This document shows, piece by piece, positions 1-64,000 of a stretch of 64,000 nt of DNA (positions are counted from its first letter, which is position 1; every line of letters starts with the position of its first letter). The DNA is from Xanthocytophaga agilis (GTDB lineage Bacteria; Bacteroidota; Bacteroidia; Cytophagales; 172606-1): NCBI RefSeq assembly GCF_030068605.1, contig NZ_JASJOU010000005.1, forward strand, positions 372,001 through 436,000. Direction: 5' to 3'. A program made the position numbers and the translations under genes. The notes under the pieces are model-generated. The model had not been told where the DNA came from. It searched no databases and worked only from the letters and a program-made list of their open reading frames with translations.

Positions 1-630
1 GGATATGCGATGGAACATTGTGGTGATGATCTGGCCTTTCTGGAAAACCGCTTGATTGAAGAGGAAAAGAATAAAAAGCAGGAAGAACGAAGTCCTATGC
101 CATTGTTGGAAAAACTTCGTTTTGTACTGGATAACCCGTTTGAACGATTAACCTATACAGAAGCCGTAGATATTCTGGTAAAATCCAAACCTGCTCAAAA
201 AGGGCAGTTTAAGTATCCTGTAAGCTGGGGTATAGATCTGCAATCAGAACACGAACGCTATCTGGTTGAAAAACACTTTAAAAAGCCGGTGATTCTGACC
301 AACTATCCAAAAGATATCAAGGCGTTTTATATGCGTCAGGATGATGATGGAAAGACGGTACGTGCAATGGATGTGTTATTCCCTGGCATTGGAGAAATCA
401 TTGGAGGTTCTCAACGGGAAGAACGGTATGAGAAGCTTCATACCAGAATCAAGGAACTACACATTCCGGAAGAAAGTCTTTGGTGGTATCTGGAAACCCG
501 TCAGTATGGTACAGCTCCTCATGCTGGTTTTGGTTTAGGTTTTGAACGTTTGGTGTTGTTTGTGACTGGTATGACTAACATTCGTGATGTGATTCCATTC
601 CCAAGAACCCCACAAAATGCAGAGTTCTGA
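1..630 (+). CDS. asnS: Asparaginyl-tRNA synthetase, C-terminal part (cut by window edge)
   Basis: Class II aminoacyl-tRNA synthetase that charges tRNA-Asn in the cytoplasm. The reading frame is open from base 1 (codons GGA TAT GCG before the first ATG at base 10), so this is the 3' part of a longer gene. About 209 residues are visible. They include the motif-2-like region around [10 protein letters not shown] and the motif 3 block [10 protein letters not shown] near the C-terminus, ending in [10 protein letters not shown], a tail typical of AsnRS/AspRS. AsnRS rather than AspRS is favoured by the short terminal [11 protein letters not shown] and the lack of the bacterial AspRS insertion domain. 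A strong hairpin terminator follows at 653-696. Confidence 0.93.
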
Positions 631-652
631 TCCTGACTATTCTATTTATACA

Positions 653-696
653 TAAAACAAAAAGCGTCTGACATATATCAGGCGCTTTTTGTTTTA
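653..696. terminator. Hairpin terminator after asnS
   Basis: Perfect 14-bp arms TAAAACAAAAAGCG (653-666) and its complement (683-696); the stem continues inward as TCTGA/TCAGG. The descending arm supplies the T-run. It lies 23 bases after the asnS stop. Confidence 0.85.
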
Positions 697-779
697 TCTT
701 TATCGAGCTACCTTCTTCTTTTACAAAATACTTGATTGGGTATAATCTCTTAAAGAATAAACTGTACATAACTTTATGC

Positions 780-1115
780 AGAGTTTGCGGTGAATTCCGA
801 TCAGATTTTATTTTTGCTGTGAGTTATGCGCAAACAAAAAAATAATCGGAATTCCGGTCAAAAAATAGTTTGCGATGAGTTATGTGTAAACAAAAAAATG
901 ATTGGAACTCTGGTTAAAATAAAAAAGTGATTGGATCTATACACAATTTGTTCATGGATCGATGGACCTGCCTTACCTTCTCTAAAAATATTTTGCAAAG
1001 AATAATTAGCAAACATAAAATAATCAGAATTCGGGTCAAACTTTAAAATGATTATTATTTGAATTTTTCAAAGTGATTACTATTCTAGTTAAAAACACTT
1101 TTTGTCAGAGATCAT
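780..1115. repeat. Block of degenerate intergenic repeats (GTGATCGGAATTCCGGTCAAA-like)
   Basis: This 600-base gap between asnS and the next gene holds no convincing ORF but at least five imperfect copies of a motif close to ATAATCGGAATTCCGGTCA. Copies lie near 790-803 (minus orientation), 841-862, 898-918, 1019-1040 and 1070-1093. The core is near-palindromic (GATCGGAATTCCGATC). A longer unit is tandemly repeated with a 56-base offset: the word GAGTTATG occurs at 821 and 877, each followed by an A-rich stretch and the core. A second block with the same motif lies at 54600-54895. Function unknown. Confidence 0.7.
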
Positions 1116-1236
1116 CTTGGCTCATTTACTCTTCATCCTGTCACGTGATTAACCCACTGTAATATCTGAATTTCTACTCTAGTACAGGGAACAGGTTTTG
1201 TTTTTGTTAGTAAGTCACTTCCAAAGACTATGTAAT

Positions 1237-2571
1237 ATGAAACAGATAAAAATCTTTGCAGGGCATCTTATGCTCCTTTTAGCTTTATCTTATTGCAACT
1301 CGCAATCCCAACAGAAAGAGAATGAAGCATCTGGTAACACAAGCCGTAAAGAAGAACTGGCAACCCAAACAGTTTCCATGCCTAAACCCTACGAAACCAA
1401 GTCGGTGAAAAACTTTAGTAAAGTACTGGGTTGGTCTGGAAATCAAAAACCAACAGCTCCTCAAGGCTTTACTGTGACTAAGTTTGCCACAGATCTGATT
1501 AATCCACGATGGGTTTATGCTGCGCCTAATGGAGATATATTTGTAGCCGAAGCCAATACAGAATCAGAAGGTGTAAAGAAAATTGCAGATGTAGCGACAG
1601 GTAAGGCCAAGTCGCAACGACTTGGTGCGAGTGCGAACCGTATCACATTGCTTAGAGATACCAACAAAGATGGTAAACCAGATGTGCGAAAAGTATTCTT
1701 AACCGATCTCAATCAGCCATTCGGTATGTTGGTACTGGGTAACTTTTTCTACGTTGCCAATACGGATGGGCTCTGGAGATATCCTTATCAGGAAGGACAA
1801 ACTCAGATGAAGACTAAAGGAGAAAAAATAGCTAGTCTGCCAGCAGGGGGATATAATAACCATTGGACACGTAATGTGATTGCCAACTCTGAAGGATCTA
1901 AAATTTATGTATCAGTTGGTTCTGGTAGTAATGTGGCAGAACATGGTATGGACAATGAGAAACGAAGAGCCAATATCCTGGAAATGAATCCGGATGGTAC
2001 GCAAGAGCGCATCTACGCCAGCGGATTACGAAACCCGGTAGGTATGGACTGGGTGCCTGGTACTAACACGTTATGGACTGCAGTAAACGAACGGGATGAA
2101 TTAGGAGATGAACTGGTGCCTGATTATATGACAAGTGTAAAAGAAGGAGGATTTTATGGATGGCCTTATGCATATTTTGGCCCTAACGAAGATCCGCGAC
2201 TTAAAGGAGAAAATCCGGAACTGGTACAAAAGACCATTGTACCAGATGTTGCATTAGGTCCGCATACAGCATCATTAGGGCTGACATTTTATGATAAAAA
2301 AGCTTTCCCTGCTAAATACCAGAATGGCGCTTTTATTGGCCAGCATGGTTCCTGGAATCGTTCAGAACTCTCAGGATATAAGGTAGTATTTGTTCCCTTC
2401 AAAAATGGAAAGCCAGCCGGTCAACCGGAAGATTTTCTGACAGGCTTTGTCGCAGATCAAGATCAAAGCAGAGTATATGGACGTCCAGTGGGCGTAGAGG
2501 TTTTGCCAGATGGATCTTTACTTGTAGCCGATGATGCAGCCAATACGCTTTGGCGGGTAAGCGCTCAATAG
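1237..2571 (+). CDS. Sorbosone-dehydrogenase-like beta-propeller lipoprotein
   Basis: Predicted periplasmic or membrane-anchored six-bladed propeller of the glucose/sorbosone dehydrogenase (GSDH-like) family, which often uses PQQ to oxidise sugars; the substrate cannot be read from sequence. The ATG at 1237 is chosen over an upstream alternative at 1198 because it begins a clean lipoprotein signal (KIFAGHLMLLLALSYC, predicted lipidated Cys about residue 22). Family features are PRWVYAAPNGDIFVAEA at the propeller start, the YNNHWTRN and YASGLRNPVGMDW blades, and GQHGSWNRSELSGYKV near the end. The length (444 residues) is normal. No PQQ genes are nearby. It stands alone, with a terminator at 2609-2650. 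Confidence 0.82.
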   Translation: MKQIKIFAGHLMLLLALSYCNSQSQQKENEASGNTSRKEELATQTVSMPKPYETKSVKNFSKVLGWSGNQKPTAPQGFTVTKFATDLINPRWVYAAPNGDIFVAEANTESEGVKKIADVATGKAKSQRLGASANRITLLRDTNKDGKPDVRKVFLTDLNQPFGMLVLGNFFYVANTDGLWRYPYQEGQTQMKTKGEKIASLPAGGYNNHWTRNVIANSEGSKIYVSVGSGSNVAEHGMDNEKRRANILEMNPDGTQERIYASGLRNPVGMDWVPGTNTLWTAVNERDELGDELVPDYMTSVKEGGFYGWPYAYFGPNEDPRLKGENPELVQKTIVPDVALGPHTASLGLTFYDKKAFPAKYQNGAFIGQHGSWNRSELSGYKVVFVPFKNGKPAGQPEDFLTGFVADQDQSRVYGRPVGVEVLPDGSLLVADDAANTLWRVSAQ

Positions 2572-2608
2572 AACAACAAGAAGATTTACCTCTCTTCATT
2601 ATCTTAGC

Positions 2609-2650
2609 TCCCCCTTTGGTGTAATGATAGACACGTCGAAGGGGAGTTTT
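2609..2650 (+). terminator. Terminator after sorbosone-dehydrogenase-like gene
   Basis: Interrupted hairpin: CTCCCC..CTT pairs with AAGGGGAG, with an inner GTGT/ACAC helix, then TTTTTG. Confidence 0.7.
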
Positions 2651-2697
2651 TGTTTATCGAAAAGTCAGGAGTTTTTCTCAGTAAAGAAATAGGTTCC

Positions 2698-2719
2698 ATA
2701 CGGGAATCCCGTATCTTTG
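2698..2719 (+). promoter_or_regulatory. TAnnTTTG promoter element overlapped by a perfect 17-bp palindrome
   Basis: TATCTTTG at 2712-2719 fits the Bacteroidota -7 consensus TAnnTTTG. Immediately upstream and overlapping it, 2698-2714 reads ATACGGGAATCCCGTAT: 8-bp perfect arms around one central base. This is an operator-like arrangement. The downstream ATG (2723) is only 4 bases past the -7 box, so the transcript would be leaderless or nearly so. Confidence 0.55.
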
Positions 2720-2722
2720 GGC

Positions 2723-3040
2723 ATGAAGTTCAAACACCAACCTGATCAAGCCCGTAAGGCAAGCGATTATACCATGAAAGAAGCTATTGATGAGCTTTTA
2801 CGTGTATATCGGTTACGTAGTAAGTTTGATGAAACTCATGTAGTTCATGCATGGGGACGTATTATGGGGGTAGCCATTGCCCGACGTACTGAAAAAGTGT
2901 ATGTTCAGGACCGTAAATTATTCCTGCAGATCAACTCTCCTTCTCTGGCGAATGAGCTTTTACTGGCAAAATCCAGGATTGTAGAACTTCTGAATGAAGA
3001 AGTAAAAGCCAATGTTATTGATGATGTTGTGTTTCTATAA
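2723..3040 (+). CDS. DUF721 (DciA-like) family protein
   Basis: Small cytoplasmic protein of 105 residues with the DUF721 signature: TMKEAIDELLRVYRLRSKFDE, then HAWGRIMGVAIARRT, VYVQDRKLFLQINSPSLANELLLAKSRIVELLNEE and a hydrophobic C-terminus. DUF721 includes DciA, which helps load the replicative helicase in bacteria lacking DnaC/DnaI. The Bacteroidota copies are short like this one, and whether they do the same job is unproven. The ATG at 2723 is preferred; a TTG two codons upstream lies inside the promoter box. It lies 117 bases before scpA on the same strand. Confidence 0.82.
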   Translation: MKFKHQPDQARKASDYTMKEAIDELLRVYRLRSKFDETHVVHAWGRIMGVAIARRTEKVYVQDRKLFLQINSPSLANELLLAKSRIVELLNEEVKANVIDDVVFL

Positions 3041-3157
3041 TTTGTTTAACCGGTTCTTCCGCTTCTCTTAAAAAACACTGGACAGGGTTACAATACACAC
3101 AAAAAAAATCCTATATTCGCTTTTGGAGAAACCGATCTTTTTATTAACCAGACAACA

Positions 3158-3919
3158 TTGAATTTTGAGATAAAACTTCCTCTTTTTGAGGGACCTTTCG
3201 ACCTGCTGCTTTTCTTTATTGAAAGGGATGAGTTAGATATACATGATATTCCTATCTCACGAATTACGGATGAATTTTTAACGTATCTCCATGAACTCGA
3301 AGCCATCAATATTGACCTGGCAAGTGAATTTATTCTGGTAGCAGCTACCCTGATGCGTATCAAAGCTAAGATGTTGTTACCCCGTCCTGAGCTTGATGAA
3401 CAAGGTAATGAGATAGACCCACGGGATGAACTGGTAAAACACCTGCTTGAATACAAAAAATACAAATCTGTAATTGGCGAATTTGCCAAATGGGAGGAGG
3501 ACCGGCAGAATCAGGAAGTACGAGGAAATATTGTAAAAGAACTGCATGGCATTGCAGAAAAAAGCAATGTTGACGTAGAACTTCAGGATCTGGACCTTTA
3601 CAAGCTACTAAAGGTATATCAAAAAGTACTGACCCGTTACCAGATCAATCAGAACCGTCCTATACACAAGGTAATTCAGTATCCATATACTATTGAAGGA
3701 CAAAAAAAGTGGATTACAGAACGTCTCAATGCCGATTATCGTCTTTCCTTTACGGATATTATTGCCCTCAACGACAGCAAAATTGCAGTTATCTATAACT
3801 TTCTTGCTATCCTGGAAATGATCCAGTATGGATTAGCCTATATACGGGTAGGAGAAGGGTTCAATAATTTCTGGATTGAACGCAAAGAAGAACAAGAGGC
3901 GTTGGTTGAAGGCGAATAA
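3158..3919 (+). CDS. scpA: Segregation and condensation protein A (ScpA)
   Basis: Kleisin subunit of the bacterial SMC-ScpAB condensin, acting in chromosome compaction and segregation. The N-terminus FEIKLPLFEGPFDLLLFFIE is the diagnostic ScpA start, followed by ELDIHDIPISRITDEFL, INIDLASEFILVAATLMRIKAKMLLP and a C-terminal winged-helix part. At 253 residues it is of usual length. There is no in-frame ATG upstream; the first usable codon is TTG at 3158, exactly where homologues begin, so a TTG start is inferred. A weak promoter-like TATATTCG lies at 3113-3120. scpB is not adjacent. Confidence 0.92.
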   Translation: MNFEIKLPLFEGPFDLLLFFIERDELDIHDIPISRITDEFLTYLHELEAINIDLASEFILVAATLMRIKAKMLLPRPELDEQGNEIDPRDELVKHLLEYKKYKSVIGEFAKWEEDRQNQEVRGNIVKELHGIAEKSNVDVELQDLDLYKLLKVYQKVLTRYQINQNRPIHKVIQYPYTIEGQKKWITERLNADYRLSFTDIIALNDSKIAVIYNFLAILEMIQYGLAYIRVGEGFNNFWIERKEEQEALVEGE

Positions 3920-3923
3920 CAAA

Positions 3924-3955
3924 AACGGGAGTAGCAACTTACTCCCGTTTTTGTT
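3924..3955. terminator. Bidirectional terminator between scpA and the convergent ABC gene
   Basis: ACGGGAGTA pairs with TACTCCCGT around a GCAACT loop. An A-run before and T-run after serve both convergent genes. Confidence 0.85.
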
Positions 3956-3975
3956 ATATCTATATTTATATTCTC

Positions 3976-6900
3976 TTATCGGGCAGGCTCTTCATCCCGT
4001 TTTCGTCGCCACATTCCAAACAATTCTCCAAATACTGTTCCTTCTACAATACGTCGGAATACATTATAGTAAAGCGTAAGATACAATGCTCCTGTCATCA
4101 GCCAGATCATCAACATATTAAACCACAATGTGGGGATTTGGAAGCCCAGAAAAGGTTTGCTGGGAGCATAAAAATGCGTTCGCCAGTCCCAAAAATTTCC
4201 TGTAACAACAGGTGTATGATAGATCGGATAGATTTTTTGTATTAAACTTCCCTTATACTCTATAATTCTATTTTCAGCTGTCGTATTTGTAGCTAGTTGC
4301 CCGATAATCTCATTATAGTAACGGGAGCGTTGCTCGATTAGTTGCTGACGGGCTTCTTCCCCTTGGGTAATTCTTCGCATAAGGCTATCCCGTTGCTCAT
4401 AAGCCTGATTGTATTTTTGCAGATAAAACAAACGTGATCTATCCAGAAATTTTTTGAGTCGTATAGCAAGTTTATGCGTAAACCGTGTAGGAGTAATACT
4501 ATCTACTCCTGCAAAACGCATAGTAGGGTTCTCAGTCATTTCATGTTTTACTTCATGTCTCAATACTTCCAGATAATCAATATATTGTTCATTATACAGC
4601 CTATCTTCAGTATCTTCCAGACTCATACAATATTCCAGCTTTGAGGAGAGTGTGGGCAGATAGTATGTCTTTTTATAATCAGCTACAGCAATATCTTTAT
4701 CGTAGGGATAAAATCGCTTCTCATACCGGTTATGCATAAATTGTTCAACCACCAATGCTTCAAATCCCCACCGTGAAGCCATAAAATCACCCATTACAGG
4801 AACTTCCCCTTGTTTGTAAATAGCAGGATTGATCTCATCAAACTTTATTACGATCCCTCCCAAAACAAGTTGTGGAATGAGTAATATAGGAATGAGAATA
4901 TAAATGGTAATCACAGAATTAAATGTGGCAGAAACATTCAGTCCCAGCATATTGGCGAAACAAGCCCCGCTAAACAACACAAAGAAATAAGTCAGGTCCA
5001 TTCCTTCAATGCCTACGACCCGATTGGCAACCAATATATAACTTACCGTTTGTATGACTGAGAAGCCAAATAATACAAATACCTTCGAAGACAGATAACT
5101 ATTCCGGCTCAGGTGCAGAAAAGCCTCACGTTTACGCGTTTTAGCATCTTTAATAATTTCCTCTGCACTTATGGTTAATCCCATAAACAGAGAGATGATG
5201 ATGCTCATAAATATAAATGCCGGAATATTTACATTCTCAGCAAATACGTATGTCCCCTTATTGGTAAGTTCGTCAACCGGATGATAACGTACAATATATG
5301 ACAGGATCAGTGCAAGTAAAGGAGCTTGTATAAGGTTGATAGTAATGTATTGTTTATTACTCAGCTTAGCCAAAATATCGCGTATTGTATAAATATTCCA
5401 CTGACGAAATCTATTGGGAATATTCAGACTATGGGGAGGCTGCTCCCTAGTCGGAGTCAGAACAGGTAACTTGATTTTCTCTTTAAAGTAATGATACCAT
5501 CGTTGTGGGGATATTTTACGATCCGTTGTGGGATTACCATATTCGTCTACAACTTTAGCTTCCAGGATATTAAATATTTGTTCAGAATTAATCTCCTGTC
5601 TATCTACCTGATGAACCAGATTTTTGAAATAGAGAACACCCTCTGTTGGGTTGCCATAATAAACCTGATACCCACCTGTATCCATAACAATCAGCTTATC
5701 AAACATCTTGAAGATTTCAGGAGATGGCTGGTGAATAACCACAAAAATCAATTTGCCCAACATGGTTAACTCCCGCAACAAATCCATGATATTTTCAGAA
5801 TCCCGTGAAGATAATCCTGAGGTTGGTTCATCTACAAACATAACCGCAGGTTCACGAACCAGCTCCAAACCAATATTCAGACGCTTCCGCTGACCTCCAC
5901 TGATTGTTTTATCAAGAGAAGAACCTACCCGCAAATCCTTTACTTCATATAAACCAAGGCTGCGCAATGTTTGTACAACCAAACGATTTACATCAAATTC
6001 TGATAAATGAGCAAAACAAAGCTGAGTGGTAAAGTATAAATTTTGATAGACTGTCAGTTCTTCAATCAGGAAGTTCTGCTGTGGTACATAGCCGATTACT
6101 CCTTGGACTTGGTTTGCCTGGCGATGAATATCCAGTCCATTAATCAACACACGTCCCCGCTGTGGATGCAAATTTCCATTGAGTACGTTTAACAAGGTTG
6201 ACTTCCCAGAACCACTTGCCCCCATAATCGCCACCAATGTACCGGATTCCTCTGCTATATTCACAGGATGTAATCCCTGTTTCCCATTAGGAAAGAAAAA
6301 CTCTACATCCTTTACCTCAAAAACAATACGTTGAATATGTTCAGAACGTAAAAAATGCCCAAGGATATCACTATAATAAATTGTTTCAGAAGAAGCACGG
6401 ATTACACTACCACTGGTTAGAGGAGTAACATAATGTGATTTGAGTTGTTGGCCATTCAGAAATACCTCAGTAGCCGGATGGGCAGCTCCTAACAAGTACA
6501 TATCTCCTTCAGTCAGGCGTAGTACTCCCAATGTGCTTTTAATTCCGGGTTTCTGCAGATACGCCGCTGTAAGATCTTTAGGGGGGTCCTGTGAATCTAT
6601 AATCAATACATCCTCTGACTGAACACTATAAATATCTCTGGTCTCTACGAATTCGCGGATGGTTGTATAGATACTTTTTTCGACATGTAAGGCCTCACAT
6701 ACTAGTCGCATAAAATGATCTTCTGACGAAGAAAATGTATTGTCGGCCAAACCAATTTCAATCAGACGCAAAACAATGATGACCTTTTGCTTTAGTTCCA
6801 ATTCGCTATTAATCTGGGAACAGATGCGATAGATCTCCTCATCTGTAGATGATGAGGTTTTCAGGTAGTTTTCGAATGTACGGATGTAAGTAGGGACTGA

Positions 6901-7023
6901 CTCATCGTCAACATTTTCGTATAAAAACTTTCGAATTGTTTCCCGTTCTTCTTCTGAAATACCATCAATTCTCGCACTGATGGCAAGTAGTTGCAAAATG
7001 GCTTTTAGTACTTGTTCTCTCAC
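3976..7023 (-). CDS. ABCG-type ATP-binding/permease protein with N-terminal TerB-like and FHA-like regions
   Basis: Large inner-membrane ABC protein (1015 residues). Residues 1-130 are helical and resemble a TerB/TerB-like module. About 160-225 is a beta-rich, FHA-like stretch (VFLNGQQL, GSVIRASSETIYYS). The nucleotide-binding domain has Walker A GASGSGKST at 268-276, signature ISGGQ at 374-378, Walker B VMFVDEP at 394-400 and switch H431. The HQPSPEIFKMFDKLIVMDTGG block is typical of the ABCG/White family. The C-terminal half carries ABC2-type membrane segments (about 585-605, 625-650, 670-760) with a long extracytoplasmic insertion, then one more TM near 975-1000. The substrate is unknown. 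It is a single-gene unit. All key ATPase residues are intact. Confidence 0.87.
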   Translation of the reverse strand: MREQVLKAILQLLAISARIDGISEEERETIRKFLYENVDDESVPTYIRTFENYLKTSSSTDEEIYRICSQINSELELKQKVIIVLRLIEIGLADNTFSSSEDHFMRLVCEALHVEKSIYTTIREFVETRDIYSVQSEDVLIIDSQDPPKDLTAAYLQKPGIKSTLGVLRLTEGDMYLLGAAHPATEVFLNGQQLKSHYVTPLTSGSVIRASSETIYYSDILGHFLRSEHIQRIVFEVKDVEFFFPNGKQGLHPVNIAEESGTLVAIMGASGSGKSTLLNVLNGNLHPQRGRVLINGLDIHRQANQVQGVIGYVPQQNFLIEELTVYQNLYFTTQLCFAHLSEFDVNRLVVQTLRSLGLYEVKDLRVGSSLDKTISGGQRKRLNIGLELVREPAVMFVDEPTSGLSSRDSENIMDLLRELTMLGKLIFVVIHQPSPEIFKMFDKLIVMDTGGYQVYYGNPTEGVLYFKNLVHQVDRQEINSEQIFNILEAKVVDEYGNPTTDRKISPQRWYHYFKEKIKLPVLTPTREQPPHSLNIPNRFRQWNIYTIRDILAKLSNKQYITINLIQAPLLALILSYIVRYHPVDELTNKGTYVFAENVNIPAFIFMSIIISLFMGLTISAEEIIKDAKTRKREAFLHLSRNSYLSSKVFVLFGFSVIQTVSYILVANRVVGIEGMDLTYFFVLFSGACFANMLGLNVSATFNSVITIYILIPILLIPQLVLGGIVIKFDEINPAIYKQGEVPVMGDFMASRWGFEALVVEQFMHNRYEKRFYPYDKDIAVADYKKTYYLPTLSSKLEYCMSLEDTEDRLYNEQYIDYLEVLRHEVKHEMTENPTMRFAGVDSITPTRFTHKLAIRLKKFLDRSRLFYLQKYNQAYEQRDSLMRRITQGEEARQQLIEQRSRYYNEIIGQLATNTTAENRIIEYKGSLIQKIYPIYHTPVVTGNFWDWRTHFYAPSKPFLGFQIPTLWFNMLMIWLMTGALYLTLYYNVFRRIVEGTVFGELFGMWRRKRDEEPAR

Positions 7024-7389
7024 AGAATATTGAAATGTAGGCGTGGTTTGAGGCTAACAATATGTCAGCATTGACTTATCTCTTTTCAAAATTATAAACC
7101 TCTCTCGTGATTATAAAAACGAGAGGGAGTAAATTTTTTGAAAAAATTACGGGAAAAAAATGGGGAATAAAAACCAAAAAATATTTTATCTGATTCTTAT
7201 ATGCTATTCAGATGTTTGGCAAAAAGCCACAAACACGCGTTTTTATTTGAATTTCCCTATTTTATCCATCTATAAGTTAGCTACAGAAAGCTACATTTTC
7301 TCTATTGTAAATAAAAAATAAACTTAAATCCCGAAGACTTAGTTATAATAAAATCTTTCGTCCATTTTTCTCACTATTCTTATCCTGCC
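7024..7389. other. Divergent intergenic region between the ABC gene and the aldo/keto reductase
   Basis: 366 bases, AT-rich. No gene seen. The only structure is a short hairpin CTCTCGT (7102-7108) with ACGAGAG (7119-7125), which would lie in the leader of the minus-strand ABC gene or mark a promoter region; a T-run follows on the plus side. No TAnnTTTG match was found. Confidence 0.4.
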
Positions 7390-8253
7390 ATGAAAGAAAT
7401 AACCACAATCAATGCCGCAACTGCCGGAACCTTTACACTTGCAGGAGACTTACCTGTCAATCGAATGGGGTATGGAGCCATGCGCATTACCGGACAAGGC
7501 ATTTGGGGACCGCCTAAAGACCGGGCAGAAGCTATACGTGTACTTAAAAAAGCCGTTGAAGTAGGAGTAAATTTTATTGATACAGCAGATAGCTATGGCC
7601 CTGATGTTTCAGAAGAAATTATTGCAGAAGCTCTTTATCCTTATCCCAAAGATCTGGTCATTGCCACTAAAGGAGGCTTTACCCGTACAGGACCTAACCA
7701 ATGGTCAGTGAACGGGCAACCCAAACATTTGAAAGCAGCTCTGGAAGGAAGTTTAAAACGCCTGAGGCTTGATACAATAGATTTGTATCAACTCCATCGA
7801 TTTGACCCTCAAGTACCTGTAGAAGAATCTCTTGGAGTACTGAAAGATGCTCAGGACAAAGGCATGATTCGTCATATTGGTTTGTCAGAGGTCTCTATTC
7901 AACAGATTGAACAGGCAAGTAAACTTGTAAAAGTTGTATCTGTTCAGAATATGTATAACTATGGAAATCAGCGCTGGAATGATGTATTAACCTGGTGCGA
8001 ACAAAATCAGGTTGCATTTATTCCATGGTATCCCCTACAAGCAGGCGATCTAAGTGCAGAAAAAGCATTAAAGAAAGTAGCAGAGAAACACAATGCTTCT
8101 GAGTATCAGATTGCATTAGCATGGCTATTAAAAGCCTCTTCTGTCACACTTTTAATCCCTGGGACCTCTTCTGTCAGCCATCTGGAAGACAATGTAGCGG
8201 CTGTCAATATTTTGCTAGATGAAGAAGATATGCGACTATTGCCCAGAAAATAA
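7390..8253 (+). CDS. Aldo/keto reductase
   Basis: Cytoplasmic NAD(P)H-dependent oxidoreductase with a TIM barrel, 287 residues. Family features: MGYGAMRITG at the first strand; FIDTADSYGP with the catalytic Asp and Tyr; the catalytic Lys in VIATKGGF; YQLHRFDP with the catalytic His; and the nucleotide-binding IPGTSSVSHLEDN near the C-terminus. It most resembles the YajO/oxidoreductase-like AKR group that reduces small carbonyls; the true substrate is unknown. It is a monocistronic unit convergent with recQ and shares an 18-bp-stem terminator with it. Confidence 0.9.
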   Translation: MKEITTINAATAGTFTLAGDLPVNRMGYGAMRITGQGIWGPPKDRAEAIRVLKKAVEVGVNFIDTADSYGPDVSEEIIAEALYPYPKDLVIATKGGFTRTGPNQWSVNGQPKHLKAALEGSLKRLRLDTIDLYQLHRFDPQVPVEESLGVLKDAQDKGMIRHIGLSEVSIQQIEQASKLVKVVSVQNMYNYGNQRWNDVLTWCEQNQVAFIPWYPLQAGDLSAEKALKKVAEKHNASEYQIALAWLLKASSVTLLIPGTSSVSHLEDNVAAVNILLDEEDMRLLPRK

Positions 8254-8258
8254 AATTC

Positions 8259-8310
8259 TATGAAACGAAAAGCGCCGCAAAGTAATTTTTGTGGCGCTTT
8301 TCGTTTCATA
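8259..8310. terminator. Bidirectional terminator with perfect 18-bp stem
   Basis: TATGAAACGAAAAGCGCC (8259-8276) is exactly complementary to 8293-8310, with a 16-base AT-rich loop. The recQ stop codon (TGA, complement of 8306-8308) lies inside the stem. Confidence 0.85.
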
Positions 8311-10450
8311 GACTGCTCACATTCTCCTGTTCTTTCAGCATCAATGCGATTCGTATCTTCTCATAGCTATGTTTCTGATCAAGATACTCAAACAAAGGTT
8401 GTAGTCTATCCCCTTTTTGCATTCCCAGTTTTTTGGCTCCATCCAGTATATTATTTTTATCTTCTACTGATATGAAACGACTCCAATCGATGGAAATTCC
8501 CTGCTGACTTAGTTTCAGAAAATGTGTAAATATCGTTCCTGGAGACATATTTCGTTTTGCAGCAATATCTTCAATGGTATTTCCCTGTTCATAAAGTTGC
8601 TGTGTTAACTGATAGGTATCCACATCAGCTAATCGGGCAGCCCCTTTGTTTTGTGCCAGAAAATCCAGAATAGTGTTCAAAAATGTTTCGCCATATCGAT
8701 TAAATTTTTCCTGACCAACACCCGTAATATTCAGCATTTCGGCTTTAGTTACAGGTTTCTTCTGTGCCATGTCAGAAAGCGAAGCATCACTAAATACTAT
8801 GTATGCAGGTACTCCTTCATTATCAGCCAGTTTTTTACGAATGGTACGAAGATGTTCAAATAATTCATCCCGAATAATTTCGCGTTTGGTTTTCACAGGT
8901 TCTGTTGCTTCTACAACAGCCGCTTTACGTTCAGAGAAAGGTACAAACGCAGATAACTGTACCGGACGATTTTCTTTTAATACCTGCCAGCTTGTAGAGT
9001 TTAGTTTAAACACATGGCCTTCATCATAGGCGATGTCCATTATGCCCAGATTCAGCATTTGGTAGATATAATCAACCCATTCCTCATATCGTATATCCTT
9101 ACCTGTACCAAATGTTTTCAACTGCTGATATCCTTTTGCTGTTATCTCATGCCGATAAGAGCCTCGCAGTATATCAATCAGAAGGCCCAGTGCCACTTTT
9201 TCATTTGTACGAGCAATGGCGGACAATGCTTTTTGTGCAAGTATTGTCCCGTCAAATTTGGTACGAGGATTTTTACATACATCACAATTACCACAATCAG
9301 TATCAATACTTTCATTGAAATAGCTAAGTAGTACACGTCTGCGGCATATATCAGATGTTGCATATTGCTTCATCCGATCCAGTTTGGCATTGAGTAGTTC
9401 TTTACGTTCAGGAGATGCTTTCTCATTAAAATCCATTTGCATCATCACATCTGCATAACTATAAAATAAAACGGTATCACTAGGTAAACCATCACGCCCA
9501 GCACGTCCGATCTCCTGGTAGTAACTTTCAACATTTTTAGGAATGTTATAATGAATTACCCAACGCACATTTGATTTGTCGATACCCATCCCAAAAGCAA
9601 TAGTTGCTACAATAATCTGTACGTCATCCTTCAAAAATTCATCTTGTACTGTGGATCTTTCATCATTATCCATACCTGCATGATAGTACTTTGTTTTATA
9701 GCCAAGTTCGTTTAGCTTAGCTGCTACTGATTCTGTAGACTTACGACTCAGACAATACACAATGCCTGGTTGATTCGGATGTTTTAGAAGAAACTCATGA
9801 ATAGCCTTCATCCGATTGCGTCCCTGCAAAACCGTTAGACTCAAATTAGGTCTGTCAAATGAGGCTATAAATACCTTTGCTTCTGCAATATCCAGTTGTT
9901 GCAGAATGTCCTTTCGGGTTACTTTATCTGCAGTAGCCGTAAGAGCCACCACAGGTACCTCTGGAAAGGACTCTTTCAGAATGCTAAGCTGGGTATATTC
10001 CGGGCGAAAATCATGCCCCCAAAAAGAGACGCAGTGAGACTCATCTACCGCAAACAGATTGACAGGGAGGGTGTGTAAAAAGGCAAGGAAGCCACTAGCA
10101 AAAATTTTCTCAGGAGAGACATATATAATTTTAATCTTTCCACTCTCACAATCTTTAAGAATTGCATTCTGCTCAGATGTATTGAGTGTACTATTGATAT
10201 AGGCTGCCTCAATCCCATTGGCCTTTAATGCCTGTACCTGATCTTTCATTAAAGCAATCAATGGTGAGATAACCACTGTTATTCCAGGCAAAACCATTGC
10301 AGGCACCTGATAACAGATAGATTTTCCACCACCTGTAGGCATGAGAACCAAACAATCTTTTTTGCCAAGTATTGTATCTATAATCTCTGCCTGTAACGGG
10401 CGAAATGCATCATACCCAAAATATTGTTTGAGAACAGCTTCTTTATTCAT
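8306..10450 (-). CDS. recQ: ATP-dependent DNA helicase RecQ
   Basis: 3'-5' superfamily 2 helicase acting in recombination and replication-fork repair. The ATG at 10450 (MNKEAVLKQYFGYDAFRPLQ) is chosen over one nine codons upstream, since it starts just before the RecQ Q-motif. Walker A is TGGGKS (residues 39-44). The Walker B motif is DESH, followed by CVSFWGHDFRPEY; DEAH is more usual for RecQ. The helicase-C domain contains GIVYCLSRKST, the HAGM motif and QEIGRAGRDG. The zinc site is CRRRVLLSYFNE..CGNCDVC. Next come a winged helix, an HRDC-like domain around VTKAEMLNITGVGQEKF, and a C-terminal helix-turn-helix (TIEDIAAKRNMSPGTIFTH). Length 714. Confidence 0.95.
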   Translation of the reverse strand: MNKEAVLKQYFGYDAFRPLQAEIIDTILGKKDCLVLMPTGGGKSICYQVPAMVLPGITVVISPLIALMKDQVQALKANGIEAAYINSTLNTSEQNAILKDCESGKIKIIYVSPEKIFASGFLAFLHTLPVNLFAVDESHCVSFWGHDFRPEYTQLSILKESFPEVPVVALTATADKVTRKDILQQLDIAEAKVFIASFDRPNLSLTVLQGRNRMKAIHEFLLKHPNQPGIVYCLSRKSTESVAAKLNELGYKTKYYHAGMDNDERSTVQDEFLKDDVQIIVATIAFGMGIDKSNVRWVIHYNIPKNVESYYQEIGRAGRDGLPSDTVLFYSYADVMMQMDFNEKASPERKELLNAKLDRMKQYATSDICRRRVLLSYFNESIDTDCGNCDVCKNPRTKFDGTILAQKALSAIARTNEKVALGLLIDILRGSYRHEITAKGYQQLKTFGTGKDIRYEEWVDYIYQMLNLGIMDIAYDEGHVFKLNSTSWQVLKENRPVQLSAFVPFSERKAAVVEATEPVKTKREIIRDELFEHLRTIRKKLADNEGVPAYIVFSDASLSDMAQKKPVTKAEMLNITGVGQEKFNRYGETFLNTILDFLAQNKGAARLADVDTYQLTQQLYEQGNTIEDIAAKRNMSPGTIFTHFLKLSQQGISIDWSRFISVEDKNNILDGAKKLGMQKGDRLQPLFEYLDQKHSYEKIRIALMLKEQENVSSL

Positions 10451-10653
10451 GGTTTGAATACAAATAAAAAGTAGCATCAGATCAATATCTGTGCTGCGAG
10501 GACAAAGACAAATAAATATTTATTCTTTCAGAGACAAAGATGTAAACGATTCCGATTTTATTAATCAGAATACCTCTTTGTTTTTAACACTGCTGTGGGC
10601 TAGAATCTTTTAATCCTAACTTATTAAGATGACCTTATCTATGTGCAAAGATA

Positions 10654-11589
10654 CTATTTTACTTCACTCTCTTCGAGTAAATACTCTCCTTGTGAGGCAA
10701 TTTCGCCTAAAGATAGTCCAGCAGCTTCGAAAACAACTTTCTTAATAAGTTCTGCGTGCGTTTGAGTAATAAAATGGCCGGCTAGTGGTAAGAACATGAA
10801 GCGAGCTTTTTTACATTTGATGTGTTTTTTAGCAAATGTCAGATTAAGAGGATCGGCAATCCAGTCTTTTCCACCTTGCAATACGGTAAGAGGAGTATTC
10901 AATTGTTGCCATTTAGGTTCTAGTTCACGTAGTTCGCTGGCATGTGCAAATTTTTCAGCTGTAGCAACAACAAATGAATGTGGCAAAAACCATTGTACTA
11001 CCCGATAACGAGCTGCACGTGCAAACCAGAATATTTTTTCTTTTTCAGGATCAATAGGAGGAGCCACCATACATAGATATTTTACCTTTTCTGGCGCTAG
11101 AAGTGTGAGTTGTGCAGCAATAGCAGCTCCATATGATCTGCCCACAACAATAGCAGGCTGGCTTTTTGTGGCTTCATTTAATAAAGGTAATATTCCCTGA
11201 GCCTGCTTTTCAATAGATGTGACAGCAAACTGGTTTTTACGTTTAGATTTGCCATATCCCAGTCGATCTACTGCAATAATGTGGAAATGCTGTTGCAGCA
11301 CTGTATCATCCAACATATTCATATATCCATACCAACCACCAGGCGCGCCATGAATCAGTAATAAAGTAGGTAAAGTATCAGAGCCAACACTGGCATAGTG
11401 TAAGGTTACTGAATCATTTTGAATCGAATGGAAAGTAGGTTTGACAGGAAGATGTTTGTAGTGTTTGGCAAACTTCTTATCTGTCATAATCTGGCCCCGA
11501 AAACATCCTGTTGCTGTAGTTAAAAACAGAAACAAAACAACATACTTCACAAGATAAGTCTGAATGAAAACAATTTGATTCATAATCAA
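10654..11589 (-). CDS. Alpha/beta hydrolase, membrane-anchored or lipoprotein
   Basis: Esterase/lipase-type hydrolase of 311 residues. The N-terminal hydrophobic stretch VKYVVLFLFLTTATGC is a lipoprotein-like signal with Cys at about residue 29, suggesting cell-envelope location. The oxyanion-hole region is LLIHGAPGGWYG; the nucleophile elbow is GRSYG (Ser); the C-terminal LAGHFITQTH supplies the likely catalytic His. Start uncertain: MIMNQIV offers ATGs at 11589 and 11583. Substrate unknown. Monocistronic. Confidence 0.82.
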   Translation of the reverse strand: MIMNQIVFIQTYLVKYVVLFLFLTTATGCFRGQIMTDKKFAKHYKHLPVKPTFHSIQNDSVTLHYASVGSDTLPTLLLIHGAPGGWYGYMNMLDDTVLQQHFHIIAVDRLGYGKSKRKNQFAVTSIEKQAQGILPLLNEATKSQPAIVVGRSYGAAIAAQLTLLAPEKVKYLCMVAPPIDPEKEKIFWFARAARYRVVQWFLPHSFVVATAEKFAHASELRELEPKWQQLNTPLTVLQGGKDWIADPLNLTFAKKHIKCKKARFMFLPLAGHFITQTHAELIKKVVFEAAGLSLGEIASQGEYLLEESEVK

Positions 11590-12275
11590 CTACAACATTT
11601 ATGTTTGTCTTATCCTAACTAAATAATCCTGCCAGATCCATCTAACAGGGTGCTTTTATGGCTTTTATACTGAGGTAGTATTTCTATTTTATAGGAAGAC
11701 GAGTGGCGGGTCGCAACAATTAACACTACTTCAACACATAGACTACTTCTTCTCCAATGTCTCACCAAGATACAAACTTTGTCCTGAGCCTAATATGTAA
11801 TTGTTTTGAAAAACTTACACTTCTGTTATTTTCTATATTGATATTTTCTACGATAATCTCTTCTGCTTCGTTACCATCAATCTACATTTTTTATTTCCGT
11901 AGAGTACCTATCTCAAGTTAATCTTTTAGTAAAGTCTGCAAGTAAAAAAATATTTTCACATATCTCTACTAATCCTATAGGAATATTGACAATAATATTT
12001 ACTTTTGTTGCCTCATTCAGATACATACTATTTAAAAGCAAGTCTTATGTTTAATTTTTTCTCTGTTTATGAGCATTTGGATTGTCTATATGTTGATTAA
12101 AATCCAAATATTCTACATACTTAGCCTATATATATATATATATATACTCAGAGTACAATGATTTGAATTTCAATAAGTTATTGTTAACTTATTAAGTTGC
12201 AAGACCGCTGCATTTCAAACAGTCTACTGGATACCTGAACGATTCTGTTCCCACCAAACAAATCTTTATCATTCC
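11590..12275. other. 686-base noncoding region upstream of the TonB receptor
   Basis: No supported gene. It holds a perfect (TA)10 tract at 12127-12146 and a TACTTTTG match to the TAnnTTTG -7 element at 12000-12007, which would give a leader of about 270 bases to the TonB-dependent receptor gene. AT-rich throughout; no riboswitch was recognised. Confidence 0.4.
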
Positions 12276-15074
12276 ATGAAAAAAAGTTTATTCCTATTCT
12301 ATGTGCTTTTCAACTTGGTAATTCTATCCCTGTCTGCACAGGATAATCTATTACTTATAAGTGGAAAGGTTATTGATAATCAAACTCAGGAGCCACTTGT
12401 TGGAGTTACTGTACAGATTAAAGGTACCATAAGTGGAGTTATTACTGATGGCAAAGGAGCCTTTGCATTAAAAACAAAACTAAAATTTCCTCTTACACTC
12501 GTTTTTTCTTCTGTTGGCTATGCACCTCAGGAGTATGTAGTAAAAACATTGGAAGATAAGATCAATGTGCAACTGGAAACCCAGACTATGTTAGGTCAGG
12601 AGGTAGTTGTAACAGCATCACGTGTTGAAGAAACGGTCATGAAATCGCCAGTCGCAATCGAAAAACTTGATCTTAGAGCCATTAAAGAAACACCTGCACC
12701 CAGCTTTTTCGATGCTATAGAGTCTGTAAAAGGTGTCCAAATGACTACTCTTAGTCTGGGATTTAAAGTACCTAATACCCGTGGTTTTGGCAATACAACA
12801 AATCCCCGTTTTTTACAGTTGGTAGATGGAGCCGATACTCAAGCGCCCGGCTTAGGAGTATCTATCGCCAATACAGTAGGCCCAACCGAACTGGATGTTG
12901 AAAGTATTGAAGTAACTCCTGGAGCATCCTCTGCATTGTATGGGATGAATGCCTTGAATGGTATCTCCAATGTAATTACCAAATCACCTTTTTACTATCA
13001 GGGACTTAGTGTCTATCAAAAAGTTGGAATTAACCACATCAATGACCCTGACTATTCAGTTCGCCCGTTTACAGAAACGGCTATCCGTTATGCAAAGGCC
13101 ATAAATGACAAGTTTGCATTTAAAGTAAACATTGGATATCTAAAAGGAACTGACTGGGTAGCAAATAACTCCTATGACTTAAACGCAACAGCAAATAGTT
13201 CAACAGGACTACTAGGAGCGGATAATCCAGGTAAAGATCCATTAAACTCATATGGAAATGAGAGTTCAAACCGGAAAACACTTACTCTGGCAGACGGAAA
13301 ACGGTATGAGGTGCGTCGGACAGGTTATTATGAAAAGGATTTGGTAAATGATGACTACAATGTAAGTAATCTGAAAGCTGATGCTGCTATTCATTACAAA
13401 TTCACTGAGAAACTGGAAGCTAGTTATTCTTATCGTATAGGAGTTTCCGATGCTATCTATCAACGTGGAAACCGGATTCGTTTAGATGATTACCGAATCC
13501 AACAGCACAAGGTGTATTTACGGGGTACTAATTATTTCTTTCGTGCTTATTTGACTCAGGAGTATACTGATAAGTCTTATAATATCCGTCCAATGGGTGA
13601 AAACATAGACAGAGCATTCAAAACAGATGCAAAATGGTTTAGTGAATACCAAAGTAAATACAATGAGCTATACAACGGAGGCGTTTCTGTAACAAATGCC
13701 CATCAGCAGGCAAGAGCATTTGCGGATGCAGGACGTTATGAACCAGGTACTAAAGCCTATAATGATAAGCTGCATGAACTAACTTACATCAATAACTGGG
13801 ATATTGGGGCACAACTTCTGATGAATCATAAATTTTATCATTTGGAAGGACAATACGACTTTGCAGGTAAGATTACCTGGATTGATCTGCTGGTAGGCGC
13901 TGATTTCCGTGATTTCCTGATTACTCCGGAAGGAAACAGTTTTATCAATCCGGATAAAAACGATCCACTAGGAATACTTCATTATAATAAAGTGGGTGGC
14001 TTTGTACAGGCAACAAAGTATCTGTTAAATAAAAATCTAAAGCTGGTAGCTTCTGCACGCTTGGATAAAGCACAATATTTTAAAGCAAAACTAAATCCAC
14101 GTATTGCAGCTGTATATACACTGAAAGAAAAACACAACTTCCGTATTTCTTTCCAGAATGGTTACCGTTTCCCCACTCTGTTTGAAGGATTCTCAACAGT
14201 TAACAATGGGGGTGTAATTCGTTATGGCGGTTTATCTATGCTTACTAACGGATTGTTTGAAAACTCTTACCTACGTAGCTCAGTAGATGCATTCCAGAAA
14301 GCAATTACGAATGATGTAAACCAGAATGGAAAAACTCAGGACCAGGCAATACTAGATAACAAAGATCTTTTGGTTCGTAATACCTACACCTATTTACAAC
14401 CAGAGCAAATTGAAGCATTTGACATTGGCTATAAAGCCTCTCTGTTCAATGATAAAGTATTTCTGGATGTAGATGGCTATTATAATATCTACAATAACTT
14501 CATTGATCAGGTTGAGATAGTTGTTCCTAATACAACTAAAATAGATGATCAGGCAGAGGGAGTGAGTCCTGCAATTTATGAAGCAGCTGATAATACTAAA
14601 CAAACACGTTACCGAATGTGGACAAACGCCAAGAATACGTATTATAACTATGGAGCATCTTTGGGTATTACCTACAATTTCTTCCGTAAGTTTACTTTTA
14701 CCGGAAACTACAGTTATGCAAAGCTGGCAAAGGTGGATCGCAAAGATTCCGGGCTAGAAACCTCATTCAATACCCCTCAGGATATTGTAAATCTAAGCAT
14801 TGGTAATCGTGAGATAGCAAAAAACCTTGGTTTTAATATTGCGTGGCGTTGGCAATCCAGTTTCGCATGGCAGGCACCTCTGGGCAATGGAACAGTACCT
14901 TCGTATTATACATTTGACGGTCAGATTACCTATCGACTGCCTGCTATTAAGTCACAGATTAAGATTGGGGGTTCTAACTTGTTGAACAAACGTTACTTCC
15001 AGTATTTTGGCGGACCAACTATTGGTGCTTTCTACTATACAACCATTACAGTAGACGGTCTCTTACAGAAATAG
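12276..15074 (+). CDS. TonB-dependent outer-membrane receptor with carboxypeptidase-regulatory-like domain
   Basis: Outer-membrane beta-barrel transporter driven by TonB, 932 residues. It has a signal peptide (LFYVLFNLVILSLSAQ). A CarboxypepD_reg-like domain at about 27-110 contains ISGKVIDNQTQEPLVGVTV. The plug domain follows from EVVVTASRVEETVMKSP, then a long barrel rich in aromatic strands ending at a C-terminal hydrophobic strand. There is no SusD partner, so it is not a classical SusCD glycan system. The next gene is a DUF2490 outer-membrane-type protein. The substrate cannot be inferred. Confidence 0.9.
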   Translation: MKKSLFLFYVLFNLVILSLSAQDNLLLISGKVIDNQTQEPLVGVTVQIKGTISGVITDGKGAFALKTKLKFPLTLVFSSVGYAPQEYVVKTLEDKINVQLETQTMLGQEVVVTASRVEETVMKSPVAIEKLDLRAIKETPAPSFFDAIESVKGVQMTTLSLGFKVPNTRGFGNTTNPRFLQLVDGADTQAPGLGVSIANTVGPTELDVESIEVTPGASSALYGMNALNGISNVITKSPFYYQGLSVYQKVGINHINDPDYSVRPFTETAIRYAKAINDKFAFKVNIGYLKGTDWVANNSYDLNATANSSTGLLGADNPGKDPLNSYGNESSNRKTLTLADGKRYEVRRTGYYEKDLVNDDYNVSNLKADAAIHYKFTEKLEASYSYRIGVSDAIYQRGNRIRLDDYRIQQHKVYLRGTNYFFRAYLTQEYTDKSYNIRPMGENIDRAFKTDAKWFSEYQSKYNELYNGGVSVTNAHQQARAFADAGRYEPGTKAYNDKLHELTYINNWDIGAQLLMNHKFYHLEGQYDFAGKITWIDLLVGADFRDFLITPEGNSFINPDKNDPLGILHYNKVGGFVQATKYLLNKNLKLVASARLDKAQYFKAKLNPRIAAVYTLKEKHNFRISFQNGYRFPTLFEGFSTVNNGGVIRYGGLSMLTNGLFENSYLRSSVDAFQKAITNDVNQNGKTQDQAILDNKDLLVRNTYTYLQPEQIEAFDIGYKASLFNDKVFLDVDGYYNIYNNFIDQVEIVVPNTTKIDDQAEGVSPAIYEAADNTKQTRYRMWTNAKNTYYNYGASLGITYNFFRKFTFTGNYSYAKLAKVDRKDSGLETSFNTPQDIVNLSIGNREIAKNLGFNIAWRWQSSFAWQAPLGNGTVPSYYTFDGQITYRLPAIKSQIKIGGSNLLNKRYFQYFGGPTIGAFYYTTITVDGLLQK

Positions 15075-15105
15075 CGTAGCTTCTCCTTGATTTAACTCAT
15101 ATTCT

Positions 15106-15139
15106 AAATCCTCCAATCTAACTCTTGATTGGAGGATTT
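15106..15139 (+). terminator. Terminator after TonB-dependent receptor gene
   Basis: Perfect 13-bp stem: AAATCCTCCAATC at 15106-15118 with its complement at 15127-15139, followed by further Ts. Confidence 0.88.
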
Positions 15140-15155
15140 TTTTATTGAAAGATTT

Positions 15156-15163
15156 TATCTTTG
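15156..15163 (+). promoter_or_regulatory. TAnnTTTG -7 promoter element for the DUF2490 gene
   Basis: TATCTTTG, 27 bases upstream of the ATG at 15191 and just after the preceding terminator. No clear -33 element at the expected spacing. Confidence 0.6.
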
Positions 15164-15190
15164 TATACTCCTCTTCATCTATTCAAGATA

Positions 15191-15955
15191 ATGAAACACA
15201 GATACTTCCTTCTCTTTGTTCTTCTGCTAACTACTGCTTTTTATACAAAAGCACAAACTACCAAACAAACTACAACAGTTCGCCAAGTATGGATGGCCTA
15301 TATGAATCAAACCCGCCTTTCCGAAAAATGGGGTATATGGACAGATTTTCATTTGCGAACAAAAGATGACTTTGTAAAAGACCTATCTCTATCTATTATT
15401 CGTTTGGGTGGAACGTATTACTTTGCCACTAATACTAAACTCACAGCGGGTTATGCGTATGTAAACTTTTTTCCTACTGAGGGGCATGCCAATATTTCAC
15501 AGCCAGAACATCGTATCTGGCAACAATTACAGTGGCATACCAATTATAGCAGAGTACGTACTATGCAATGGATTCGCCTGGAAGAACGGTTCCGTCACAA
15601 AATTAAGAATGACGATGAACTGGCAGACGGATACAATTTTAACTACCGACTTCGATATAATCTTCAACTCTTCATTCCTCTGAATAAAAACAAGTTTGCA
15701 CCTAAAACCTTTTCCTGGGTAGTAAATGATGAGATACTCCTCAACTTTGGTAAAGAGATTATCAATAACTATTTCGACCAGAATCGATTTTTTACAGGCT
15801 TAGCTTATCATGTAAATGATCATGATAACTTTCAGTTTGGGTATAGCAATGTATTCCAGCAATTGGCTGCAGGCAATCGTTATAGAAGTATACATGTTAT
15901 TCGTTTATTTTACTTCCACAATATGAATCTGAGAAAAAAAGAAAAGGGGCAATAA
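15191..15955 (+). CDS. DUF2490 family outer-membrane-type protein
   Basis: Secreted protein of 254 residues. The signal peptide is MKHRYFLLFVLLLTTAFYTKAQ. The body alternates polar and aromatic residues (WMAYMNQTRLSEKWGIWTDF, YFATNTKLTAGYAYVNFFP, WIRLEERFRHK, NFQFGYSNVFQQ), as in small beta-barrels of the DUF2490 family. Function unknown. The ATG at 15191 is chosen over one ten codons upstream because it gives a proper signal peptide. Own promoter box, so it is probably a separate unit from the receptor gene. Confidence 0.78.
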   Translation: MKHRYFLLFVLLLTTAFYTKAQTTKQTTTVRQVWMAYMNQTRLSEKWGIWTDFHLRTKDDFVKDLSLSIIRLGGTYYFATNTKLTAGYAYVNFFPTEGHANISQPEHRIWQQLQWHTNYSRVRTMQWIRLEERFRHKIKNDDELADGYNFNYRLRYNLQLFIPLNKNKFAPKTFSWVVNDEILLNFGKEIINNYFDQNRFFTGLAYHVNDHDNFQFGYSNVFQQLAAGNRYRSIHVIRLFYFHNMNLRKKEKGQ

Positions 15956-16232
15956 TCATTTATTCTCATAGGCTGTTACAAGTTGTAAAATAGCCAGATA
16001 ACAGAATAAATAGAGCGGATAAAAATCCATTGTATAGCAAAATTACCTTCACCAGACATTTGCAACTGGTGCAGGAAAACTTTTTCCTAAATTAAAACTG
16101 TTATAGAAGATACAAGAGTCACAACAGACAAGATACTGAATATGTGTTTCTTTCGAGTAAATGCACTTGTTTCGGCATTTTTAACTAATTTCGTGCTCTT
16201 TTATTTATTCTATCACTCAGTCATTCAAAACT

Positions 16233-19200
16233 GTGAAGTACAAGGAATATAAAAATGCGGATTATCCGCAGATTGCCAAGGACGTACTTGCGTTCTGGAA
16301 ACAGAATCGTCTGTTTGAACAATCGGTTAGCTTTCGCGAAGGCAAACCCAGTTTTACGTTTTATGAAGGACCGCCGTCAGCCAACGGAACACCTGGTATT
16401 CACCACGTTATGGCACGGACTATTAAGGATATTTTTTGTCGCTATAAAACGTTAAAAGGCTTTCAGGTAAAACGTAAAGGTGGATGGGATACACATGGAT
16501 TGCCTATTGAACTGCAGGTAGAAAAAGAACTGAATATTAAGAAAGAAGATATTGGTGTAAAAATAAGCATAGAGGAATATAACAAAAAATGCCGGGAAAC
16601 CGTGATGCGCTTTACTGATCAGTGGAATAATCTCACTGAACAGATGGGCTATTGGGTAGATCTTGAGCATCCCTATGTTACCTATCAAAATGACTACATT
16701 GAATCTTTATGGTGGCTATTAAAGCAACTACATGAGAAAGGACTGCTTTACAAGGGCTATACTATTCAGCCATATTCACCAGCAGCGGGTACGGGATTAA
16801 GTTCACACGAGTTAAACATGCCAGGAACGTATCGGGATGTAAAAGATACGACCATTGTTGCGATGTTTAAGGTGTTAGAGAATGCAAAGTCTGAATTCTT
16901 ATTCAAGTTAAAAGAACCTCAGACTGATGTATTTGTATTAGCCTGGACAACTACTCCATGGACACTTCCTGCCAACTCAGCATTGACAGTAGGAAAGTCT
17001 ATTGACTATGTATTGGTAAAAACCTTCAATCCCTATACGTATGCTCCTGTGCAGGTAGTGTTAGCCAAAGCACTGGTAGGAAAATACTTTACTGAAAAAG
17101 GAAAAGATGGTGACTTTGAAGCTTATCAGAATGGCGATCATAAGATATTGCCATGGACAGTTCTGAAAGAATTCAAAGGTGGTGATCTGGAAGGCGTTGA
17201 ATATGAGCAATTATTGCCATTTGTAAAGCCTGATGCTCCGGCGTTTCGGGTGATAGTCGGTGACTTTGTTACTACTGAAGATGGTACAGGAGTGGTACAT
17301 ACTTCGCCTACATTTGGTGCAGATGACTTCCGGGTTGCTCAGCAAAATGGCATCCCTGCTATCATGGTGAAAGATGATACAGACAAAGAAATGCCTGTTG
17401 TAAATCGTAAAGGACAATTCGTAAAAGAAATAGGTAGCCAGTTAGCCAAGAAAGTACAGGAATATAGCATAAAGACACATCGTCCATTGGGAGAAGATGA
17501 CTTTTATGTGAAAAACTATACAGCTGAGGATGAGAAAGCAGGTGATTACAAGACTACTGACGAAATCATCTCTATCATCTTAAAGCTGGAAGGCAAGGCG
17601 TTTAAAGTTGAGAAATACGAACACACCTATCCACATTGCTGGCGTACAGACAAGCCGGTACTCTACTATCCACTGGATAGCTGGTTTATCCGTACTACAG
17701 TAATGAAAGACCGATTGGTATCACTAAATAAAACCATCAACTGGAAGCCTGAAAGTACAGGAACCGGTCGCTTTGGCAACTGGCTAGAAAATCTGGTAGA
17801 CTGGAACTTGAGTCGTAGCCGTTTCTGGGGTACACCTCTGCCTATCTGGCGTAGTGAAGATGATGAGGAGGTATGTATAGGATCAGTGGAAGAACTGAAG
17901 CAAAGTGTAACTCACGCACTGAAGGATACAGTATTATCAGCAGAGCAACGTGAAAAGAACGAGAAATTCCTGGCTCAGCTAGCCAAAGGAGAACATGATC
18001 TACACCGTCCATATGTTGATGAAGTATATCTTGTATCTCCAAGTGGTAAGGTAATGTTTAGAGAGCCTGATCTGATCGATGTATGGTTCGATTCTGGAGC
18101 AATGCCTTATGCACAATGGCATTACCCATTCGAGAACCAGGATATCTTTAAAAATAGCTATCCGGCAGACTTTATCTCAGAAGGGGTAGATCAAACTCGT
18201 GGATGGTTCTTCACACTGCATGCAATTGCAGGTATGTTGTTTGATAGTGTAGCTTTCAAGAACGTTGTATCAACAGGTCTGGTTCTTGACAAGAATGGAG
18301 AGAAAATGTCAAAGCGTAAAGGCAATGTAGTAGATCCATTCTATGCCTTAGGTAAGTATGGTTCGGATGCCGTACGTTGGTATATGATCTCTAATGCGAA
18401 CCCATGGGATGATCTGAAGTTTAGCTGGGAGAAAGTGTATGAAGATGAAAAGGGCGGTCGTCATGTCTATAATATCAAAGAAAAGCCAGAATTCTATGAA
18501 AATATGAAACTGGCAGATCAGTATTCTGATGGTATCATAGAAGTGCAACGTAAATTCTTCGGCACATTGTTTAATACCTATCAGTTTTATGCAATGTATG
18601 CCAACCTTGATAACTACAAACTTTCTGAGTTTGATCGGGTTCCATATGAAAGATTATCAGAATTGGATCGTTGGGTTATATCAAAGCTTCAGTCATTAAT
18701 CTTGGAAGTAGACGAAGCGTATGACAACTACGAACCAACCAAAGCAACTCGTGCGATACAATATTTTGTAACAGAACAGTTGTCAAACTGGTATGTACGA
18801 TTGTCTCGTCGCCGTTTCTGGAAAGGAGAGCTTACTGAAGATAAGAGAGCAGCTTATGAAACTTTACAGGAATGTCTCGTTGTCATTGCCCAGCTTATAA
18901 GTCCCGTAGCTCCATTCTTTGCTGATTGGCTGTATCAAAACATGACAGATAATGTACGGGAAGAGGCGAAAGCAAAAAATACGCCACTAGCACCTGAATC
19001 TGTGCACTTGACTGATTTTGTAAAGGCAGATACGCAACGTATAGACAAAAAACTGGAAGAATCTATGGATTTGGCGCAACGTTATTCCTCCTTGGTACAC
19101 TCACTACGCAAAAAACATACATTGCGGGTACGTCAGCCATTGTCACGGATATTATTGCCTATCCTGAATGAAGATCAAAAAGATCGTGTTCGTTCTGTTG

Positions 19201-19796
19201 CAGATCTGATCCTTTCAGAAACAAATATCAAAACGGTTGAATATGTTGATGATGCATCCGGACTATTAGTAAAGAAGATCAAACCTAACTTTAAAAAGCT
19301 GGGTAAAGAATATGGTCCAAGACTGAAAGATGTTGCAGCATTGATCCAGACAATGAACCAGGATAATATCCGTGAACTGGAAAAAACAGGTCAGTTTGTA
19401 ACCAGTCTGAATGGAGAATCACTTACGATCACACCAGAAGATGTTGAAATCTCTGCCGAAGATATTCCAGGTTGGATCGTAGCTAGTGAAAGTGGCTTAA
19501 CTGTTGCCTTGGATATCACACTAAATGATGATCTTCGTCGTGAAGGGATTGCACGTGATGTTGTAAACCGTATTCAGAACCTACGTAAGGACTCAGGTTT
19601 GGAAGTTCAGGACAAGATCCGGTTGACATTCCAGAATCTGGATGCCTTTGTGGATTCAGCACTGGAAAGTAATCGTGAGTATATCTGTTCTGAAACACAG
19701 GCACTCGAACTCGCAATTTCACCACAGGTCGCAGGTGCAGTACCATTAGATCTGGATGAGTTTACACTTAATGTCAAACTTGAAGTTGTAAACTAA
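16233..19796 (+). CDS. ileS: Isoleucyl-tRNA synthetase, long form
   Basis: Charges tRNA-Ile and edits misactivated valine. It has 1187 residues, far longer than the roughly 940 of E. coli IleRS and in the range of the long (type 2, eukaryote-like) enzymes. The HIGH-type motif is in GPPSANGTPGIHHVMA; the editing domain contains TTTPWTLPANSAL and GTGVVHTSPTFGADD; KMSKS is present as KMSKRKGN; tRNA anticodon-binding helices follow. No C-terminal zinc-finger Cys cluster is seen. The start is GTG at 16233, directly giving MKYKEYKNADYPQIAKDVLAFW as in homologues; no ATG fits. Type-2 IleRS enzymes are known for low mupirocin sensitivity; that is a family-level expectation only. Confidence 0.95.
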   Translation: MKYKEYKNADYPQIAKDVLAFWKQNRLFEQSVSFREGKPSFTFYEGPPSANGTPGIHHVMARTIKDIFCRYKTLKGFQVKRKGGWDTHGLPIELQVEKELNIKKEDIGVKISIEEYNKKCRETVMRFTDQWNNLTEQMGYWVDLEHPYVTYQNDYIESLWWLLKQLHEKGLLYKGYTIQPYSPAAGTGLSSHELNMPGTYRDVKDTTIVAMFKVLENAKSEFLFKLKEPQTDVFVLAWTTTPWTLPANSALTVGKSIDYVLVKTFNPYTYAPVQVVLAKALVGKYFTEKGKDGDFEAYQNGDHKILPWTVLKEFKGGDLEGVEYEQLLPFVKPDAPAFRVIVGDFVTTEDGTGVVHTSPTFGADDFRVAQQNGIPAIMVKDDTDKEMPVVNRKGQFVKEIGSQLAKKVQEYSIKTHRPLGEDDFYVKNYTAEDEKAGDYKTTDEIISIILKLEGKAFKVEKYEHTYPHCWRTDKPVLYYPLDSWFIRTTVMKDRLVSLNKTINWKPESTGTGRFGNWLENLVDWNLSRSRFWGTPLPIWRSEDDEEVCIGSVEELKQSVTHALKDTVLSAEQREKNEKFLAQLAKGEHDLHRPYVDEVYLVSPSGKVMFREPDLIDVWFDSGAMPYAQWHYPFENQDIFKNSYPADFISEGVDQTRGWFFTLHAIAGMLFDSVAFKNVVSTGLVLDKNGEKMSKRKGNVVDPFYALGKYGSDAVRWYMISNANPWDDLKFSWEKVYEDEKGGRHVYNIKEKPEFYENMKLADQYSDGIIEVQRKFFGTLFNTYQFYAMYANLDNYKLSEFDRVPYERLSELDRWVISKLQSLILEVDEAYDNYEPTKATRAIQYFVTEQLSNWYVRLSRRRFWKGELTEDKRAAYETLQECLVVIAQLISPVAPFFADWLYQNMTDNVREEAKAKNTPLAPESVHLTDFVKADTQRIDKKLEESMDLAQRYSSLVHSLRKKHTLRVRQPLSRILLPILNEDQKDRVRSVADLILSETNIKTVEYVDDASGLLVKKIKPNFKKLGKEYGPRLKDVAALIQTMNQDNIRELEKTGQFVTSLNGESLTITPEDVEISAEDIPGWIVASESGLTVALDITLNDDLRREGIARDVVNRIQNLRKDSGLEVQDKIRLTFQNLDAFVDSALESNREYICSETQALELAISPQVAGAVPLDLDEFTLNVKLEVVN

Positions 19797-19812
19797 TCTG
19801 GTATACTTATAC

Positions 19813-19852
19813 TAAACGAAAGAGCCTCTGGAAACAGAGGCTCTTTCGTTTA
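19813..19852. terminator. Bidirectional terminator, 18-bp stem with GAAA loop
   Basis: Arms 19813-19830 and 19835-19852 are perfectly complementary (ACGAAAGAGCCTCTG core) around a GAAA tetraloop. It serves ileS and the convergent lipoprotein gene, whose stop codon lies in the stem. Confidence 0.9.
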
Positions 19853-20545
19853 TTCATCAATTCTAAAATCAGAGTGGTTTAAAATTTTTATATTAAATTT
19901 TCCATCCTCAATATTTTTAGATTTACCTGCTTTATTATACAATTTACACGAAAACTCTCCAGTAATCACTTGCCTCATTGTTGGATAAGTTGTTGGATCG
20001 GTATTCTTAACAACAGAAGTGATTTTAAATATACTACCTGTTTGATCGGCTGAGCCATAATCAGAACGCCATTCTGCTCCATCGTTGTCTATATAGCTGA
20101 TTACAATTCCATTCTTATAACTTTCCTCGTCTATCGTATCCCCATCCTGACTATCTCTACCATAGATGTAAGTTTGTGGTTTAAATAAACTATACATAGT
20201 TGCTTTCCATATGTCGCTATTTTCTTCTGTCCTTTGCATTATTTTAGTTACTAATCTAATTTCTATTTCATTAGTTTCTGTGATGTTATAAATACCGCCA
20301 AATTGCGTCATATATTCCTCACCCTCTCCATTGCCAGAAGAATTATATCCAGTCCCCATTCCCATACCATTTGCACCAGTATTATCTGTTTCCAGAATAG
20401 TACTCTTATTATCAATAGTGGCTTGTATATAAAATTCCTTAGAGGGTTTAGGTTGAGAAGGTTCATCTTTTGATTTATCACAACTTGAAATTAGTGTTAA
20501 GGCTAATAGTAATAATGCTGTTTTTAATAAAATTAAGTTTTTCAT
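19850..20545 (-). CDS. Hypothetical lipoprotein
   Basis: Not recognised. 231 residues beginning with a lipoprotein signal (ILLKTALLLLALTLISSC, Cys at about 22), followed by a charged linker DKSKDEPSQPKPSKE. The mature part is acidic and probably all-beta, with a Gly/Met-rich turn (NGMGMGTG) near residue 60. It resembles small Bacteroidota surface lipoproteins that measure or bind something unknown. Convergent with ileS. Confidence 0.7.
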   Translation of the reverse strand: MKNLILLKTALLLLALTLISSCDKSKDEPSQPKPSKEFYIQATIDNKSTILETDNTGANGMGMGTGYNSSGNGEGEEYMTQFGGIYNITETNEIEIRLVTKIMQRTEENSDIWKATMYSLFKPQTYIYGRDSQDGDTIDEESYKNGIVISYIDNDGAEWRSDYGSADQTGSIFKITSVVKNTDPTTYPTMRQVITGEFSCKLYNKAGKSKNIEDGKFNIKILNHSDFRIDE

Positions 20546-22871
<2,326 letters not shown>

Positions 22872-22882
22872 AAAACAGTTAT

Positions 22883-22930
22883 TCTGGAAAGATGAATGAA
22901 CATTCTATTCACCTTTCCAGATATTTTTTT
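22883..22930 (+). terminator. gyrB terminator
   Basis: TCTGGAAAG (22883-22891) pairs with CTTTCCAGA (22913-22921), with inner TGAAT/ATTCA, followed by TATTTTTTT. Confidence 0.88.
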
Positions 22931-23008
22931 AACAGGAAGTGATTATTCAGGATTGTTCATTCATTAACCAGTAGAAAAGTGCTTAATCAAGCTGGAAATA
23001 CAGAAGAT

Positions 23009-23039
23009 AAAAAGGGGCAGGCCGCATCTCCCCCTTTTT
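23009..23039 (+). terminator. Second terminator-like hairpin upstream of ppk
   Basis: AAAAAGGGG (23009-23017) pairs with CCCCTTTTT (23031-23039). It sits between gyrB and the chosen ppk start, so it is either a back-up terminator or an attenuator in the ppk leader. Confidence 0.6.
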
Positions 23040-23077
23040 CATTTTTACTACAGCCAATCTTCCGTTTACGTGATACG

Positions 23078-25177
23078 ATGTTATCACGTGAGAAAGTTTC
23101 GAATGTAATTGGACAAAGTAATTATATCAGCCGGGACCTAAGCTGGCTGCAGTTTAACTGGCGGGTGCTGGATCAGGCGAAAGATTCTAAACGTGGTTTA
23201 TTTGAACGACTTAAGTTTTTAGCAATCACATCATCTAATCTGGATGAGTTTTTCATGATTCGTGTAGGAAGTTTGTATAACTACATTGATTATGGAAAAG
23301 AGCGCGTAGATTATTCGGGCTTGCGGGAAATGCCATTTCGTAAAACATTGCTCAATACTGCGCAGGCGTTTTTCAAAGATCAGCAAGATGAATTTAAGAT
23401 ACATCTTCAGCCACTCTTCAGGCTTAACAACTTCATCATTGCCAAACCATCTGAGTTAACGGATGAAGAACGTTCGGATGTATTGGCTTACTTTATGCGC
23501 ACTATATTTCCAATGCTTACACCTATGGTGTTTGATGGATATCATGCGTTTCCTATTCTGGTAAATAAAGTTCTCATCTTTGGCGTGGTAACCAAAGATG
23601 ACAGTCGTGAAGGTCAGCGACTTTCCTTTGTCCAGATTCCTCAGAACCTCCCTCGTTTCTTTGAAATCTATCGGGATGAACAAATCGTGTTTGTTCCTAT
23701 TGAAGAAATTATCCGGATGGAAATTGGTAAGCTCTATCGGAACGTTGAAATTGTATCTGTTAATCTTTTTCGCATTACAAGAAACGGAGATTTTACGCTG
23801 GAAGAGAGTGACGATGTAGAAGCTGATTTTATTGATGAAGTAAAGCAAAAGCTGAAAACCAGGCGTACAGGTCGTGTAGTTCGGATAGAAATTGAACCAG
23901 GAGCTTCATACTGGATGATGAAAACGCTGAAGACTCGTTGGGAGCTGGATGACGACAATGTATTTGTAGCAGATAAGATGCTAGATTTTACATCTTTATG
24001 GCAAATTGTGGGTCACAAAGAGTTTAGGGATCGTATTCCTCCAATTCCACCACAAGTTCCATCGTTGGACTTACCGCCAAGTCTGAAGGAGAAAAATATT
24101 TTTGACGTGCTCAAACAACAGGATATTTTACTCCATCATCCGTACAATAATATCGAACCTGTTGTAGACTTACTGGAAAAATCAGCAGAAGATCCTGATG
24201 TTCTAGCCATTAAGATTACCATCTATCGTTTAGCTAAACATTCACGTATCACCAACGCACTTCTAAAAGCGGCGGAGAATGGAAAACACGTATCTGTATT
24301 GTTTGAGGTTAAAGCACGTTTTGACGAAGAAAACAATATCCGTGAAGCACAACGTCTGCAAAAAGCAGGTTGCTTTGTGGTATATGGTATTAGCCGTTAC
24401 AAAACCCATACGAAGCTTTTACTTATAGTTCGCAAAGATGGGGATGGTGTGACACGCTACGTCCATTTGTCTAGTGGGAATTACAATGAGGATACATCCA
24501 AAATCTATACAGATACAGGTCTGTTAACTACCAATGAGATCTATGCGCAGGATGTTTCTGAGTTCTTCAATGTTATAACAGGACATTCACTTCCAAGCAC
24601 TTACCAGTATCTGATTACTGCACCAAGAGATATGCGCCGACAGTTGATCGAACTTATCCGGCAGGAAGCAGAAAATGCCAGAAAAGGATTACCTAGTGGT
24701 ATTGTAATCAAAATCAACTCATTGGAAGACAAAGAAACCATAGATGAATTGTATCTTGCATCACAAGCTGGGGTACCTATCAATCTTATTGTCAGAGGAA
24801 TATGTTGTTTGCGACCTGGAAGGCAGGGATTGAGTGAAAATATTACAGTTCGTTCTATTGTAGGAGACTTTTTGGAACATGCCCGCCTGTATTACTTTCA
24901 TAGTAATGGCGATCCGAAAGTATATGGAGGTAGTGCAGATATGATGGTGCGTAGTTTTGATCGTCGCGTAGAGTCGTTATTCAGATTAGCATCACCACGT
25001 ATCAAACAGCAGGCTATCAATATTCTGGCTTATAATCTCAGAGATAATGTTAACTCCTATGTAATGCAGGAAAATGGAGAGTATTACCGCTGCATTACAG
25101 ACAATACGCCTTTCAATATTCACAAAGAATTTTACAATGTAACACTGGAAGAAGTGGAAAAAGCAAAGTTGTTTTAA
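23078..25177 (+). CDS. ppk1: Polyphosphate kinase 1
   Basis: Makes polyphosphate from ATP reversibly, often membrane-associated. About 699 residues from the ATG at 23078 (MLSREKV). A GTG 33 codons upstream would place the terminator-like hairpin inside the coding region and is rejected. PPK1 features: the N domain with YISRDLSWLQFNWRVL and SNLDEFFMIRVG; HHPYNN; the autophosphorylated His region in YKTHTKLLLIVR; TRYVHLSSGNYN; and the C-terminal VYGGSADMMVRSFDRRVE. The start codon lies in the loop of an inverted repeat (23068-23075 with 23082-23089). Confidence 0.95.
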   Translation: MLSREKVSNVIGQSNYISRDLSWLQFNWRVLDQAKDSKRGLFERLKFLAITSSNLDEFFMIRVGSLYNYIDYGKERVDYSGLREMPFRKTLLNTAQAFFKDQQDEFKIHLQPLFRLNNFIIAKPSELTDEERSDVLAYFMRTIFPMLTPMVFDGYHAFPILVNKVLIFGVVTKDDSREGQRLSFVQIPQNLPRFFEIYRDEQIVFVPIEEIIRMEIGKLYRNVEIVSVNLFRITRNGDFTLEESDDVEADFIDEVKQKLKTRRTGRVVRIEIEPGASYWMMKTLKTRWELDDDNVFVADKMLDFTSLWQIVGHKEFRDRIPPIPPQVPSLDLPPSLKEKNIFDVLKQQDILLHHPYNNIEPVVDLLEKSAEDPDVLAIKITIYRLAKHSRITNALLKAAENGKHVSVLFEVKARFDEENNIREAQRLQKAGCFVVYGISRYKTHTKLLLIVRKDGDGVTRYVHLSSGNYNEDTSKIYTDTGLLTTNEIYAQDVSEFFNVITGHSLPSTYQYLITAPRDMRRQLIELIRQEAENARKGLPSGIVIKINSLEDKETIDELYLASQAGVPINLIVRGICCLRPGRQGLSENITVRSIVGDFLEHARLYYFHSNGDPKVYGGSADMMVRSFDRRVESLFRLASPRIKQQAINILAYNLRDNVNSYVMQENGEYYRCITDNTPFNIHKEFYNVTLEEVEKAKLF

Positions 25178-25195
25178 TAGTGAAGATCATTCAAC

Positions 25196-25224
25196 AAAAA
25201 AGCTCCAAACTGTGGAGCTTTTTT
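25196..25224. terminator. Bidirectional terminator between ppk and fabF
   Basis: AAAAAAGCTCCA (25196-25207) and its perfect complement (25213-25224) around a 5-base loop. Confidence 0.88.
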
Positions 25225-25237
25225 GGTTTTACCAGCA

Positions 25238-26488
25238 TTATTCATACTTCTTAAAAATTGCTGTTGCATTATGCCCTCCAAAACCGAATGTATTGCTCAT
25301 AGCATAACGTATTGGATGACTCACACTTTTGCCAATTACAATATTAAGTCCTTGTGGAATATTAGGATCTAACTCTTTGGTATTGATAGTAGCAGGAACC
25401 ATACTTTCTTTAATAGCCATTACAGCAGCTATAGCTTCAATAGCACCTGCACCACCCAACAAATGCCCTGTCATAGACTTAGTAGCAGAAATTCGTAAAT
25501 TGTTATTGCCACTAAACAAAGTAGCTGTTGCCTTCATTTCGCTTAGATCTCCCAATGGGGTTGATGTAGCATGTGTGTTCAGGTAATCAATATCTGAAGC
25601 CTGAATACCTGCATCTTCCAAAGCTGCCTGCATACCTAACACAGCACCTTCGCCTTCCGGATGAGTGCCTGTAAGGTGATACGCATCCGCTGACATACCT
25701 CCACCTACCAATTCGGCATAAATCTTAGCACCACGTGCTTTTGCATGTTCGTATTCTTCCAGAATAAGACATCCAGCTCCTTCTCCCATCACAAATCCAT
25801 CCCGTTCTACGTCAAATGGGCGGGAAGCAGTTTCCGGGCTATCATTGCGGGTAGAAAGGGCCTTACAAGCATTGAAACCTCCAATACCTGCTTCACAAAT
25901 AGGAGCTTCTGAGCCACCTGTTACAATAGCAACCGCTTTACCTAAACGAATGTAATTGAATGCATCAACCAATGCAGAGTTTGAACTGGCACAAGCGGAG
26001 ACAGTAGTAAAGTTTACTCCACGGAAGCCATGTTTGATAGAAATCATTCCGGATGCAATATCCGCAATAGTCTTAGGAATAAAGAAGGGATTAAATCTTG
26101 GAATTTTTCCGCCTTCTACATAATCTGTTACCTGTTCCTGAAAAGTAAAGAAACCGCCATTACCAGATCCCCAGATAACACCTACTTTGTCTTTGTTAAG
26201 TTTCTCAAGATCAAAGCCTGCATCTTTCAAAGCTTCATCAGCAGCAACAAATGCATACTGAGTATACGCATCCATCTTTCTTACTTCTGGTTTCTCAAAA
26301 TGTTGCAAAGGATCATATCCTTTCAATTCACAGGCAAATTTTGTTTTAAAATGAGTGGTGTCAAATTTAGTGATAGGAGCAGCCCCGCTTTTGCCTTCTA
26401 CTAAGCTTTTCCAAAATTCTGCAAGATTATTACCTATTGGTGTAAGTGCTCCCAAGCCGGTAACAACTACTCTTTTTAATTGTGACAT
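25238..26488 (-). CDS. fabF: Beta-ketoacyl-ACP synthase II
   Basis: Condensing enzyme of type II fatty-acid synthesis that extends acyl-ACP with malonyl-ACP. 416 residues, standard length. The Cys-His-His triad is visible in VSACASSNSA, NTHATSTPLGD and MTGHLLGGAGA. The N-terminus KRVVVTGLGALTPIGNN is typical. In many Bacteroidota fabF follows acpP in an operon; here an acyl-carrier-protein gene lies 2.1 kb away on the opposite strand, so the unit has been rearranged. Confidence 0.95.
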   Translation of the reverse strand: MSQLKRVVVTGLGALTPIGNNLAEFWKSLVEGKSGAAPITKFDTTHFKTKFACELKGYDPLQHFEKPEVRKMDAYTQYAFVAADEALKDAGFDLEKLNKDKVGVIWGSGNGGFFTFQEQVTDYVEGGKIPRFNPFFIPKTIADIASGMISIKHGFRGVNFTTVSACASSNSALVDAFNYIRLGKAVAIVTGGSEAPICEAGIGGFNACKALSTRNDSPETASRPFDVERDGFVMGEGAGCLILEEYEHAKARGAKIYAELVGGGMSADAYHLTGTHPEGEGAVLGMQAALEDAGIQASDIDYLNTHATSTPLGDLSEMKATATLFSGNNNLRISATKSMTGHLLGGAGAIEAIAAVMAIKESMVPATINTKELDPNIPQGLNIVIGKSVSHPIRYAMSNTFGFGGHNATAIFKKYE

Positions 26489-26716
26489 GATAAAGTTAAG
26501 GAATAGTGAAACAGTAATTACTACGTATTGATCACAAAACGGCGCGAAAATAGTATCTTTTTACCAGTAAAAAACCTTATTTGACGAAAAATAACAATAA
26601 CGAGTCTAATTAAAATAGTTTGAATCCTATTATTAAGACAATATACCTATCAGGTAATGAGGTATCTTTTTTGCATAATTTTATTATTATGACCAATTTT
26701 GTGACTTAATCCGCTA

Positions 26717-26724
26717 TACTTTTG
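26717..26724 (+). promoter_or_regulatory. TAnnTTTG match overlapping the LpxH-like start codon
   Basis: TACTTTTG. Its last three bases are the only canonical in-frame start codon (TTG, 26722-26724) of the downstream gene, creating a conflict between promoter and start assignments. Confidence 0.35.
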
Positions 26725-27516
26725 TCAACTACAGATTCTTATCCTACTCAAATCCTTACTCTTCCGGAAGGCAAAAAAATTTATTTTGCATCCGATTTTC
26801 ATTTAGGTGTTCCCAATGCTGTAAGTAGTCGTAACAGGGAAGCGAAAATTGTACGATGGCTGGAATCTATACAGAATTCAGCTTATGCTATCTGTATGGT
26901 AGGTGATATATTTGATTTCTGGTTTGAATATAAATATGTAGTGCCCAAAGGTTTTTTACGTTTGCAAGGCAAACTTGCAGAACTAACAGATGGGGGTACT
27001 CCTGTATTCTTTTTTACAGGTAATCATGATATGTGGATGTTTAATTACTTCAAGGAAGAATTAGGAATTCCAGTTTTAAGAGAACCCACTACATTCATTG
27101 TAAACAACAAAAAGTTATTGGTAGGACATGGAGATGGTCTAGGTCCAGGCGACTATAAATATAAATTCCTTAAAAAGATATTTGCAAATCCACTTTGTCA
27201 GTGGTTATTTGCCCGAATCCATCCTAATCTTGGAATGGGTATAGCTAATGCGTGGTCTAAAAGCAGTCGGGCAGCAAGTACGAAAAAAGGGGAAGAAAAA
27301 TTTATGGGCGATGACGAATGGATATGGACTTACTGCAAAGAAGTAGAGCAACAACAGCATCATGACTTTTATATCTTTGGCCACCGACACCTGCCTTTGG
27401 ATAATCTTTCTGTAGGCGAAAATGCAACCTATACCAATCTTGGAGAATGGATACATCACTGTACATATGCATCTTTTGACGGAAAAAAGATAAGTCTGGA
27501 GGTTTTTACCGGATAA
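26722..27516 (+). CDS. lpxH: UDP-2,3-diacylglucosamine diphosphatase-like metallophosphoesterase
   Basis: Calcineurin-like phosphoesterase, 264 residues, matching the Bacteroidota LpxH-like family, which hydrolyses UDP-2,3-diacylglucosamine in lipid A synthesis at the inner membrane. Metal-binding motifs in order: SDFHLG, GDIFDFW, GNHD, VGHGDG, GHRHLPL. The frame has a TAA at 26707 and no ATG or GTG before the catalytic domain; TTG at 26722 is the only canonical start, yet it lies inside a TAnnTTTG promoter match, so the exact start is unsettled. Other lipid A genes are absent nearby; the symbol rests on family resemblance. Confidence 0.8.
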   Translation: MSTTDSYPTQILTLPEGKKIYFASDFHLGVPNAVSSRNREAKIVRWLESIQNSAYAICMVGDIFDFWFEYKYVVPKGFLRLQGKLAELTDGGTPVFFFTGNHDMWMFNYFKEELGIPVLREPTTFIVNNKKLLVGHGDGLGPGDYKYKFLKKIFANPLCQWLFARIHPNLGMGIANAWSKSSRAASTKKGEEKFMGDDEWIWTYCKEVEQQQHHDFYIFGHRHLPLDNLSVGENATYTNLGEWIHHCTYASFDGKKISLEVFTG

Positions 27517-27560
27517 TAACTCTTCTAGGTTCTACTAGTTGACAACCTACTCGTTAGCCA

Positions 27561-28391
27561 TTGAAACACACATGTGTCATATATCGTCATTGCCTGTTCC
27601 AGATTATTTTTAGTCTGTTGATCATAATAACATGTTTTTCCCAAACTCCGGTTCTGGTTCGCCAGATTTCTTCAATACCTGTTGTTGCAGTCTCTGTTGA
27701 TAAATATGATCGCATAATTACAGCTGATGAGAAGGGAAATATTACAGCCTATGACACCTTAGGTAATGCATTGTATTCTTATTCGCCTGCTGTAGTTGGA
27801 GACGTATCTATGCTGGAGGCCTGGCGGTCTATGCAAATACTTGTATTTTACAGAGATTTGCAACAATATGTGCAACTGGATCGCTTTCTGACACCATTAC
27901 CAGGATATAATCAACCGGCTCGCCTGCAAACTGAAGAGATAGGATTTGGCAGAGTTATGACACTTGCTTATGATGATCAACTATGGATATTTGATGATAC
28001 AGACTTCAGCCTGAAAAAATATGATCTTCAAAGGCAAAAAGTGGAAATAAACTCTCCTCTTAATCTTATACTTAAAACACAGGACTATCAGATTACCTGG
28101 ATACGGGAATACCAGAATCAATTATTTATGGCTGATCGTAACTCGGGAATCCTGGTGTTTGATAATCTGGGTAACTATCGTAAAGTATTACCCTTTAAAG
28201 GACTAACCTACTTTCAGTGTTTGGGAGAAGAAATATATTTTACAGATAAAGAAACATTATATTTTTTAAATATCTATTCCCATTCACAACGAAGTATCAA
28301 GCTACCAGTAGCTGCAAAATTTGCCATATTGGTAGGACGGTATTTAGCTATTTATACAGATAAAGCCGGTTTTTTATATTCTTTCAAATAG
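27561..28391 (+). CDS. Secreted beta-propeller-like protein, function unknown
   Basis: 276 residues with a signal peptide (HCLFQIIFSLLIIITCFSQ). The mature part repeats short strand blocks such as VVAVSVDKYDRIITADEKGNITAYDTLGN and LFMADRNSGILVFDNLGNY, like a propeller of NHL or PQQ type. Start inferred as TTG at 27561, which gives MKHTCVIYRH and a proper signal peptide; there is no earlier ATG. It follows the LpxH-like gene by 44 bases and is probably cotranscribed. Confidence 0.7.
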   Translation: MKHTCVIYRHCLFQIIFSLLIIITCFSQTPVLVRQISSIPVVAVSVDKYDRIITADEKGNITAYDTLGNALYSYSPAVVGDVSMLEAWRSMQILVFYRDLQQYVQLDRFLTPLPGYNQPARLQTEEIGFGRVMTLAYDDQLWIFDDTDFSLKKYDLQRQKVEINSPLNLILKTQDYQITWIREYQNQLFMADRNSGILVFDNLGNYRKVLPFKGLTYFQCLGEEIYFTDKETLYFLNIYSHSQRSIKLPVAAKFAILVGRYLAIYTDKAGFLYSFK

Positions 28392-28534
28392 TATCTTTAC
28401 ATTTTGGTAGTGTACTCTATTTATAGTGTACTGATAAAAGGAACAATTTTTACATAGAATATAATTTCTTTTGTAAAAATCGGATTATTACACACAAAGA
28501 TGTATTTCAAAAATTTAATTTCCATTCAGATTCA

Positions 28535-28542
28535 TACATTTG
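28535..28542 (+). promoter_or_regulatory. TAnnTTTG -7 element for the acyl carrier protein gene
   Basis: TACATTTG, 63 bases upstream of the ATG at 28606, in a 214-base AT-rich gap. Confidence 0.55.
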
Positions 28543-28605
28543 CTTCATAATTACAAGTATCATTACGTATTCTAAGTATTCATCTTATTTTTCTTTTTAT
28601 ATATT

Positions 28606-28860
28606 ATGGTTAATGTACAAGAGAAAGTGACAGAAATGCTGGTAGAGAAGCTTAACATAGAGCCCTCTCAGGTAACTCCTACTGCTAACTTTATTAAAGA
28701 TCTGGGCATTGATTCATTAGATTATATTGAATTAATCATGGAGTTTGAACAAGTCTTTGACATACGAATTCCAGATACAGAAGGGGAACAGCTTAAGACA
28801 GTAGGACAGGCGGTAGATTATATTGAGAAGAAGCTTAATGAGCCTAAAAGTGTAGCCTAA
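28606..28860 (+). CDS. acpP: Acyl carrier protein
   Basis: 84 residues, carries growing acyl chains on a 4'-phosphopantetheine arm. The attachment Ser is S37 in GIDSLDYIEL; the four-helix pattern and the acidic helix 2 are as in AcpP. The C-terminus is slightly extended (EPKSVA). It stands alone with its own promoter and terminator rather than with fabF, so it could be the housekeeping ACP or a specialised paralogue; the strong canonical sequence favours housekeeping. Confidence 0.88.
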   Translation: MVNVQEKVTEMLVEKLNIEPSQVTPTANFIKDLGIDSLDYIELIMEFEQVFDIRIPDTEGEQLKTVGQAVDYIEKKLNEPKSVA

Positions 28861-28870
28861 AATTTCAACA

Positions 28871-28908
28871 AGAGGAATACTGAAATGGAGATATTTCTGT
28901 ATTCCTCT
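28871..28908. terminator. Terminator after acyl carrier protein gene
   Basis: AGAGGAATAC and GAAAT on the left pair with ATTTC and GTATTCCTCT on the right, with one mismatch in a 16-bp stem. Confidence 0.75.
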
Positions 28909-28922
28909 TTGAGTAAGTACTT

Positions 28923-29861
28923 TTAGAAATTACCGTAATCTACTTGTAAGCAGGTTAGTCCTAATTCTTTTCGCCACATAGCTACGACCTGATCACGGTC
29001 ATCAATCACCATTTCTACAAAGTATTTATCGCGAATATAGGTTTCAAACATTTCTTTTTTCACAATACTATCCTTACGCTGATCTTTAGGTGTTCGCAAA
29101 AAAAGCTGAAAATGTTCCTTTTCAGTCCAATCGAAATACTGTGTAATCCAGGCAGAAGTTTCATTGTGACAACTACCATCCCGTCCTGAAAAAAATATAA
29201 TGTGGTATCCATGATTTTTCAATGATTTGACAACATTGATCACATTCCACTTAGGAAGATCCTCACCTACCCGCTTCCAATCATAAGCCATACGTCCATT
29301 CATCTTTGCGACTGTACCATCAATATCTACCAATACACACTTAGGGAGTGATTCGTCTTGTTCCAGTGTTATGGAAATTTCTGGTTGTGGTGTAATGACT
29401 TTGTCAAAGTTAAAGTTCTTTTTCAGTATTCTAAGTTTCTCATATTGTTCCCGGATAATACGCTCTCCAACTACATCTATTCGCTGTTTGTCTCTTTCTA
29501 TTGCGTCTTCCAACGATATCTCAATCAGTTTAAAACGGATCTCGACTTTATAGTTTGAGATAACATTAATTAATTCATTGATATATTTTTGCCGGATGTG
29601 AGTATTATCTATCAAAACATTCCACCCTCTATCCAATGCTTTTTGTATAGCTGTTTCCTGTAATTCATTTACCAGCATCTCAATACGGTTAATAGCTTTG
29701 ACATCCCATGTCCAATAGTCATTTAATGAGACAGTCAGAATACTTTTTCGTAAATCATCCCGATTGATTCGAAGCCAGTTTAGGTTGTCCTGAACAAATT
29801 GTTTGGCAAAGGTTGACTTTCCGCTTCCGCTAATTCCAGTTAAGATTAAAACTTGTTGCAT
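28923..29861 (-). CDS. T4-PNKP-like bifunctional polynucleotide 5'-kinase/3'-phosphatase
   Basis: 312 residues with the same domain order and spacing as phage T4 polynucleotide kinase-phosphatase (PseT), which heals RNA or DNA ends by phosphorylating 5'-OH and removing 3' phosphate. Kinase domain: P-loop GISGSGKST at 9-17 (K15, S16), INRDDLRKS with D35 and R38 at the same positions as the T4 catalytic residues, and R123/R127 as lid arginines. Phosphatase domain (HAD acyl-phosphatase): DIDGT at 179-183 (D179, D181), KMNGR with R190, SGRD at 225-228, QRKD, and DDRD at 287-290. No RNA ligase gene is adjacent. Monocistronic, convergent with acpP. Confidence 0.88.
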   Translation of the reverse strand: MQQVLILTGISGSGKSTFAKQFVQDNLNWLRINRDDLRKSILTVSLNDYWTWDVKAINRIEMLVNELQETAIQKALDRGWNVLIDNTHIRQKYINELINVISNYKVEIRFKLIEISLEDAIERDKQRIDVVGERIIREQYEKLRILKKNFNFDKVITPQPEISITLEQDESLPKCVLVDIDGTVAKMNGRMAYDWKRVGEDLPKWNVINVVKSLKNHGYHIIFFSGRDGSCHNETSAWITQYFDWTEKEHFQLFLRTPKDQRKDSIVKKEMFETYIRDKYFVEMVIDDRDQVVAMWRKELGLTCLQVDYGNF

Positions 29862-29967
29862 AGTTTATAGTATAAAGTATCGTATATCTGGTCAAAGATA
29901 TAGAGGTATTTCCTGTAAAATCAGAATTGTTTTTAGTTTATTGGTTTAGTAATGTCTATCAAAATAA

Positions 29968-29995
29968 AAAGCCTCGCTTTGTCAGGCGAGGCTTT
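29968..29995 (-). terminator. Terminator after SPOR-like gene
   Basis: AAAGCCTCGC (29968-29977) and its complement (29986-29995); on the minus strand the T-run follows. Confidence 0.82.
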
Positions 29996-30016
29996 GATAT
30001 GAAAAGAAGACTTATA

Positions 30017-30649
30017 CTATTTCGATAGATTACTTGTTGTAGCGCCTTCAAGCACTTCTTTTAATTCAACGCGGCTTCCGTCTTTATAAGCTACGATCCA
30101 TGCATCTTTTACACCCATTTCCCGCAGATATTTCTTGAAGTTTTCAGCCTCCCAATAATCTCCAAAGAATCCAAGTGTATATTTTTTGGTTCCGTCAGAG
30201 TCAACATCTCCACTGAAGTTCTTATTATTTTTAAAGTATTTCGTCAGATCTTTGTTTTTAAAAGCTCCTACCTGTACCTTAAAAACTACTCCATTGGATG
30301 ACATTGGTCCGCCGAAACTATTTTTAGACGCTTTGTCAGCAGCAGCTTTGGCATCTGTAAGCTGTTTTTCGTTTTCCTGTAACTGAGCTTTTACTTTACT
30401 TATCTCTGCATCCTTGTCACTCAACTGAGTTTCAAGATCAACTACCCGGCTATTTAAATCTGTTTTATCTTGTATCAAAGCATTTTTCTCATCATACAAT
30501 GCTTTCAATTTCAGAGGATCCATATCCTTTAATTTCTTCTTCCATTCTTTTTCCAACTCTTTATCCTCTTTCGATTTTTTTTGGGCATATACCCCAGTAG
30601 TAACGCTTAAGGAAAACAAGATAATAAGTAAAAGCCAGTTCTTTTTCAT
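30017..30649 (-). CDS. Secreted coiled-coil protein with C-terminal SPOR-like domain
   Basis: 210 residues. Signal peptide WLLLIILFSLSVTTGVYAQ, then a highly charged coiled coil at about 25-110 (KKLKDMDPLKLKALYDEKN, DLNSRVVDLETQLSDKDAE). The C-terminal 80 residues resemble SPOR (VVFKVQVGAFKNKDLTKYF, YTLGFFGDYWEAENFKKYL, KDAWIVAYKDG), a fold that binds denuded peptidoglycan. ATG at 30649 is chosen because it starts the signal peptide (MKKNWLLL); 20 further codons upstream are open but not signal-like. Confidence 0.78.
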   Translation of the reverse strand: MKKNWLLLIILFSLSVTTGVYAQKKSKEDKELEKEWKKKLKDMDPLKLKALYDEKNALIQDKTDLNSRVVDLETQLSDKDAEISKVKAQLQENEKQLTDAKAAADKASKNSFGGPMSSNGVVFKVQVGAFKNKDLTKYFKNNKNFSGDVDSDGTKKYTLGFFGDYWEAENFKKYLREMGVKDAWIVAYKDGSRVELKEVLEGATTSNLSK

Positions 30650-30729
30650 GAGTATCATATAATTGATGAAATATAAACAGTTTACGTAATGTTTGGAAAA
30701 AAGATACACTTTGTGTATCAGAGAGTTAC

Positions 30730-31150
30730 CTTATCTATGGCAAGGTATATCTTTTTTTATAAAAAAACCAGGTAACACCTTTTAATCACTTTCCATTTGG
30801 CAAAAATATTTCTATTTTCCTGATGACTTATGCCGTTTTTATACAAAAAACATACGGCCTTAGAAAAACACAAAACATAATTTATTTGGAAACGACTGGA
30901 AATCAATACAGTGAATATACCAGTAGCAAGAATAGGGCTCTTTTATCCACACAATGAAAATACTTATCCACAGCCCTCAAAATCATCCCTATAATTGGCT
31001 GAGTAGTAATTTATTAACTACCCCTTAAAAAACACCAATTTTGTGGATAACTTTGCAGGGCTAAAAATGAGGACTGAATACATTTTAGCGACTTGTTATG
31101 AAAAATCAGTAAGAAGGCCTTACATATGTTAACATTTTTTTGAAGAAAAA
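30730..31150. other. Candidate replication origin: three perfect DnaA boxes in an AT-rich intergenic region
   Basis: The 561-base gap between the SPOR-like gene and the nucleotidyltransferase gene contains three exact TTATCCACA DnaA boxes: 30943-30951 (+), 30964-30972 (+) and 31042-31050 (-). I found no other exact copy in the window. Flanks are AT-rich (for example 30750-30768), and TAGTAATTTATTAA at 31004-31017 could be a DnaA-trio-like or unwinding stretch. oriC in Bacteroidota is often not beside dnaA, so lack of dnaA is no objection. No coding potential seen. Confidence 0.5.
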
Positions 31151-31210
31151 AAGCAGAAAATATGCAGAATGATTGCAATATTACATCCTTAAATCAGTAT
31201 GATTTTTTTC

Positions 31211-32218
31211 ATGAAAGCAATTATTCCGGTAGCTGGGGTAGGATCAACTTTACGCCCCCATACACATACACAACCCAAAGCACTGGTTCCGGTAGCGGGA
31301 AAAGCTATATTATCATATATCATGGATGACCTAATTGCTGCAGGGATCCGTGATTTTATATTAGTCATAGGTTATCTGGGTGACAAAATAGAAACATACA
31401 TATCTGAAACGTATCCTGATATTCACGTCACCTATGTAATTCAAGAACCACGTGAAGGTCTTGGTCAGGCAATCTGGCTTACTAGGGAACATATACAGAA
31501 TGATTCCGAGGTATTAATAGTGTTAGGAGATACAATTGTAACCCTGGATTTACAAACTTTATTAGCTTCTCCTATTTCTATGCTGGGAGTCAAGAAGGTA
31601 GATACTCCCTGGTCATTTGGCATTACAGAACTTGATAATCAGGGAACGATCAAAAAGCTTGTAGAGAAACCAAAGATCCCCAAATCAAACTTTGCTCTTG
31701 TCGGTATTTATAAGATTACGGATATTCCTGCATTGCTTGCTGCATTACAATACATTATTGATAATCAGTTAAAGACGCAGAATGAATATCATCTGACAGA
31801 TGCACTTATGAAGATGGTTGAGGATGGAGTAAAGATTACAACTATTCAGGTTAATAACTGGTATGACTGTGGTCGAAAAGAGACGTTGTTGGAAGCAAAC
31901 TCTATACTAATGAATCGTGCAGAATTTAAGCGTAAAGACTATCCGGAATTTACAGAGAGTATTATTATTCAACCTGTCAGTATTGGTAAAAACTGCAATA
32001 TTGTATCGTCTATCATTGGTCCTAATGTAGCAATTGGTGAAAATACTGTGATACGTTCTTCTGTAATTCAAAATAGTATTATTGGTTCTTTTAGTGCTCT
32101 TGAAAATACGTTGTTGCATCATTCCATAATAGGTAATGATAGTTCCTTAAAAGGACTTACACAAAGCCTGAATATTGGTGATAATACAGAAATTAATTTC
32201 AGTGATACCAGTAAATAA
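31211..32218 (+). CDS. Sugar-phosphate nucleotidyltransferase with C-terminal left-handed beta-helix
   Basis: 335 residues. The NTP-transferase domain starts MKAIIPVAGVGSTLRPHTHTQPKALVPVAGK (nucleotide-binding loop plus catalytic Lys region), with VLGDT for metal binding, and VEKPKIPKSNFALVGIY. The C-terminal repeats with isoleucine/valine steps (IIQPVSIGKNCNI, IIGPNVAIGENTVIRSSVI) form a left-handed beta-helix. This plan fits glucose-1-phosphate thymidylyl- or mannose-1-phosphate guanylyltransferases; the sugar cannot be told. ATG at 31211 is preferred over 31199 because homologues start MKAIIPVAG. Ends in a 19-bp-stem terminator. Confidence 0.88.
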   Translation: MKAIIPVAGVGSTLRPHTHTQPKALVPVAGKAILSYIMDDLIAAGIRDFILVIGYLGDKIETYISETYPDIHVTYVIQEPREGLGQAIWLTREHIQNDSEVLIVLGDTIVTLDLQTLLASPISMLGVKKVDTPWSFGITELDNQGTIKKLVEKPKIPKSNFALVGIYKITDIPALLAALQYIIDNQLKTQNEYHLTDALMKMVEDGVKITTIQVNNWYDCGRKETLLEANSILMNRAEFKRKDYPEFTESIIIQPVSIGKNCNIVSSIIGPNVAIGENTVIRSSVIQNSIIGSFSALENTLLHHSIIGNDSSLKGLTQSLNIGDNTEINFSDTSK

Positions 32219-32237
32219 CTGAGTAAGGGTTATCTAG

Positions 32238-32280
32238 AAACAAAAGCAGGTAAATCTATTGGATTTACCTGCTTTTGTTT
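32238..32280. terminator. Bidirectional terminator with perfect 19-bp stem
   Basis: Arms 32238-32256 (AAACAAAAGCAGGTAAATC) and 32262-32280 with a 5-base loop, between the nucleotidyltransferase and the convergent TPM gene. Confidence 0.9.
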
Positions 32281-32294
32281 TATAAATGTATAAA

Positions 32295-33083
32295 CTACCA
32301 GTCTCCACCTGCTCCACCCCCACCAAAAGATCCCCCTCCAAACCCGCCGAATCCTCCACCACTACTTCCACCACCGCCTCCACCCCAGCTACTGGAACTA
32401 CCGCCACTGCCAAAAATGATAAAGGGAGGTACTGTGCTACCAAAGCCTCCGCCTCTGCCACCTCGACCTCTCCCACCGCCTCCGCCCATCTGCCGGATAA
32501 TCGGAATGATGACAAAAAAGAGTATAAACAAAAAGACAATGATGCCAATACCGCTTCCTCCTTTTCCAGATTTAGACCTGGCCTTTGGATCCCCTTTAAA
32601 CTCTCCCGCAGGTAGTTTGGATAGATAACTGGTTGCTTCATCCAACCCTTTGTAATAATCCTGTTTTCGAAAGTTAGGCTTCAGGTATTGTTCTGCTACA
32701 CGTTTCGCAATAGCATCAGGAATAGATCCTTCCAGACCATAACCAGTAGCAATAAAATATTTTCGGTCTTCAATGGCAACAGTGATAAGTAATCCATTGT
32801 TCTTTCCTTTCTGTCCAACAGCCCATTTATTTGCCAGCTTGAATGTGTAGTCTCCAGCGTCATAGTTTCCATACGAACGAACAATTACAATGGCAAACTG
32901 AGTAGACGTTGAATCATTGTAAGCACGCAGTTTCTGTTCTAGAGCTTCTCTATCACTTACACTTAATACTCCCGCAAAATCATTGACAAGGCGAGGAGGA
33001 TTAGGAAGTTCAGGAATCCCATCCTGAGCATAGGCAACTACAGAAAAGAGAAGAAATAAAAAAAGATATATGTAATGCTTCAC
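32295..33083 (-). CDS. TPM-domain membrane protein with glycine-rich tail (YgcG-like)
   Basis: 262 residues. Signal peptide LFLFLLFSVVAYAQ; TPM domain at about 25-160 (LVNDFAGVLSVSDREALEQ, TQFAIVIVRSYG, YFIATGYGLEGSIPD); one TM helix (IGIIVFLFILFFVIIPII); then a tail of almost pure Gly/Ser/Phe ending GGGGAGGDW. The TPM domain is periplasmic or extracytoplasmic and has been linked to photosystem II repair in plants; the bacterial role is unclear. It is the last gene of a lemA-TPM-TPM row. Confidence 0.87.
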   Translation of the reverse strand: MKHYIYLFLFLLFSVVAYAQDGIPELPNPPRLVNDFAGVLSVSDREALEQKLRAYNDSTSTQFAIVIVRSYGNYDAGDYTFKLANKWAVGQKGKNNGLLITVAIEDRKYFIATGYGLEGSIPDAIAKRVAEQYLKPNFRKQDYYKGLDEATSYLSKLPAGEFKGDPKARSKSGKGGSGIGIIVFLFILFFVIIPIIRQMGGGGGRGRGGRGGGFGSTVPPFIIFGSGGSSSSWGGGGGGSSGGGFGGFGGGSFGGGGAGGDW

Positions 33084-33174
33084 TAGTAAAGGATGTTAGA
33101 ACACGTAACGTATACAAAATGTAGGGAAGTATAAGAGAGACTCAGGTAGGTCAGCGGTTAGCAATTACAAGTAC

Positions 33175-33597
33175 TTATTCACCAAATGAAATATCATCAG
33201 AAAGTTCGTTTACGTCATTTGACTGATACGGGAAATGCGATTTTAATTGTTGTCCAGCCTGTTCAATTCCAGCAACTAATCCATCTGCAATCTTGCCCTG
33301 ACGGAAAAATCCACGCATGATTTCTTTTATATTTTCCCAGAAGTTAGCAGGAACAACTGCATCGATACCTGAATCTCCCAGAATCGCAAACTTATGATCC
33401 TCCAGAGCGATATAGAATAATACTCCATTCTGCAACTTGGTACGGTTCATCTCCAACTGAACAAAGACTTCTGCAGCACGTTGTATAGGCTCTGAAGTAC
33501 AATGACGTTCCACATGCACTTTTACCTCGCCTGAAGTATTTCGTTCAGCATCCTGAATAGAGGCAACAATGCGTTGTTTTTCTTCTTCTGTAAACAT
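33175..33597 (-). CDS. Soluble TPM-domain protein
   Basis: 140 residues without signal peptide. It begins MFTEEEKQRIVASIQDAERNTSGEVKVHVERHC, a TPM-domain start, with VQLEMNRTKLQNGVLFYIALEDHKFAILGDSGID in the middle. It lies between lemA and the membrane TPM gene, all on the minus strand, an arrangement common in Bacteroidota and suggesting the three proteins work together. Function unknown. Confidence 0.85.
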   Translation of the reverse strand: MFTEEEKQRIVASIQDAERNTSGEVKVHVERHCTSEPIQRAAEVFVQLEMNRTKLQNGVLFYIALEDHKFAILGDSGIDAVVPANFWENIKEIMRGFFRQGKIADGLVAGIEQAGQQLKSHFPYQSNDVNELSDDISFGE

Positions 33598-33609
33598 ACT
33601 CTAGGAAGC

Positions 33610-33641
33610 AAACGGGTTGTGATGAATTTCACAACCCGTTT
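33610..33641 (-). terminator. Hairpin between lemA and the soluble TPM gene
   Basis: Perfect 13-bp arms AAACGGGTTGTGA (33610-33622) and 33629-33641. Only three Ts follow on the minus strand, so it is probably a partial terminator or an mRNA-processing or stability hairpin within the operon. Confidence 0.55.
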
Positions 33642-33687
33642 ATAGTTAGATAAAAGAGTTCAGAATTGTATTTACTATTCGTACCTA

Positions 33688-34278
33688 TCAGAATTGGACA
33701 GTTGGTGCTTTATCTGCACCAGTTTGTGCCTGAAAATATCCCTTCTCACCAAATCCAAATAATCCAGCAAATATATTATTTGGAAATTTACGTCGTGAGA
33801 TAGAATAGTCCTGTACAGCATTATTAAAGTTTTGCCGTTCTACGGTAATCCTATTTTCTGTACCTTCCAATTGAGCCTGTAACTCTTTAAAATTCTCGTT
33901 TGCCTTCAACTCAGGATATTGCTCTGATACCACTAACAATCGGCTTAACGACGAACTCAATGCATCCTGTGCTTGCTGAAAACGTTGAACATTTTCAGGT
34001 GTAAGCTGGTCTGAGTTCAGATTTATTTCAGGACGGGTTGCATTGGCACGTGCCTGAATTACTGATTCAAGGGTAGTCTTTTCAAAATTCGCAGCCCCTT
34101 TTACTGTATTCACCAGATTTGGAATCAAATCGGCACGACGCTGATATACGTTTTGCACCTGCGCCCATTTACTATTAACATTTTCCTGTTTTTCTACCAG
34201 ACCATTATAGGTACTACATCCGCCCATGAGGGCAATTAAAACAATAGCAATTACGGCAATAAGGCCAATATTTTTCAT
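33688..34278 (-). CDS. lemA: LemA family protein
   Basis: 196 residues. The N-terminal hydrophobic helix runs into LIALMGGCSTYNGLV, a lipobox-like end (Cys 21), then the LemA helical bundle NVNSKWAQVQNVYQRRADLIPNLVNTVKG, the conserved family core, and ENRITVERQNFNNAVQDYSISRRKFP near the C-terminus. LemA proteins are envelope-associated and of unclear function. First gene of the lemA-TPM-TPM operon. Confidence 0.92.
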   Translation of the reverse strand: MKNIGLIAVIAIVLIALMGGCSTYNGLVEKQENVNSKWAQVQNVYQRRADLIPNLVNTVKGAANFEKTTLESVIQARANATRPEINLNSDQLTPENVQRFQQAQDALSSSLSRLLVVSEQYPELKANENFKELQAQLEGTENRITVERQNFNNAVQDYSISRRKFPNNIFAGLFGFGEKGYFQAQTGADKAPTVQF

Positions 34279-34405
34279 GGATTATAAGAGTTAAAAAAGA
34301 ATATACCTGTTAATGATAAAAGATTGGATTGGTAACCTGGTTTACATCAAAAAACCCAGGCGCAGAATAAAGAAAAATTATTTTTCTACAAATAGTACCT
34401 TATAG

Positions 34406-34436
34406 ATGTAAGGAATAAAGAAACTATTCCTTACAT
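34406..34436. terminator. Hairpin downstream of the 83-residue acidic protein gene
   Basis: ATGTAAGGAATA (34406-34417) and its perfect complement (34425-34436). The T-run lies on the plus side; on the minus strand, where the gene is, no T-run follows, so termination there is uncertain. Confidence 0.5.
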
Positions 34437-34441
34437 TTTTG

Positions 34442-34693
34442 TCAGATGTCTAAACTACGGTGTTCCTTCTCTATCTTTTCAAATTCATCTTTTGAAATAG
34501 GCTTAAATCCATCCGCATACATCTCGTCGAGGTCTTCCTGAGTCAGTTCAAATTCATCTCTTCCCAAAGTTTCTTCTTCAACCGCTATCTCAATAGCTTC
34601 ATAAATGTACTCATCCTCTGGGTCTGAGATAGTGTCGATCTTATAATACACAGCCCCATCCGAGAAAGGCTTTTTCAAATAAATAGTAGGCAT
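34442..34693 (-). CDS. Small acidic hypothetical protein
   Basis: Not recognised. 83 residues, strongly acidic (runs such as EAIEIAVEEETLGRDEFE), no signal peptide or TM, beginning MPTIYLKKPFSDGAVYYKID. The codon pattern and its isolated position with a hairpin after it suggest a real gene. Probably cytoplasmic. Confidence 0.6.
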   Translation of the reverse strand: MPTIYLKKPFSDGAVYYKIDTISDPEDEYIYEAIEIAVEEETLGRDEFELTQEDLDEMYADGFKPISKDEFEKIEKEHRSLDI

Positions 34694-34963
34694 ATCATTA
34701 ATAAATGTTCTGCACGAAAGGTCAAAAATTAAATCGATTTATACAAATATTATTCCTGATGGCAGGCACGATTATGGGCGCAAAAACAAGCATATAATCG
34801 AATCTTTCTACCTGAATATCTCTCATATGATATGTAAGTTTTTTTGTGTAATAGTTCTAGCCTATTTGGTCACTTTACTTCCTTCTCCCGAATATAACCA
34901 CAAATAACATGCTATAGGAACTCCCGGCATTTGTCTGGAGACACGATAAAATTAATTTCTGCT

Positions 34964-35797
34964 ATGAAATACATTTCTCTTTTTACTCTTGCAGCCAGCT
35001 TGTTTGTCATGACAGCTGCTACTACGCCAACTGCCAAAGAATATTATCAGGCAGGTATGGAAAATCTGAAGAAACAGAATTTTGTGGAAGCCATTGGCAG
35101 ATTCACAGAGGCTGTCAGCGAAGATCCATCGTATGCTGACGCTTTTTATCAACGTGCAAGAGCCAAAGAAATGTTGGCCAAACAAAAAGGGTATACCGAC
35201 AGTCAGCATTATGGCGATTTATTACAGGCAATGCGTCTGGGAAATAAAGAGGCTGCGAAAGATATACAGGAAGGTTATGCTGGAGAATGTGTATCAGGCC
35301 TGGCTCATGATCTTCGTCCTGAAGAGGTATTTTGTCTGGATGCAAGTAGTGCTAACCTGAAAAGTACACCTGAAAAACTAACTCAGATGAAAAATCTGAT
35401 TCAACTTAGTGTAGGTGACAACGAATTAAAAGATATCAATGGTATTCTGGCAAATAACCAAACACTTTTGTTTCTGGATGCTCGCCAAAACCAAATTGAA
35501 ACCCTATCTGCAGATATCAAAAAATTGACTTATTTACAGGAGTTAAATCTACGTGATAATCAGCTTACTCAATTGCCTGCAGAAATAAAAGAATTGAAAA
35601 ATCTACGTACATTAACTCTTACTGGCAACCCTATTGAAGATAGTGAGAAAGATAAAATCAGAGAGATGCTGCCAAAATGCAATGTATACTTTGGTGAAAA
35701 CGAAGCAATTGCCAAAACAAAATCAAATGCCAAGTTTCGTCCGGCTCGTAAAGCCACTGAAATGCAAGCAACTAAAAAAGCACCTAAAAGATTGTAA
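34964..35797 (+). CDS. Secreted TPR plus leucine-rich-repeat protein
   Basis: 277 residues. Signal peptide MKYISLFTLAASLFVMTAA (ATG at 34964; an in-frame TTG 11 codons upstream is rejected). A TPR pair at about 25-75 (AKEYYQAGMENLKKQNFVEAIGRF, EDPSYADAFYQRARAKEML) is followed by four or five LRRs of bacterial type at about 120-235 (NLIQLSVGDNELKDI, TLLFLDARQNQIETL, LQELNLRDNQLTQLP, LRTLTLTGNPIED). A basic tail follows. It is likely a protein-protein interaction scaffold in the periplasm; partners unknown. Confidence 0.8.
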   Translation: MKYISLFTLAASLFVMTAATTPTAKEYYQAGMENLKKQNFVEAIGRFTEAVSEDPSYADAFYQRARAKEMLAKQKGYTDSQHYGDLLQAMRLGNKEAAKDIQEGYAGECVSGLAHDLRPEEVFCLDASSANLKSTPEKLTQMKNLIQLSVGDNELKDINGILANNQTLLFLDARQNQIETLSADIKKLTYLQELNLRDNQLTQLPAEIKELKNLRTLTLTGNPIEDSEKDKIREMLPKCNVYFGENEAIAKTKSNAKFRPARKATEMQATKKAPKRL

Positions 35798-35827
35798 TCA
35801 ATAGGTAGAGGTAGAGATATAGAATCT

Positions 35828-35852
35828 AGTCCCAAAGCCAAGCTTTGGGACT
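35828..35852 (+). terminator. Terminator after TPR-LRR gene
   Basis: AGTCCCAAAGC (35828-35838) and its complement (35842-35852), CAA loop, followed by TTTCTGTTTTT. Confidence 0.85.
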
Positions 35853-36099
35853 TTTCTGTTTTTAACCAGGTTGTATAACAGCTTTGTGAAAAAAAGTAAA
35901 TCCCATCAAACTACTTTTATACAAATTTATAAATCAGAAATATAAATCCTAAGTCACAGGCTTTCAGCAATACGTCCAGTGGCATACATATTGTTTACAT
36001 ATACAAGTCTACAAGCATCTGATTATCAATATGATGTTTTGAAACAATTGTAAGCCTATTGTCGTATAAAAGAAAATCTATGTATAACCTTTTAAAGCT

Positions 36100-36636
36100 A
36101 TGAGAAAACTATTTCTACCAGTAATAGCGCTTCTGGTTTGTATATCCGTAATGCAGGTATGGGGACAAAATCTGGCAACTGTTAAAAAGAAGCCAGTCAT
36201 GAGGGTTCAGGCACCTGAAGATATAGTAAAGACACTGACAAATAATGCAGGGTTTGTATCATTAACTAAAGCAATTAAAGCTGCAGACTTCACAGGTGCA
36301 CTTAGTCAGGCAGGTCCTTTTACCATATTTGCACCAACAGATGAGGCATTTAGTCAGATTACAGCTTTTCCAGAATGGCTACAACCAGATAACAAAGAAA
36401 AGCTGGCATCAATTTTAAAATATCATGTTGTTCAGGGAAAATTGATGGCCAGTGAGCTCCGTGACGGTCAGACTATTCCTACATTAAATGGTGAAGAACT
36501 CACTGTTTCAGTACTGAATGGTAAAGTTTTGATTAATGGCGCGGAGATAACTCAACCCAATATGATGGCAGCTAATGGGGTAATTCATGTCGTAAACCGA
36601 GTAGTATTACCGGGAGCCAATCTGGGTAACAAGTAG
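36100..36636 (+). CDS. Fasciclin-domain secreted protein
   Basis: 178 residues with signal peptide (LFLPVIALLVCISVMQVWG) and one FAS1 domain: IVKTLTNNAGFVSLTKAIKAADF, GPFTIFAPTDEAFSQI (H1-type motif), LASILKYHVVQGKLMASEL and a final GVIHVVNRVVLP (H2-type). FAS1 proteins mediate adhesion; Bacteroidota have many of unknown role. Convergent with argE. Confidence 0.9.
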   Translation: MRKLFLPVIALLVCISVMQVWGQNLATVKKKPVMRVQAPEDIVKTLTNNAGFVSLTKAIKAADFTGALSQAGPFTIFAPTDEAFSQITAFPEWLQPDNKEKLASILKYHVVQGKLMASELRDGQTIPTLNGEELTVSVLNGKVLINGAEITQPNMMAANGVIHVVNRVVLPGANLGNK

Positions 36637-36671
36637 GCCTGAACTTCATTCATACACCTGTTTTTAATAGC

Positions 36672-36704
36672 ACAAAAGGCTCGCTACCTAAGCGGGCCTT
36701 TTGT
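36672..36704. terminator. Bidirectional terminator between fasciclin gene and argE
   Basis: ACAAAAGGC and CGCT pair with AGCG and GCCTTTTGT, with one mismatch. Confidence 0.8.
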
Positions 36705-36724
36705 TTATAGGAGCCGAAAGGATG

Positions 36725-37789
36725 CTAAACAATCTTTTCCAAAATTTCAATATATCTTTCAATTCCTTTTTCGATCTCTTCCAGGTAAATAAATTCATCA
36801 GCTGAATGAGACCGAGCTGAATCTCCCGGGCCCATTTTAAGACTAGGAACATCCAGTAATGCCTGATCTGAAGTAGTTGGTGACCCATAGGTGGTAAGTC
36901 CTAAACTTTTCCCAGCTTCTACAATAGGATGGTCCAAAGGGATACTAGATGGCTTTAATCGTACAGAACGGGCATTTACTTCGGACAAAAGTCCATTTTT
37001 CAATACCAGCAACACATCTTCATTACTATACTTATCTGTAGTTCGTACATCGACAGTAAAAGTACAAGTATCTGGCACCACATTGTGTTGTGAACCAGCT
37101 TGTATAATTGTGACAGTCATTTTAATTGGCCCCAGCATCTCGGACACTTCAGGAAACTCGTAGTTACGTATCCATTCAATATCCCTCATGGCTTTATAAA
37201 TGGCATTTTCTCCTTCGTTTCGGGCTGCATGCCCTGCCTTACCTCGTGTAACACAATCTACTACCAAAAGACCTTTTTCAGCAACTGCCATCTGCATTTG
37301 AGTAGGCTCACCCACAATAGCAAAATCAATAGGAGGTAGATGAGGAATAATCATCTCTAACCCTTCTCTCCCTGAAATTTCTTCCTCAGCAGTCGTAGCT
37401 AATACAAAGTTGTATTTGAGATCTGATTTTTCATAAAAATAAAGGAAAGTAGATATCAGAGAAACCAAACATCCACCTGCATCATTGCTTCCTAAACCAT
37501 ATAACCTACCATCTTTCTCAACTGGATCAAACGGGTCTAATGTATAGGAAGCATTAGGTTTAACAGTATCATGATGAGAGTTCAACAGAATTGTTGGCTT
37601 TTGTGAGTCAAAATATTTATTCGTTGCCCAGATATTATTCTTAACACGTTGAAAGGGAATACCTTTCTCTTCTAAAAAACTGGCTATGCAATCACCTGTC
37701 TTGTCTTCCTGCTTTGAAAATGAGGGAATTGCTATAAGCTTTTTCAGTAAAGCAATAGCTTCCTGCGCCTGCGAAAGTGTATGAATCAT
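36725..37789 (-). CDS. argE: M20-family N-acyl-amino-acid deacylase, probable ArgE
   Basis: 354 residues, cytoplasmic zinc peptidase family M20. Metal and catalytic residues appear in LLNSHHDTV, GSNDAGGCLVSL, TTAEEEISGREGLE and VGEPTQMQMA, with a C-terminal HSADEFI. In Bacteroidota that use N-acyl-ornithine carbamoyltransferase, this enzyme deacylates N-acetyl- or N-succinyl-citrulline to citrulline. Its position beside argB and the carbamoyltransferase gene supports that role. It is separated from argB by one gene on the opposite strand, so it is not strictly in the same operon. Confidence 0.88.
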   Translation of the reverse strand: MIHTLSQAQEAIALLKKLIAIPSFSKQEDKTGDCIASFLEEKGIPFQRVKNNIWATNKYFDSQKPTILLNSHHDTVKPNASYTLDPFDPVEKDGRLYGLGSNDAGGCLVSLISTFLYFYEKSDLKYNFVLATTAEEEISGREGLEMIIPHLPPIDFAIVGEPTQMQMAVAEKGLLVVDCVTRGKAGHAARNEGENAIYKAMRDIEWIRNYEFPEVSEMLGPIKMTVTIIQAGSQHNVVPDTCTFTVDVRTTDKYSNEDVLLVLKNGLLSEVNARSVRLKPSSIPLDHPIVEAGKSLGLTTYGSPTTSDQALLDVPSLKMGPGDSARSHSADEFIYLEEIEKGIERYIEILEKIV

Positions 37790-38127
37790 AGAAGCTTATT
37801 TAATGAAACATGCAACGGTTCGTTTTATGAAACCGGCTCCACAAAGTAAAGAAAGAAAATCGGAAAAATGCACAGGATTCATAATCCATATAGTACATAA
37901 GTTGTTCCCGGTATTTTATTCATATAGCAGCAAAGCAAACAATAGTTTAAATATCAAGCGCTTACACATAAAACAAGAGCCATAGGCAAAACCCTTGGTA
38001 CAAAAGCATTAAGGTATTCATCCATAGTATACCACGCTACTTATTTAAATATCCTGCTATTTTTACAATGGCTTTCAGAACAAATCTCTATTTTTAAGAC
38101 TAAGTCGAATTTTTCAGAGCCATAAGT
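37790..38127. other. Divergent intergenic region between argE and the YdeI-like gene
   Basis: 338 bases, AT-rich. A short open frame here has no homology-like features. It presumably contains the promoters for argE (minus) and the YdeI-like gene (plus); no clear motif. Confidence 0.35.
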
Positions 38128-38643
38128 ATGATTACATTTTCTGCTGTTTTACAGAAGTTTGCCAGTAAAGGTGAAAAGACCGGATGGACGTATATTGAGT
38201 TACCTGTAGAGGTTACAGAAAGTTTAAAGCCTGGCATACGACAAGCTTTTCGGGTCAAAGGAAAACTGGATAATTTTCCAATTAAGTCCGTCTCATTGAT
38301 TCCAATGGGAGAAGGTACTTTTATCATGGCAATCAATGCTAGTATGCGCAAGGGAATTCAGAAAGAAAAAGGTGCAATCGTACAGATGTCCCTTGAGGTA
38401 GATGACGACCCTTTACCTGAGTCGGCAGATTTATTGGCTTGTCTGGAAGACGAGCCCAACGCACTGGACTTTTTTAATCAGTTAACCAGAGGGCATCAAA
38501 ATTATTTCTATAATTGGATTGAAAGCGCCAAAACACCTCAGACAAAAGCAGATCGCATTGCAAAAAGTATTCGTGGCTTAGCTATGGGTATGGGTTATGG
38601 AGAGATGATACGTTATTTTAAAAACCAGAACTCTCAATCATAA
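38128..38643 (+). CDS. DUF1905/YdeI (OmdA)-like protein
   Basis: 171 residues, cytoplasmic. The N-terminal half is a DUF1905 domain (ITFSAVLQKFASKGEKTGWTYIELP, FRVKGKLDNFPIKSVSLIPMGEG, SLEVDDDPLP). The C-terminal half matches the bacteriocin-protection YdeI/OmpD-associated domain (LDFFNQLTRGHQNYFYNWIESAKTPQTKADRI). Role unknown. It is the only plus-strand gene inside the arginine cluster and splits argE from argB. Confidence 0.85.
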   Translation: MITFSAVLQKFASKGEKTGWTYIELPVEVTESLKPGIRQAFRVKGKLDNFPIKSVSLIPMGEGTFIMAINASMRKGIQKEKGAIVQMSLEVDDDPLPESADLLACLEDEPNALDFFNQLTRGHQNYFYNWIESAKTPQTKADRIAKSIRGLAMGMGYGEMIRYFKNQNSQS

Positions 38644-38682
38644 ATTAATAGCTCTGGTTTCTCAACGTTCTCTTTGAATGGT

Positions 38683-39456
38683 TTATAGGGTCAGTTTAGT
38701 ACCCGATTGTGCATGAACATTATCAGCATGGATGATATGCACTTCTTTCACACCCTCATTTAATGCAGCAAATGCATTATCGAGTTTAGGAATCATTCCT
38801 TTAGACACAATTCCATCCGCTTTTAACTGTGCATATTTTTCTTTATTGATGTCTGCAATAACAGAATCATTATCTTCAGGATTCAGCAGAACTCCTTTTT
38901 TCTCAAAACAATACACAAGATTTACCTCTGCTCCTGCTTTAGCTAATGCCGTTGCAATGGCAGACGCCATAGTATCTGCATTTGTATTTAATATCTGCCC
39001 TTGCGCATCAACTGTAAGTGGAGCAACAATAGGCGTGAGATCCTGATTAATGAAAGCTAGTAATTGCGTAGCATTTACCTGTTCGATATCACCTGCAAAT
39101 CCATAGTCAATTACCCCAACAGGCCGCTTTTTAGCTAAAATTACTCCTGCATCAGCGCCCATCAGTCCAATAGCATTACACTTCAATGCCTGTAATTGTG
39201 CAACCACCTTCTTATTTACCAATCCCCCATATACCATGGTTACTACATCCAGCATAGGCTCATCTGTAATACGGCGTCCATCAATCATTTGTGTAGTGAC
39301 ACCCAGTTTCTCTGCTACCTGAGTTGCTATTTTCCCACCTCCATGAACCAGAATCTTGCTCTCTTTAATAGAGGCGAAATCAGATAAAAACTTCTGTGTG
39401 GCAACAGGATTATCAATTACATTACCACCTATTTTGATTACATATACTTTACTCAT
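38683..39456 (-). CDS. argB: N-acylglutamate kinase
   Basis: 257 residues, amino-acid kinase fold. Phosphorylates N-acetyl- (or N-succinyl-) glutamate in arginine synthesis. Motifs: YVIKIGGNVID (ATP-binding Lys), LVHGGGKIA, VYGGLVNKKVV, ADTMASAIATALAKAG and VSKGMIPKLDNAFAAL. It follows the carbamoyltransferase gene by 37 bases on the same strand and is surely cotranscribed with it. Confidence 0.94.
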   Translation of the reverse strand: MSKVYVIKIGGNVIDNPVATQKFLSDFASIKESKILVHGGGKIATQVAEKLGVTTQMIDGRRITDEPMLDVVTMVYGGLVNKKVVAQLQALKCNAIGLMGADAGVILAKKRPVGVIDYGFAGDIEQVNATQLLAFINQDLTPIVAPLTVDAQGQILNTNADTMASAIATALAKAGAEVNLVYCFEKKGVLLNPEDNDSVIADINKEKYAQLKADGIVSKGMIPKLDNAFAALNEGVKEVHIIHADNVHAQSGTKLTL

Positions 39457-39493
39457 TTGATCAATTCAGCTATTTAAAAACACAATTGTATGA

Positions 39494-40450
39494 TTAGAGT
39501 CCAGATAGAATTTGCTTTAATACTACCTGTGCTGACCATACTCTATTACCTGCCTGAGGGATAACAATAGACTGTGGGCTATCTAACACCTCATCTGTTA
39601 CTTTCAAATTGCGGCGTACAGGTAAGCAATGCATGAATTTACCATTATTGGTTAATCGCATTTTGTCCATTGTAATCATCCAATCTGGATTTTGTGTAAG
39701 CACTTTACCATAGTCTTTGTATGATGACCAGTTTTTAGTATAGATAAAATCTGCTCCTTCAAAAGCTTCTCGTTGATTATAAACCACCTGTGCATTGCCC
39801 ACAAATTCAGGTGCCAGATCATATCCTTCCGGATGAGTCACCACAAAGTCCACATCCCATACATTCATCCATTCTGAAAATGAGTTGGCAACAGCCTGAG
39901 GCAGTGATTTAAAATGCGGAGCCCAGGTAAGCACTACTTTAGGGCGTGGCTTAGTTTTGTATTCTTCGATAGTGATACAGTCTGCCAATGATTGCAATGG
40001 GTGTCGGGTAGCAGACTCCAGATTAACAATAGGGACACCTGCATACTGTTTAAATTTATTAATGACTATTTCCTGATAGTCAGCATTCCGATCCTTTAAT
40101 TCTGCAAAAGACCGAACAGCAATGATATCACAATATTGACCAATTACAGCTGCCGCTTCTTTTACATGTTCAGCTTTATCTCCATTCATTACCACACCAT
40201 CCATCATCTCCAATCCCCAGGAATCCTGATTTACATTCATTACCATTACCTCCATACCCAGATTCTGCGCTGCTTTCTGAGTACTCAGACGTGTTCGTAA
40301 ACTAGAATTAAAAAATAACAGGCCGATGGTTTTGTTCTTACCCAATGCTTTGTCTGCAAATGGATTTTTCTTGAGCTGAATGGCTTCCTGCACCAATGCT
40401 TTCGGGTCAGATACATCAGCGAGGGAAATAAAGTTTTTCAATGCGGTCAA
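39494..40450 (-). CDS. argF': N-acyl-L-ornithine carbamoyltransferase (N-succinyl type predicted)
   Basis: 318 residues, carbamoyltransferase that acts on N-acylated ornithine instead of free ornithine. Carbamoyl-phosphate binding motif FFNSSLRTRLST; TRHPLQSLAD; MHCLPVRR near the C-terminus. It closely follows the plan of Bacteroides fragilis SOTCase and Xanthomonas AOTCase. The discriminating position is Pro90 in B. fragilis (succinyl) and Glu92 in Xanthomonas (acetyl); here the aligned residue is Ala93 in MNGDKAEHV, not Glu, so N-succinylornithine is the better guess. The start is ATG at 40450. Cotranscribed with argB. Confidence 0.92.
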   Translation of the reverse strand: MTALKNFISLADVSDPKALVQEAIQLKKNPFADKALGKNKTIGLLFFNSSLRTRLSTQKAAQNLGMEVMVMNVNQDSWGLEMMDGVVMNGDKAEHVKEAAAVIGQYCDIIAVRSFAELKDRNADYQEIVINKFKQYAGVPIVNLESATRHPLQSLADCITIEEYKTKPRPKVVLTWAPHFKSLPQAVANSFSEWMNVWDVDFVVTHPEGYDLAPEFVGNAQVVYNQREAFEGADFIYTKNWSSYKDYGKVLTQNPDWMITMDKMRLTNNGKFMHCLPVRRNLKVTDEVLDSPQSIVIPQAGNRVWSAQVVLKQILSGL

Positions 40451-40511
40451 TAGTTAGGAAAGGTTAATGATATTCTTTTGAGGGCGAAAATTACTATATT
40501 TTAAAAATAAA

Positions 40512-40548
40512 AAAGCTAACCTGCTTTAAAACTTTGCAGGTTAGCTTT
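40512..40548 (-). terminator. Terminator after the T9SS-sorted protein gene
   Basis: AAAGCTAACCTGC (40512-40524) and its perfect complement (40536-40548); A-rich on the plus side gives the T-run on minus. It separates the T9SS gene from the downstream arginine genes. Confidence 0.88.
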
Positions 40549-40568
40549 AGAATATTTTCAGAGAATAC

Positions 40569-42500
40569 TTATTGTACTACTAGTTTCTCTCTAATCATAG
40601 AATTTCCTTGTCTTGCTTGCAGGATATAAATTCCAGATGCTGAAGAGAAGTCTTTTACTGCTACACTAGGTATAGTTCCTGTAGAGAACTTACCAGCATA
40701 GCATTGCTTTCCGATTCGATCATATACAGTGACAAAAATATCTCCTCCCTTCTCATCAGTTATTGCAACCTGTACATAATCGGCATGTGATACTGGATTA
40801 GGAAATACTCGTGATAAAGTAGAAGCTGCACTTGTATTTATAGATACCACTCTAGAATAAGCAAATTTCTCATCAAAGTCAGTTTGTTTAATCCTATAGT
40901 ACGCAACCCCTTCTGCAGGATTATTATCGATAAACTCATAGGACAACACATTAGAACTATTACCAGCCCCATCAATAGTTGCTATTGCTGTAAACTCTTT
41001 GCCATCTGTAGATCTTTCAATAGTGAAATAATCATTGTTTTCTTCTGACGCTGTAGCCCAGTTTATTTTCACTTGTCCTTCTATATAGGCTCCACGTACA
41101 TAAACGAATGTAACAGGTAATGGTTGATTACAAGAGGGGCACGAGGTGTAAGCGGTTACACTAGGATTAACAGTTCCGCCTGCTACTACGTTAAATCCTC
41201 CATTAGCACCTGCTGGATAAGGATTAGAAAATACAGGCAATGATCCATTATTATCACACATTCTTATAGGAGTATTATTACCAAATGTTCCTCCATTTAC
41301 CCTACTTACACCAGTTCCCAGAGGCCCTCCTACTGAGAAGCGGCTACAGGTACCAATAGTTCCGGCTACAGTTCCTCCATTCTGTGTATAATTTCCATTA
41401 ACCAGAACTTCTCCACCATTTAGAGTAACACTTCCCTGATTCATAGTAAAGTTTCCATTTATACTCATGGCACCAGGTGCGGAAATTACCAATGAAGGAT
41501 TAGCAATTACCTGAGTTTGCCCCTGTACATAGTTCCCAGTAATATTGATAGAGCCAGTATTAGTAATAGAGCCAGTCCCTGTATTGGTCATATTGCTGTT
41601 ATTAGCAACAGTTAGAGATCCTGAATTCGTGTTGATAATAGATGCACTGTTATTAAAATTGCCAGATGCGTTTATAAACCCTCCATTTGTAAGTGTACTA
41701 CCATTGTTATTTGTGAAGATGCCTGTTACAGAAACACTACCTGTATTGGCAAACTGACCAGTGTTATTTGAAAAAGTTCCGTTTGTTGAAAGCGTGCCAT
41801 CGTTAGTAAACTGACCATTATTATTATTAGTAAAGGTTCCGCTTGTTGAAAGAGAACCCGTATTATTAAACTGAGCATTATTGTTAGTCGTATTTCCTGA
41901 TACAGTTAAAGTCCCTGCATTGCTAAATATACTATTCTCCTGATTAATTAAATTACCAGAAATCTGTATGCTAGCACCAGCTCCATTTGTAATAGTGTTA
42001 CCATTGCCAATGTTAAAAGCACCATTAACTATTAGAGTCGATCCGGTTCCAGAATTATTAACAGTCCCATTTGTAACAGTAAGGTTACCATTAATAGTCA
42101 TAGCAGCTGGAGCAGATCCAGGTTGGGAAATATTATTTAGAGTAGTATTGTTCGCTAGAGGAAAATTTCCCGAAAATGATAATGAACTGTAATTATTAAT
42201 GGTAACACCAGTTGCACCATTATAAGCCAAGTTAAGTACTACGTTTCCTAGATTTGGAGCTATACAGACTATTATATTATTTCTTGCATTGAAATTTATA
42301 GAATAAGTACCGCTAGAGGTAATACAAAGAGTACTTCCATTAGATGTAAATACATAAGAATTGCCAGTTGGTGAGTTGCAACCAGAATTTGGACACTGTG
42401 CCTTTACATCAAAAAGTGAAAAAAATATAACAACCATACTCAACCCTAGCTGGATTGTTACCTTTGCCCATATGTTACTAATTGTAGATGTTGCCTTCAT
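40569..42500 (-). CDS. Repeat-rich secreted protein with T9SS type A sorting domain
   Basis: 643 residues. Signal peptide ending in FFSLFDVKAQ. A long Asn/Gly/Thr/Ser-rich region (about 60-420) is made of short beta-helix-like repeats such as NNNGQFTNDGTLSTNGTF and NTGSINITGNY. A fibronectin-like section follows (INWATASEENNDYFTIERSTDG), then the C-terminal T9SS tail VFPNPVSHADYVQVAI to REKLVVQ, which directs secretion through the outer membrane and usually cell-surface attachment. It has no evident link to arginine synthesis yet lies between argD and the carbamoyltransferase gene, with terminators on both sides. Confidence 0.87.
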   Translation of the reverse strand: MKATSTISNIWAKVTIQLGLSMVVIFFSLFDVKAQCPNSGCNSPTGNSYVFTSNGSTLCITSSGTYSINFNARNNIIVCIAPNLGNVVLNLAYNGATGVTINNYSSLSFSGNFPLANNTTLNNISQPGSAPAAMTINGNLTVTNGTVNNSGTGSTLIVNGAFNIGNGNTITNGAGASIQISGNLINQENSIFSNAGTLTVSGNTTNNNAQFNNTGSLSTSGTFTNNNNGQFTNDGTLSTNGTFSNNTGQFANTGSVSVTGIFTNNNGSTLTNGGFINASGNFNNSASIINTNSGSLTVANNSNMTNTGTGSITNTGSINITGNYVQGQTQVIANPSLVISAPGAMSINGNFTMNQGSVTLNGGEVLVNGNYTQNGGTVAGTIGTCSRFSVGGPLGTGVSRVNGGTFGNNTPIRMCDNNGSLPVFSNPYPAGANGGFNVVAGGTVNPSVTAYTSCPSCNQPLPVTFVYVRGAYIEGQVKINWATASEENNDYFTIERSTDGKEFTAIATIDGAGNSSNVLSYEFIDNNPAEGVAYYRIKQTDFDEKFAYSRVVSINTSAASTLSRVFPNPVSHADYVQVAITDEKGGDIFVTVYDRIGKQCYAGKFSTGTIPSVAVKDFSSASGIYILQARQGNSMIREKLVVQ

Positions 42501-42890
42501 AGCATGTTATTATTTGAATGTTAATTACACATGTAAGAAAAGTATCTGCCTGAACAGTAGTCTGTATATTAATCCAGCAGTATAGACAAATGTAAACGAA
42601 AAGGAATGAAAAAGATAGGGTTTTATCGAAAAAACTGACATATTATCTATAGTTTCAGAACAAAAAGAGGATTTATGACATGTAAGAAACTCGAATGGAA
42701 ATACTTTTTTGCTAGTGAAAGTATTTTAGGAAGGCTTTATCATACAAATCTATTATCCAGAATGACTTACCTTTTAGATTAGTCATGTATCTATCCATTA
42801 TTATTTTTCTCTACCCAATAAAAGGTACAGCTTCTATTTATATCCAAAATTTACAGAATAGTGAACTAGTCCTCATATTGCAGTAAATAG
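42501..42890. other. Intergenic region upstream of the T9SS-sorted protein gene
   Basis: About 390 AT-rich bases with no gene seen. On the minus strand a TACTTTTC (near-match to TAnnTTTG) lies about 40 bases before the T9SS start. Confidence 0.35.
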
Positions 42891-42922
42891 AAAAGGGCCT
42901 CCCGTTACCAGGAGACCCTTTT
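42891..42922 (-). terminator. argD terminator
   Basis: AAAAGGG and CTCC pair with GGAG and CCCTTTT, with one mismatched base on each side; the T-run is on the minus strand. Confidence 0.85.
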
Positions 42923-42946
42923 GCATAAATTATCTATGTTAATATA

Positions 42947-44086
42947 TTATACTCCTACATTTTCTGCCTTTACTATTTTAGAAAAAGCTTCCAGGAAAAT
43001 ATCCACCTCTGTTTTTGTTAATGCAAGTGACGGTAACAAACGAAGTGTATGCTTGCCTGCATATCCTGTAAAGATATGGTGTTCAAACAAAAGTTTCTTA
43101 CGCACTACTTCTACAGGTTCTTCTGTCTCAATTCCTATCATTAACCCACGCCCACGTACTTCTTTCACACCTGGAAGACCTTTTACATTGTCCATCAGAT
43201 AATTACCTACAACAGCGGCATTCTCAACCAGGTTTTCCTGCTTCATCACATCCAATACAGCAATACCGGCAGCACAAGCTAGATGGTTACCTCCAAAAGT
43301 GGTTCCCAACATACCATGTATGGCCTTGAACTTAGGATGAATTAGTAGTCCTCCAATCGGAAACCCATTACCCATCCCTTTGGCAGTAGTGATCAAATCT
43401 GGTTGTACATCATAATGTTGGTGAGAAAAGAATTTCCCGCTACGTCCATATCCACATTGCACACTATCCACAATCAGTACAGAACCAAATTTATCACATA
43501 GTTCACGGGCTTTTTGCAGAAACTCACCACTAGTCACATTGATACCTCCAACACCCTGAATACCTTCTACAATGATTGCACAAACCTCTTCGTTCATTAC
43601 ATTTTCCAACGCTTCAATATCATTAAATGGAATGAAGTGCACATGGTCAGTAGGATTGATAGGTGCAGCAATAGCTGGATTATCTGTGGCGGCTACAGCG
43701 CCTGCTGTGCGTCCATGAAAAGATTTCTTGAATGCAATGATTTTTTTACGACCATTGTAAAAAGAAGCCAGTTTCAATGCATTCTCATTGGCCTCAGCAC
43801 CAGAGTTTATCAGAAACAAATGATAATCCTCATAACCTGACAGCTTTCCTAACTTCTCTGCAAGCTCTGTCTGAATCGGAATCTGTACAGAATTTGAGTA
43901 AAAGCCAATTTTATTGAGTTGTTCAGTTAGTTTCTGAACATAGTGAGGATGTGTATGCCCAATAGAAATTACAGCATGTCCCCCATAGAGATCAAGGTAT
44001 TTCTGTCCTGTAGCATCCCAAACATAGCTTCCCTGTGCTTTCACAGGCTCAATATCATACAGCGGATATACATTAAATAAATCCAT
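42947..44086 (-). CDS. argD: N-acylornithine aminotransferase
   Basis: 379 residues from ATG 44086 (MDLFNVYPLYDIEPVKAQG); 11 open codons upstream are not homologue-like. PLP-dependent class III aminotransferase converting N-acyl-glutamate semialdehyde to N-acylornithine. PLP-phosphate binding at NSGAEANENALKLA; Schiff-base Lys K236 in TTAKGMGNGFPIGG; GTTFGGNHLACAAG near the C-terminus. The usual DE(V/I)Q motif reads DSVQCGYGRSG: the PLP-contacting Asp is kept but the next Glu is Ser. Follows argC by 44 bases. Confidence 0.94.
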   Translation of the reverse strand: MDLFNVYPLYDIEPVKAQGSYVWDATGQKYLDLYGGHAVISIGHTHPHYVQKLTEQLNKIGFYSNSVQIPIQTELAEKLGKLSGYEDYHLFLINSGAEANENALKLASFYNGRKKIIAFKKSFHGRTAGAVAATDNPAIAAPINPTDHVHFIPFNDIEALENVMNEEVCAIIVEGIQGVGGINVTSGEFLQKARELCDKFGSVLIVDSVQCGYGRSGKFFSHQHYDVQPDLITTAKGMGNGFPIGGLLIHPKFKAIHGMLGTTFGGNHLACAAGIAVLDVMKQENLVENAAVVGNYLMDNVKGLPGVKEVRGRGLMIGIETEEPVEVVRKKLLFEHHIFTGYAGKHTLRLLPSLALTKTEVDIFLEAFSKIVKAENVGV

Positions 44087-44130
44087 AGTTGAAAGAAGGG
44101 TTTTAAATGTTGAAAGCAATCAATGATAGT

Positions 44131-45096
44131 TTAAAATGCCACAGGCTTTAGACCAAGTCCTGTTTTTTCATCCAAGCCAAATAACAGATTCATATTCTGA
44201 ACAGCTTGTCCGGATGCCCCTTTTGTCAGATTATCAATAACACTGGTTATCAGTAACTGATCTTCGTGTTGCTCCAGATGCAGTAAACATTTATTGGTAT
44301 TAGTAACAAGCTTTACATCGATTTCGCTGTCTACAACATGTGTAAATGGATGATTTTGATAGAAATCGCTAAAATACTTTTTAGCCTGCTCCAGTGTTCC
44401 ATCAAATGTTGTATACACACTTGCCAGAATTCCACGGGTAAAGTTTCCTCTATAGGGAATGAACCGGATTTTTTCGGAGAAATCACTCTGCAGCAGTGTC
44501 AGACTCTGACGGATTTCTTTCAAATGCTGATGTGTAAATGCTTTATATACAGAGATATTATTATTTCTCCAGGTAAAGTGTACAGTATCTGCCAGTTTCT
44601 GCCCAGCTCCAGTACTTCCTGTAATAGCACTAATATGTACATCCTCTTTCAATAAACCATTCTTCGCCAGAGGTAACAGAGCTAGTTGAATAGCAGTAGC
44701 AAAACAACCTGGATTAGCAATATGTTGTGCTTTCTGGATACGAGCCTTATTTAGTTCAGGCAGTCCATATACAAACCCGTTAGATTCATCCCGAAAATCC
44801 TGGCTAAGATCAATAACCTTAGTTTGCAAAATAGCAGGATTATCAGCCAGAAATACTTTGGCTTCGCCATGTCCAACACACAAAAATACTACATCTACAG
44901 ATCCTTGAAAGCTCTCAGCAAATGTCAGGTCTGTTTCTCCAATCAGGTCATTGTGTACTGAGTACAGAGGTTTCCCTGCTGAACTTTTACTATGTACATA
45001 GGCAATCTCTGCATTAGGATGGCTTAGCAAAATCCGAATCAATTCCCCTCCTGTATAGCCTGCTCCTCCTATAATACCTACTTTAATCTTTTTCAT
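44131..45096 (-). CDS. argC: N-acetyl(acyl)-gamma-glutamyl-phosphate reductase
   Basis: 321 residues. Reduces N-acylglutamyl phosphate to the semialdehyde with NADPH. Rossmann start KVGIIGGAGYTGGELIRIL; catalytic Cys131 in HIANPGCFATAIQLA; FIPYRGNFTRGILASVY with the conserved His/Arg neighbourhood. The first 14 bases overlap the end of the upstream one-TM gene, implying translational coupling. Confidence 0.95.
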   Translation of the reverse strand: MKKIKVGIIGGAGYTGGELIRILLSHPNAEIAYVHSKSSAGKPLYSVHNDLIGETDLTFAESFQGSVDVVFLCVGHGEAKVFLADNPAILQTKVIDLSQDFRDESNGFVYGLPELNKARIQKAQHIANPGCFATAIQLALLPLAKNGLLKEDVHISAITGSTGAGQKLADTVHFTWRNNNISVYKAFTHQHLKEIRQSLTLLQSDFSEKIRFIPYRGNFTRGILASVYTTFDGTLEQAKKYFSDFYQNHPFTHVVDSEIDVKLVTNTNKCLLHLEQHEDQLLITSVIDNLTKGASGQAVQNMNLLFGLDEKTGLGLKPVAF

Positions 45097-45712
45097 TCGT
45101 ATTTAATTCATTTCCAAGAGTATCTTTAATTTTCTCAATCAATGCCTTATTCTCTTTCATCAACATATCCTCAGAACGTACAATATCAACAATATAGATC
45201 TGAATAAGTTGATAAATAGCCTGTCCTGTATCCTCACCCTGATTAGTGAATAAGTCGACCAGCTTGCCCAGAAAAATCTGATTCATATCATCGAGCTTTT
45301 GCTGACCTGTATAAATCGATGCTGTCTGATGAAACAAATCATAAGGCAATATCTGTAAGCCACCTCCATGAATGGCTGAAGTAAAGGCCGCACTACGTAA
45401 AAAAGCCGGATTTAATCCTCTGAACAACTGCTGCCCTCGTCTGATCCGTTCTACGTCCGGCAACTGCTGCTGACGCCATGTTTCAAGTGAGTCTTTTAGC
45501 TGCAAATGATACTGATAAGAGTTTGTCAGACTTTGAACATTGTTTTGTGCTTCCCGATAGATCTGTCTCAGCATTTCTTGTTTCAATTCCTGTTCCCGTT
45601 GCTGATCCTGCCAGTCACTGGAAAGGATGCCCAAGTATACACCCAGCATAGTTACAACCACTGGCAGCAAAACATCTTTGAACCAGGAAATATCTCTGAA
45701 AACGGCTTTCAT
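45083..45712 (-). CDS. One-TM hypothetical protein between argG and argC
   Basis: 209 residues. A single TM segment near the N-terminus (WFKDVLLPVVVTMLGVYLGIL) is followed by a helical, Gln/Glu-rich soluble part (SDWQDQQREQELKQEMLRQ, AQNNVQSLTNSYQYHLQLKDSLETW). It overlaps argC by 14 bases and lies 46 bases after argG, so it is an integral member of the arginine operon. The family is not recognised; the layout resembles small Bacteroidota membrane proteins of unknown function. Confidence 0.8.
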   Translation of the reverse strand: MKAVFRDISWFKDVLLPVVVTMLGVYLGILSSDWQDQQREQELKQEMLRQIYREAQNNVQSLTNSYQYHLQLKDSLETWRQQQLPDVERIRRGQQLFRGLNPAFLRSAAFTSAIHGGGLQILPYDLFHQTASIYTGQQKLDDMNQIFLGKLVDLFTNQGEDTGQAIYQLIQIYIVDIVRSEDMLMKENKALIEKIKDTLGNELNTNEKD

Positions 45713-45758
45713 ATGGATATCTATCAGCCTCTACTAAGTATCATACTACTAAATGAGG

Positions 45759-46949
45759 TTATTCCTCATTTACCTTGTGGTAAATCATAGTCTGATTTGA
45801 CATGATCTTAGAGAAACCACGAACATCATCACCTGTCCATGCATTGTTCATCTCACCATAGCTACCAAACTTTGCAGACATCAGATCATGCTCTGATTGA
45901 ATACCAATTACATAGAAGCGGTAAGGAGACAGTTGTACATGTACTGTTCCAGTTACATTTTCTTGAGTATCTGCTAAGAAAGTCTCAATATTACGTGCTA
46001 CTGGTTCCAGAAACTGGCCTTCATGTACCATTGTTCCATACCAGTTACCCAACTGCTCTTTCCAGTATAACTGACCTTTTGTTAGCACATGTTTTTCCAG
46101 TGTGTGATGCGCTTTAATAATAACTAAAGGAGCTGCAGCTTCAAATCCTACACGTCCTTTAATACCAATGATGGTATCACCCACATGTATATCACGTCCA
46201 ATAGCAAATGGTCCCGCAATCTCCTGTAATTTTTTAATAGCATCTACCGGATTTGCGAACTTTTCGCTATTGATACCTTTCAATTCTCCTTTTTCGAAAT
46301 ACAGATCAACCTGCTCTGCATCTGTTTTGGTAAGTTGTGTAGGGAAAGCAGATTCTGGGAGATATTGATTTGATGTCAGTGTTTCTTTACCGCCTACAGA
46401 TGTACCCCAAATACCTTTATTAATAGAGTAAGCAGCTTTAGTCCAGTCTTGTTCTACACCTTTCGCCTTCAGGTATTCAATCTCTGCCTCACGTGATAAA
46501 CGCATATCCCGAATAGGAGTGATAATTTCTACATTTGGAACCAGAATACGGAACACCACATCAAAACGCACCTGATCATTACCGGCACCTGTGCTACCAT
46601 GTGCAATAGCTTCAGCATTGATGCTACGCGCATATTCGGCTACTGCTAATGCCTGAAACATACGCTCTGCACTTACAGAAAGCGGATAAGTATTATTTTT
46701 CAGTACATTTCCAAAAACCAGGTATTTCAGACACTTCTCATAATACTCATTCACCACATTTACAGTCTTATGACTCTTTACCCCCAATGTCTTTGCACGA
46801 TTTTCAATATTTATCAATTCCTCATCCGAGAAACCGCCTGTATCAACCAGAACAGAATGAACTTCCATACCTTTCTCTTCTGAAAGGTATTTTACACAAT
46901 AGGAGGTATCTAAACCACCACTGAAGGCCAATACTACTTTTTTTGCCAT
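45759..46949 (-). CDS. argG: Argininosuccinate synthase
   Basis: 396 residues. Joins citrulline and aspartate with ATP to form argininosuccinate. ATP-pyrophosphatase motif VLAFSGGLDTSYCVKYL at the start; AHGSTGAGNDQVRFD; IKGRVGFEAAAPLVIIKAHHTLEKH. Lies between two one-TM genes in the arginine operon, 99 bases after the upstream one. argH is not in the window. Confidence 0.95.
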   Translation of the reverse strand: MAKKVVLAFSGGLDTSYCVKYLSEEKGMEVHSVLVDTGGFSDEELINIENRAKTLGVKSHKTVNVVNEYYEKCLKYLVFGNVLKNNTYPLSVSAERMFQALAVAEYARSINAEAIAHGSTGAGNDQVRFDVVFRILVPNVEIITPIRDMRLSREAEIEYLKAKGVEQDWTKAAYSINKGIWGTSVGGKETLTSNQYLPESAFPTQLTKTDAEQVDLYFEKGELKGINSEKFANPVDAIKKLQEIAGPFAIGRDIHVGDTIIGIKGRVGFEAAAPLVIIKAHHTLEKHVLTKGQLYWKEQLGNWYGTMVHEGQFLEPVARNIETFLADTQENVTGTVHVQLSPYRFYVIGIQSEHDLMSAKFGSYGEMNNAWTGDDVRGFSKIMSNQTMIYHKVNEE

Positions 46950-47048
46950 TGTATTAACTAAATATAGAATGAAGGTATGTTGTAAATGTAATTGTGTATA
47001 TCCTGTAAGCAGGTTTGATTAGCTTGTTTCTCCACTAGTAACCAAAGT

Positions 47049-47588
47049 CTAATCACTTAGTTTAACAATTGATTTCTTACCCATATTGAAATTATATTCC
47101 CATTGTTCTTCATACACAGAAGCATATTCTAACCGTATATGAATATTTCTACCTTTAAGTGCTTCTCTGAATTGCCTTGTATTGATAGGCCCACCTACTT
47201 TAATCCATTCAATTTCTTCATTGGAGGCTAGTACCCTATCTTCCCAGATCTGATTGATTACTTCACCTTCATTAACGCTATCACCTGTAACTTTTTGAAT
47301 CAGATCCTGTTCATCCTCACAAATCTGGCCACGATACCAGATCTCTACTTTTTTAATGATAGCAGGTCCGACACCTTTGTTAGTAATTTTAATACCACAA
47401 GAATTCTGTGTAGAATCCGGTAACAGCTGTGTCTGTGAATAGATGTGCAAACTAGGCCACATTGATGCATACTGTTGCTTTCGTTCAATCTGCACTTGAT
47501 AGACAGATGTAAACAATGCACAGATGCTAATAAAGGTTGCCATAATCGCAATGATCTTATCACTGGTAAGGCGTTTGAGAAAAGCCAT
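47049..47588 (-). CDS. One-TM hypothetical protein between the GNAT gene and argG
   Basis: 179 residues, not recognised. An N-terminal TM helix (IIAIMATFISICALFTSVYQ) is followed by a mostly beta soluble domain (ASMWPSLHIYSQTQL, CGIKITNKGVGPAIIKKVEIWYRG, NIHIRLEYASVYEEQWEYNF), similar in style to small membrane-anchored Ig-like domains in Bacteroidota. Only 25 bases separate its ATG from the hairpin after the GNAT gene, so it probably depends on read-through from there or on a promoter overlapping that hairpin. Confidence 0.78.
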   Translation of the reverse strand: MAFLKRLTSDKIIAIMATFISICALFTSVYQVQIERKQQYASMWPSLHIYSQTQLLPDSTQNSCGIKITNKGVGPAIIKKVEIWYRGQICEDEQDLIQKVTGDSVNEGEVINQIWEDRVLASNEEIEWIKVGGPINTRQFREALKGRNIHIRLEYASVYEEQWEYNFNMGKKSIVKLSD

Positions 47589-47607
47589 TTAATACAATAT
47601 TGGTACG

Positions 47608-47642
47608 AAAAAAGCCCCCCTTTGCAACTGCAAAGGAAGGGC
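47608..47642 (-). terminator. Intra-operon terminator/attenuator after the GNAT gene
   Basis: On the minus strand GCCC and CCTTTGCA pair with TGCAAAGG and GGGC (47614-47642), followed by six Ts (complement of 47608-47613). It lies between the GNAT stop and the next arginine-cluster gene. Confidence 0.75.
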
Positions 47643-47686
47643 AAAATTATTGTCTTACTAAATAAAATTTCTCAAAAACTGTTCTT

Positions 47687-48481
47687 CTACTCAAATATAG
47701 ATTTGATTAAAGCAGCAATTGCAGCTATGATCGCAGAATATACCAGAATCTTCTCTCTTTCAACAGGCTTCTTGATTTCAGGCATCGGAACCAACTTGGA
47801 TTCTTCTGTATTTCCACCATTGTTGTTTCCATTTCCGTTTTTATTACGAAATTTAGACAAAACAGATTCTTTCAGACGCAACCAACGCTCGTAAACCTTC
47901 GTTTTTACGTTGAAATTCCATTTTGACTCCCGCTCTTTCTTCTCAGCTTCAGCCGGATCATACAACATACCTGTACAGATACACATCTTCCGGTTTGTAC
48001 GAGTTAATACGTCGTAGTTTACACAGCTGGAACACCCTTTCCAGAATTCATCATCATCTGTTAGCTCACTAAAAGGAACTGGTTCGTATCCCAAAGCTGA
48101 GTTGATTTTCATTACTGCCAGACTGGTAGTAATACCAAATATTTTTGATTCTGGGTATTTACTGCGGGTAAGTTTGAATATTTCTTTCTTAATGTCTTTT
48201 GCAATGCCACTTTTGCGGTGATCCGGATGTACAATCAAACCTGAATTGGCAACAAACTTTCCATGCCCCCAACTCTCAATGTAACAGAATCCTACAAAAT
48301 TGCCTTGTTTGTCAGTTGCAACTACTGCTTTTCCCTCCAACATCTTCTTTTTGATGTAGTCTGGTGACCGTTTGGCAATTCCGGTTCCACGGGCTTTGGC
48401 ACTTTCTTCCATATGCCGGCATATTTCCTCAGCTAAAGCAAGATGTTCATATTTAGCTGTCTGGATAGTGTATTGATTCAT
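47687..48481 (-). CDS. GNAT acyltransferase with Cys cluster and C-terminal membrane anchor (probable N-acylglutamate synthase)
   Basis: 264 residues. The GNAT core is at about 1-135, with acyl-CoA-binding loop GLIVHPDHRKSGIAKDI. It is followed by Cys150, 153, 167 and 169 (CSSC..CIC), a possible metal site, then a charged Asn/Gly-rich linker and a C-terminal TM helix (ILVYSAIIAAIAALIKSIF, 245-263). A GNAT gene of this type heads the argG operon in Bacteroidota and is the likely first enzyme, acylating glutamate with acetyl- or succinyl-CoA; that assignment is by family and context, since no other ArgA/ArgJ is present here. First gene of the cluster. Confidence 0.8.
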   Translation of the reverse strand: MNQYTIQTAKYEHLALAEEICRHMEESAKARGTGIAKRSPDYIKKKMLEGKAVVATDKQGNFVGFCYIESWGHGKFVANSGLIVHPDHRKSGIAKDIKKEIFKLTRSKYPESKIFGITTSLAVMKINSALGYEPVPFSELTDDDEFWKGCSSCVNYDVLTRTNRKMCICTGMLYDPAEAEKKERESKWNFNVKTKVYERWLRLKESVLSKFRNKNGNGNNNGGNTEESKLVPMPEIKKPVEREKILVYSAIIAAIAALIKSIFE

Positions 48482-48938
48482 CTTTTAGTTAAAGCATAAA
48501 CAAGAGAAAGGTGAAACGAATAAGTAATGTGCTGAAATAAGAATAATAGAAATAAATATCAGAATAGCACAAGGAATACAATAAGTGACACTCGTAACAC
48601 GGGTGCGGATAATCAGGAACAAATACTACGGAAATTTTCAGAGGCGCTCTGCCACATAGGCAAAACAATATTATGCTAGGGCTGGCACCCTAGGTCGCGG
48701 AAATCGTGGTGTAGTATGTACAAAGAATTGTAGCATTTCCGGGACTTTTAGTTTAAAATAGTTTTTAACAATCTTTTAAAAACTGCGCAAAGGTGATAAA
48801 AAAATAAATACAAAACGCAATTAATTTTATTTTTTTATCACATATACTCTTTTAACTTGCAAATTTGCCAAAAGGTTCATTTCACACAATTTGGCTTATT
48901 TATTCTTAAAAATCCTTAATTCAGGTTCTTAAAAACAA
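48482..48938 (-). ncRNA. Candidate structured leader RNA upstream of the arginine cluster (48600-48720), otherwise noncoding
   Basis: In this 517-base gap, 48600-48720 is clearly GC-richer than its flanks and folds: a closing helix ATACTAC (48623-48629) with GTAGTAT (48711-48717) encloses hairpins CAGAG-gcg-CTCTG (48639-48651), a weak CATA/TATG, and CTAGGG (48676-48681) with CCCTAG (48688-48693). That gives a multi-branch junction about 120 bases before the GNAT start. It matches no riboswitch class that I recognise. The strand is assumed from the downstream gene. Confidence 0.35.
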
Positions 48939-48965
48939 ATGGTACAGGTGCAAAACCCGTACCAT
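48939..48965 (-). terminator. Peroxiredoxin gene terminator
   Basis: ATGGTAC and GGT pair with ACC and GTACCAT; on the minus strand TTGTTTTT follows. Confidence 0.82.
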
Positions 48966-48998
48966 GTTGATATATTTATATAAAAATCTTTGTATTTC

Positions 48999-49637
48999 TT
49001 ACAAGTTAGGTTGTGGAGTAACCCGAAGATAAGGCTTAATCTTAGTGTATCCTTTTGGGAATTTCACATCTGCATCTTCATCTTTTACTGCAGCTGTAAT
49101 AATTACATCCTGACCGTGTTCCCAGTTAGCAGGTGTGGCAACACTATAATTTGCAGTCAGTTGCAATGAGTCCAACACCCGTAGAATCTCAGCAAAATTG
49201 CGTCCGGTAGAGGCAGGATAGGTGATGGTCAACTTAACTTTGTGATCAGGTCCAATGATAAATACAGATCGTACCGTAAAGCTATCTGATGCATTTGGAT
49301 GGATCATATCATACAGATCAGCAATTTTACGATCTGAATCTGCGATGATAGGATAGTTAACAACTGTATTCTGGGTTTCGTTGATATCAGGTACCCACCC
49401 TTTGTGTGACTCCAGACTATCTACACTCAATGCAATAATCTTTGCATTGCGTTTGGTAAACTCATCATAAATGCGAGAAGCAGCACCAAGTTCTGTAGTA
49501 CATACAGGTGTATAATCTTTGGGGTGTGAGAAAAATACTACCCAACTGTCTCCTGCCCACTCATAAAAGTCAATTGGGCCCTGAGTTGTTTCAGCCTGAA
49601 AATTAGGAGCTACATCTCCCAGTCTTAATGTTGCCAT
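48999..49637 (-). CDS. 1-Cys peroxiredoxin (Prx6 type)
   Basis: 212 residues, reduces peroxides in the cytoplasm. The peroxidatic Cys46 lies in HPKDYTPVCTTELGA. The long C-terminal domain (NWEHGQDVIITAAVKDEDA) and the lack of a resolving Cys in the usual place point to the Prx6 group. The start is ATG 49637; a TAnnTTTG match lies 69 bases upstream on the minus strand. Monocistronic. Confidence 0.93.
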   Translation of the reverse strand: MATLRLGDVAPNFQAETTQGPIDFYEWAGDSWVVFFSHPKDYTPVCTTELGAASRIYDEFTKRNAKIIALSVDSLESHKGWVPDINETQNTVVNYPIIADSDRKIADLYDMIHPNASDSFTVRSVFIIGPDHKVKLTITYPASTGRNFAEILRVLDSLQLTANYSVATPANWEHGQDVIITAAVKDEDADVKFPKGYTKIKPYLRVTPQPNL

Positions 49638-49705
49638 GTTGTTTAAAAGTTATAAGGGTAGAAAAGATATAAAGAAATCCCTATAATATCAATAGAAATA
49701 CTATT

Positions 49706-49713
49706 CAAATGTA
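49706..49713 (-). promoter_or_regulatory. TAnnTTTG -7 element for the peroxiredoxin gene
   Basis: CAAATGTA on the plus strand reads TACATTTG on minus, 69 bases before the start codon. Confidence 0.55.
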
Positions 49714-50035
49714 GAGCAAAACTTTTTTACCTACAAATTTTGGTTCAAGTTATTGGTTTTTACTATTAATCAAAAATTTCAAGTTACTAATACAATCTAT
49801 TGAACGTCAAACAATTGCTGACTAGTTATAAAACTCTATCCCCTATTAGGTCTTTCTATTTTTATATACGTCCCCTATTCCTAACCCCCTTTTATATACT
49901 ATTATTATAAAAGATAAGAAAAAGTTATCAAGTAGATTACTAACCAGAAATCTCTAATAGATAGTCAACTAATAAACCTGAATGGGATATAGCTTATTTT
50001 TCTGTTGTACAATCATCTGAAAAAATAAATCATTT

Positions 50036-50086
50036 AATATTTTTAAATTATAATTTTATAATTTTTAAAAATATTTAGTACTTTTG
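50036..50086 (+). promoter_or_regulatory. AT-only inverted repeat abutting a TAnnTTTG promoter (SWIM gene)
   Basis: AATATTTTTAAA (50036-50047) and TTTAAAAATATT (50064-50075) are perfect 12-bp arms; the inner TTATAA pairs extend the stem. Four bases on is TACTTTTG (50079-50086), a consensus -7 element, 56 bases before the ATG. The repeat covers the -33 region. The rest of the 505-base gap from 49638 is AT-rich with nothing else seen. Confidence 0.5.
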
Positions 50087-50142
50087 ACATATTAAAATAT
50101 TAAAGATAGATATATTTTATTAATTCAGACCGCTTGTATAGC

Positions 50143-51501
50143 ATGACAAACGATTTAACCTACGACTATTCTATTCCATCCACTGTACAAAGAGTAGAAA
50201 CACAAACAAACATTCTCCTTTCTCATTATAATGAGGACGCTGCACAGGAAGTATCCTGCTTTTTCTGGGGAAAGCTCAAAGATCCTTATCTAACAGCAAA
50301 GTGCCTGACCACTCTTTCAAAGGTGGTACGATCACGTTTTGCTTTGTCTCCACAGGAAATAGCAGCCATGCGTGATCCTATTGTAACAGCAGGTGCAGGT
50401 AAAATGCGCTTTGAGGCATTCTCGTCCTGCAATGGCATATATGCGCGATTGGATATCTTACCAGAAGGGCTGGAAGGAGAGTTTCTTTCCAGTGGTACTA
50501 CCAATGTAGATTTCAATGAGCCTATGATTAATGCACTGACAGGCATTCTAAAACAGGATGAGGTGTTTCTTTCTGTAGGACAAAAAGAAGTAATATTAGA
50601 GAAACAGGGGGAACAAGTAGTAGAACGCAAAGTAACACTGCCTACCCGCTGGATAAAAGGTCTTACCTCTGTGCAGTTGTATCTTGCAGAAATGGACGAA
50701 GTGTGTAAGTTAACAAAGCTACAAACTATTCAGTTGTTTCAGACCCTTCCCAAGGGAACCATCAGAACAGCTTATTATCTGACGATGAGAGCTGGTAAGG
50801 CAATTTTCACCCCTGCCTCCATGGATGGAGCTATCATGATCGGCGGGCTTCATCGCATACGATTACTGGAAGGTCTACTCCCATTTATTGACAGCTTTAG
50901 TATTTACGCAACTCCTGATCGTCAGGCAAGCGCCTTTGTTTTATCAATGGGAGCCTTACGATTTATATTCTCTCTATCTGCTGATCCTTATCGGGGATTC
51001 TCAGGTGAAGGCAATGTATTGGATAATCTGACTGACAATATTCCACTGGAATGGATTCGGGGAGCCAATCACCTCTTTAAAGCGAATGAAGAATTTAATC
51101 CAACACTCTTCTCACTGGAAAACGACATTGAATTCGAAACGGTTGAATCTCTTTGTGCAAGTCTGTCTGCTATGGGACTGTTAGGCTATGATCTCACAAC
51201 AAGACAACACTTCTATCGTCGTCTGCCTTATAAACCAGAGCGTATTGCCAGCCTGAATCCACGCCTAAAAAATGCCCGCAAGCTAATAGAGAAAGAAGAG
51301 ATAGAACTACTCATCCATACACCTACCTGTACAGAAGCTCGTGTTAAAGGAACTAATGTATGGCATACTGTCCTGATTGATGAACATACACAATGTTGTA
51401 CATGTCAGTGGTTCACAGACTATCAGGGAATGCGTGGCCCATGCAAACATATACTCTCTGTAAGAATATTGACAGAGAATATGGAAGCCTCCAGCTACTA
51501 A
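50143..51501 (+). CDS. SWIM zinc-finger protein
   Basis: 452 residues. The C-terminal SWIM finger is CTCQWFTDYQGMRGPCKH (CxC-x(n)-CxH), a nucleic-acid or protein binding motif. The rest is a mixed alpha/beta body with no recognised domain. ATG 50143 is preferred over a TTG three codons earlier. It precedes a 955-residue DUF6493-like protein by 95 bases, forming a two-gene module. SWIM proteins in other bacteria occur with large helical proteins and MoxR/VWA genes in suspected conflict systems; MoxR and VWA are absent here. Confidence 0.82.
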   Translation: MTNDLTYDYSIPSTVQRVETQTNILLSHYNEDAAQEVSCFFWGKLKDPYLTAKCLTTLSKVVRSRFALSPQEIAAMRDPIVTAGAGKMRFEAFSSCNGIYARLDILPEGLEGEFLSSGTTNVDFNEPMINALTGILKQDEVFLSVGQKEVILEKQGEQVVERKVTLPTRWIKGLTSVQLYLAEMDEVCKLTKLQTIQLFQTLPKGTIRTAYYLTMRAGKAIFTPASMDGAIMIGGLHRIRLLEGLLPFIDSFSIYATPDRQASAFVLSMGALRFIFSLSADPYRGFSGEGNVLDNLTDNIPLEWIRGANHLFKANEEFNPTLFSLENDIEFETVESLCASLSAMGLLGYDLTTRQHFYRRLPYKPERIASLNPRLKNARKLIEKEEIELLIHTPTCTEARVKGTNVWHTVLIDEHTQCCTCQWFTDYQGMRGPCKHILSVRILTENMEASSY

Positions 51502-51596
51502 CTTCAGGAGTTCACTACTTAAAACAATTGCTTACTTGACTCATTTCCAGAATATCTCTTTTCATTTTTTTATTATCCCTTATACTGCTTATACCT

Positions 51597-54464
51597 ATGA
51601 ATTACGCTGACCAACTACAGGAAATTATATTACACGAGAAACCAGATCAGTTATTGCCTTTTTTACAATCCTTACCTGCTGGAAATCTGGAGGAGTTACG
51701 CAAAAAGATAAAAACGTTAAAAAAACAACTTGAGAAGTATATTGAAATACGTATTGGAAACTGGGGTAGAAAAGGAACTGCAGGACAAACTAATGTATTG
51801 CAACTGGCCGCCTTAGGCTTACTAAGTAAACAGGACCTCTTCTCATCAGATTATATTGTTCGCCTGTTTAATAACCACAGCCAGTCAGATATTTGGCCTT
51901 ATATTCTGGAAATACTAAAATATCGCCAGGAAGGCTGGTTCACAGACTGTCTGAAACATCATCAGCAGAAAAATGAATGGCTTATCATAGACTATCAGAA
52001 ACTTCGTGAGTTACAGATGCTGGGGATTATCCAACATGATAAGGAATTGTTTACCAAACCCATGACATATTTGCTTCAAATACCCTGGAAAGATCAGCAG
52101 GAAACGCAAAGGGATGTTTACTCTCTTATCTGTCAGGATGACTTCTTATTAAAAAATGACCTCTTATCTGTATTTGAATATGAAACAAATCTGTATTGGA
52201 TAAATCATTATTACAGTAAAGATCGCAAGCAGACACTTAACTGGACGGGTATTTTTCTCAGATTGGTTGAAGAAAACAAAATAAACCGACAATTGATATT
52301 ACAAAAGTGTCTGCATGGCTTGAAACGGGATTTTAATAAAAACCTTCTTGGCTGGTATAAAGATCTGTTTAATGAATTAAAGCCAACTATTGGTGAACGC
52401 ATAACTCTACAACAAGGTATCTGCGAATTGCTACATTGTACATCTACACAACCTGTAAACTTTGCTATAGAGCAGATAAAACATATTTATACTCACCCAG
52501 ACTTTGACTTTACAGCATTATCTGTAGGTGCAGAAAGCTTATTATCCCGTAGTGATGTACGTACAGCAATCCGTAGTTTGCTAGCTATTTTCGAAAAATC
52601 AGTAAAAACACATCCATCTCTGGCAAAACAGATTTGCCTGCTTGTTTGTAATGTATTTATAATAGATGATGCCATTATACACGAAAAAGCCGCTAAATTG
52701 ATTAGCCAGGTTGGGGATCGGACAGATGAAGCATTATTGGAACAGCTAACATTATTTAGTGATCAGTTATCTGCAACAGCAAGAGATCTGCTACAGGAAT
52801 TTCTCCCTGTATCTGAAGATGACCCTTCCTGTATTTATCAAAAGCAGGAAATCTCAATACCACAACGCATTACAACTCAGAATAAACTACAACCTATAAA
52901 CTCCTGGAATGATTTACTTTTTCAAATTGGCAAAGTTACCAGTCATTTAAATACAGAGAATCTGGAATTGTTACTTGATGGATTGATACGTCTTCAATCC
53001 AATGTACCTGCTAATTTTCATGAACAGGTAAAACCGTATCTGCGAAAGCCCGAACAAATGCAATGGCTATATGGCATGGAGGGATTGATCAATGCATTGA
53101 TTTCTGATTGGGCAAATCAAGGAAAAACGCATTATGTAAGTCAGGTAAATCTAAATAATACAGACCGATTCCTGTATATTTATCAGCAGCGATTTGAACA
53201 GCTTATTAATAAAATACATGACAAATCAACTCTGCCTTTATTAGCAACACCTTCACATACACCGTATTGGATTGCGCCTGAGGTATTGGTAGACCGAATG
53301 CTTGCTTATCAAAAGCACAATACACCCATCGACTATCTGGATCTGGCAATTGCCATAGCCCGTACAAGCCAGGAAGAAAAAGAATCTGCATTAGAAAAGG
53401 CAGAACAGCTCACAGGATTTTATAAGGAATTGATGCTATTTTTTCTGGGAGATACAGTGGCACCAACACTTTCCAGTAAATCATCCTTTCTGAAGCCTAT
53501 TTCGAATGTAATGACAAAACTCATGGATAAACACAGCCTTCGCAGACCTCGCAAAGAAGATGAACAGCATATTCTATGGGCAGTAGCCGCTCGTACCAAA
53601 AATCCATCTGGGAAATTTGATTTTCTGGAAGCTACCCCTTGGGCAACCGTACCCAATGTACTCTCACCGTTTGCATTGAAATGGGAGATACAACACAAAA
53701 ACTATTCGTATAAAAACTGGGATAAAACAATTATCACTATCCGGTACAGTGTCATTCATTTACAGTTACCAGATAAAATCTATTCGCCTCTTGGATTATT
53801 GTATTCACAGCATATATGTAAGAAGGAAGACCTTTCCTATTACTATATAAACGAAAAAGATGCGGAGTTACTATTTTCACTCATTCCACACTATCCGGAA
53901 ACATTGTATATCCAAGCCATACAAGCTGGTACAATACGTTCAGAATTGGGAGAAGAAACAGAGCGTAGAATTGTGAGTGCGGTATTACGAACCTTATTAT
54001 CCCCAGATCACTCTTTTCAGACGGCCTCTACTCTATTACTTGCTACAGGCCTGTTACATGCCCAAAATACAACCCGAGGCATTGCATCCGAGGTAGTAGT
54101 TCAAGCTATTTCTGATGCTCGACTGGATACCTATCTTTTAGGTGAGATGTTAGGAAAACTTATTACTGGAAATTATGCACCTGTGCAGCGTTTGATCAGT
54201 GCTCTTACTCTAGTCAAGGGTATTTCAGCCCTACACGATTCAGCATTGGAGCAGATTCTGGAATCGTTGATCATCCAATTGGAAGGAGCACCGCCCAAAA
54301 ATCTGAAGAAACTATTGGAACTCTATCTGGATATTTGCAAAAAACATCGTCGCCGAACAACAACAGCCATAAAAGCAAAAGCGTCCGTCTGGCAACAGAA
54401 TGCTACATTAAAACCAGTTGCAGCTAAAATTACACAACTTATCAGTGAACCGACTGCAGCCTGA
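51597..54464 (+). CDS. Large helical DUF6493-like protein, partner of the SWIM protein
   Basis: 955 residues, no signal peptide or TM. The N-terminus DQLQEIILHEKPDQLLPFLQSL leads into RIGNWGRKGTAGQTNVLQLAALGL, then helical repeats throughout. The late segments (SVIHLQLPDKIYSPLGLLY, TASTLLLATGLLHAQ, GEMLGKLITGNYAPVQRLISAL) resemble the C-terminal part of the DUF6493 family, whose members commonly follow SWIM zinc-finger genes. The function is unknown; a regulatory or conflict-system scaffold is a guess from context. Ends with a perfect-stem terminator. Confidence 0.65.
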   Translation: MNYADQLQEIILHEKPDQLLPFLQSLPAGNLEELRKKIKTLKKQLEKYIEIRIGNWGRKGTAGQTNVLQLAALGLLSKQDLFSSDYIVRLFNNHSQSDIWPYILEILKYRQEGWFTDCLKHHQQKNEWLIIDYQKLRELQMLGIIQHDKELFTKPMTYLLQIPWKDQQETQRDVYSLICQDDFLLKNDLLSVFEYETNLYWINHYYSKDRKQTLNWTGIFLRLVEENKINRQLILQKCLHGLKRDFNKNLLGWYKDLFNELKPTIGERITLQQGICELLHCTSTQPVNFAIEQIKHIYTHPDFDFTALSVGAESLLSRSDVRTAIRSLLAIFEKSVKTHPSLAKQICLLVCNVFIIDDAIIHEKAAKLISQVGDRTDEALLEQLTLFSDQLSATARDLLQEFLPVSEDDPSCIYQKQEISIPQRITTQNKLQPINSWNDLLFQIGKVTSHLNTENLELLLDGLIRLQSNVPANFHEQVKPYLRKPEQMQWLYGMEGLINALISDWANQGKTHYVSQVNLNNTDRFLYIYQQRFEQLINKIHDKSTLPLLATPSHTPYWIAPEVLVDRMLAYQKHNTPIDYLDLAIAIARTSQEEKESALEKAEQLTGFYKELMLFFLGDTVAPTLSSKSSFLKPISNVMTKLMDKHSLRRPRKEDEQHILWAVAARTKNPSGKFDFLEATPWATVPNVLSPFALKWEIQHKNYSYKNWDKTIITIRYSVIHLQLPDKIYSPLGLLYSQHICKKEDLSYYYINEKDAELLFSLIPHYPETLYIQAIQAGTIRSELGEETERRIVSAVLRTLLSPDHSFQTASTLLLATGLLHAQNTTRGIASEVVVQAISDARLDTYLLGEMLGKLITGNYAPVQRLISALTLVKGISALHDSALEQILESLIIQLEGAPPKNLKKLLELYLDICKKHRRRTTTAIKAKASVWQQNATLKPVAAKITQLISEPTAA

Positions 54465-54500
54465 CTTTGCTACTACAACAAAAATCTTACTTTAAAATTT

Positions 54501-54529
54501 GCCACTGGCCCTGTTCCAGTGGCTTTTTT
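54501..54529 (+). terminator. Terminator after the SWIM/DUF6493 module
   Basis: GCCACTGG (54501-54508) and CCAGTGGC (54516-54523) followed by TTTTTT. Confidence 0.9.
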
Positions 54530-54594
54530 ATTTTCTGACCGAAGTACAGTATGACTCCTATTAAATTGTGCAGAACATCAAGATCCTGATGGGC

Positions 54595-54895
54595 TTGAAA
54601 GTTGATCAGTATTGTGATATTTTTCAGAAGTGATCAGCATTGGGATAATTGTAGATTTTGACCGGAACTCCAGTCAATCAGAAGAGTGACCTAAACTCCG
54701 ATCAAACTCATAAAGTGAACAGAGTTTAGGTCAATGAAGAAAGTGACCATTATTCGAATATTTCTGTAAAGTGATCAGTATTCCGGTCAAATGCAAAAAC
54801 AACTCAAACTCTGTTCAAAAATAATTTTGATCAAACGGTATGAGATCTTTCTAATAATTTTGGTTCTGAACAGAATTCCGATCACTTTCAAGATT
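54595..54895. repeat. Second block of degenerate GTGATCGGAATTCCGGTCAAA-like repeats
   Basis: About ten imperfect copies in both orientations fill this gap, for example AAGTGATCAGTATTCCGGTC at 54768-54787, GACCGGAACTCCAGTCAATC at 54660-54679, and a reverse copy CAGAATTCCGATCACTTTC at 54871-54889. Also AGTGACCTAAACTCCGATCA (54685-54704) and its partly complementary neighbour GTGAACAGAGTTTAGGTCA (54715-54733). The same motif occurs at 780-1115. No ORF. Confidence 0.7.
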
Positions 54896-54935
54896 GTAAT
54901 TCATTCACCACAAATCCATACTACAATACTTTTCC

Positions 54936-55676
54936 CTATATAAGCACATTACCACCATCTACCACCACTGACTGACCTGTACTAAATGGTTGCTTCATAA
55001 AGTAAAGATAGGTTTGAGCCACCTCATCTGCCTCACCTATTCTGCCTACAGGTAACGCCTGACCCACGGTCTGAAAAAGACCATCCCGATCCGATTCGTC
55101 CATACTATTCCAGAGATTAGTACGCACCAAACCTGGAGAAACGATATTTACACGTATAGGGGCAAGCTCTACTGCCATAGCACGGGTGAAAGCATCCATC
55201 GCGCCACAAATACTAGCTCCTATACCCCATCCAGCTTGGGGCCTTAAACTGGCGATTCCACCTGTTAATGTGATAGAGCCACCTGAGTTTATATGCTTCT
55301 TAGCATATTTTATTGCAGCCAAAGCTCCCCAATACCGTATAGCAAAAAACTTCTGTGCTGCTTCCAGACTTAGCTGTTCAATCGTATTCAGAGTCAGATT
55401 TTCACCTGCTGTATACACTAAATGATCTATCTGACCATAGCCCTCAAAAAAGTCACGAATATTGGATTCCTTACTCAAATCTACAGAATATATCTCTGTC
55501 TCTGAGGGCAATTGACTTGCAGCGATCTCTAATTTTTGCATACTATGTGAGACCAACGTAATTTTAGCACCTTCCTGTGCAGCTGCCTTGCCTGTAGCAA
55601 ATCCTAAACCTGTACTTCCACCCAGAATGACAACTCTTTTGTCTCTGAGGCTCTGATGTTGAAATGTTGTATCCAT
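54936..55676 (-). CDS. Short-chain dehydrogenase/reductase
   Basis: 246 residues from ATG 55676 (MDTTFQHQSLRDKRVVILGG). NAD(P)-binding VVILGGSTGLGFATG; LVYTAGEN in place of the usual NAG; catalytic region GSITLTGGIASLRPQAGWGIG, where the normal Ser/Tyr-x-x-x-Lys is not obvious: the expected Tyr position reads Gly/Trp in RPQAGWGIGASICGA. C-terminal VDGGNVLI. Catalytic class is therefore uncertain (a divergent SDR). The Crp/Fnr regulator gene lies just upstream on the same strand and may control it. Confidence 0.85.
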   Translation of the reverse strand: MDTTFQHQSLRDKRVVILGGSTGLGFATGKAAAQEGAKITLVSHSMQKLEIAASQLPSETEIYSVDLSKESNIRDFFEGYGQIDHLVYTAGENLTLNTIEQLSLEAAQKFFAIRYWGALAAIKYAKKHINSGGSITLTGGIASLRPQAGWGIGASICGAMDAFTRAMAVELAPIRVNIVSPGLVRTNLWNSMDESDRDGLFQTVGQALPVGRIGEADEVAQTYLYFMKQPFSTGQSVVVDGGNVLI

Positions 55677-55820
55677 TGTATTGTTTTTTTGTTTTGACAA
55701 TACAAAAGTCACTAACACCCAACCGAATCTATTTAACATTTGGTAAAATCGATCAGGTTCTGGCAGTGTGGAATGAAAAAACTAAATCTTTATTTATTAC
55801 TATAATTGGAATGATACCTT

Positions 55821-56417
55821 TTAAGGTCGAGTTGGCTGATTGTAGCTGGATCGGGAGAGATTTTTTCGTATACGACTTAGCGACTGCTGAGTAATATCCA
55901 GATAGGATGCAATATACCCTAACGAAACTCGTGCGGCTACTTCTGGCTGAAGCATTAAGAAAAGCTTATAGCGACTTGTTGCATCAAGTCCTTGGTAGGT
56001 ATTACGGACTTGTACTTTTTGCAGTAATGTTTCCTGCATCACTTTCTGTATGACTTCTTTTATGTGCGGAACTTGCAGATACAATTCACTAAGTTCTTCT
56101 TTGCCAATTGCCAGCACTTCTACATCTGTAGCTGCCTGAATGCCTTCCTGGGCTACAATCTGATTATTGAAACTATTTGTAATGGTACAGAAATAATTCT
56201 CTTTTAAGAAAAAATGGGTTATATCATTTCCTTTTTCAGAAACTGATACAATACGTAGTATACCATTACAAATGAAGTAAAGTTTTTTGCAGATCTGATT
56301 GACAGCAGAAAGCATTGTCCCTTCTTTAAACTCTAGACGTTCAAATGCACCTGTAACCAAGGATTCATCCTCTTTCGAAATTGGTTTATGAGATTCAAGA
56401 TAGTGTATAAGTTCCAT
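55821..56417 (-). CDS. Crp/Fnr family transcriptional regulator
   Basis: 198 residues. N-terminal cyclic-nucleotide-binding-like beta-roll (FKEGTMLSAVNQICKKLYFICNGILRI, NYFCTITNSF) and C-terminal helix-turn-helix (ARVSLGYIASYLDITQQSLSRIRKNL). No Fe-S Cys set of the Fnr type. Typical of Bacteroidota regulators that often sit next to the gene they control, here the SDR 144 bases downstream. Confidence 0.88.
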   Translation of the reverse strand: MELIHYLESHKPISKEDESLVTGAFERLEFKEGTMLSAVNQICKKLYFICNGILRIVSVSEKGNDITHFFLKENYFCTITNSFNNQIVAQEGIQAATDVEVLAIGKEELSELYLQVPHIKEVIQKVMQETLLQKVQVRNTYQGLDATSRYKLFLMLQPEVAARVSLGYIASYLDITQQSLSRIRKNLSRSSYNQPTRP

Positions 56418-56529
56418 ACTCAGTTTAAATCAAACGCCTTGACGCAAATATGTAACCAATTCTCAAAAAAAGGAAAGCATGTGTCCTCTGTCAGTTTAAG
56501 AATCATTTCTAACCTACTTTATAGATAGT

Positions 56530-56958
56530 CTATTTTAGCAGAGGCAATCCTACACTTTTATCAAACAAATAATATAACTTGCCCTCCATCATATCTATTT
56601 GGATAACCGTTAGCCCAGTTGAATTTATAAAATCAGCCAGATTTTTATCTTCTATCTGTGGCGCTATAAAATCCACTGTAAGAGGAAAGTTGTCCTGATT
56701 AGGATTTTCTGAATGAATGTATACAGCATCTTCACCACTATCCTTCTCATCAATCAAAATCCATAACTGATAATCTTTTGGATACATTTTTAAGGCATCT
56801 TTCAAGTAGTGGAAGCTATCTATCAACTCTTTCAAATAAGGTAATCTAGCCTTCCAACTTTGATTCCCTTTTCTTTTCCAATCTACATGAGTATGCCAAA
56901 AATCAAACCAACTACCAGTTCCGCCACTAAAGTCTAAATCTAGTTCTTTTATTCTCAT
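56530..56958 (-). CDS. Hypothetical protein
   Basis: Not recognised. 142 residues from ATG 56958 (MRIKELDLDFSGGTGSWFDFWH); the open frame extends upstream into the convergent-side amine oxidase gene, so the internal ATG is preferred. It contains FDFWHTHVDWKRKGNQSWKARLPYLKELIDSF, a region of the kind seen in small cytoplasmic proteins linked to polymorphic toxins or immunity, but that link is only suggestive. Confidence 0.6.
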   Translation of the reverse strand: MRIKELDLDFSGGTGSWFDFWHTHVDWKRKGNQSWKARLPYLKELIDSFHYLKDALKMYPKDYQLWILIDEKDSGEDAVYIHSENPNQDNFPLTVDFIAPQIEDKNLADFINSTGLTVIQIDMMEGKLYYLFDKSVGLPLLK

Positions 56959-57041
56959 CTTACAATTATAGCATAAAGCCACTATAGTATAACAAATAGA
57001 AGCACTATACCAATTATCACACTTGAAAATATATATACCTT

Positions 57042-58412
57042 CTATCCAATCAACGCCAATGCTGCATCTTCGCCTGTCTGGATAGCGCCTTCCATAAATC
57101 CTTGCCACTCAGCAATATGCTCGCCAGCAAAAACAACATGTTTGAATGATTGAGCAATAACCTCCCTGATACCATACCATTGATTTACATCATAAATAGC
57201 ATAGGCACCCTGAGTAATTTTATCATCAGCCCAGTAGTAGCAAACAGCCATTTCAGCCAGAGATTCAGTATCACCAAAAGCAGGAGTCAAAGACTGGCAA
57301 ATCCGTGAAATCTTTTGTTCTGTTGAAAGTCGGGAAAAGATATGTGCCTTATCGCCAATGGTATAGGATGTCAAAACACCTTTAGAGCCAGGTTGATTTT
57401 TGGTAGTATGAAAGAAATAATGAGGCAAAGTATCACTGACAATACTAAGTGCTTCGTCCTTCCAGAAGCGTTCTGTAAACAATACCGACGATTTGATAAT
57501 TCGTGCATACTGTAGTTGCTGTAGAGCTTCTATCTGTAACTCTGGCAACACAGGATTCCATTGAATGTCCAGCACCGCTACAGCAGGTAGAGTACAAATT
57601 AGTTTATGTCCAGTATAGGCAGTTCCATCCTTACAGGTAACCCTTACCTGCTTATTCTCCTGATAAACATGTGTTACTTTTTTATTCTTCAGTATTTTAT
57701 CAGTGCCTACCTTCTCAGTTAGCTTTTCAATAAGCTGAGTATTCCCGCCTTTTATCTTAAAGTCCATTTCATTATTTGCGCTTGAGCCTGCATATTCCGA
57801 AATACCAGAATATGCTGATACATTTCGAATGGATTCCCCAAAATCTGTACTATCATTGAGTTCGCGCATCTCCAGTTCACGATCCGGAATACCCTGGCTA
57901 ACCAGATATCTCCACCAGTCAATTTTATCCAGCCGCTTTTTCTCTTTTTCACTTTTAGTTAGAAATCCTTCCAGTAGCCCTTTGTATTTCTTATCCCATG
58001 CTACATCTGGCTGATAGGTATCAGGGGTAGTATATTGTCCCTGCAAAAGAGAATAAAACCGAAACGAATGATCCTCTACTTCCAGGCCTAACTCTTTACA
58101 AAGGGCAAGTAAGCGTTTGTGAGAAGCGCCTACCCACTCAGCTCCCAGTTCCACATGTAAGCCAGTATCTTTATCAATTGTATGTGTCAGTATCCGCCCA
58201 CCTGTCCTTGATCTTGCTTCCAGCAGGGTATAAGCGACCCCTCGTTTTTGTAACATATAGGCGGCAGACAGACCAGAAACGCCTGCACCCAGAATAAGTA
58301 CATGGTCACCTTTTTGAATAGGTGTAACATTCTGGTAAGCTTGTGTAGAGTGAGAAAGCAAGGCTCCAGTAGTTAGAAAGCCTGCTTTTCTTAGAAAATT
58401 GCGACGTTGCAT
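57042..58412 (-). CDS. FAD-dependent amine oxidase with Tat signal
   Basis: 456 residues. Twin-arginine signal RRNFLRKAGFLTTGALLSHS indicates folded export to the periplasm; ATG 58412 places RR at residues 3-4. FAD-binding VLILGAGVSGLSAAYML and the second Rossmann element GGRILTH; C-terminal FAGEHIAEWQGFMEGAIQTGEDAALAL is the flavin-amine-oxidase signature. The substrate is unknown (primary amines or amino acids). Stands alone; its start is 139 bases from the divergent next gene. Confidence 0.92.
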   Translation of the reverse strand: MQRRNFLRKAGFLTTGALLSHSTQAYQNVTPIQKGDHVLILGAGVSGLSAAYMLQKRGVAYTLLEARSRTGGRILTHTIDKDTGLHVELGAEWVGASHKRLLALCKELGLEVEDHSFRFYSLLQGQYTTPDTYQPDVAWDKKYKGLLEGFLTKSEKEKKRLDKIDWWRYLVSQGIPDRELEMRELNDSTDFGESIRNVSAYSGISEYAGSSANNEMDFKIKGGNTQLIEKLTEKVGTDKILKNKKVTHVYQENKQVRVTCKDGTAYTGHKLICTLPAVAVLDIQWNPVLPELQIEALQQLQYARIIKSSVLFTERFWKDEALSIVSDTLPHYFFHTTKNQPGSKGVLTSYTIGDKAHIFSRLSTEQKISRICQSLTPAFGDTESLAEMAVCYYWADDKITQGAYAIYDVNQWYGIREVIAQSFKHVVFAGEHIAEWQGFMEGAIQTGEDAALALIG

Positions 58413-58550
58413 TGCCAACAATAAGTCATGGACAGAGTTTTTATCTTAAAATCATATAGGTTTGCAGGTATTCTCTAAAAGTCAGGAACAATGTATAGTT
58501 GTTCTACCTGTATTGGTATACAAAAGATAAAAATGTAAATCTGTTATAGC

Positions 58551-59207
58551 ATGAAATCTGAAAGACGAGGTATTCTTCAAACCATAAAAAGCTTTTTCGC
58601 TATTTACCTAGTCACCTTGATTGCTTGTACCTGTCTCTATGGTCAGAAATCTAATGATTATTATGTATCTGTATCTATGGAAGACGATCTGCCTAATTGC
58701 AGGTTAAAGTTTATCAGTGAGTCAATCATTGAACTCAGTAACATTCCGCACCAAAAACAAGAACAGGTCAAAAAGGATTTCACTTATACTACTCATGGCA
58801 AAACTATCGAGATTTTACCAGGAGTCTTAGATACACAGGATAGCATGAAGTTAGCAAGTGTCAGACTTATGTACTTTATCCATCCATCGGCCAATCTGAC
58901 CAGAATAGAAGGTGGGTTTATTGACTATCCTAAATCACTTATTTATGTACGTGAAAAAGATTTCAGCAGAAATCCGGATCTGACGTATATCATTGATGGC
59001 AAAATCTATGTGCAGGAGATAAGCATACCTGCTAAAAATGGTGTAATAGAAAAAAGGCCCAAGAAAAATAAAGCGCTTCAGGAAAAGCTGAAAGCCGTAA
59101 AAGAAAAACCGGACAAATACACCATTGAAGTTGTAAAAGGTTTAGAAGCTTATAAACGATTTGGGATAAAAATGGTGTTTGGAGTAATCGTTATCACATC
59201 CCAATAG
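58551..59207 (+). CDS. Secreted hypothetical protein with TonB-plug-like C-terminus
   Basis: 218 residues. The hydrophobic N-terminus IKSFFAIYLVTLIACTCLYG is signal-like. The mature part is not recognised, but its last 70 residues, LTYIIDGKIYVQEISI ... YTIEVVKGLEAYKRFGIKMVFGVIVITSQ, match the pattern of the TonB-receptor plug motif (IDGK ... IEVLKG..A...YG....GVIIITTK). Such plug-like ends also occur in BlaR1/M56 peptidases of Bacteroidota; the role here is unclear. Confidence 0.65.
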   Translation: MKSERRGILQTIKSFFAIYLVTLIACTCLYGQKSNDYYVSVSMEDDLPNCRLKFISESIIELSNIPHQKQEQVKKDFTYTTHGKTIEILPGVLDTQDSMKLASVRLMYFIHPSANLTRIEGGFIDYPKSLIYVREKDFSRNPDLTYIIDGKIYVQEISIPAKNGVIEKRPKKNKALQEKLKAVKEKPDKYTIEVVKGLEAYKRFGIKMVFGVIVITSQ

Positions 59208-59354
59208 AAACAATCAAACAAGGCTTATAGTAACCCTTTACAGTCTGCACTAAGACAACTATTTCAAAAAAACTCCATTAACTGACAACCTTTTAAAATA
59301 ACTGAGTGTCAATATGGTATAACAATTTTAGAAATTAGAAAATATACCACACTC

Positions 59355-59732
59355 ATGAAATTGTTTCTACTATTTTTTACATGCATGATTATGCTATTAG
59401 TATCATGCCAGTCCATCGATGGTATAGGCCCTGAATCCAAAAGATCTGCACCAGCTTGTGGAGTTAATAATCCGGTAGAAGACCTACCCTGGCTCAAGGA
59501 ACTAATCAAAAAATCCAATAAAGATCCGGAAAGTCCTTACTGTGTATTACAAAGTGTTCAACAAGGTACATATGAGGGACAAACGATTTACGTTCCTGTT
59601 GTCTCAGGAGCACTATGTTGTACATGTGCTGGGGTTGCTGCCTATAACTGTCAGGGAGACCTCTTATTTAGTTGTAATGTAGATGCCTCATCAAAAATTA
59701 CAAATATTAAAACAATCTGGACGCTGAAATAA
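59355..59732 (+). CDS. Small Cys-rich lipoprotein
   Basis: 125 residues. Lipoprotein signal FLLFFTCMIMLLVSC (Cys 18). The mature part has Cys residues in SAPACGV, SPYCVL, GALCCTCAG, YNCQG and FSCNV, an unusual density that suggests disulfides or a metal site. The family is not recognised. Confidence 0.65.
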   Translation: MKLFLLFFTCMIMLLVSCQSIDGIGPESKRSAPACGVNNPVEDLPWLKELIKKSNKDPESPYCVLQSVQQGTYEGQTIYVPVVSGALCCTCAGVAAYNCQGDLLFSCNVDASSKITNIKTIWTLK

Positions 59733-59756
59733 TATACCTATTCTATTGCTTCTTTT

Positions 59757-60114
59757 ACATAAGTCATCCTAAATTTTGGATATGAGTAAAACCCAAGCTT
59801 ATGTTTTTGAAAATTGTGTAGGCTTGGGTTTAATTTTGGAAAATCTCTCTTTCTACATTTGTTTATAGTCCATTACATCACTCTTCCATTGACCTCTTAC
59901 TTTTTTGCTTGCCCAAAAAAGTAAGCAAAAAAAAGCACTTTTCTCCGATCCTTCCGCCCGCAAGGCCAAAGGCCAACCTCGCGAAGAAAAGATTCCCTAC
60001 GCACCTACACCACCTTCCACGATTGAAGTCGGCACCACTCTCTTTGTAAGTCCTTTACTTCTTTTCTTTTAAAGGATGTGATATCCTTTTCCTTAAAACT
60101 TGGGATGACTCATG
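59757..60114. mobile_element. MITE-like element, left copy
   Basis: 358 bases bounded by imperfect terminal inverted repeats: ACATAAGTCATCCTAAATTT at the left and the complement of ACATGAGTCATCCCAAGTTT at the right. Inside are two hairpins: AAACCCAAGC with GCTTGGGTTT (59789-59831), and CTTACTTTTTT (59896-59906) with AAAAAAGTAAG (59915-59925). A GC-rich centre follows (59948-59985). No ORF. No clear target-site duplication. An inverted copy lies at 61172-61514. Confidence 0.75.
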
Positions 60115-60226
60115 TTTCTATTGATTAATGGGAGGCAATAAAAGCCACTCTGCCAGTAATGACACAAATCAATAAAACTACCGTTTTATGATGAATTTAT
60201 ACAAATAATCCCCTTTATCGATCTGC

Positions 60227-60234
60227 TACCTTTG
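60227..60234 (+). promoter_or_regulatory. TAnnTTTG -7 element for the DUF1080 gene
   Basis: TACCTTTG, 34 bases before the ATG, outside the MITE-like element. Confidence 0.6.
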
Positions 60235-60268
60235 GGCTTTTATCTATTCCACCCACTTTATAGGTATT

Positions 60269-61141
60269 ATGAAATATAGCCTCTTTGTCCTTTTAATCTT
60301 AGTAATTATCTGTGTTCCTTCATTCAAGCCCAAAGACCAATGGACACCGTTATTAGACAAGAAGTTGTCTAACTGGGAAATGTATCTGAGCTTTCGTCAT
60401 ACACGCGATTACAAAGGTGACGCTCCAAAAGACGAATCCGGTTCGTTGATCAAACCGATTGGGTATAATACGAATGAAAAAAACGTCTTTTCGGTGATAG
60501 AAGAAAAAGGCGAACCTGTATTACGAATCAGTGGAGAAATCTATGGGTCGGTATTTACCAAACAGGAATATGAGAATTATCATCTGAAACTCAAAGTCAA
60601 ATGGGGTGATAAAAAGTACGAGCCTCGCATAGAGAAACTGCGGGATAGTGGCATACTGTATCACTCTGTAGGTGAAAGTGGTGTGGACTATTGGAGAGCC
60701 TGGAAGTTATCACAAGAGTTCCAGATCATGGAAGGTCATATGGGTGATTACTGGAATATTGCTAACTCTGCCATTGATATTCGGGCATTTTTGTCAGAGG
60801 GAGATATGAATAGTGTAGCTAGTACTACTCAGTCATTTTTGCCATTTGGTACAGGTGTACCAGGACGTGGATTCTGCCTGCGTAGCGAAAACTATGAAAA
60901 GCCAAACAATGAATGGAACACACTGGAATTAATCTGTTTTCAGGATAAGAGTCTACACATCGTGAATGGCCATGTGGTGATGGTTCTCCAGCATTCACGA
61001 TACATGGAAAACGGCAAGGCGATACCTCTTACCAAAGGCAAGATCCAATTACAGAGTGAAGCAGCAGAAGTATTATTCAAAGATATTCAGATACGAAAAA
61101 TCCAAGCAATACCTACTGAGTATGCACCTCTCTTTCAATAG
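60269..61141 (+). CDS. DUF1080 (3-keto-disaccharide hydrolase-like) secreted protein
   Basis: 290 residues. Signal peptide LFVLLILVIICVPSFK. The concanavalin-like DUF1080 fold is visible in WTPLLDKKLSNWEMYL, EPVLRISGEIYGSVFTKQEY, NYHLKLKVKWGDKKY, DSGILYHSVGE, QEFQIMEGHMGDYWNI and KIQLQSEAAEVLFKDIQIRKI. DUF1080 proteins are often linked to 3-keto-glycoside hydrolysis in Bacteroidota and Planctomycetes. The gene has its own promoter and is flanked on both sides by inverted MITE-like elements. Confidence 0.9.
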   Translation: MKYSLFVLLILVIICVPSFKPKDQWTPLLDKKLSNWEMYLSFRHTRDYKGDAPKDESGSLIKPIGYNTNEKNVFSVIEEKGEPVLRISGEIYGSVFTKQEYENYHLKLKVKWGDKKYEPRIEKLRDSGILYHSVGESGVDYWRAWKLSQEFQIMEGHMGDYWNIANSAIDIRAFLSEGDMNSVASTTQSFLPFGTGVPGRGFCLRSENYEKPNNEWNTLELICFQDKSLHIVNGHVVMVLQHSRYMENGKAIPLTKGKIQLQSEAAEVLFKDIQIRKIQAIPTEYAPLFQ

Positions 61142-61171
61142 AAGCATACTCGTGTAAGTAAATCTCAAAAA

Positions 61172-61514
61172 ACATGATTCATCCCGAACTTTGAATAAAA
61201 GACGTATCTCTTGTTAAGAAACAAAGGCGCTACAAAGAGAGCAAAGATGACTCCAATCGTGGTTGGTCTTGTAGGTGCGTAGGGATAAAAATTCCGCGGG
61301 CCTAGCGTTGGCTGTGCCGGGCGAAGCTTTGGAATTTTTTGTCCTTTTTGGGGTACTTTTTTGGACAAGCAAAAAAGTACCATGCCGCAAGAAGAGTGAT
61401 GTAAGTGACAATAAACAAATGAAGAAATAAACATCTCTCAAAAATTAACCCAAGCCTACACAAAAACATAGGCTTGGGTTTTATTCATATCCAATATTTG
61501 GCATGACTCATGTC
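61172..61514. mobile_element. MITE-like element, right copy (inverted)
   Basis: 343 bases, the reverse complement of the left copy in plan: terminal repeats ACATGATTCATCCCGAACTT (left) and the complement of ACATGAGTCATGCCAAATAT (right). Hairpins GGTACTTTTTT (61352-61362) with AAAAAAGTACC (61371-61381), and AACCCAAGCCTA with TAGGCTTGGGTT (61447-61480). Also shared blocks GTAGGTGCGTAGGGA and GCAAAAAAGTA. The centre differs in sequence from the left copy but keeps position and GC-rich character. Confidence 0.75.
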
Positions 61515-61570
61515 TGGACTTGCGATTATAGTTGTAGTCATTCAGAATCACTACATATACACTCAAAGCC

Positions 61571-62155
61571 TTATTTCTGTATTGTTTTCAGGAACTCAAT
61601 TAGTTTCTGTACTGCTTTTCCCCTGTGACTGATACTTCCTTTTTCATCCAATGTCATCTCAGCAAAGCTTTTCTGATATCCATTGGGCATAAAGATGGGA
61701 TCATATCCAAATCCTCCTGTACCTTGTTGATGTTCCAGAATATGCCCCTCAATTTTACCTTCGAACAGATGTTTTTCACCATTAATGATAAGGGCTATAC
61801 AGGTACGAAAACGAGCATTACGATTTTCTTTCCCCTGAAGATTCTTCAGTAGAAGATCCATGTTATCATTATTATTGCGTTGGGGACCTGCATAAAAAGC
61901 AGTATTTACTCCAGGCTCACCATTAAGGGATTCTACTTCAATACCAGAATCATCGGCAAAACAACTTACACCAAAATGCTCCCACACATATTCTGCTTTC
62001 TCAAAAGCATTTTCTTCAATGGTATCATGTGTTTCAGGAAGTTCATCATAACAACCTATTTCCTGTAAGCTAACAATGTGAAAATTATTACCAACCAGTC
62101 TGGAAATTTCCTCAATCTTGTGGCGATTATTGGTCGCAAAACATAACTGCATCAT
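61571..62155 (-). CDS. rdgB: Non-canonical purine NTP pyrophosphatase (RdgB/HAM1)
   Basis: 194 residues. Removes dITP and XTP from the nucleotide pool. Start LCFATNNRHKIEEI, then FADDSGIEVESLNGEPGVNTAFYAG, the family signature, GFGYDPIFMPNGYQKSFAEM and SHRGKAVQKLIEFLK. Start at ATG 62155 or the adjacent ATG 62152; 17 upstream codons are not conserved-looking. Confidence 0.95.
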   Translation of the reverse strand: MMQLCFATNNRHKIEEISRLVGNNFHIVSLQEIGCYDELPETHDTIEENAFEKAEYVWEHFGVSCFADDSGIEVESLNGEPGVNTAFYAGPQRNNNDNMDLLLKNLQGKENRNARFRTCIALIINGEKHLFEGKIEGHILEHQQGTGGFGYDPIFMPNGYQKSFAEMTLDEKGSISHRGKAVQKLIEFLKTIQK

Positions 62156-62221
62156 ACGATTCGGGGGATCTTTTACCCGCGAATCTACACATCCTTTGGA
62201 GAACAAGAAAGAATGTAGCCA

Positions 62222-62998
62222 TTAATCATTGCTACACTGATAATTATAACTACAACTGTAGGCACCTGCATTGCCAGTTACATTATATTGTACAGGCACC
62301 TGAGATGAACTATAGGTATAATTTACACTACTGGTAAAACGTGAATTTTCCAGATCTTCTGCATAATAAATAGAATATCCTACACAGTTATGAAGACTGT
62401 AAGCACCCACCTGGTCGGCTATTTCGAAAGAAGTAAGCAGAGAAGAAAGCACAACCCATTTTAATATAGCATCATTTTGCCAGGGAGTATTGTTAGTGTC
62501 ATACAGAAAATTCCCTAAAGAAAGGACTTCTTTAACTGGTGGTGCTCCCGGAACAGGAACAGAAGATAGAGCCTTGGTAAATACTTTAGAAAGATTTCCG
62601 TCTGTATCATATTCAAAACGCCTGTAGGAATTTATCTCTCCAGTAAGTTTCTGAAGCATGACCAAACGGTTCTGATCATCATAATTAAACTGATAGTCCA
62701 TTGCTTCTATGATATTTCCTCTGCTATCTGTTTTTACAGCATAGGTCGTTCCTGAATGAACTGCATCAACAGAAGCCAGATATCCATCTGAACCATATTC
62801 AAACGTATAACTACCTTCTGGAAAATCCAGAGATTGTAGCTTTCCATTTGTACTTGAATAATGAAAAACCACATTATTATATTGTGTCATCTGACAAGTA
62901 GAAGCAGATCTTACGGTGCTTTCCTGTTCCTGCTCCTGACACGCACTGATCCCAAAAACGATCATCAAAAAAGCAGGAAAATGTACAAGTCTTTTCAT
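62222..62998 (-). CDS. YD-repeat-like lipoprotein
   Basis: 258 residues. Lipoprotein signal FPAFLMIVFGISAC (Cys 20). The mature part has short YD/RHS-like repeats (FHYSSTNGKLQSLDF, FEYGSDGYLASVD, FNYDDQNRLVMLQKL, FEYDTDGNLSKVF), then a Tyr/Ser-rich C-terminus ending in YQCSND. No toxin domain is visible. Likely a surface lipoprotein; role unknown. Confidence 0.75.
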   Translation of the reverse strand: MKRLVHFPAFLMIVFGISACQEQEQESTVRSASTCQMTQYNNVVFHYSSTNGKLQSLDFPEGSYTFEYGSDGYLASVDAVHSGTTYAVKTDSRGNIIEAMDYQFNYDDQNRLVMLQKLTGEINSYRRFEYDTDGNLSKVFTKALSSVPVPGAPPVKEVLSLGNFLYDTNNTPWQNDAILKWVVLSSLLTSFEIADQVGAYSLHNCVGYSIYYAEDLENSRFTSSVNYTYSSSQVPVQYNVTGNAGAYSCSYNYQCSND

Positions 62999-63092
62999 GA
63001 TAGGTCTTAACTTTAGGGGTGTTTCAAAACTTTCCAGCTACAATCTGCAATCACATTCATCAGTTAAAATTTCCGTACCAAGCAAACCATAC

Positions 63093-64000
63093 ATGCAAAC
63101 CACTACCAAAACTCAGGGACATCTGGTCCGCTCCTTAGGATTATTTTCTGCTACTGTTCTCGTTATCAGTTCTATTATTGGCTCTGGAATATTTAAAAAG
63201 GTGGCTCCCATGTCTGCAGAGTTACAATCGCCAGGCCTGGTGTTGTTTTGCTGGTTGCTGGCTGGAATAGTTAGCTTATTTGGAGCATTAAGCAATGCAG
63301 AAGTTGCTAGTCTGCTAGCTGATGCGGGAGGAGAATATGTGTATTTTCGTACTATATATGGCCGCTTGTTTGCTTTTCTGTATGGCTGGTCCTGCTTTGC
63401 TGTGATCCGTTCAGCATCTATTGCTTCAATTGCGTATGTTTTTGCCCAATCTCTCAACAGCCTATGGACATTACCTACTTTTTCACCTGAAGTAAGCCAA
63501 CTCTCCCTGTTTGGTATTTTTCAGCCTTTTGACAATATAGGTGTCAAGCTATTGGCAATTATTCTTATCTGCTCACTTACCTGGGTAAACTATAGAGGGT
63601 TACGTTTTGGAGAAGGACTAAGTAACATTGTAACCGGCACAGTGGTAGCCTGTATTGTGTTGATTGTAATAGCCGGATTGACCGTGGGAGGGGGATCATT
63701 TGCAAACATTCAGACACCAGCCCCCACATATGTGAGTCGTTCATGGACAGATCCTTCACTGATTAATATCCTCTTTACCGCAATGCTGGCTGCCTTTTGG
63801 GGATATGAAGGATGGAGCAGTGTAGGGTATATGGGTGGAGAGATTAAGAATCCAAACCGAAATATTCCTTTGGCTCTGACCTTTGGTGTTTTAGGTGTAA
63901 TTCTGATCTATCTCGTGGTCAACTTCACGTATCTGTACGTATTACCAGTTACAGATTTTATTCAGATACATGAATCTAAAAATACAATTGCAGCTGTAGC
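63093..64000 (+). CDS. APC-family amino acid permease, N-terminal part (cut by window edge)
   Basis: About 302 codons are visible and open to base 64000. ATG 63093 gives MQTTTKTQGHLVRSLGLFSAT, then hydrophobic helices with the unwound first TM motif IIGSGIFKK, typical of amino acid/polyamine/organocation permeases (LAT/SLC7-like group). Another family landmark is AFWGYEGWSSVGYMGGEIKNPNRNIP. Substrate unknown. The 3' end is outside the window. Confidence 0.92.
   Translation, partial: MQTTTKTQGHLVRSLGLFSATVLVISSIIGSGIFKKVAPMSAELQSPGLVLFCWLLAGIVSLFGALSNAEVASLLADAGGEYVYFRTIYGRLFAFLYGWSCFAVIRSASIASIAYVFAQSLNSLWTLPTFSPEVSQLSLFGIFQPFDNIGVKLLAIILICSLTWVNYRGLRFGEGLSNIVTGTVVACIVLIVIAGLTVGGGSFANIQTPAPTYVSRSWTDPSLINILFTAMLAAFWGYEGWSSVGYMGGEIKNPNRNIPLALTFGVLGVILIYLVVNFTYLYVLPVTDFIQIHESKNTIAAV

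Follow-up and report, generated by a model that had tools for sequence, protein, structure and literature searches.

The DNA analyzed here, referred to as the window, is a 64-kb stretch (G000:C5:372001-436000) of the 9.77-Mb genome of Xanthocytophaga agilis. Near its end, a gene for a DUF1080 or 3-keto-disaccharide hydrolase protein is enclosed by two noncoding elements, copies A and B, which face in opposite directions 1056 bp apart (Table 1). A begins 24 bases after the stop codon of a 125-aa ORF of the same strand, and 30 bases lie between the DUF1080 stop codon and B, which sits between convergent genes, with a Ham1-family gene on its far side.

Table 1. Copies A and B and the features around them (positions in the window)
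Feature	Position	Strand	Remarks
Upstream ORF	59355..59732	+	125 aa; no Pfam match at E 0.01
MITE copy A	59757..60115	+	359 bp; congener G001 has it at the equivalent place (87% identity)
Left TIR of A	59757..59778	+	2 mismatches to TIR pattern
Terminator-like hairpin within A	59789..59831	+	Stem, then AATTTT; arms also in the A/B match; missed by one hairpin scan
Right TIR of A	60094..60115	-	2 mismatches to TIR pattern
DUF1080 / 3-keto-disaccharide hydrolase gene, bystander	60269..61141	+	PF06439, E 4e-24
ORF across B	61165..61434	-	89 aa; by inference spurious
MITE copy B	61172..61513	-	342 bp; not in G001, which has a perfect hairpin with a 21-bp stem there
TIR of B, DUF1080 side	61172..61193	+	2 mismatches to TIR pattern
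Terminator-like hairpin within B	61447..61480	-	15 pairs, then AATTTTT; from hairpin scan
TIR of B, Ham1 side	61492..61513	-	2 mismatches to TIR pattern
Ham1-family gene, convergent, far side of B	61571..62206	-	

A preliminary description of the locus, made from the letters alone, had read both gaps as one noncoding element in opposite orientation. This is borne out: the two gaps share three collinear inverted matches (119 nt at 80%, 70 nt at 77%, and 53 nt at 89% identity), and A and B align over their full length (best block E 2.7e-29). The limits given earlier were nearly right, being off by one base at one end of each copy, and the terminal inverted repeats (TIRs), put at 16–20 bases, are real but longer: they are imperfect, about 22 bp in length, and have the consensus ACATGAGTCATCCCGAATTTTG. 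The two copies had also been described as free of ORFs; neither holds a transposase ORF, but an 89-aa ORF that looks spurious spans B. No third copy was found in the 64-kb window, where only short, chance-level matches occur.

Outside the window, the element is a member of a large family. At least 52 sequences in the window's genome match A (40 of 156 candidates were scored) and at least 57 match B (40 of 145). When three mismatches are permitted, the 22-bp TIR has 111 sites there (53 + 58), compared with 0 + 0 for the reversed control, and 89 sites (49 + 40) in the congener G001; in addition, it was found in three of 57 other genomes searched (G005, 1; G034, 8; G010, 1). From 90 loci of the window's genome, 37 paired-TIR sequences were obtained and 36 were kept, L056 being rejected as a family member because it does not align to the others. 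It had been considered that each gap might be unique in the genome, with terminal repeats absent elsewhere, or that the two copies might align only at random level; this was checked, and the many genome-wide copies contradict it. The label "MITE-like" has likewise held, since the elements are short, noncoding, TIR-bounded, and multi-copy, and their TIRs are common to autonomous elements, namely five intact ISs in other genera. Consistent simple target duplications were found neither among 36 own-genome elements nor among 25 elements of other genera, which agrees with the earlier remark that A and B have no clear one. When 67 listed TIR sites of the 111 in the window's genome were grouped into 49 clusters, two adjacent pairs lay less than 2 kb apart against 0.48 expected under uniform placement, a slight excess on small numbers. 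A scan of named genomes with a TIR 20-mer includes Xanthocytophaga flavus (L245) among the matches listed. Chloroflexota-labelled MAGs contain the 20-mer as well (SAR202, Thermoflexus, and Anaerolineales; L237, L261, L272, L289), through either transfer or binning error.

The interior of the element is a string of hairpins. Some stems differ between copies while their pairing is kept (CCCAAGCC/GGCTTGGG or ATCAGCGCC/GGCGCTGAT, by eye among the sequences listed), and a multi-hairpin core of ~190 bp (TTTTTTGCTTGYCCAAAAAA ... CTCTCTTTGTA) was without recognizable TIRs in 13 of 22 loci checked. Both observations would suit a functional structured RNA or regulatory element whose TIR ends are incidental. 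We consider this unlikely: the window has no Rfam match at gathering thresholds, and in G034, which has no match to A, the TIRs surround other interiors. Copies of the TIR-less core include L013, L016, L018, L028, L068, and L077, and a ~40-bp piece of the core is also found in further members of the same family and, within the order, in two further families. A terminator-like hairpin is found on at least one strand in 26 of the 36 own-genome elements, compared with 14% of block-shuffled copies, and on both strands in only six of the 36; termination by the elements is a prediction.

The geometry of two opposite copies around one gene is that of a composite transposon or an invertible cassette, and inversion or joint movement of a cargo gene had been proposed at the outset. 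The congener G001 argues against this. Its contig C55 is collinear with the surroundings of the window in long blocks of 90–96% identity, and it has A, DUF1080, and the neighboring genes in the same order and orientation, without B. Hence A and B differ in age and nothing has been inverted, and the copies have neither moved nor turned together with a cargo. As A and B are moreover only 77–89% identical by block and 73% overall, a composite or invertible unit is very improbable; DUF1080 looks like a bystander between two separate copies, and the inverted pair looks like a coincidence. The hairpin of the G001 DUF1080–Ham1 gap (AATCACCCTTTATCTTTTGAT...ATCAAAAGATAAAGGGTGATT) starts within one base of the start of B in the window's genome. 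The right flank of B has diverged and its right junction is inexact. At another place, the own-genome site L002 (C5:445398) and its G001 equivalent L121 bear different elements in opposite orientation beside the same terminator-like hairpin, which suggests that one site has been used repeatedly.

The elements lie characteristically behind genes. The 36 own-genome elements were examined with a simple ORF caller, and 31 of the 32 that could be classified (B, whose locus was truncated, is among the four that could not) face at least one gene 3' end, at a median distance of 29 bp. Their gaps are convergent in 18 cases, tandem in 13, and divergent in one. Among 100 background gaps of at least 80 bp, taken with the same kind of crude caller from the window and from six own-genome stretches selected because they surround elements, 18 are convergent, 58 tandem, and 24 divergent (p 6e-5 for convergent and 0.008 for non-divergent gaps). 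In other genera, 25 elements were examined and all 20 that could be classified, three of the five intact ISs included, face a 3' end at a median of 26.5 bp, in 12 convergent, eight tandem, and no divergent gaps. At the junctions, the stem-like symmetry of the flanks exceeds that of shuffled pairings both at home (p 0.003) and in other genera (p 0.006); by a second statistic, the excess is not significant at home (p 0.081) and is equaled in 0 of 1000 shuffles in other genera. It is as if lower stems sometimes survive insertion. One of two L233 copies, an apparent assembly mirror, was excluded from the symmetry tests and the other-genera position test.

A transposase had not been found in the preliminary description. 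This stands insofar as none that is intact was found in the window's genome, but intact ISs with the same TIRs exist in other genera and a dead relic exists at home. In G005, a broken transposase lies between TIRs (L122:4129-5711), and a search with part of this sequence uncovered a degraded relic in the window's genome (C21, about 38.7–40.0 kb), one end of which is a TIR; a second TIR was not found at C21. The TIR 20-mer scan of named genomes gave, among the matches listed, at least five intact ISs of 1431–1461 bp with both TIRs: in Lewinella cohaerens (L216), Flectobacillus sp. (L221), a Bacteroidota MAG (L255), Spirosoma luteum (L271), and Aureispira sp. (L291). The transposase ORFs of these ISs are 446–458 aa long, and one TIR encodes the last residues of the protein, QNSG, and its stop codon. 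The own-genome relic is homologous to the five (tblastn, E 1.8e-47 with L271). An autonomous copy with two good TIRs 1–3 kb apart was not seen among the matches listed for the window's genome (125 sites), and G001 has no transposase match at E 1e-5. DNA of the L216 IS had no match among PLSDB plasmids.

The transposases have the features of the IS4 superfamily. The DDE_Tnp_1 domain (PF01609) scores above its cut-off in four of the five TIR-matched ISs and in G039, with L255 just below it (21.4 against 23 bits), and the Y-2-R-3-E-6-K motif is present in all six aligned transposases. The curated NCBIfam cut-off of the IS4 family is not reached, the best score being 58.5 of 152 bits; hits extend to the IS701, IS1634, and IS1380 models, and every curated NCBIfam cut-off reported lies above the transposase scores. 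The NCBIfam/Pfam library includes an IS1182-type model. No IS1182 model is among the NCBIfam or Pfam hits at E 0.01. In G039, a genome of another family, a more distant relative is present as three open copies; the G039 transposase was found in 0 of 395 genomes of a class-wide sample at E 1e-30, a weak result because the sample held no genome known to match.

The preliminary description had called for a check of empty-site polymorphism, which was made between the window's genome and G001. The 100-bp flanks of 34 own-genome elements (A and B excluded) were compared with G001, where 27 orthologous places were used and seven flanks had no usable place (L003, L004, L051 twice, L063, L081, L089). 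At these 27 sites and B, the element is absent in G001 at 13, both genomes are occupied at 12, and three were left out as unresolved (L009, L021, L022). In the opposite direction, the flanks of 11 G001 elements, which are those of 23 paired-TIR sequences with flanks outside the set of own-genome loci and so favor sites empty in the window's genome, were all placed there: the element is absent at six, both genomes are occupied at two (L119, L184), and three were unresolved and left out (L112, L181, L195). One further G001-only site, that of the L120 element, was seen in the locus comparison. Sites occupied in both genomes (12 own and two of G001, and A besides) are uninformative. The 20 informative sites thus comprise 13 at which G001 is without the own element and seven at which the window's genome is without that of G001.

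At 15 of these 20 sites, an unrelated hairpin stands in the place of the element: in G001 at L057, L044, L027, L088, L090, L058, L008, L014, and B, and in the window's genome at the counterparts of L107, L179, L176, L101, L189, and the L120 element. The junctions of L008 and L014 were read by eye. At least one junction is inexact at L107, L176, L101, L014, the L120 site, and B, whose left junction agrees within one base. At three sites (L075, L079, L200), a hairpin is found on both sides of the element and a single one in the other genome; at L011 another palindromic repeat takes the place of the element, and L049 is a weak case. A second palindromic repeat (CGTTGGTGTTATCACCAACG ... GTTGGTGATAACACCAAC) occurs in or beside the same hairpin sites in G001, at L149 (the ortholog of L011), L120 (~18.9 kb), and L121 (~8.3 kb), as if it likewise targets hairpin sites. 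Folding energy places 14 of the 19 sites covered (the L120 site was excluded) among the top 2% of 60-nt windows from the ~3 kb around each site, and L057, L079, L090, L049, and L101 fall outside this range. In the outgroup G002, no match was found for the 11 G001 flanks, to which that search was confined.

The species compared have flanking blocks that are about 83–98% identical, and between them the target inverted repeat is replaced without a conventional target duplication. Seven of the replaced segments, 18–47 nt long, have base-exact flanks on both sides (L057, L027, L088, L090, L058, L179, L189). Each is an end-to-end palindrome that pairs over 5–17 bp, when a one-base offset at either end is allowed, and random windows pair as well in only 1–122 of 20,000. 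These segments bear on the question of whether elements were inserted in the ordinary way beside terminators and the old hairpin, made redundant by the terminator of the element, was later lost by mutation. The frequent terminator-like hairpins of the elements and their position shortly after genes are both in keeping with such a course. Gradual decay should, however, leave remnants and ragged ends, and the lost segments are the palindromes themselves, with base-exact flanks and no traces of arms, while the flanking blocks of the five own-to-G001 base-exact cases are still 82.8–97.0% identical. We therefore regard later loss as improbable, if marginally less so than the structured-RNA interpretation. 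Alternation of hairpin and element would likewise result if the hairpin in the element-free genome were the scar of an excised element. The hairpins vary from site to site and by eye are unlike the 22-bp TIR, the closest being L058 with the ends ACATG/CATGT, and an origin by excision is highly unlikely.

At the three sites with hairpins on both sides, the flanking hairpins of L075 and L079 score better as direct copies (24 vs. 18 and 18 vs. 8, respectively), so that both fit a duplication of the whole hairpin. At L200, a G001 element with the own counterpart L201, the inverted alignment of the right hairpin has a slight advantage (24 vs. 20). This is at odds with plain duplication, which predicts no inverted copy, and L200 has no clean fit.

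The explanation that we hold to be probable is that A and B are separate MITE insertions, mobilized in trans by the IS4-like DDE transposase of ISs with the same TIRs, and that hairpins downstream of genes are targeted and mostly replaced. The target would be a structure and not a sequence, namely a hairpin just downstream of genes and probably an intrinsic terminator. In most insertions, the hairpin would be lost from its base and the element put in its place, and in a few a hairpin would be left on each side. We infer that a stem-loop may be extruded in cruciform DNA and that strand transfer occurs at its feet, as in the published IS1272 model; attack at the 3' feet would remove the stem-loop, and attack at the 5' feet would duplicate it. 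The usual replacement of the target fits the absence of a target duplication. B would thereby have displaced the terminator-like hairpin behind DUF1080; the simplest timing is after the divergence of the two species, and A would be the older insertion. Insertion may be tolerated because the terminator-like hairpin present in many copies could itself serve as a new terminator. Present-day mobility in the window's genome and G001 is conjectural, as an intact transposase was found in neither. On a wider scale, the balance tips slightly towards a Bacteroidota-wide IS4-like lineage in which targeting guided by terminator hairpins, with either exact replacement or duplication of the whole hairpin, evolved independently of IS1182/IS1272, and whose MITEs form a genome-wide terminator-swapping system, host terminators giving way to those borne by the elements.

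Among known systems, the ISs of the IS4 superfamily share with these elements the DDE_Tnp_1 domain, the Y-2-R-3-E-6-K motif, and terminal inverted repeats. A target duplication of fixed length is usual for IS4 relatives, whereas the present elements have a hairpin target and transposases that score below the curated NCBIfam cut-offs. Group IIC introns also insert at transcription terminators, but they are not known to replace them and are retroelements without TIRs or a DDE transposase. Among Bacteroidota, the MITEs BrickBuilt, MITE239, and MITE700 of Porphyromonas gingivalis are IS5-linked and similarly have TIRs common to a full IS, and for 10 of 19 BrickBuilt copies flanking terminators and/or polyadenylation sites are predicted, according to the part of the source considered (PMC4596501). 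They differ in their TIRs (GAGACC... or ACGTCA...), their short irregular duplications, and their IS5 family, as given in the same part (PMC4596501).

The closest parallel is provided by IS1272 and TnSha1 of the IS1182 family in staphylococci, for which structure-dependent, stem-loop-replacing transposition has been proposed, as set out in the sections consulted of the two reports cited here (Furi et al. PMC4923244; Wan et al. PMC5678879). Any inverted repeat can be a target there, whatever its sequence; it is often a terminator, it is wholly or partly replaced with no conventional target duplication, and a single terminator can be hit repeatedly and in either orientation (PMC4923244, PMC5678879). 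In the model, the transposase attacks the feet of the stem-loop, the 3' feet giving loss and the 5' feet duplication (PMC5678879, PMC4923244). Like these elements, the window's genome and G001 bear different, opposite elements at one terminator. Unlike IS1272, the transposases here hit IS4-type and related models and no IS1182 model, the hosts are Bacteroidota, and most copies are MITEs; moreover, L075 and L079 have hairpins on both sides, an outcome that the consulted section of Wan et al. presents as a model pathway without an example (PMC5678879). A search of titles and abstract openings outside subscription journals returned no literature on this element or on hairpin replacement by an IS4-type element. 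Stem-loop replacement has been described for one IS family; the IS4-like Bacteroidota lineage, the occurrence as MITEs and in such copy number, the comparison in both directions, and the presence of both outcomes in one family are new. The recurrence of this pattern in another DDE lineage, in numerous copies and two sister genomes, points to hairpins as a wider class of target for transposons. It also implies that terminators can be exchanged as genomes evolve while the genes suffer little damage. Candidates for both outcomes predicted by the IS1272 model, loss and duplication, are at hand, and the intact elements named above are available for a biochemical test.
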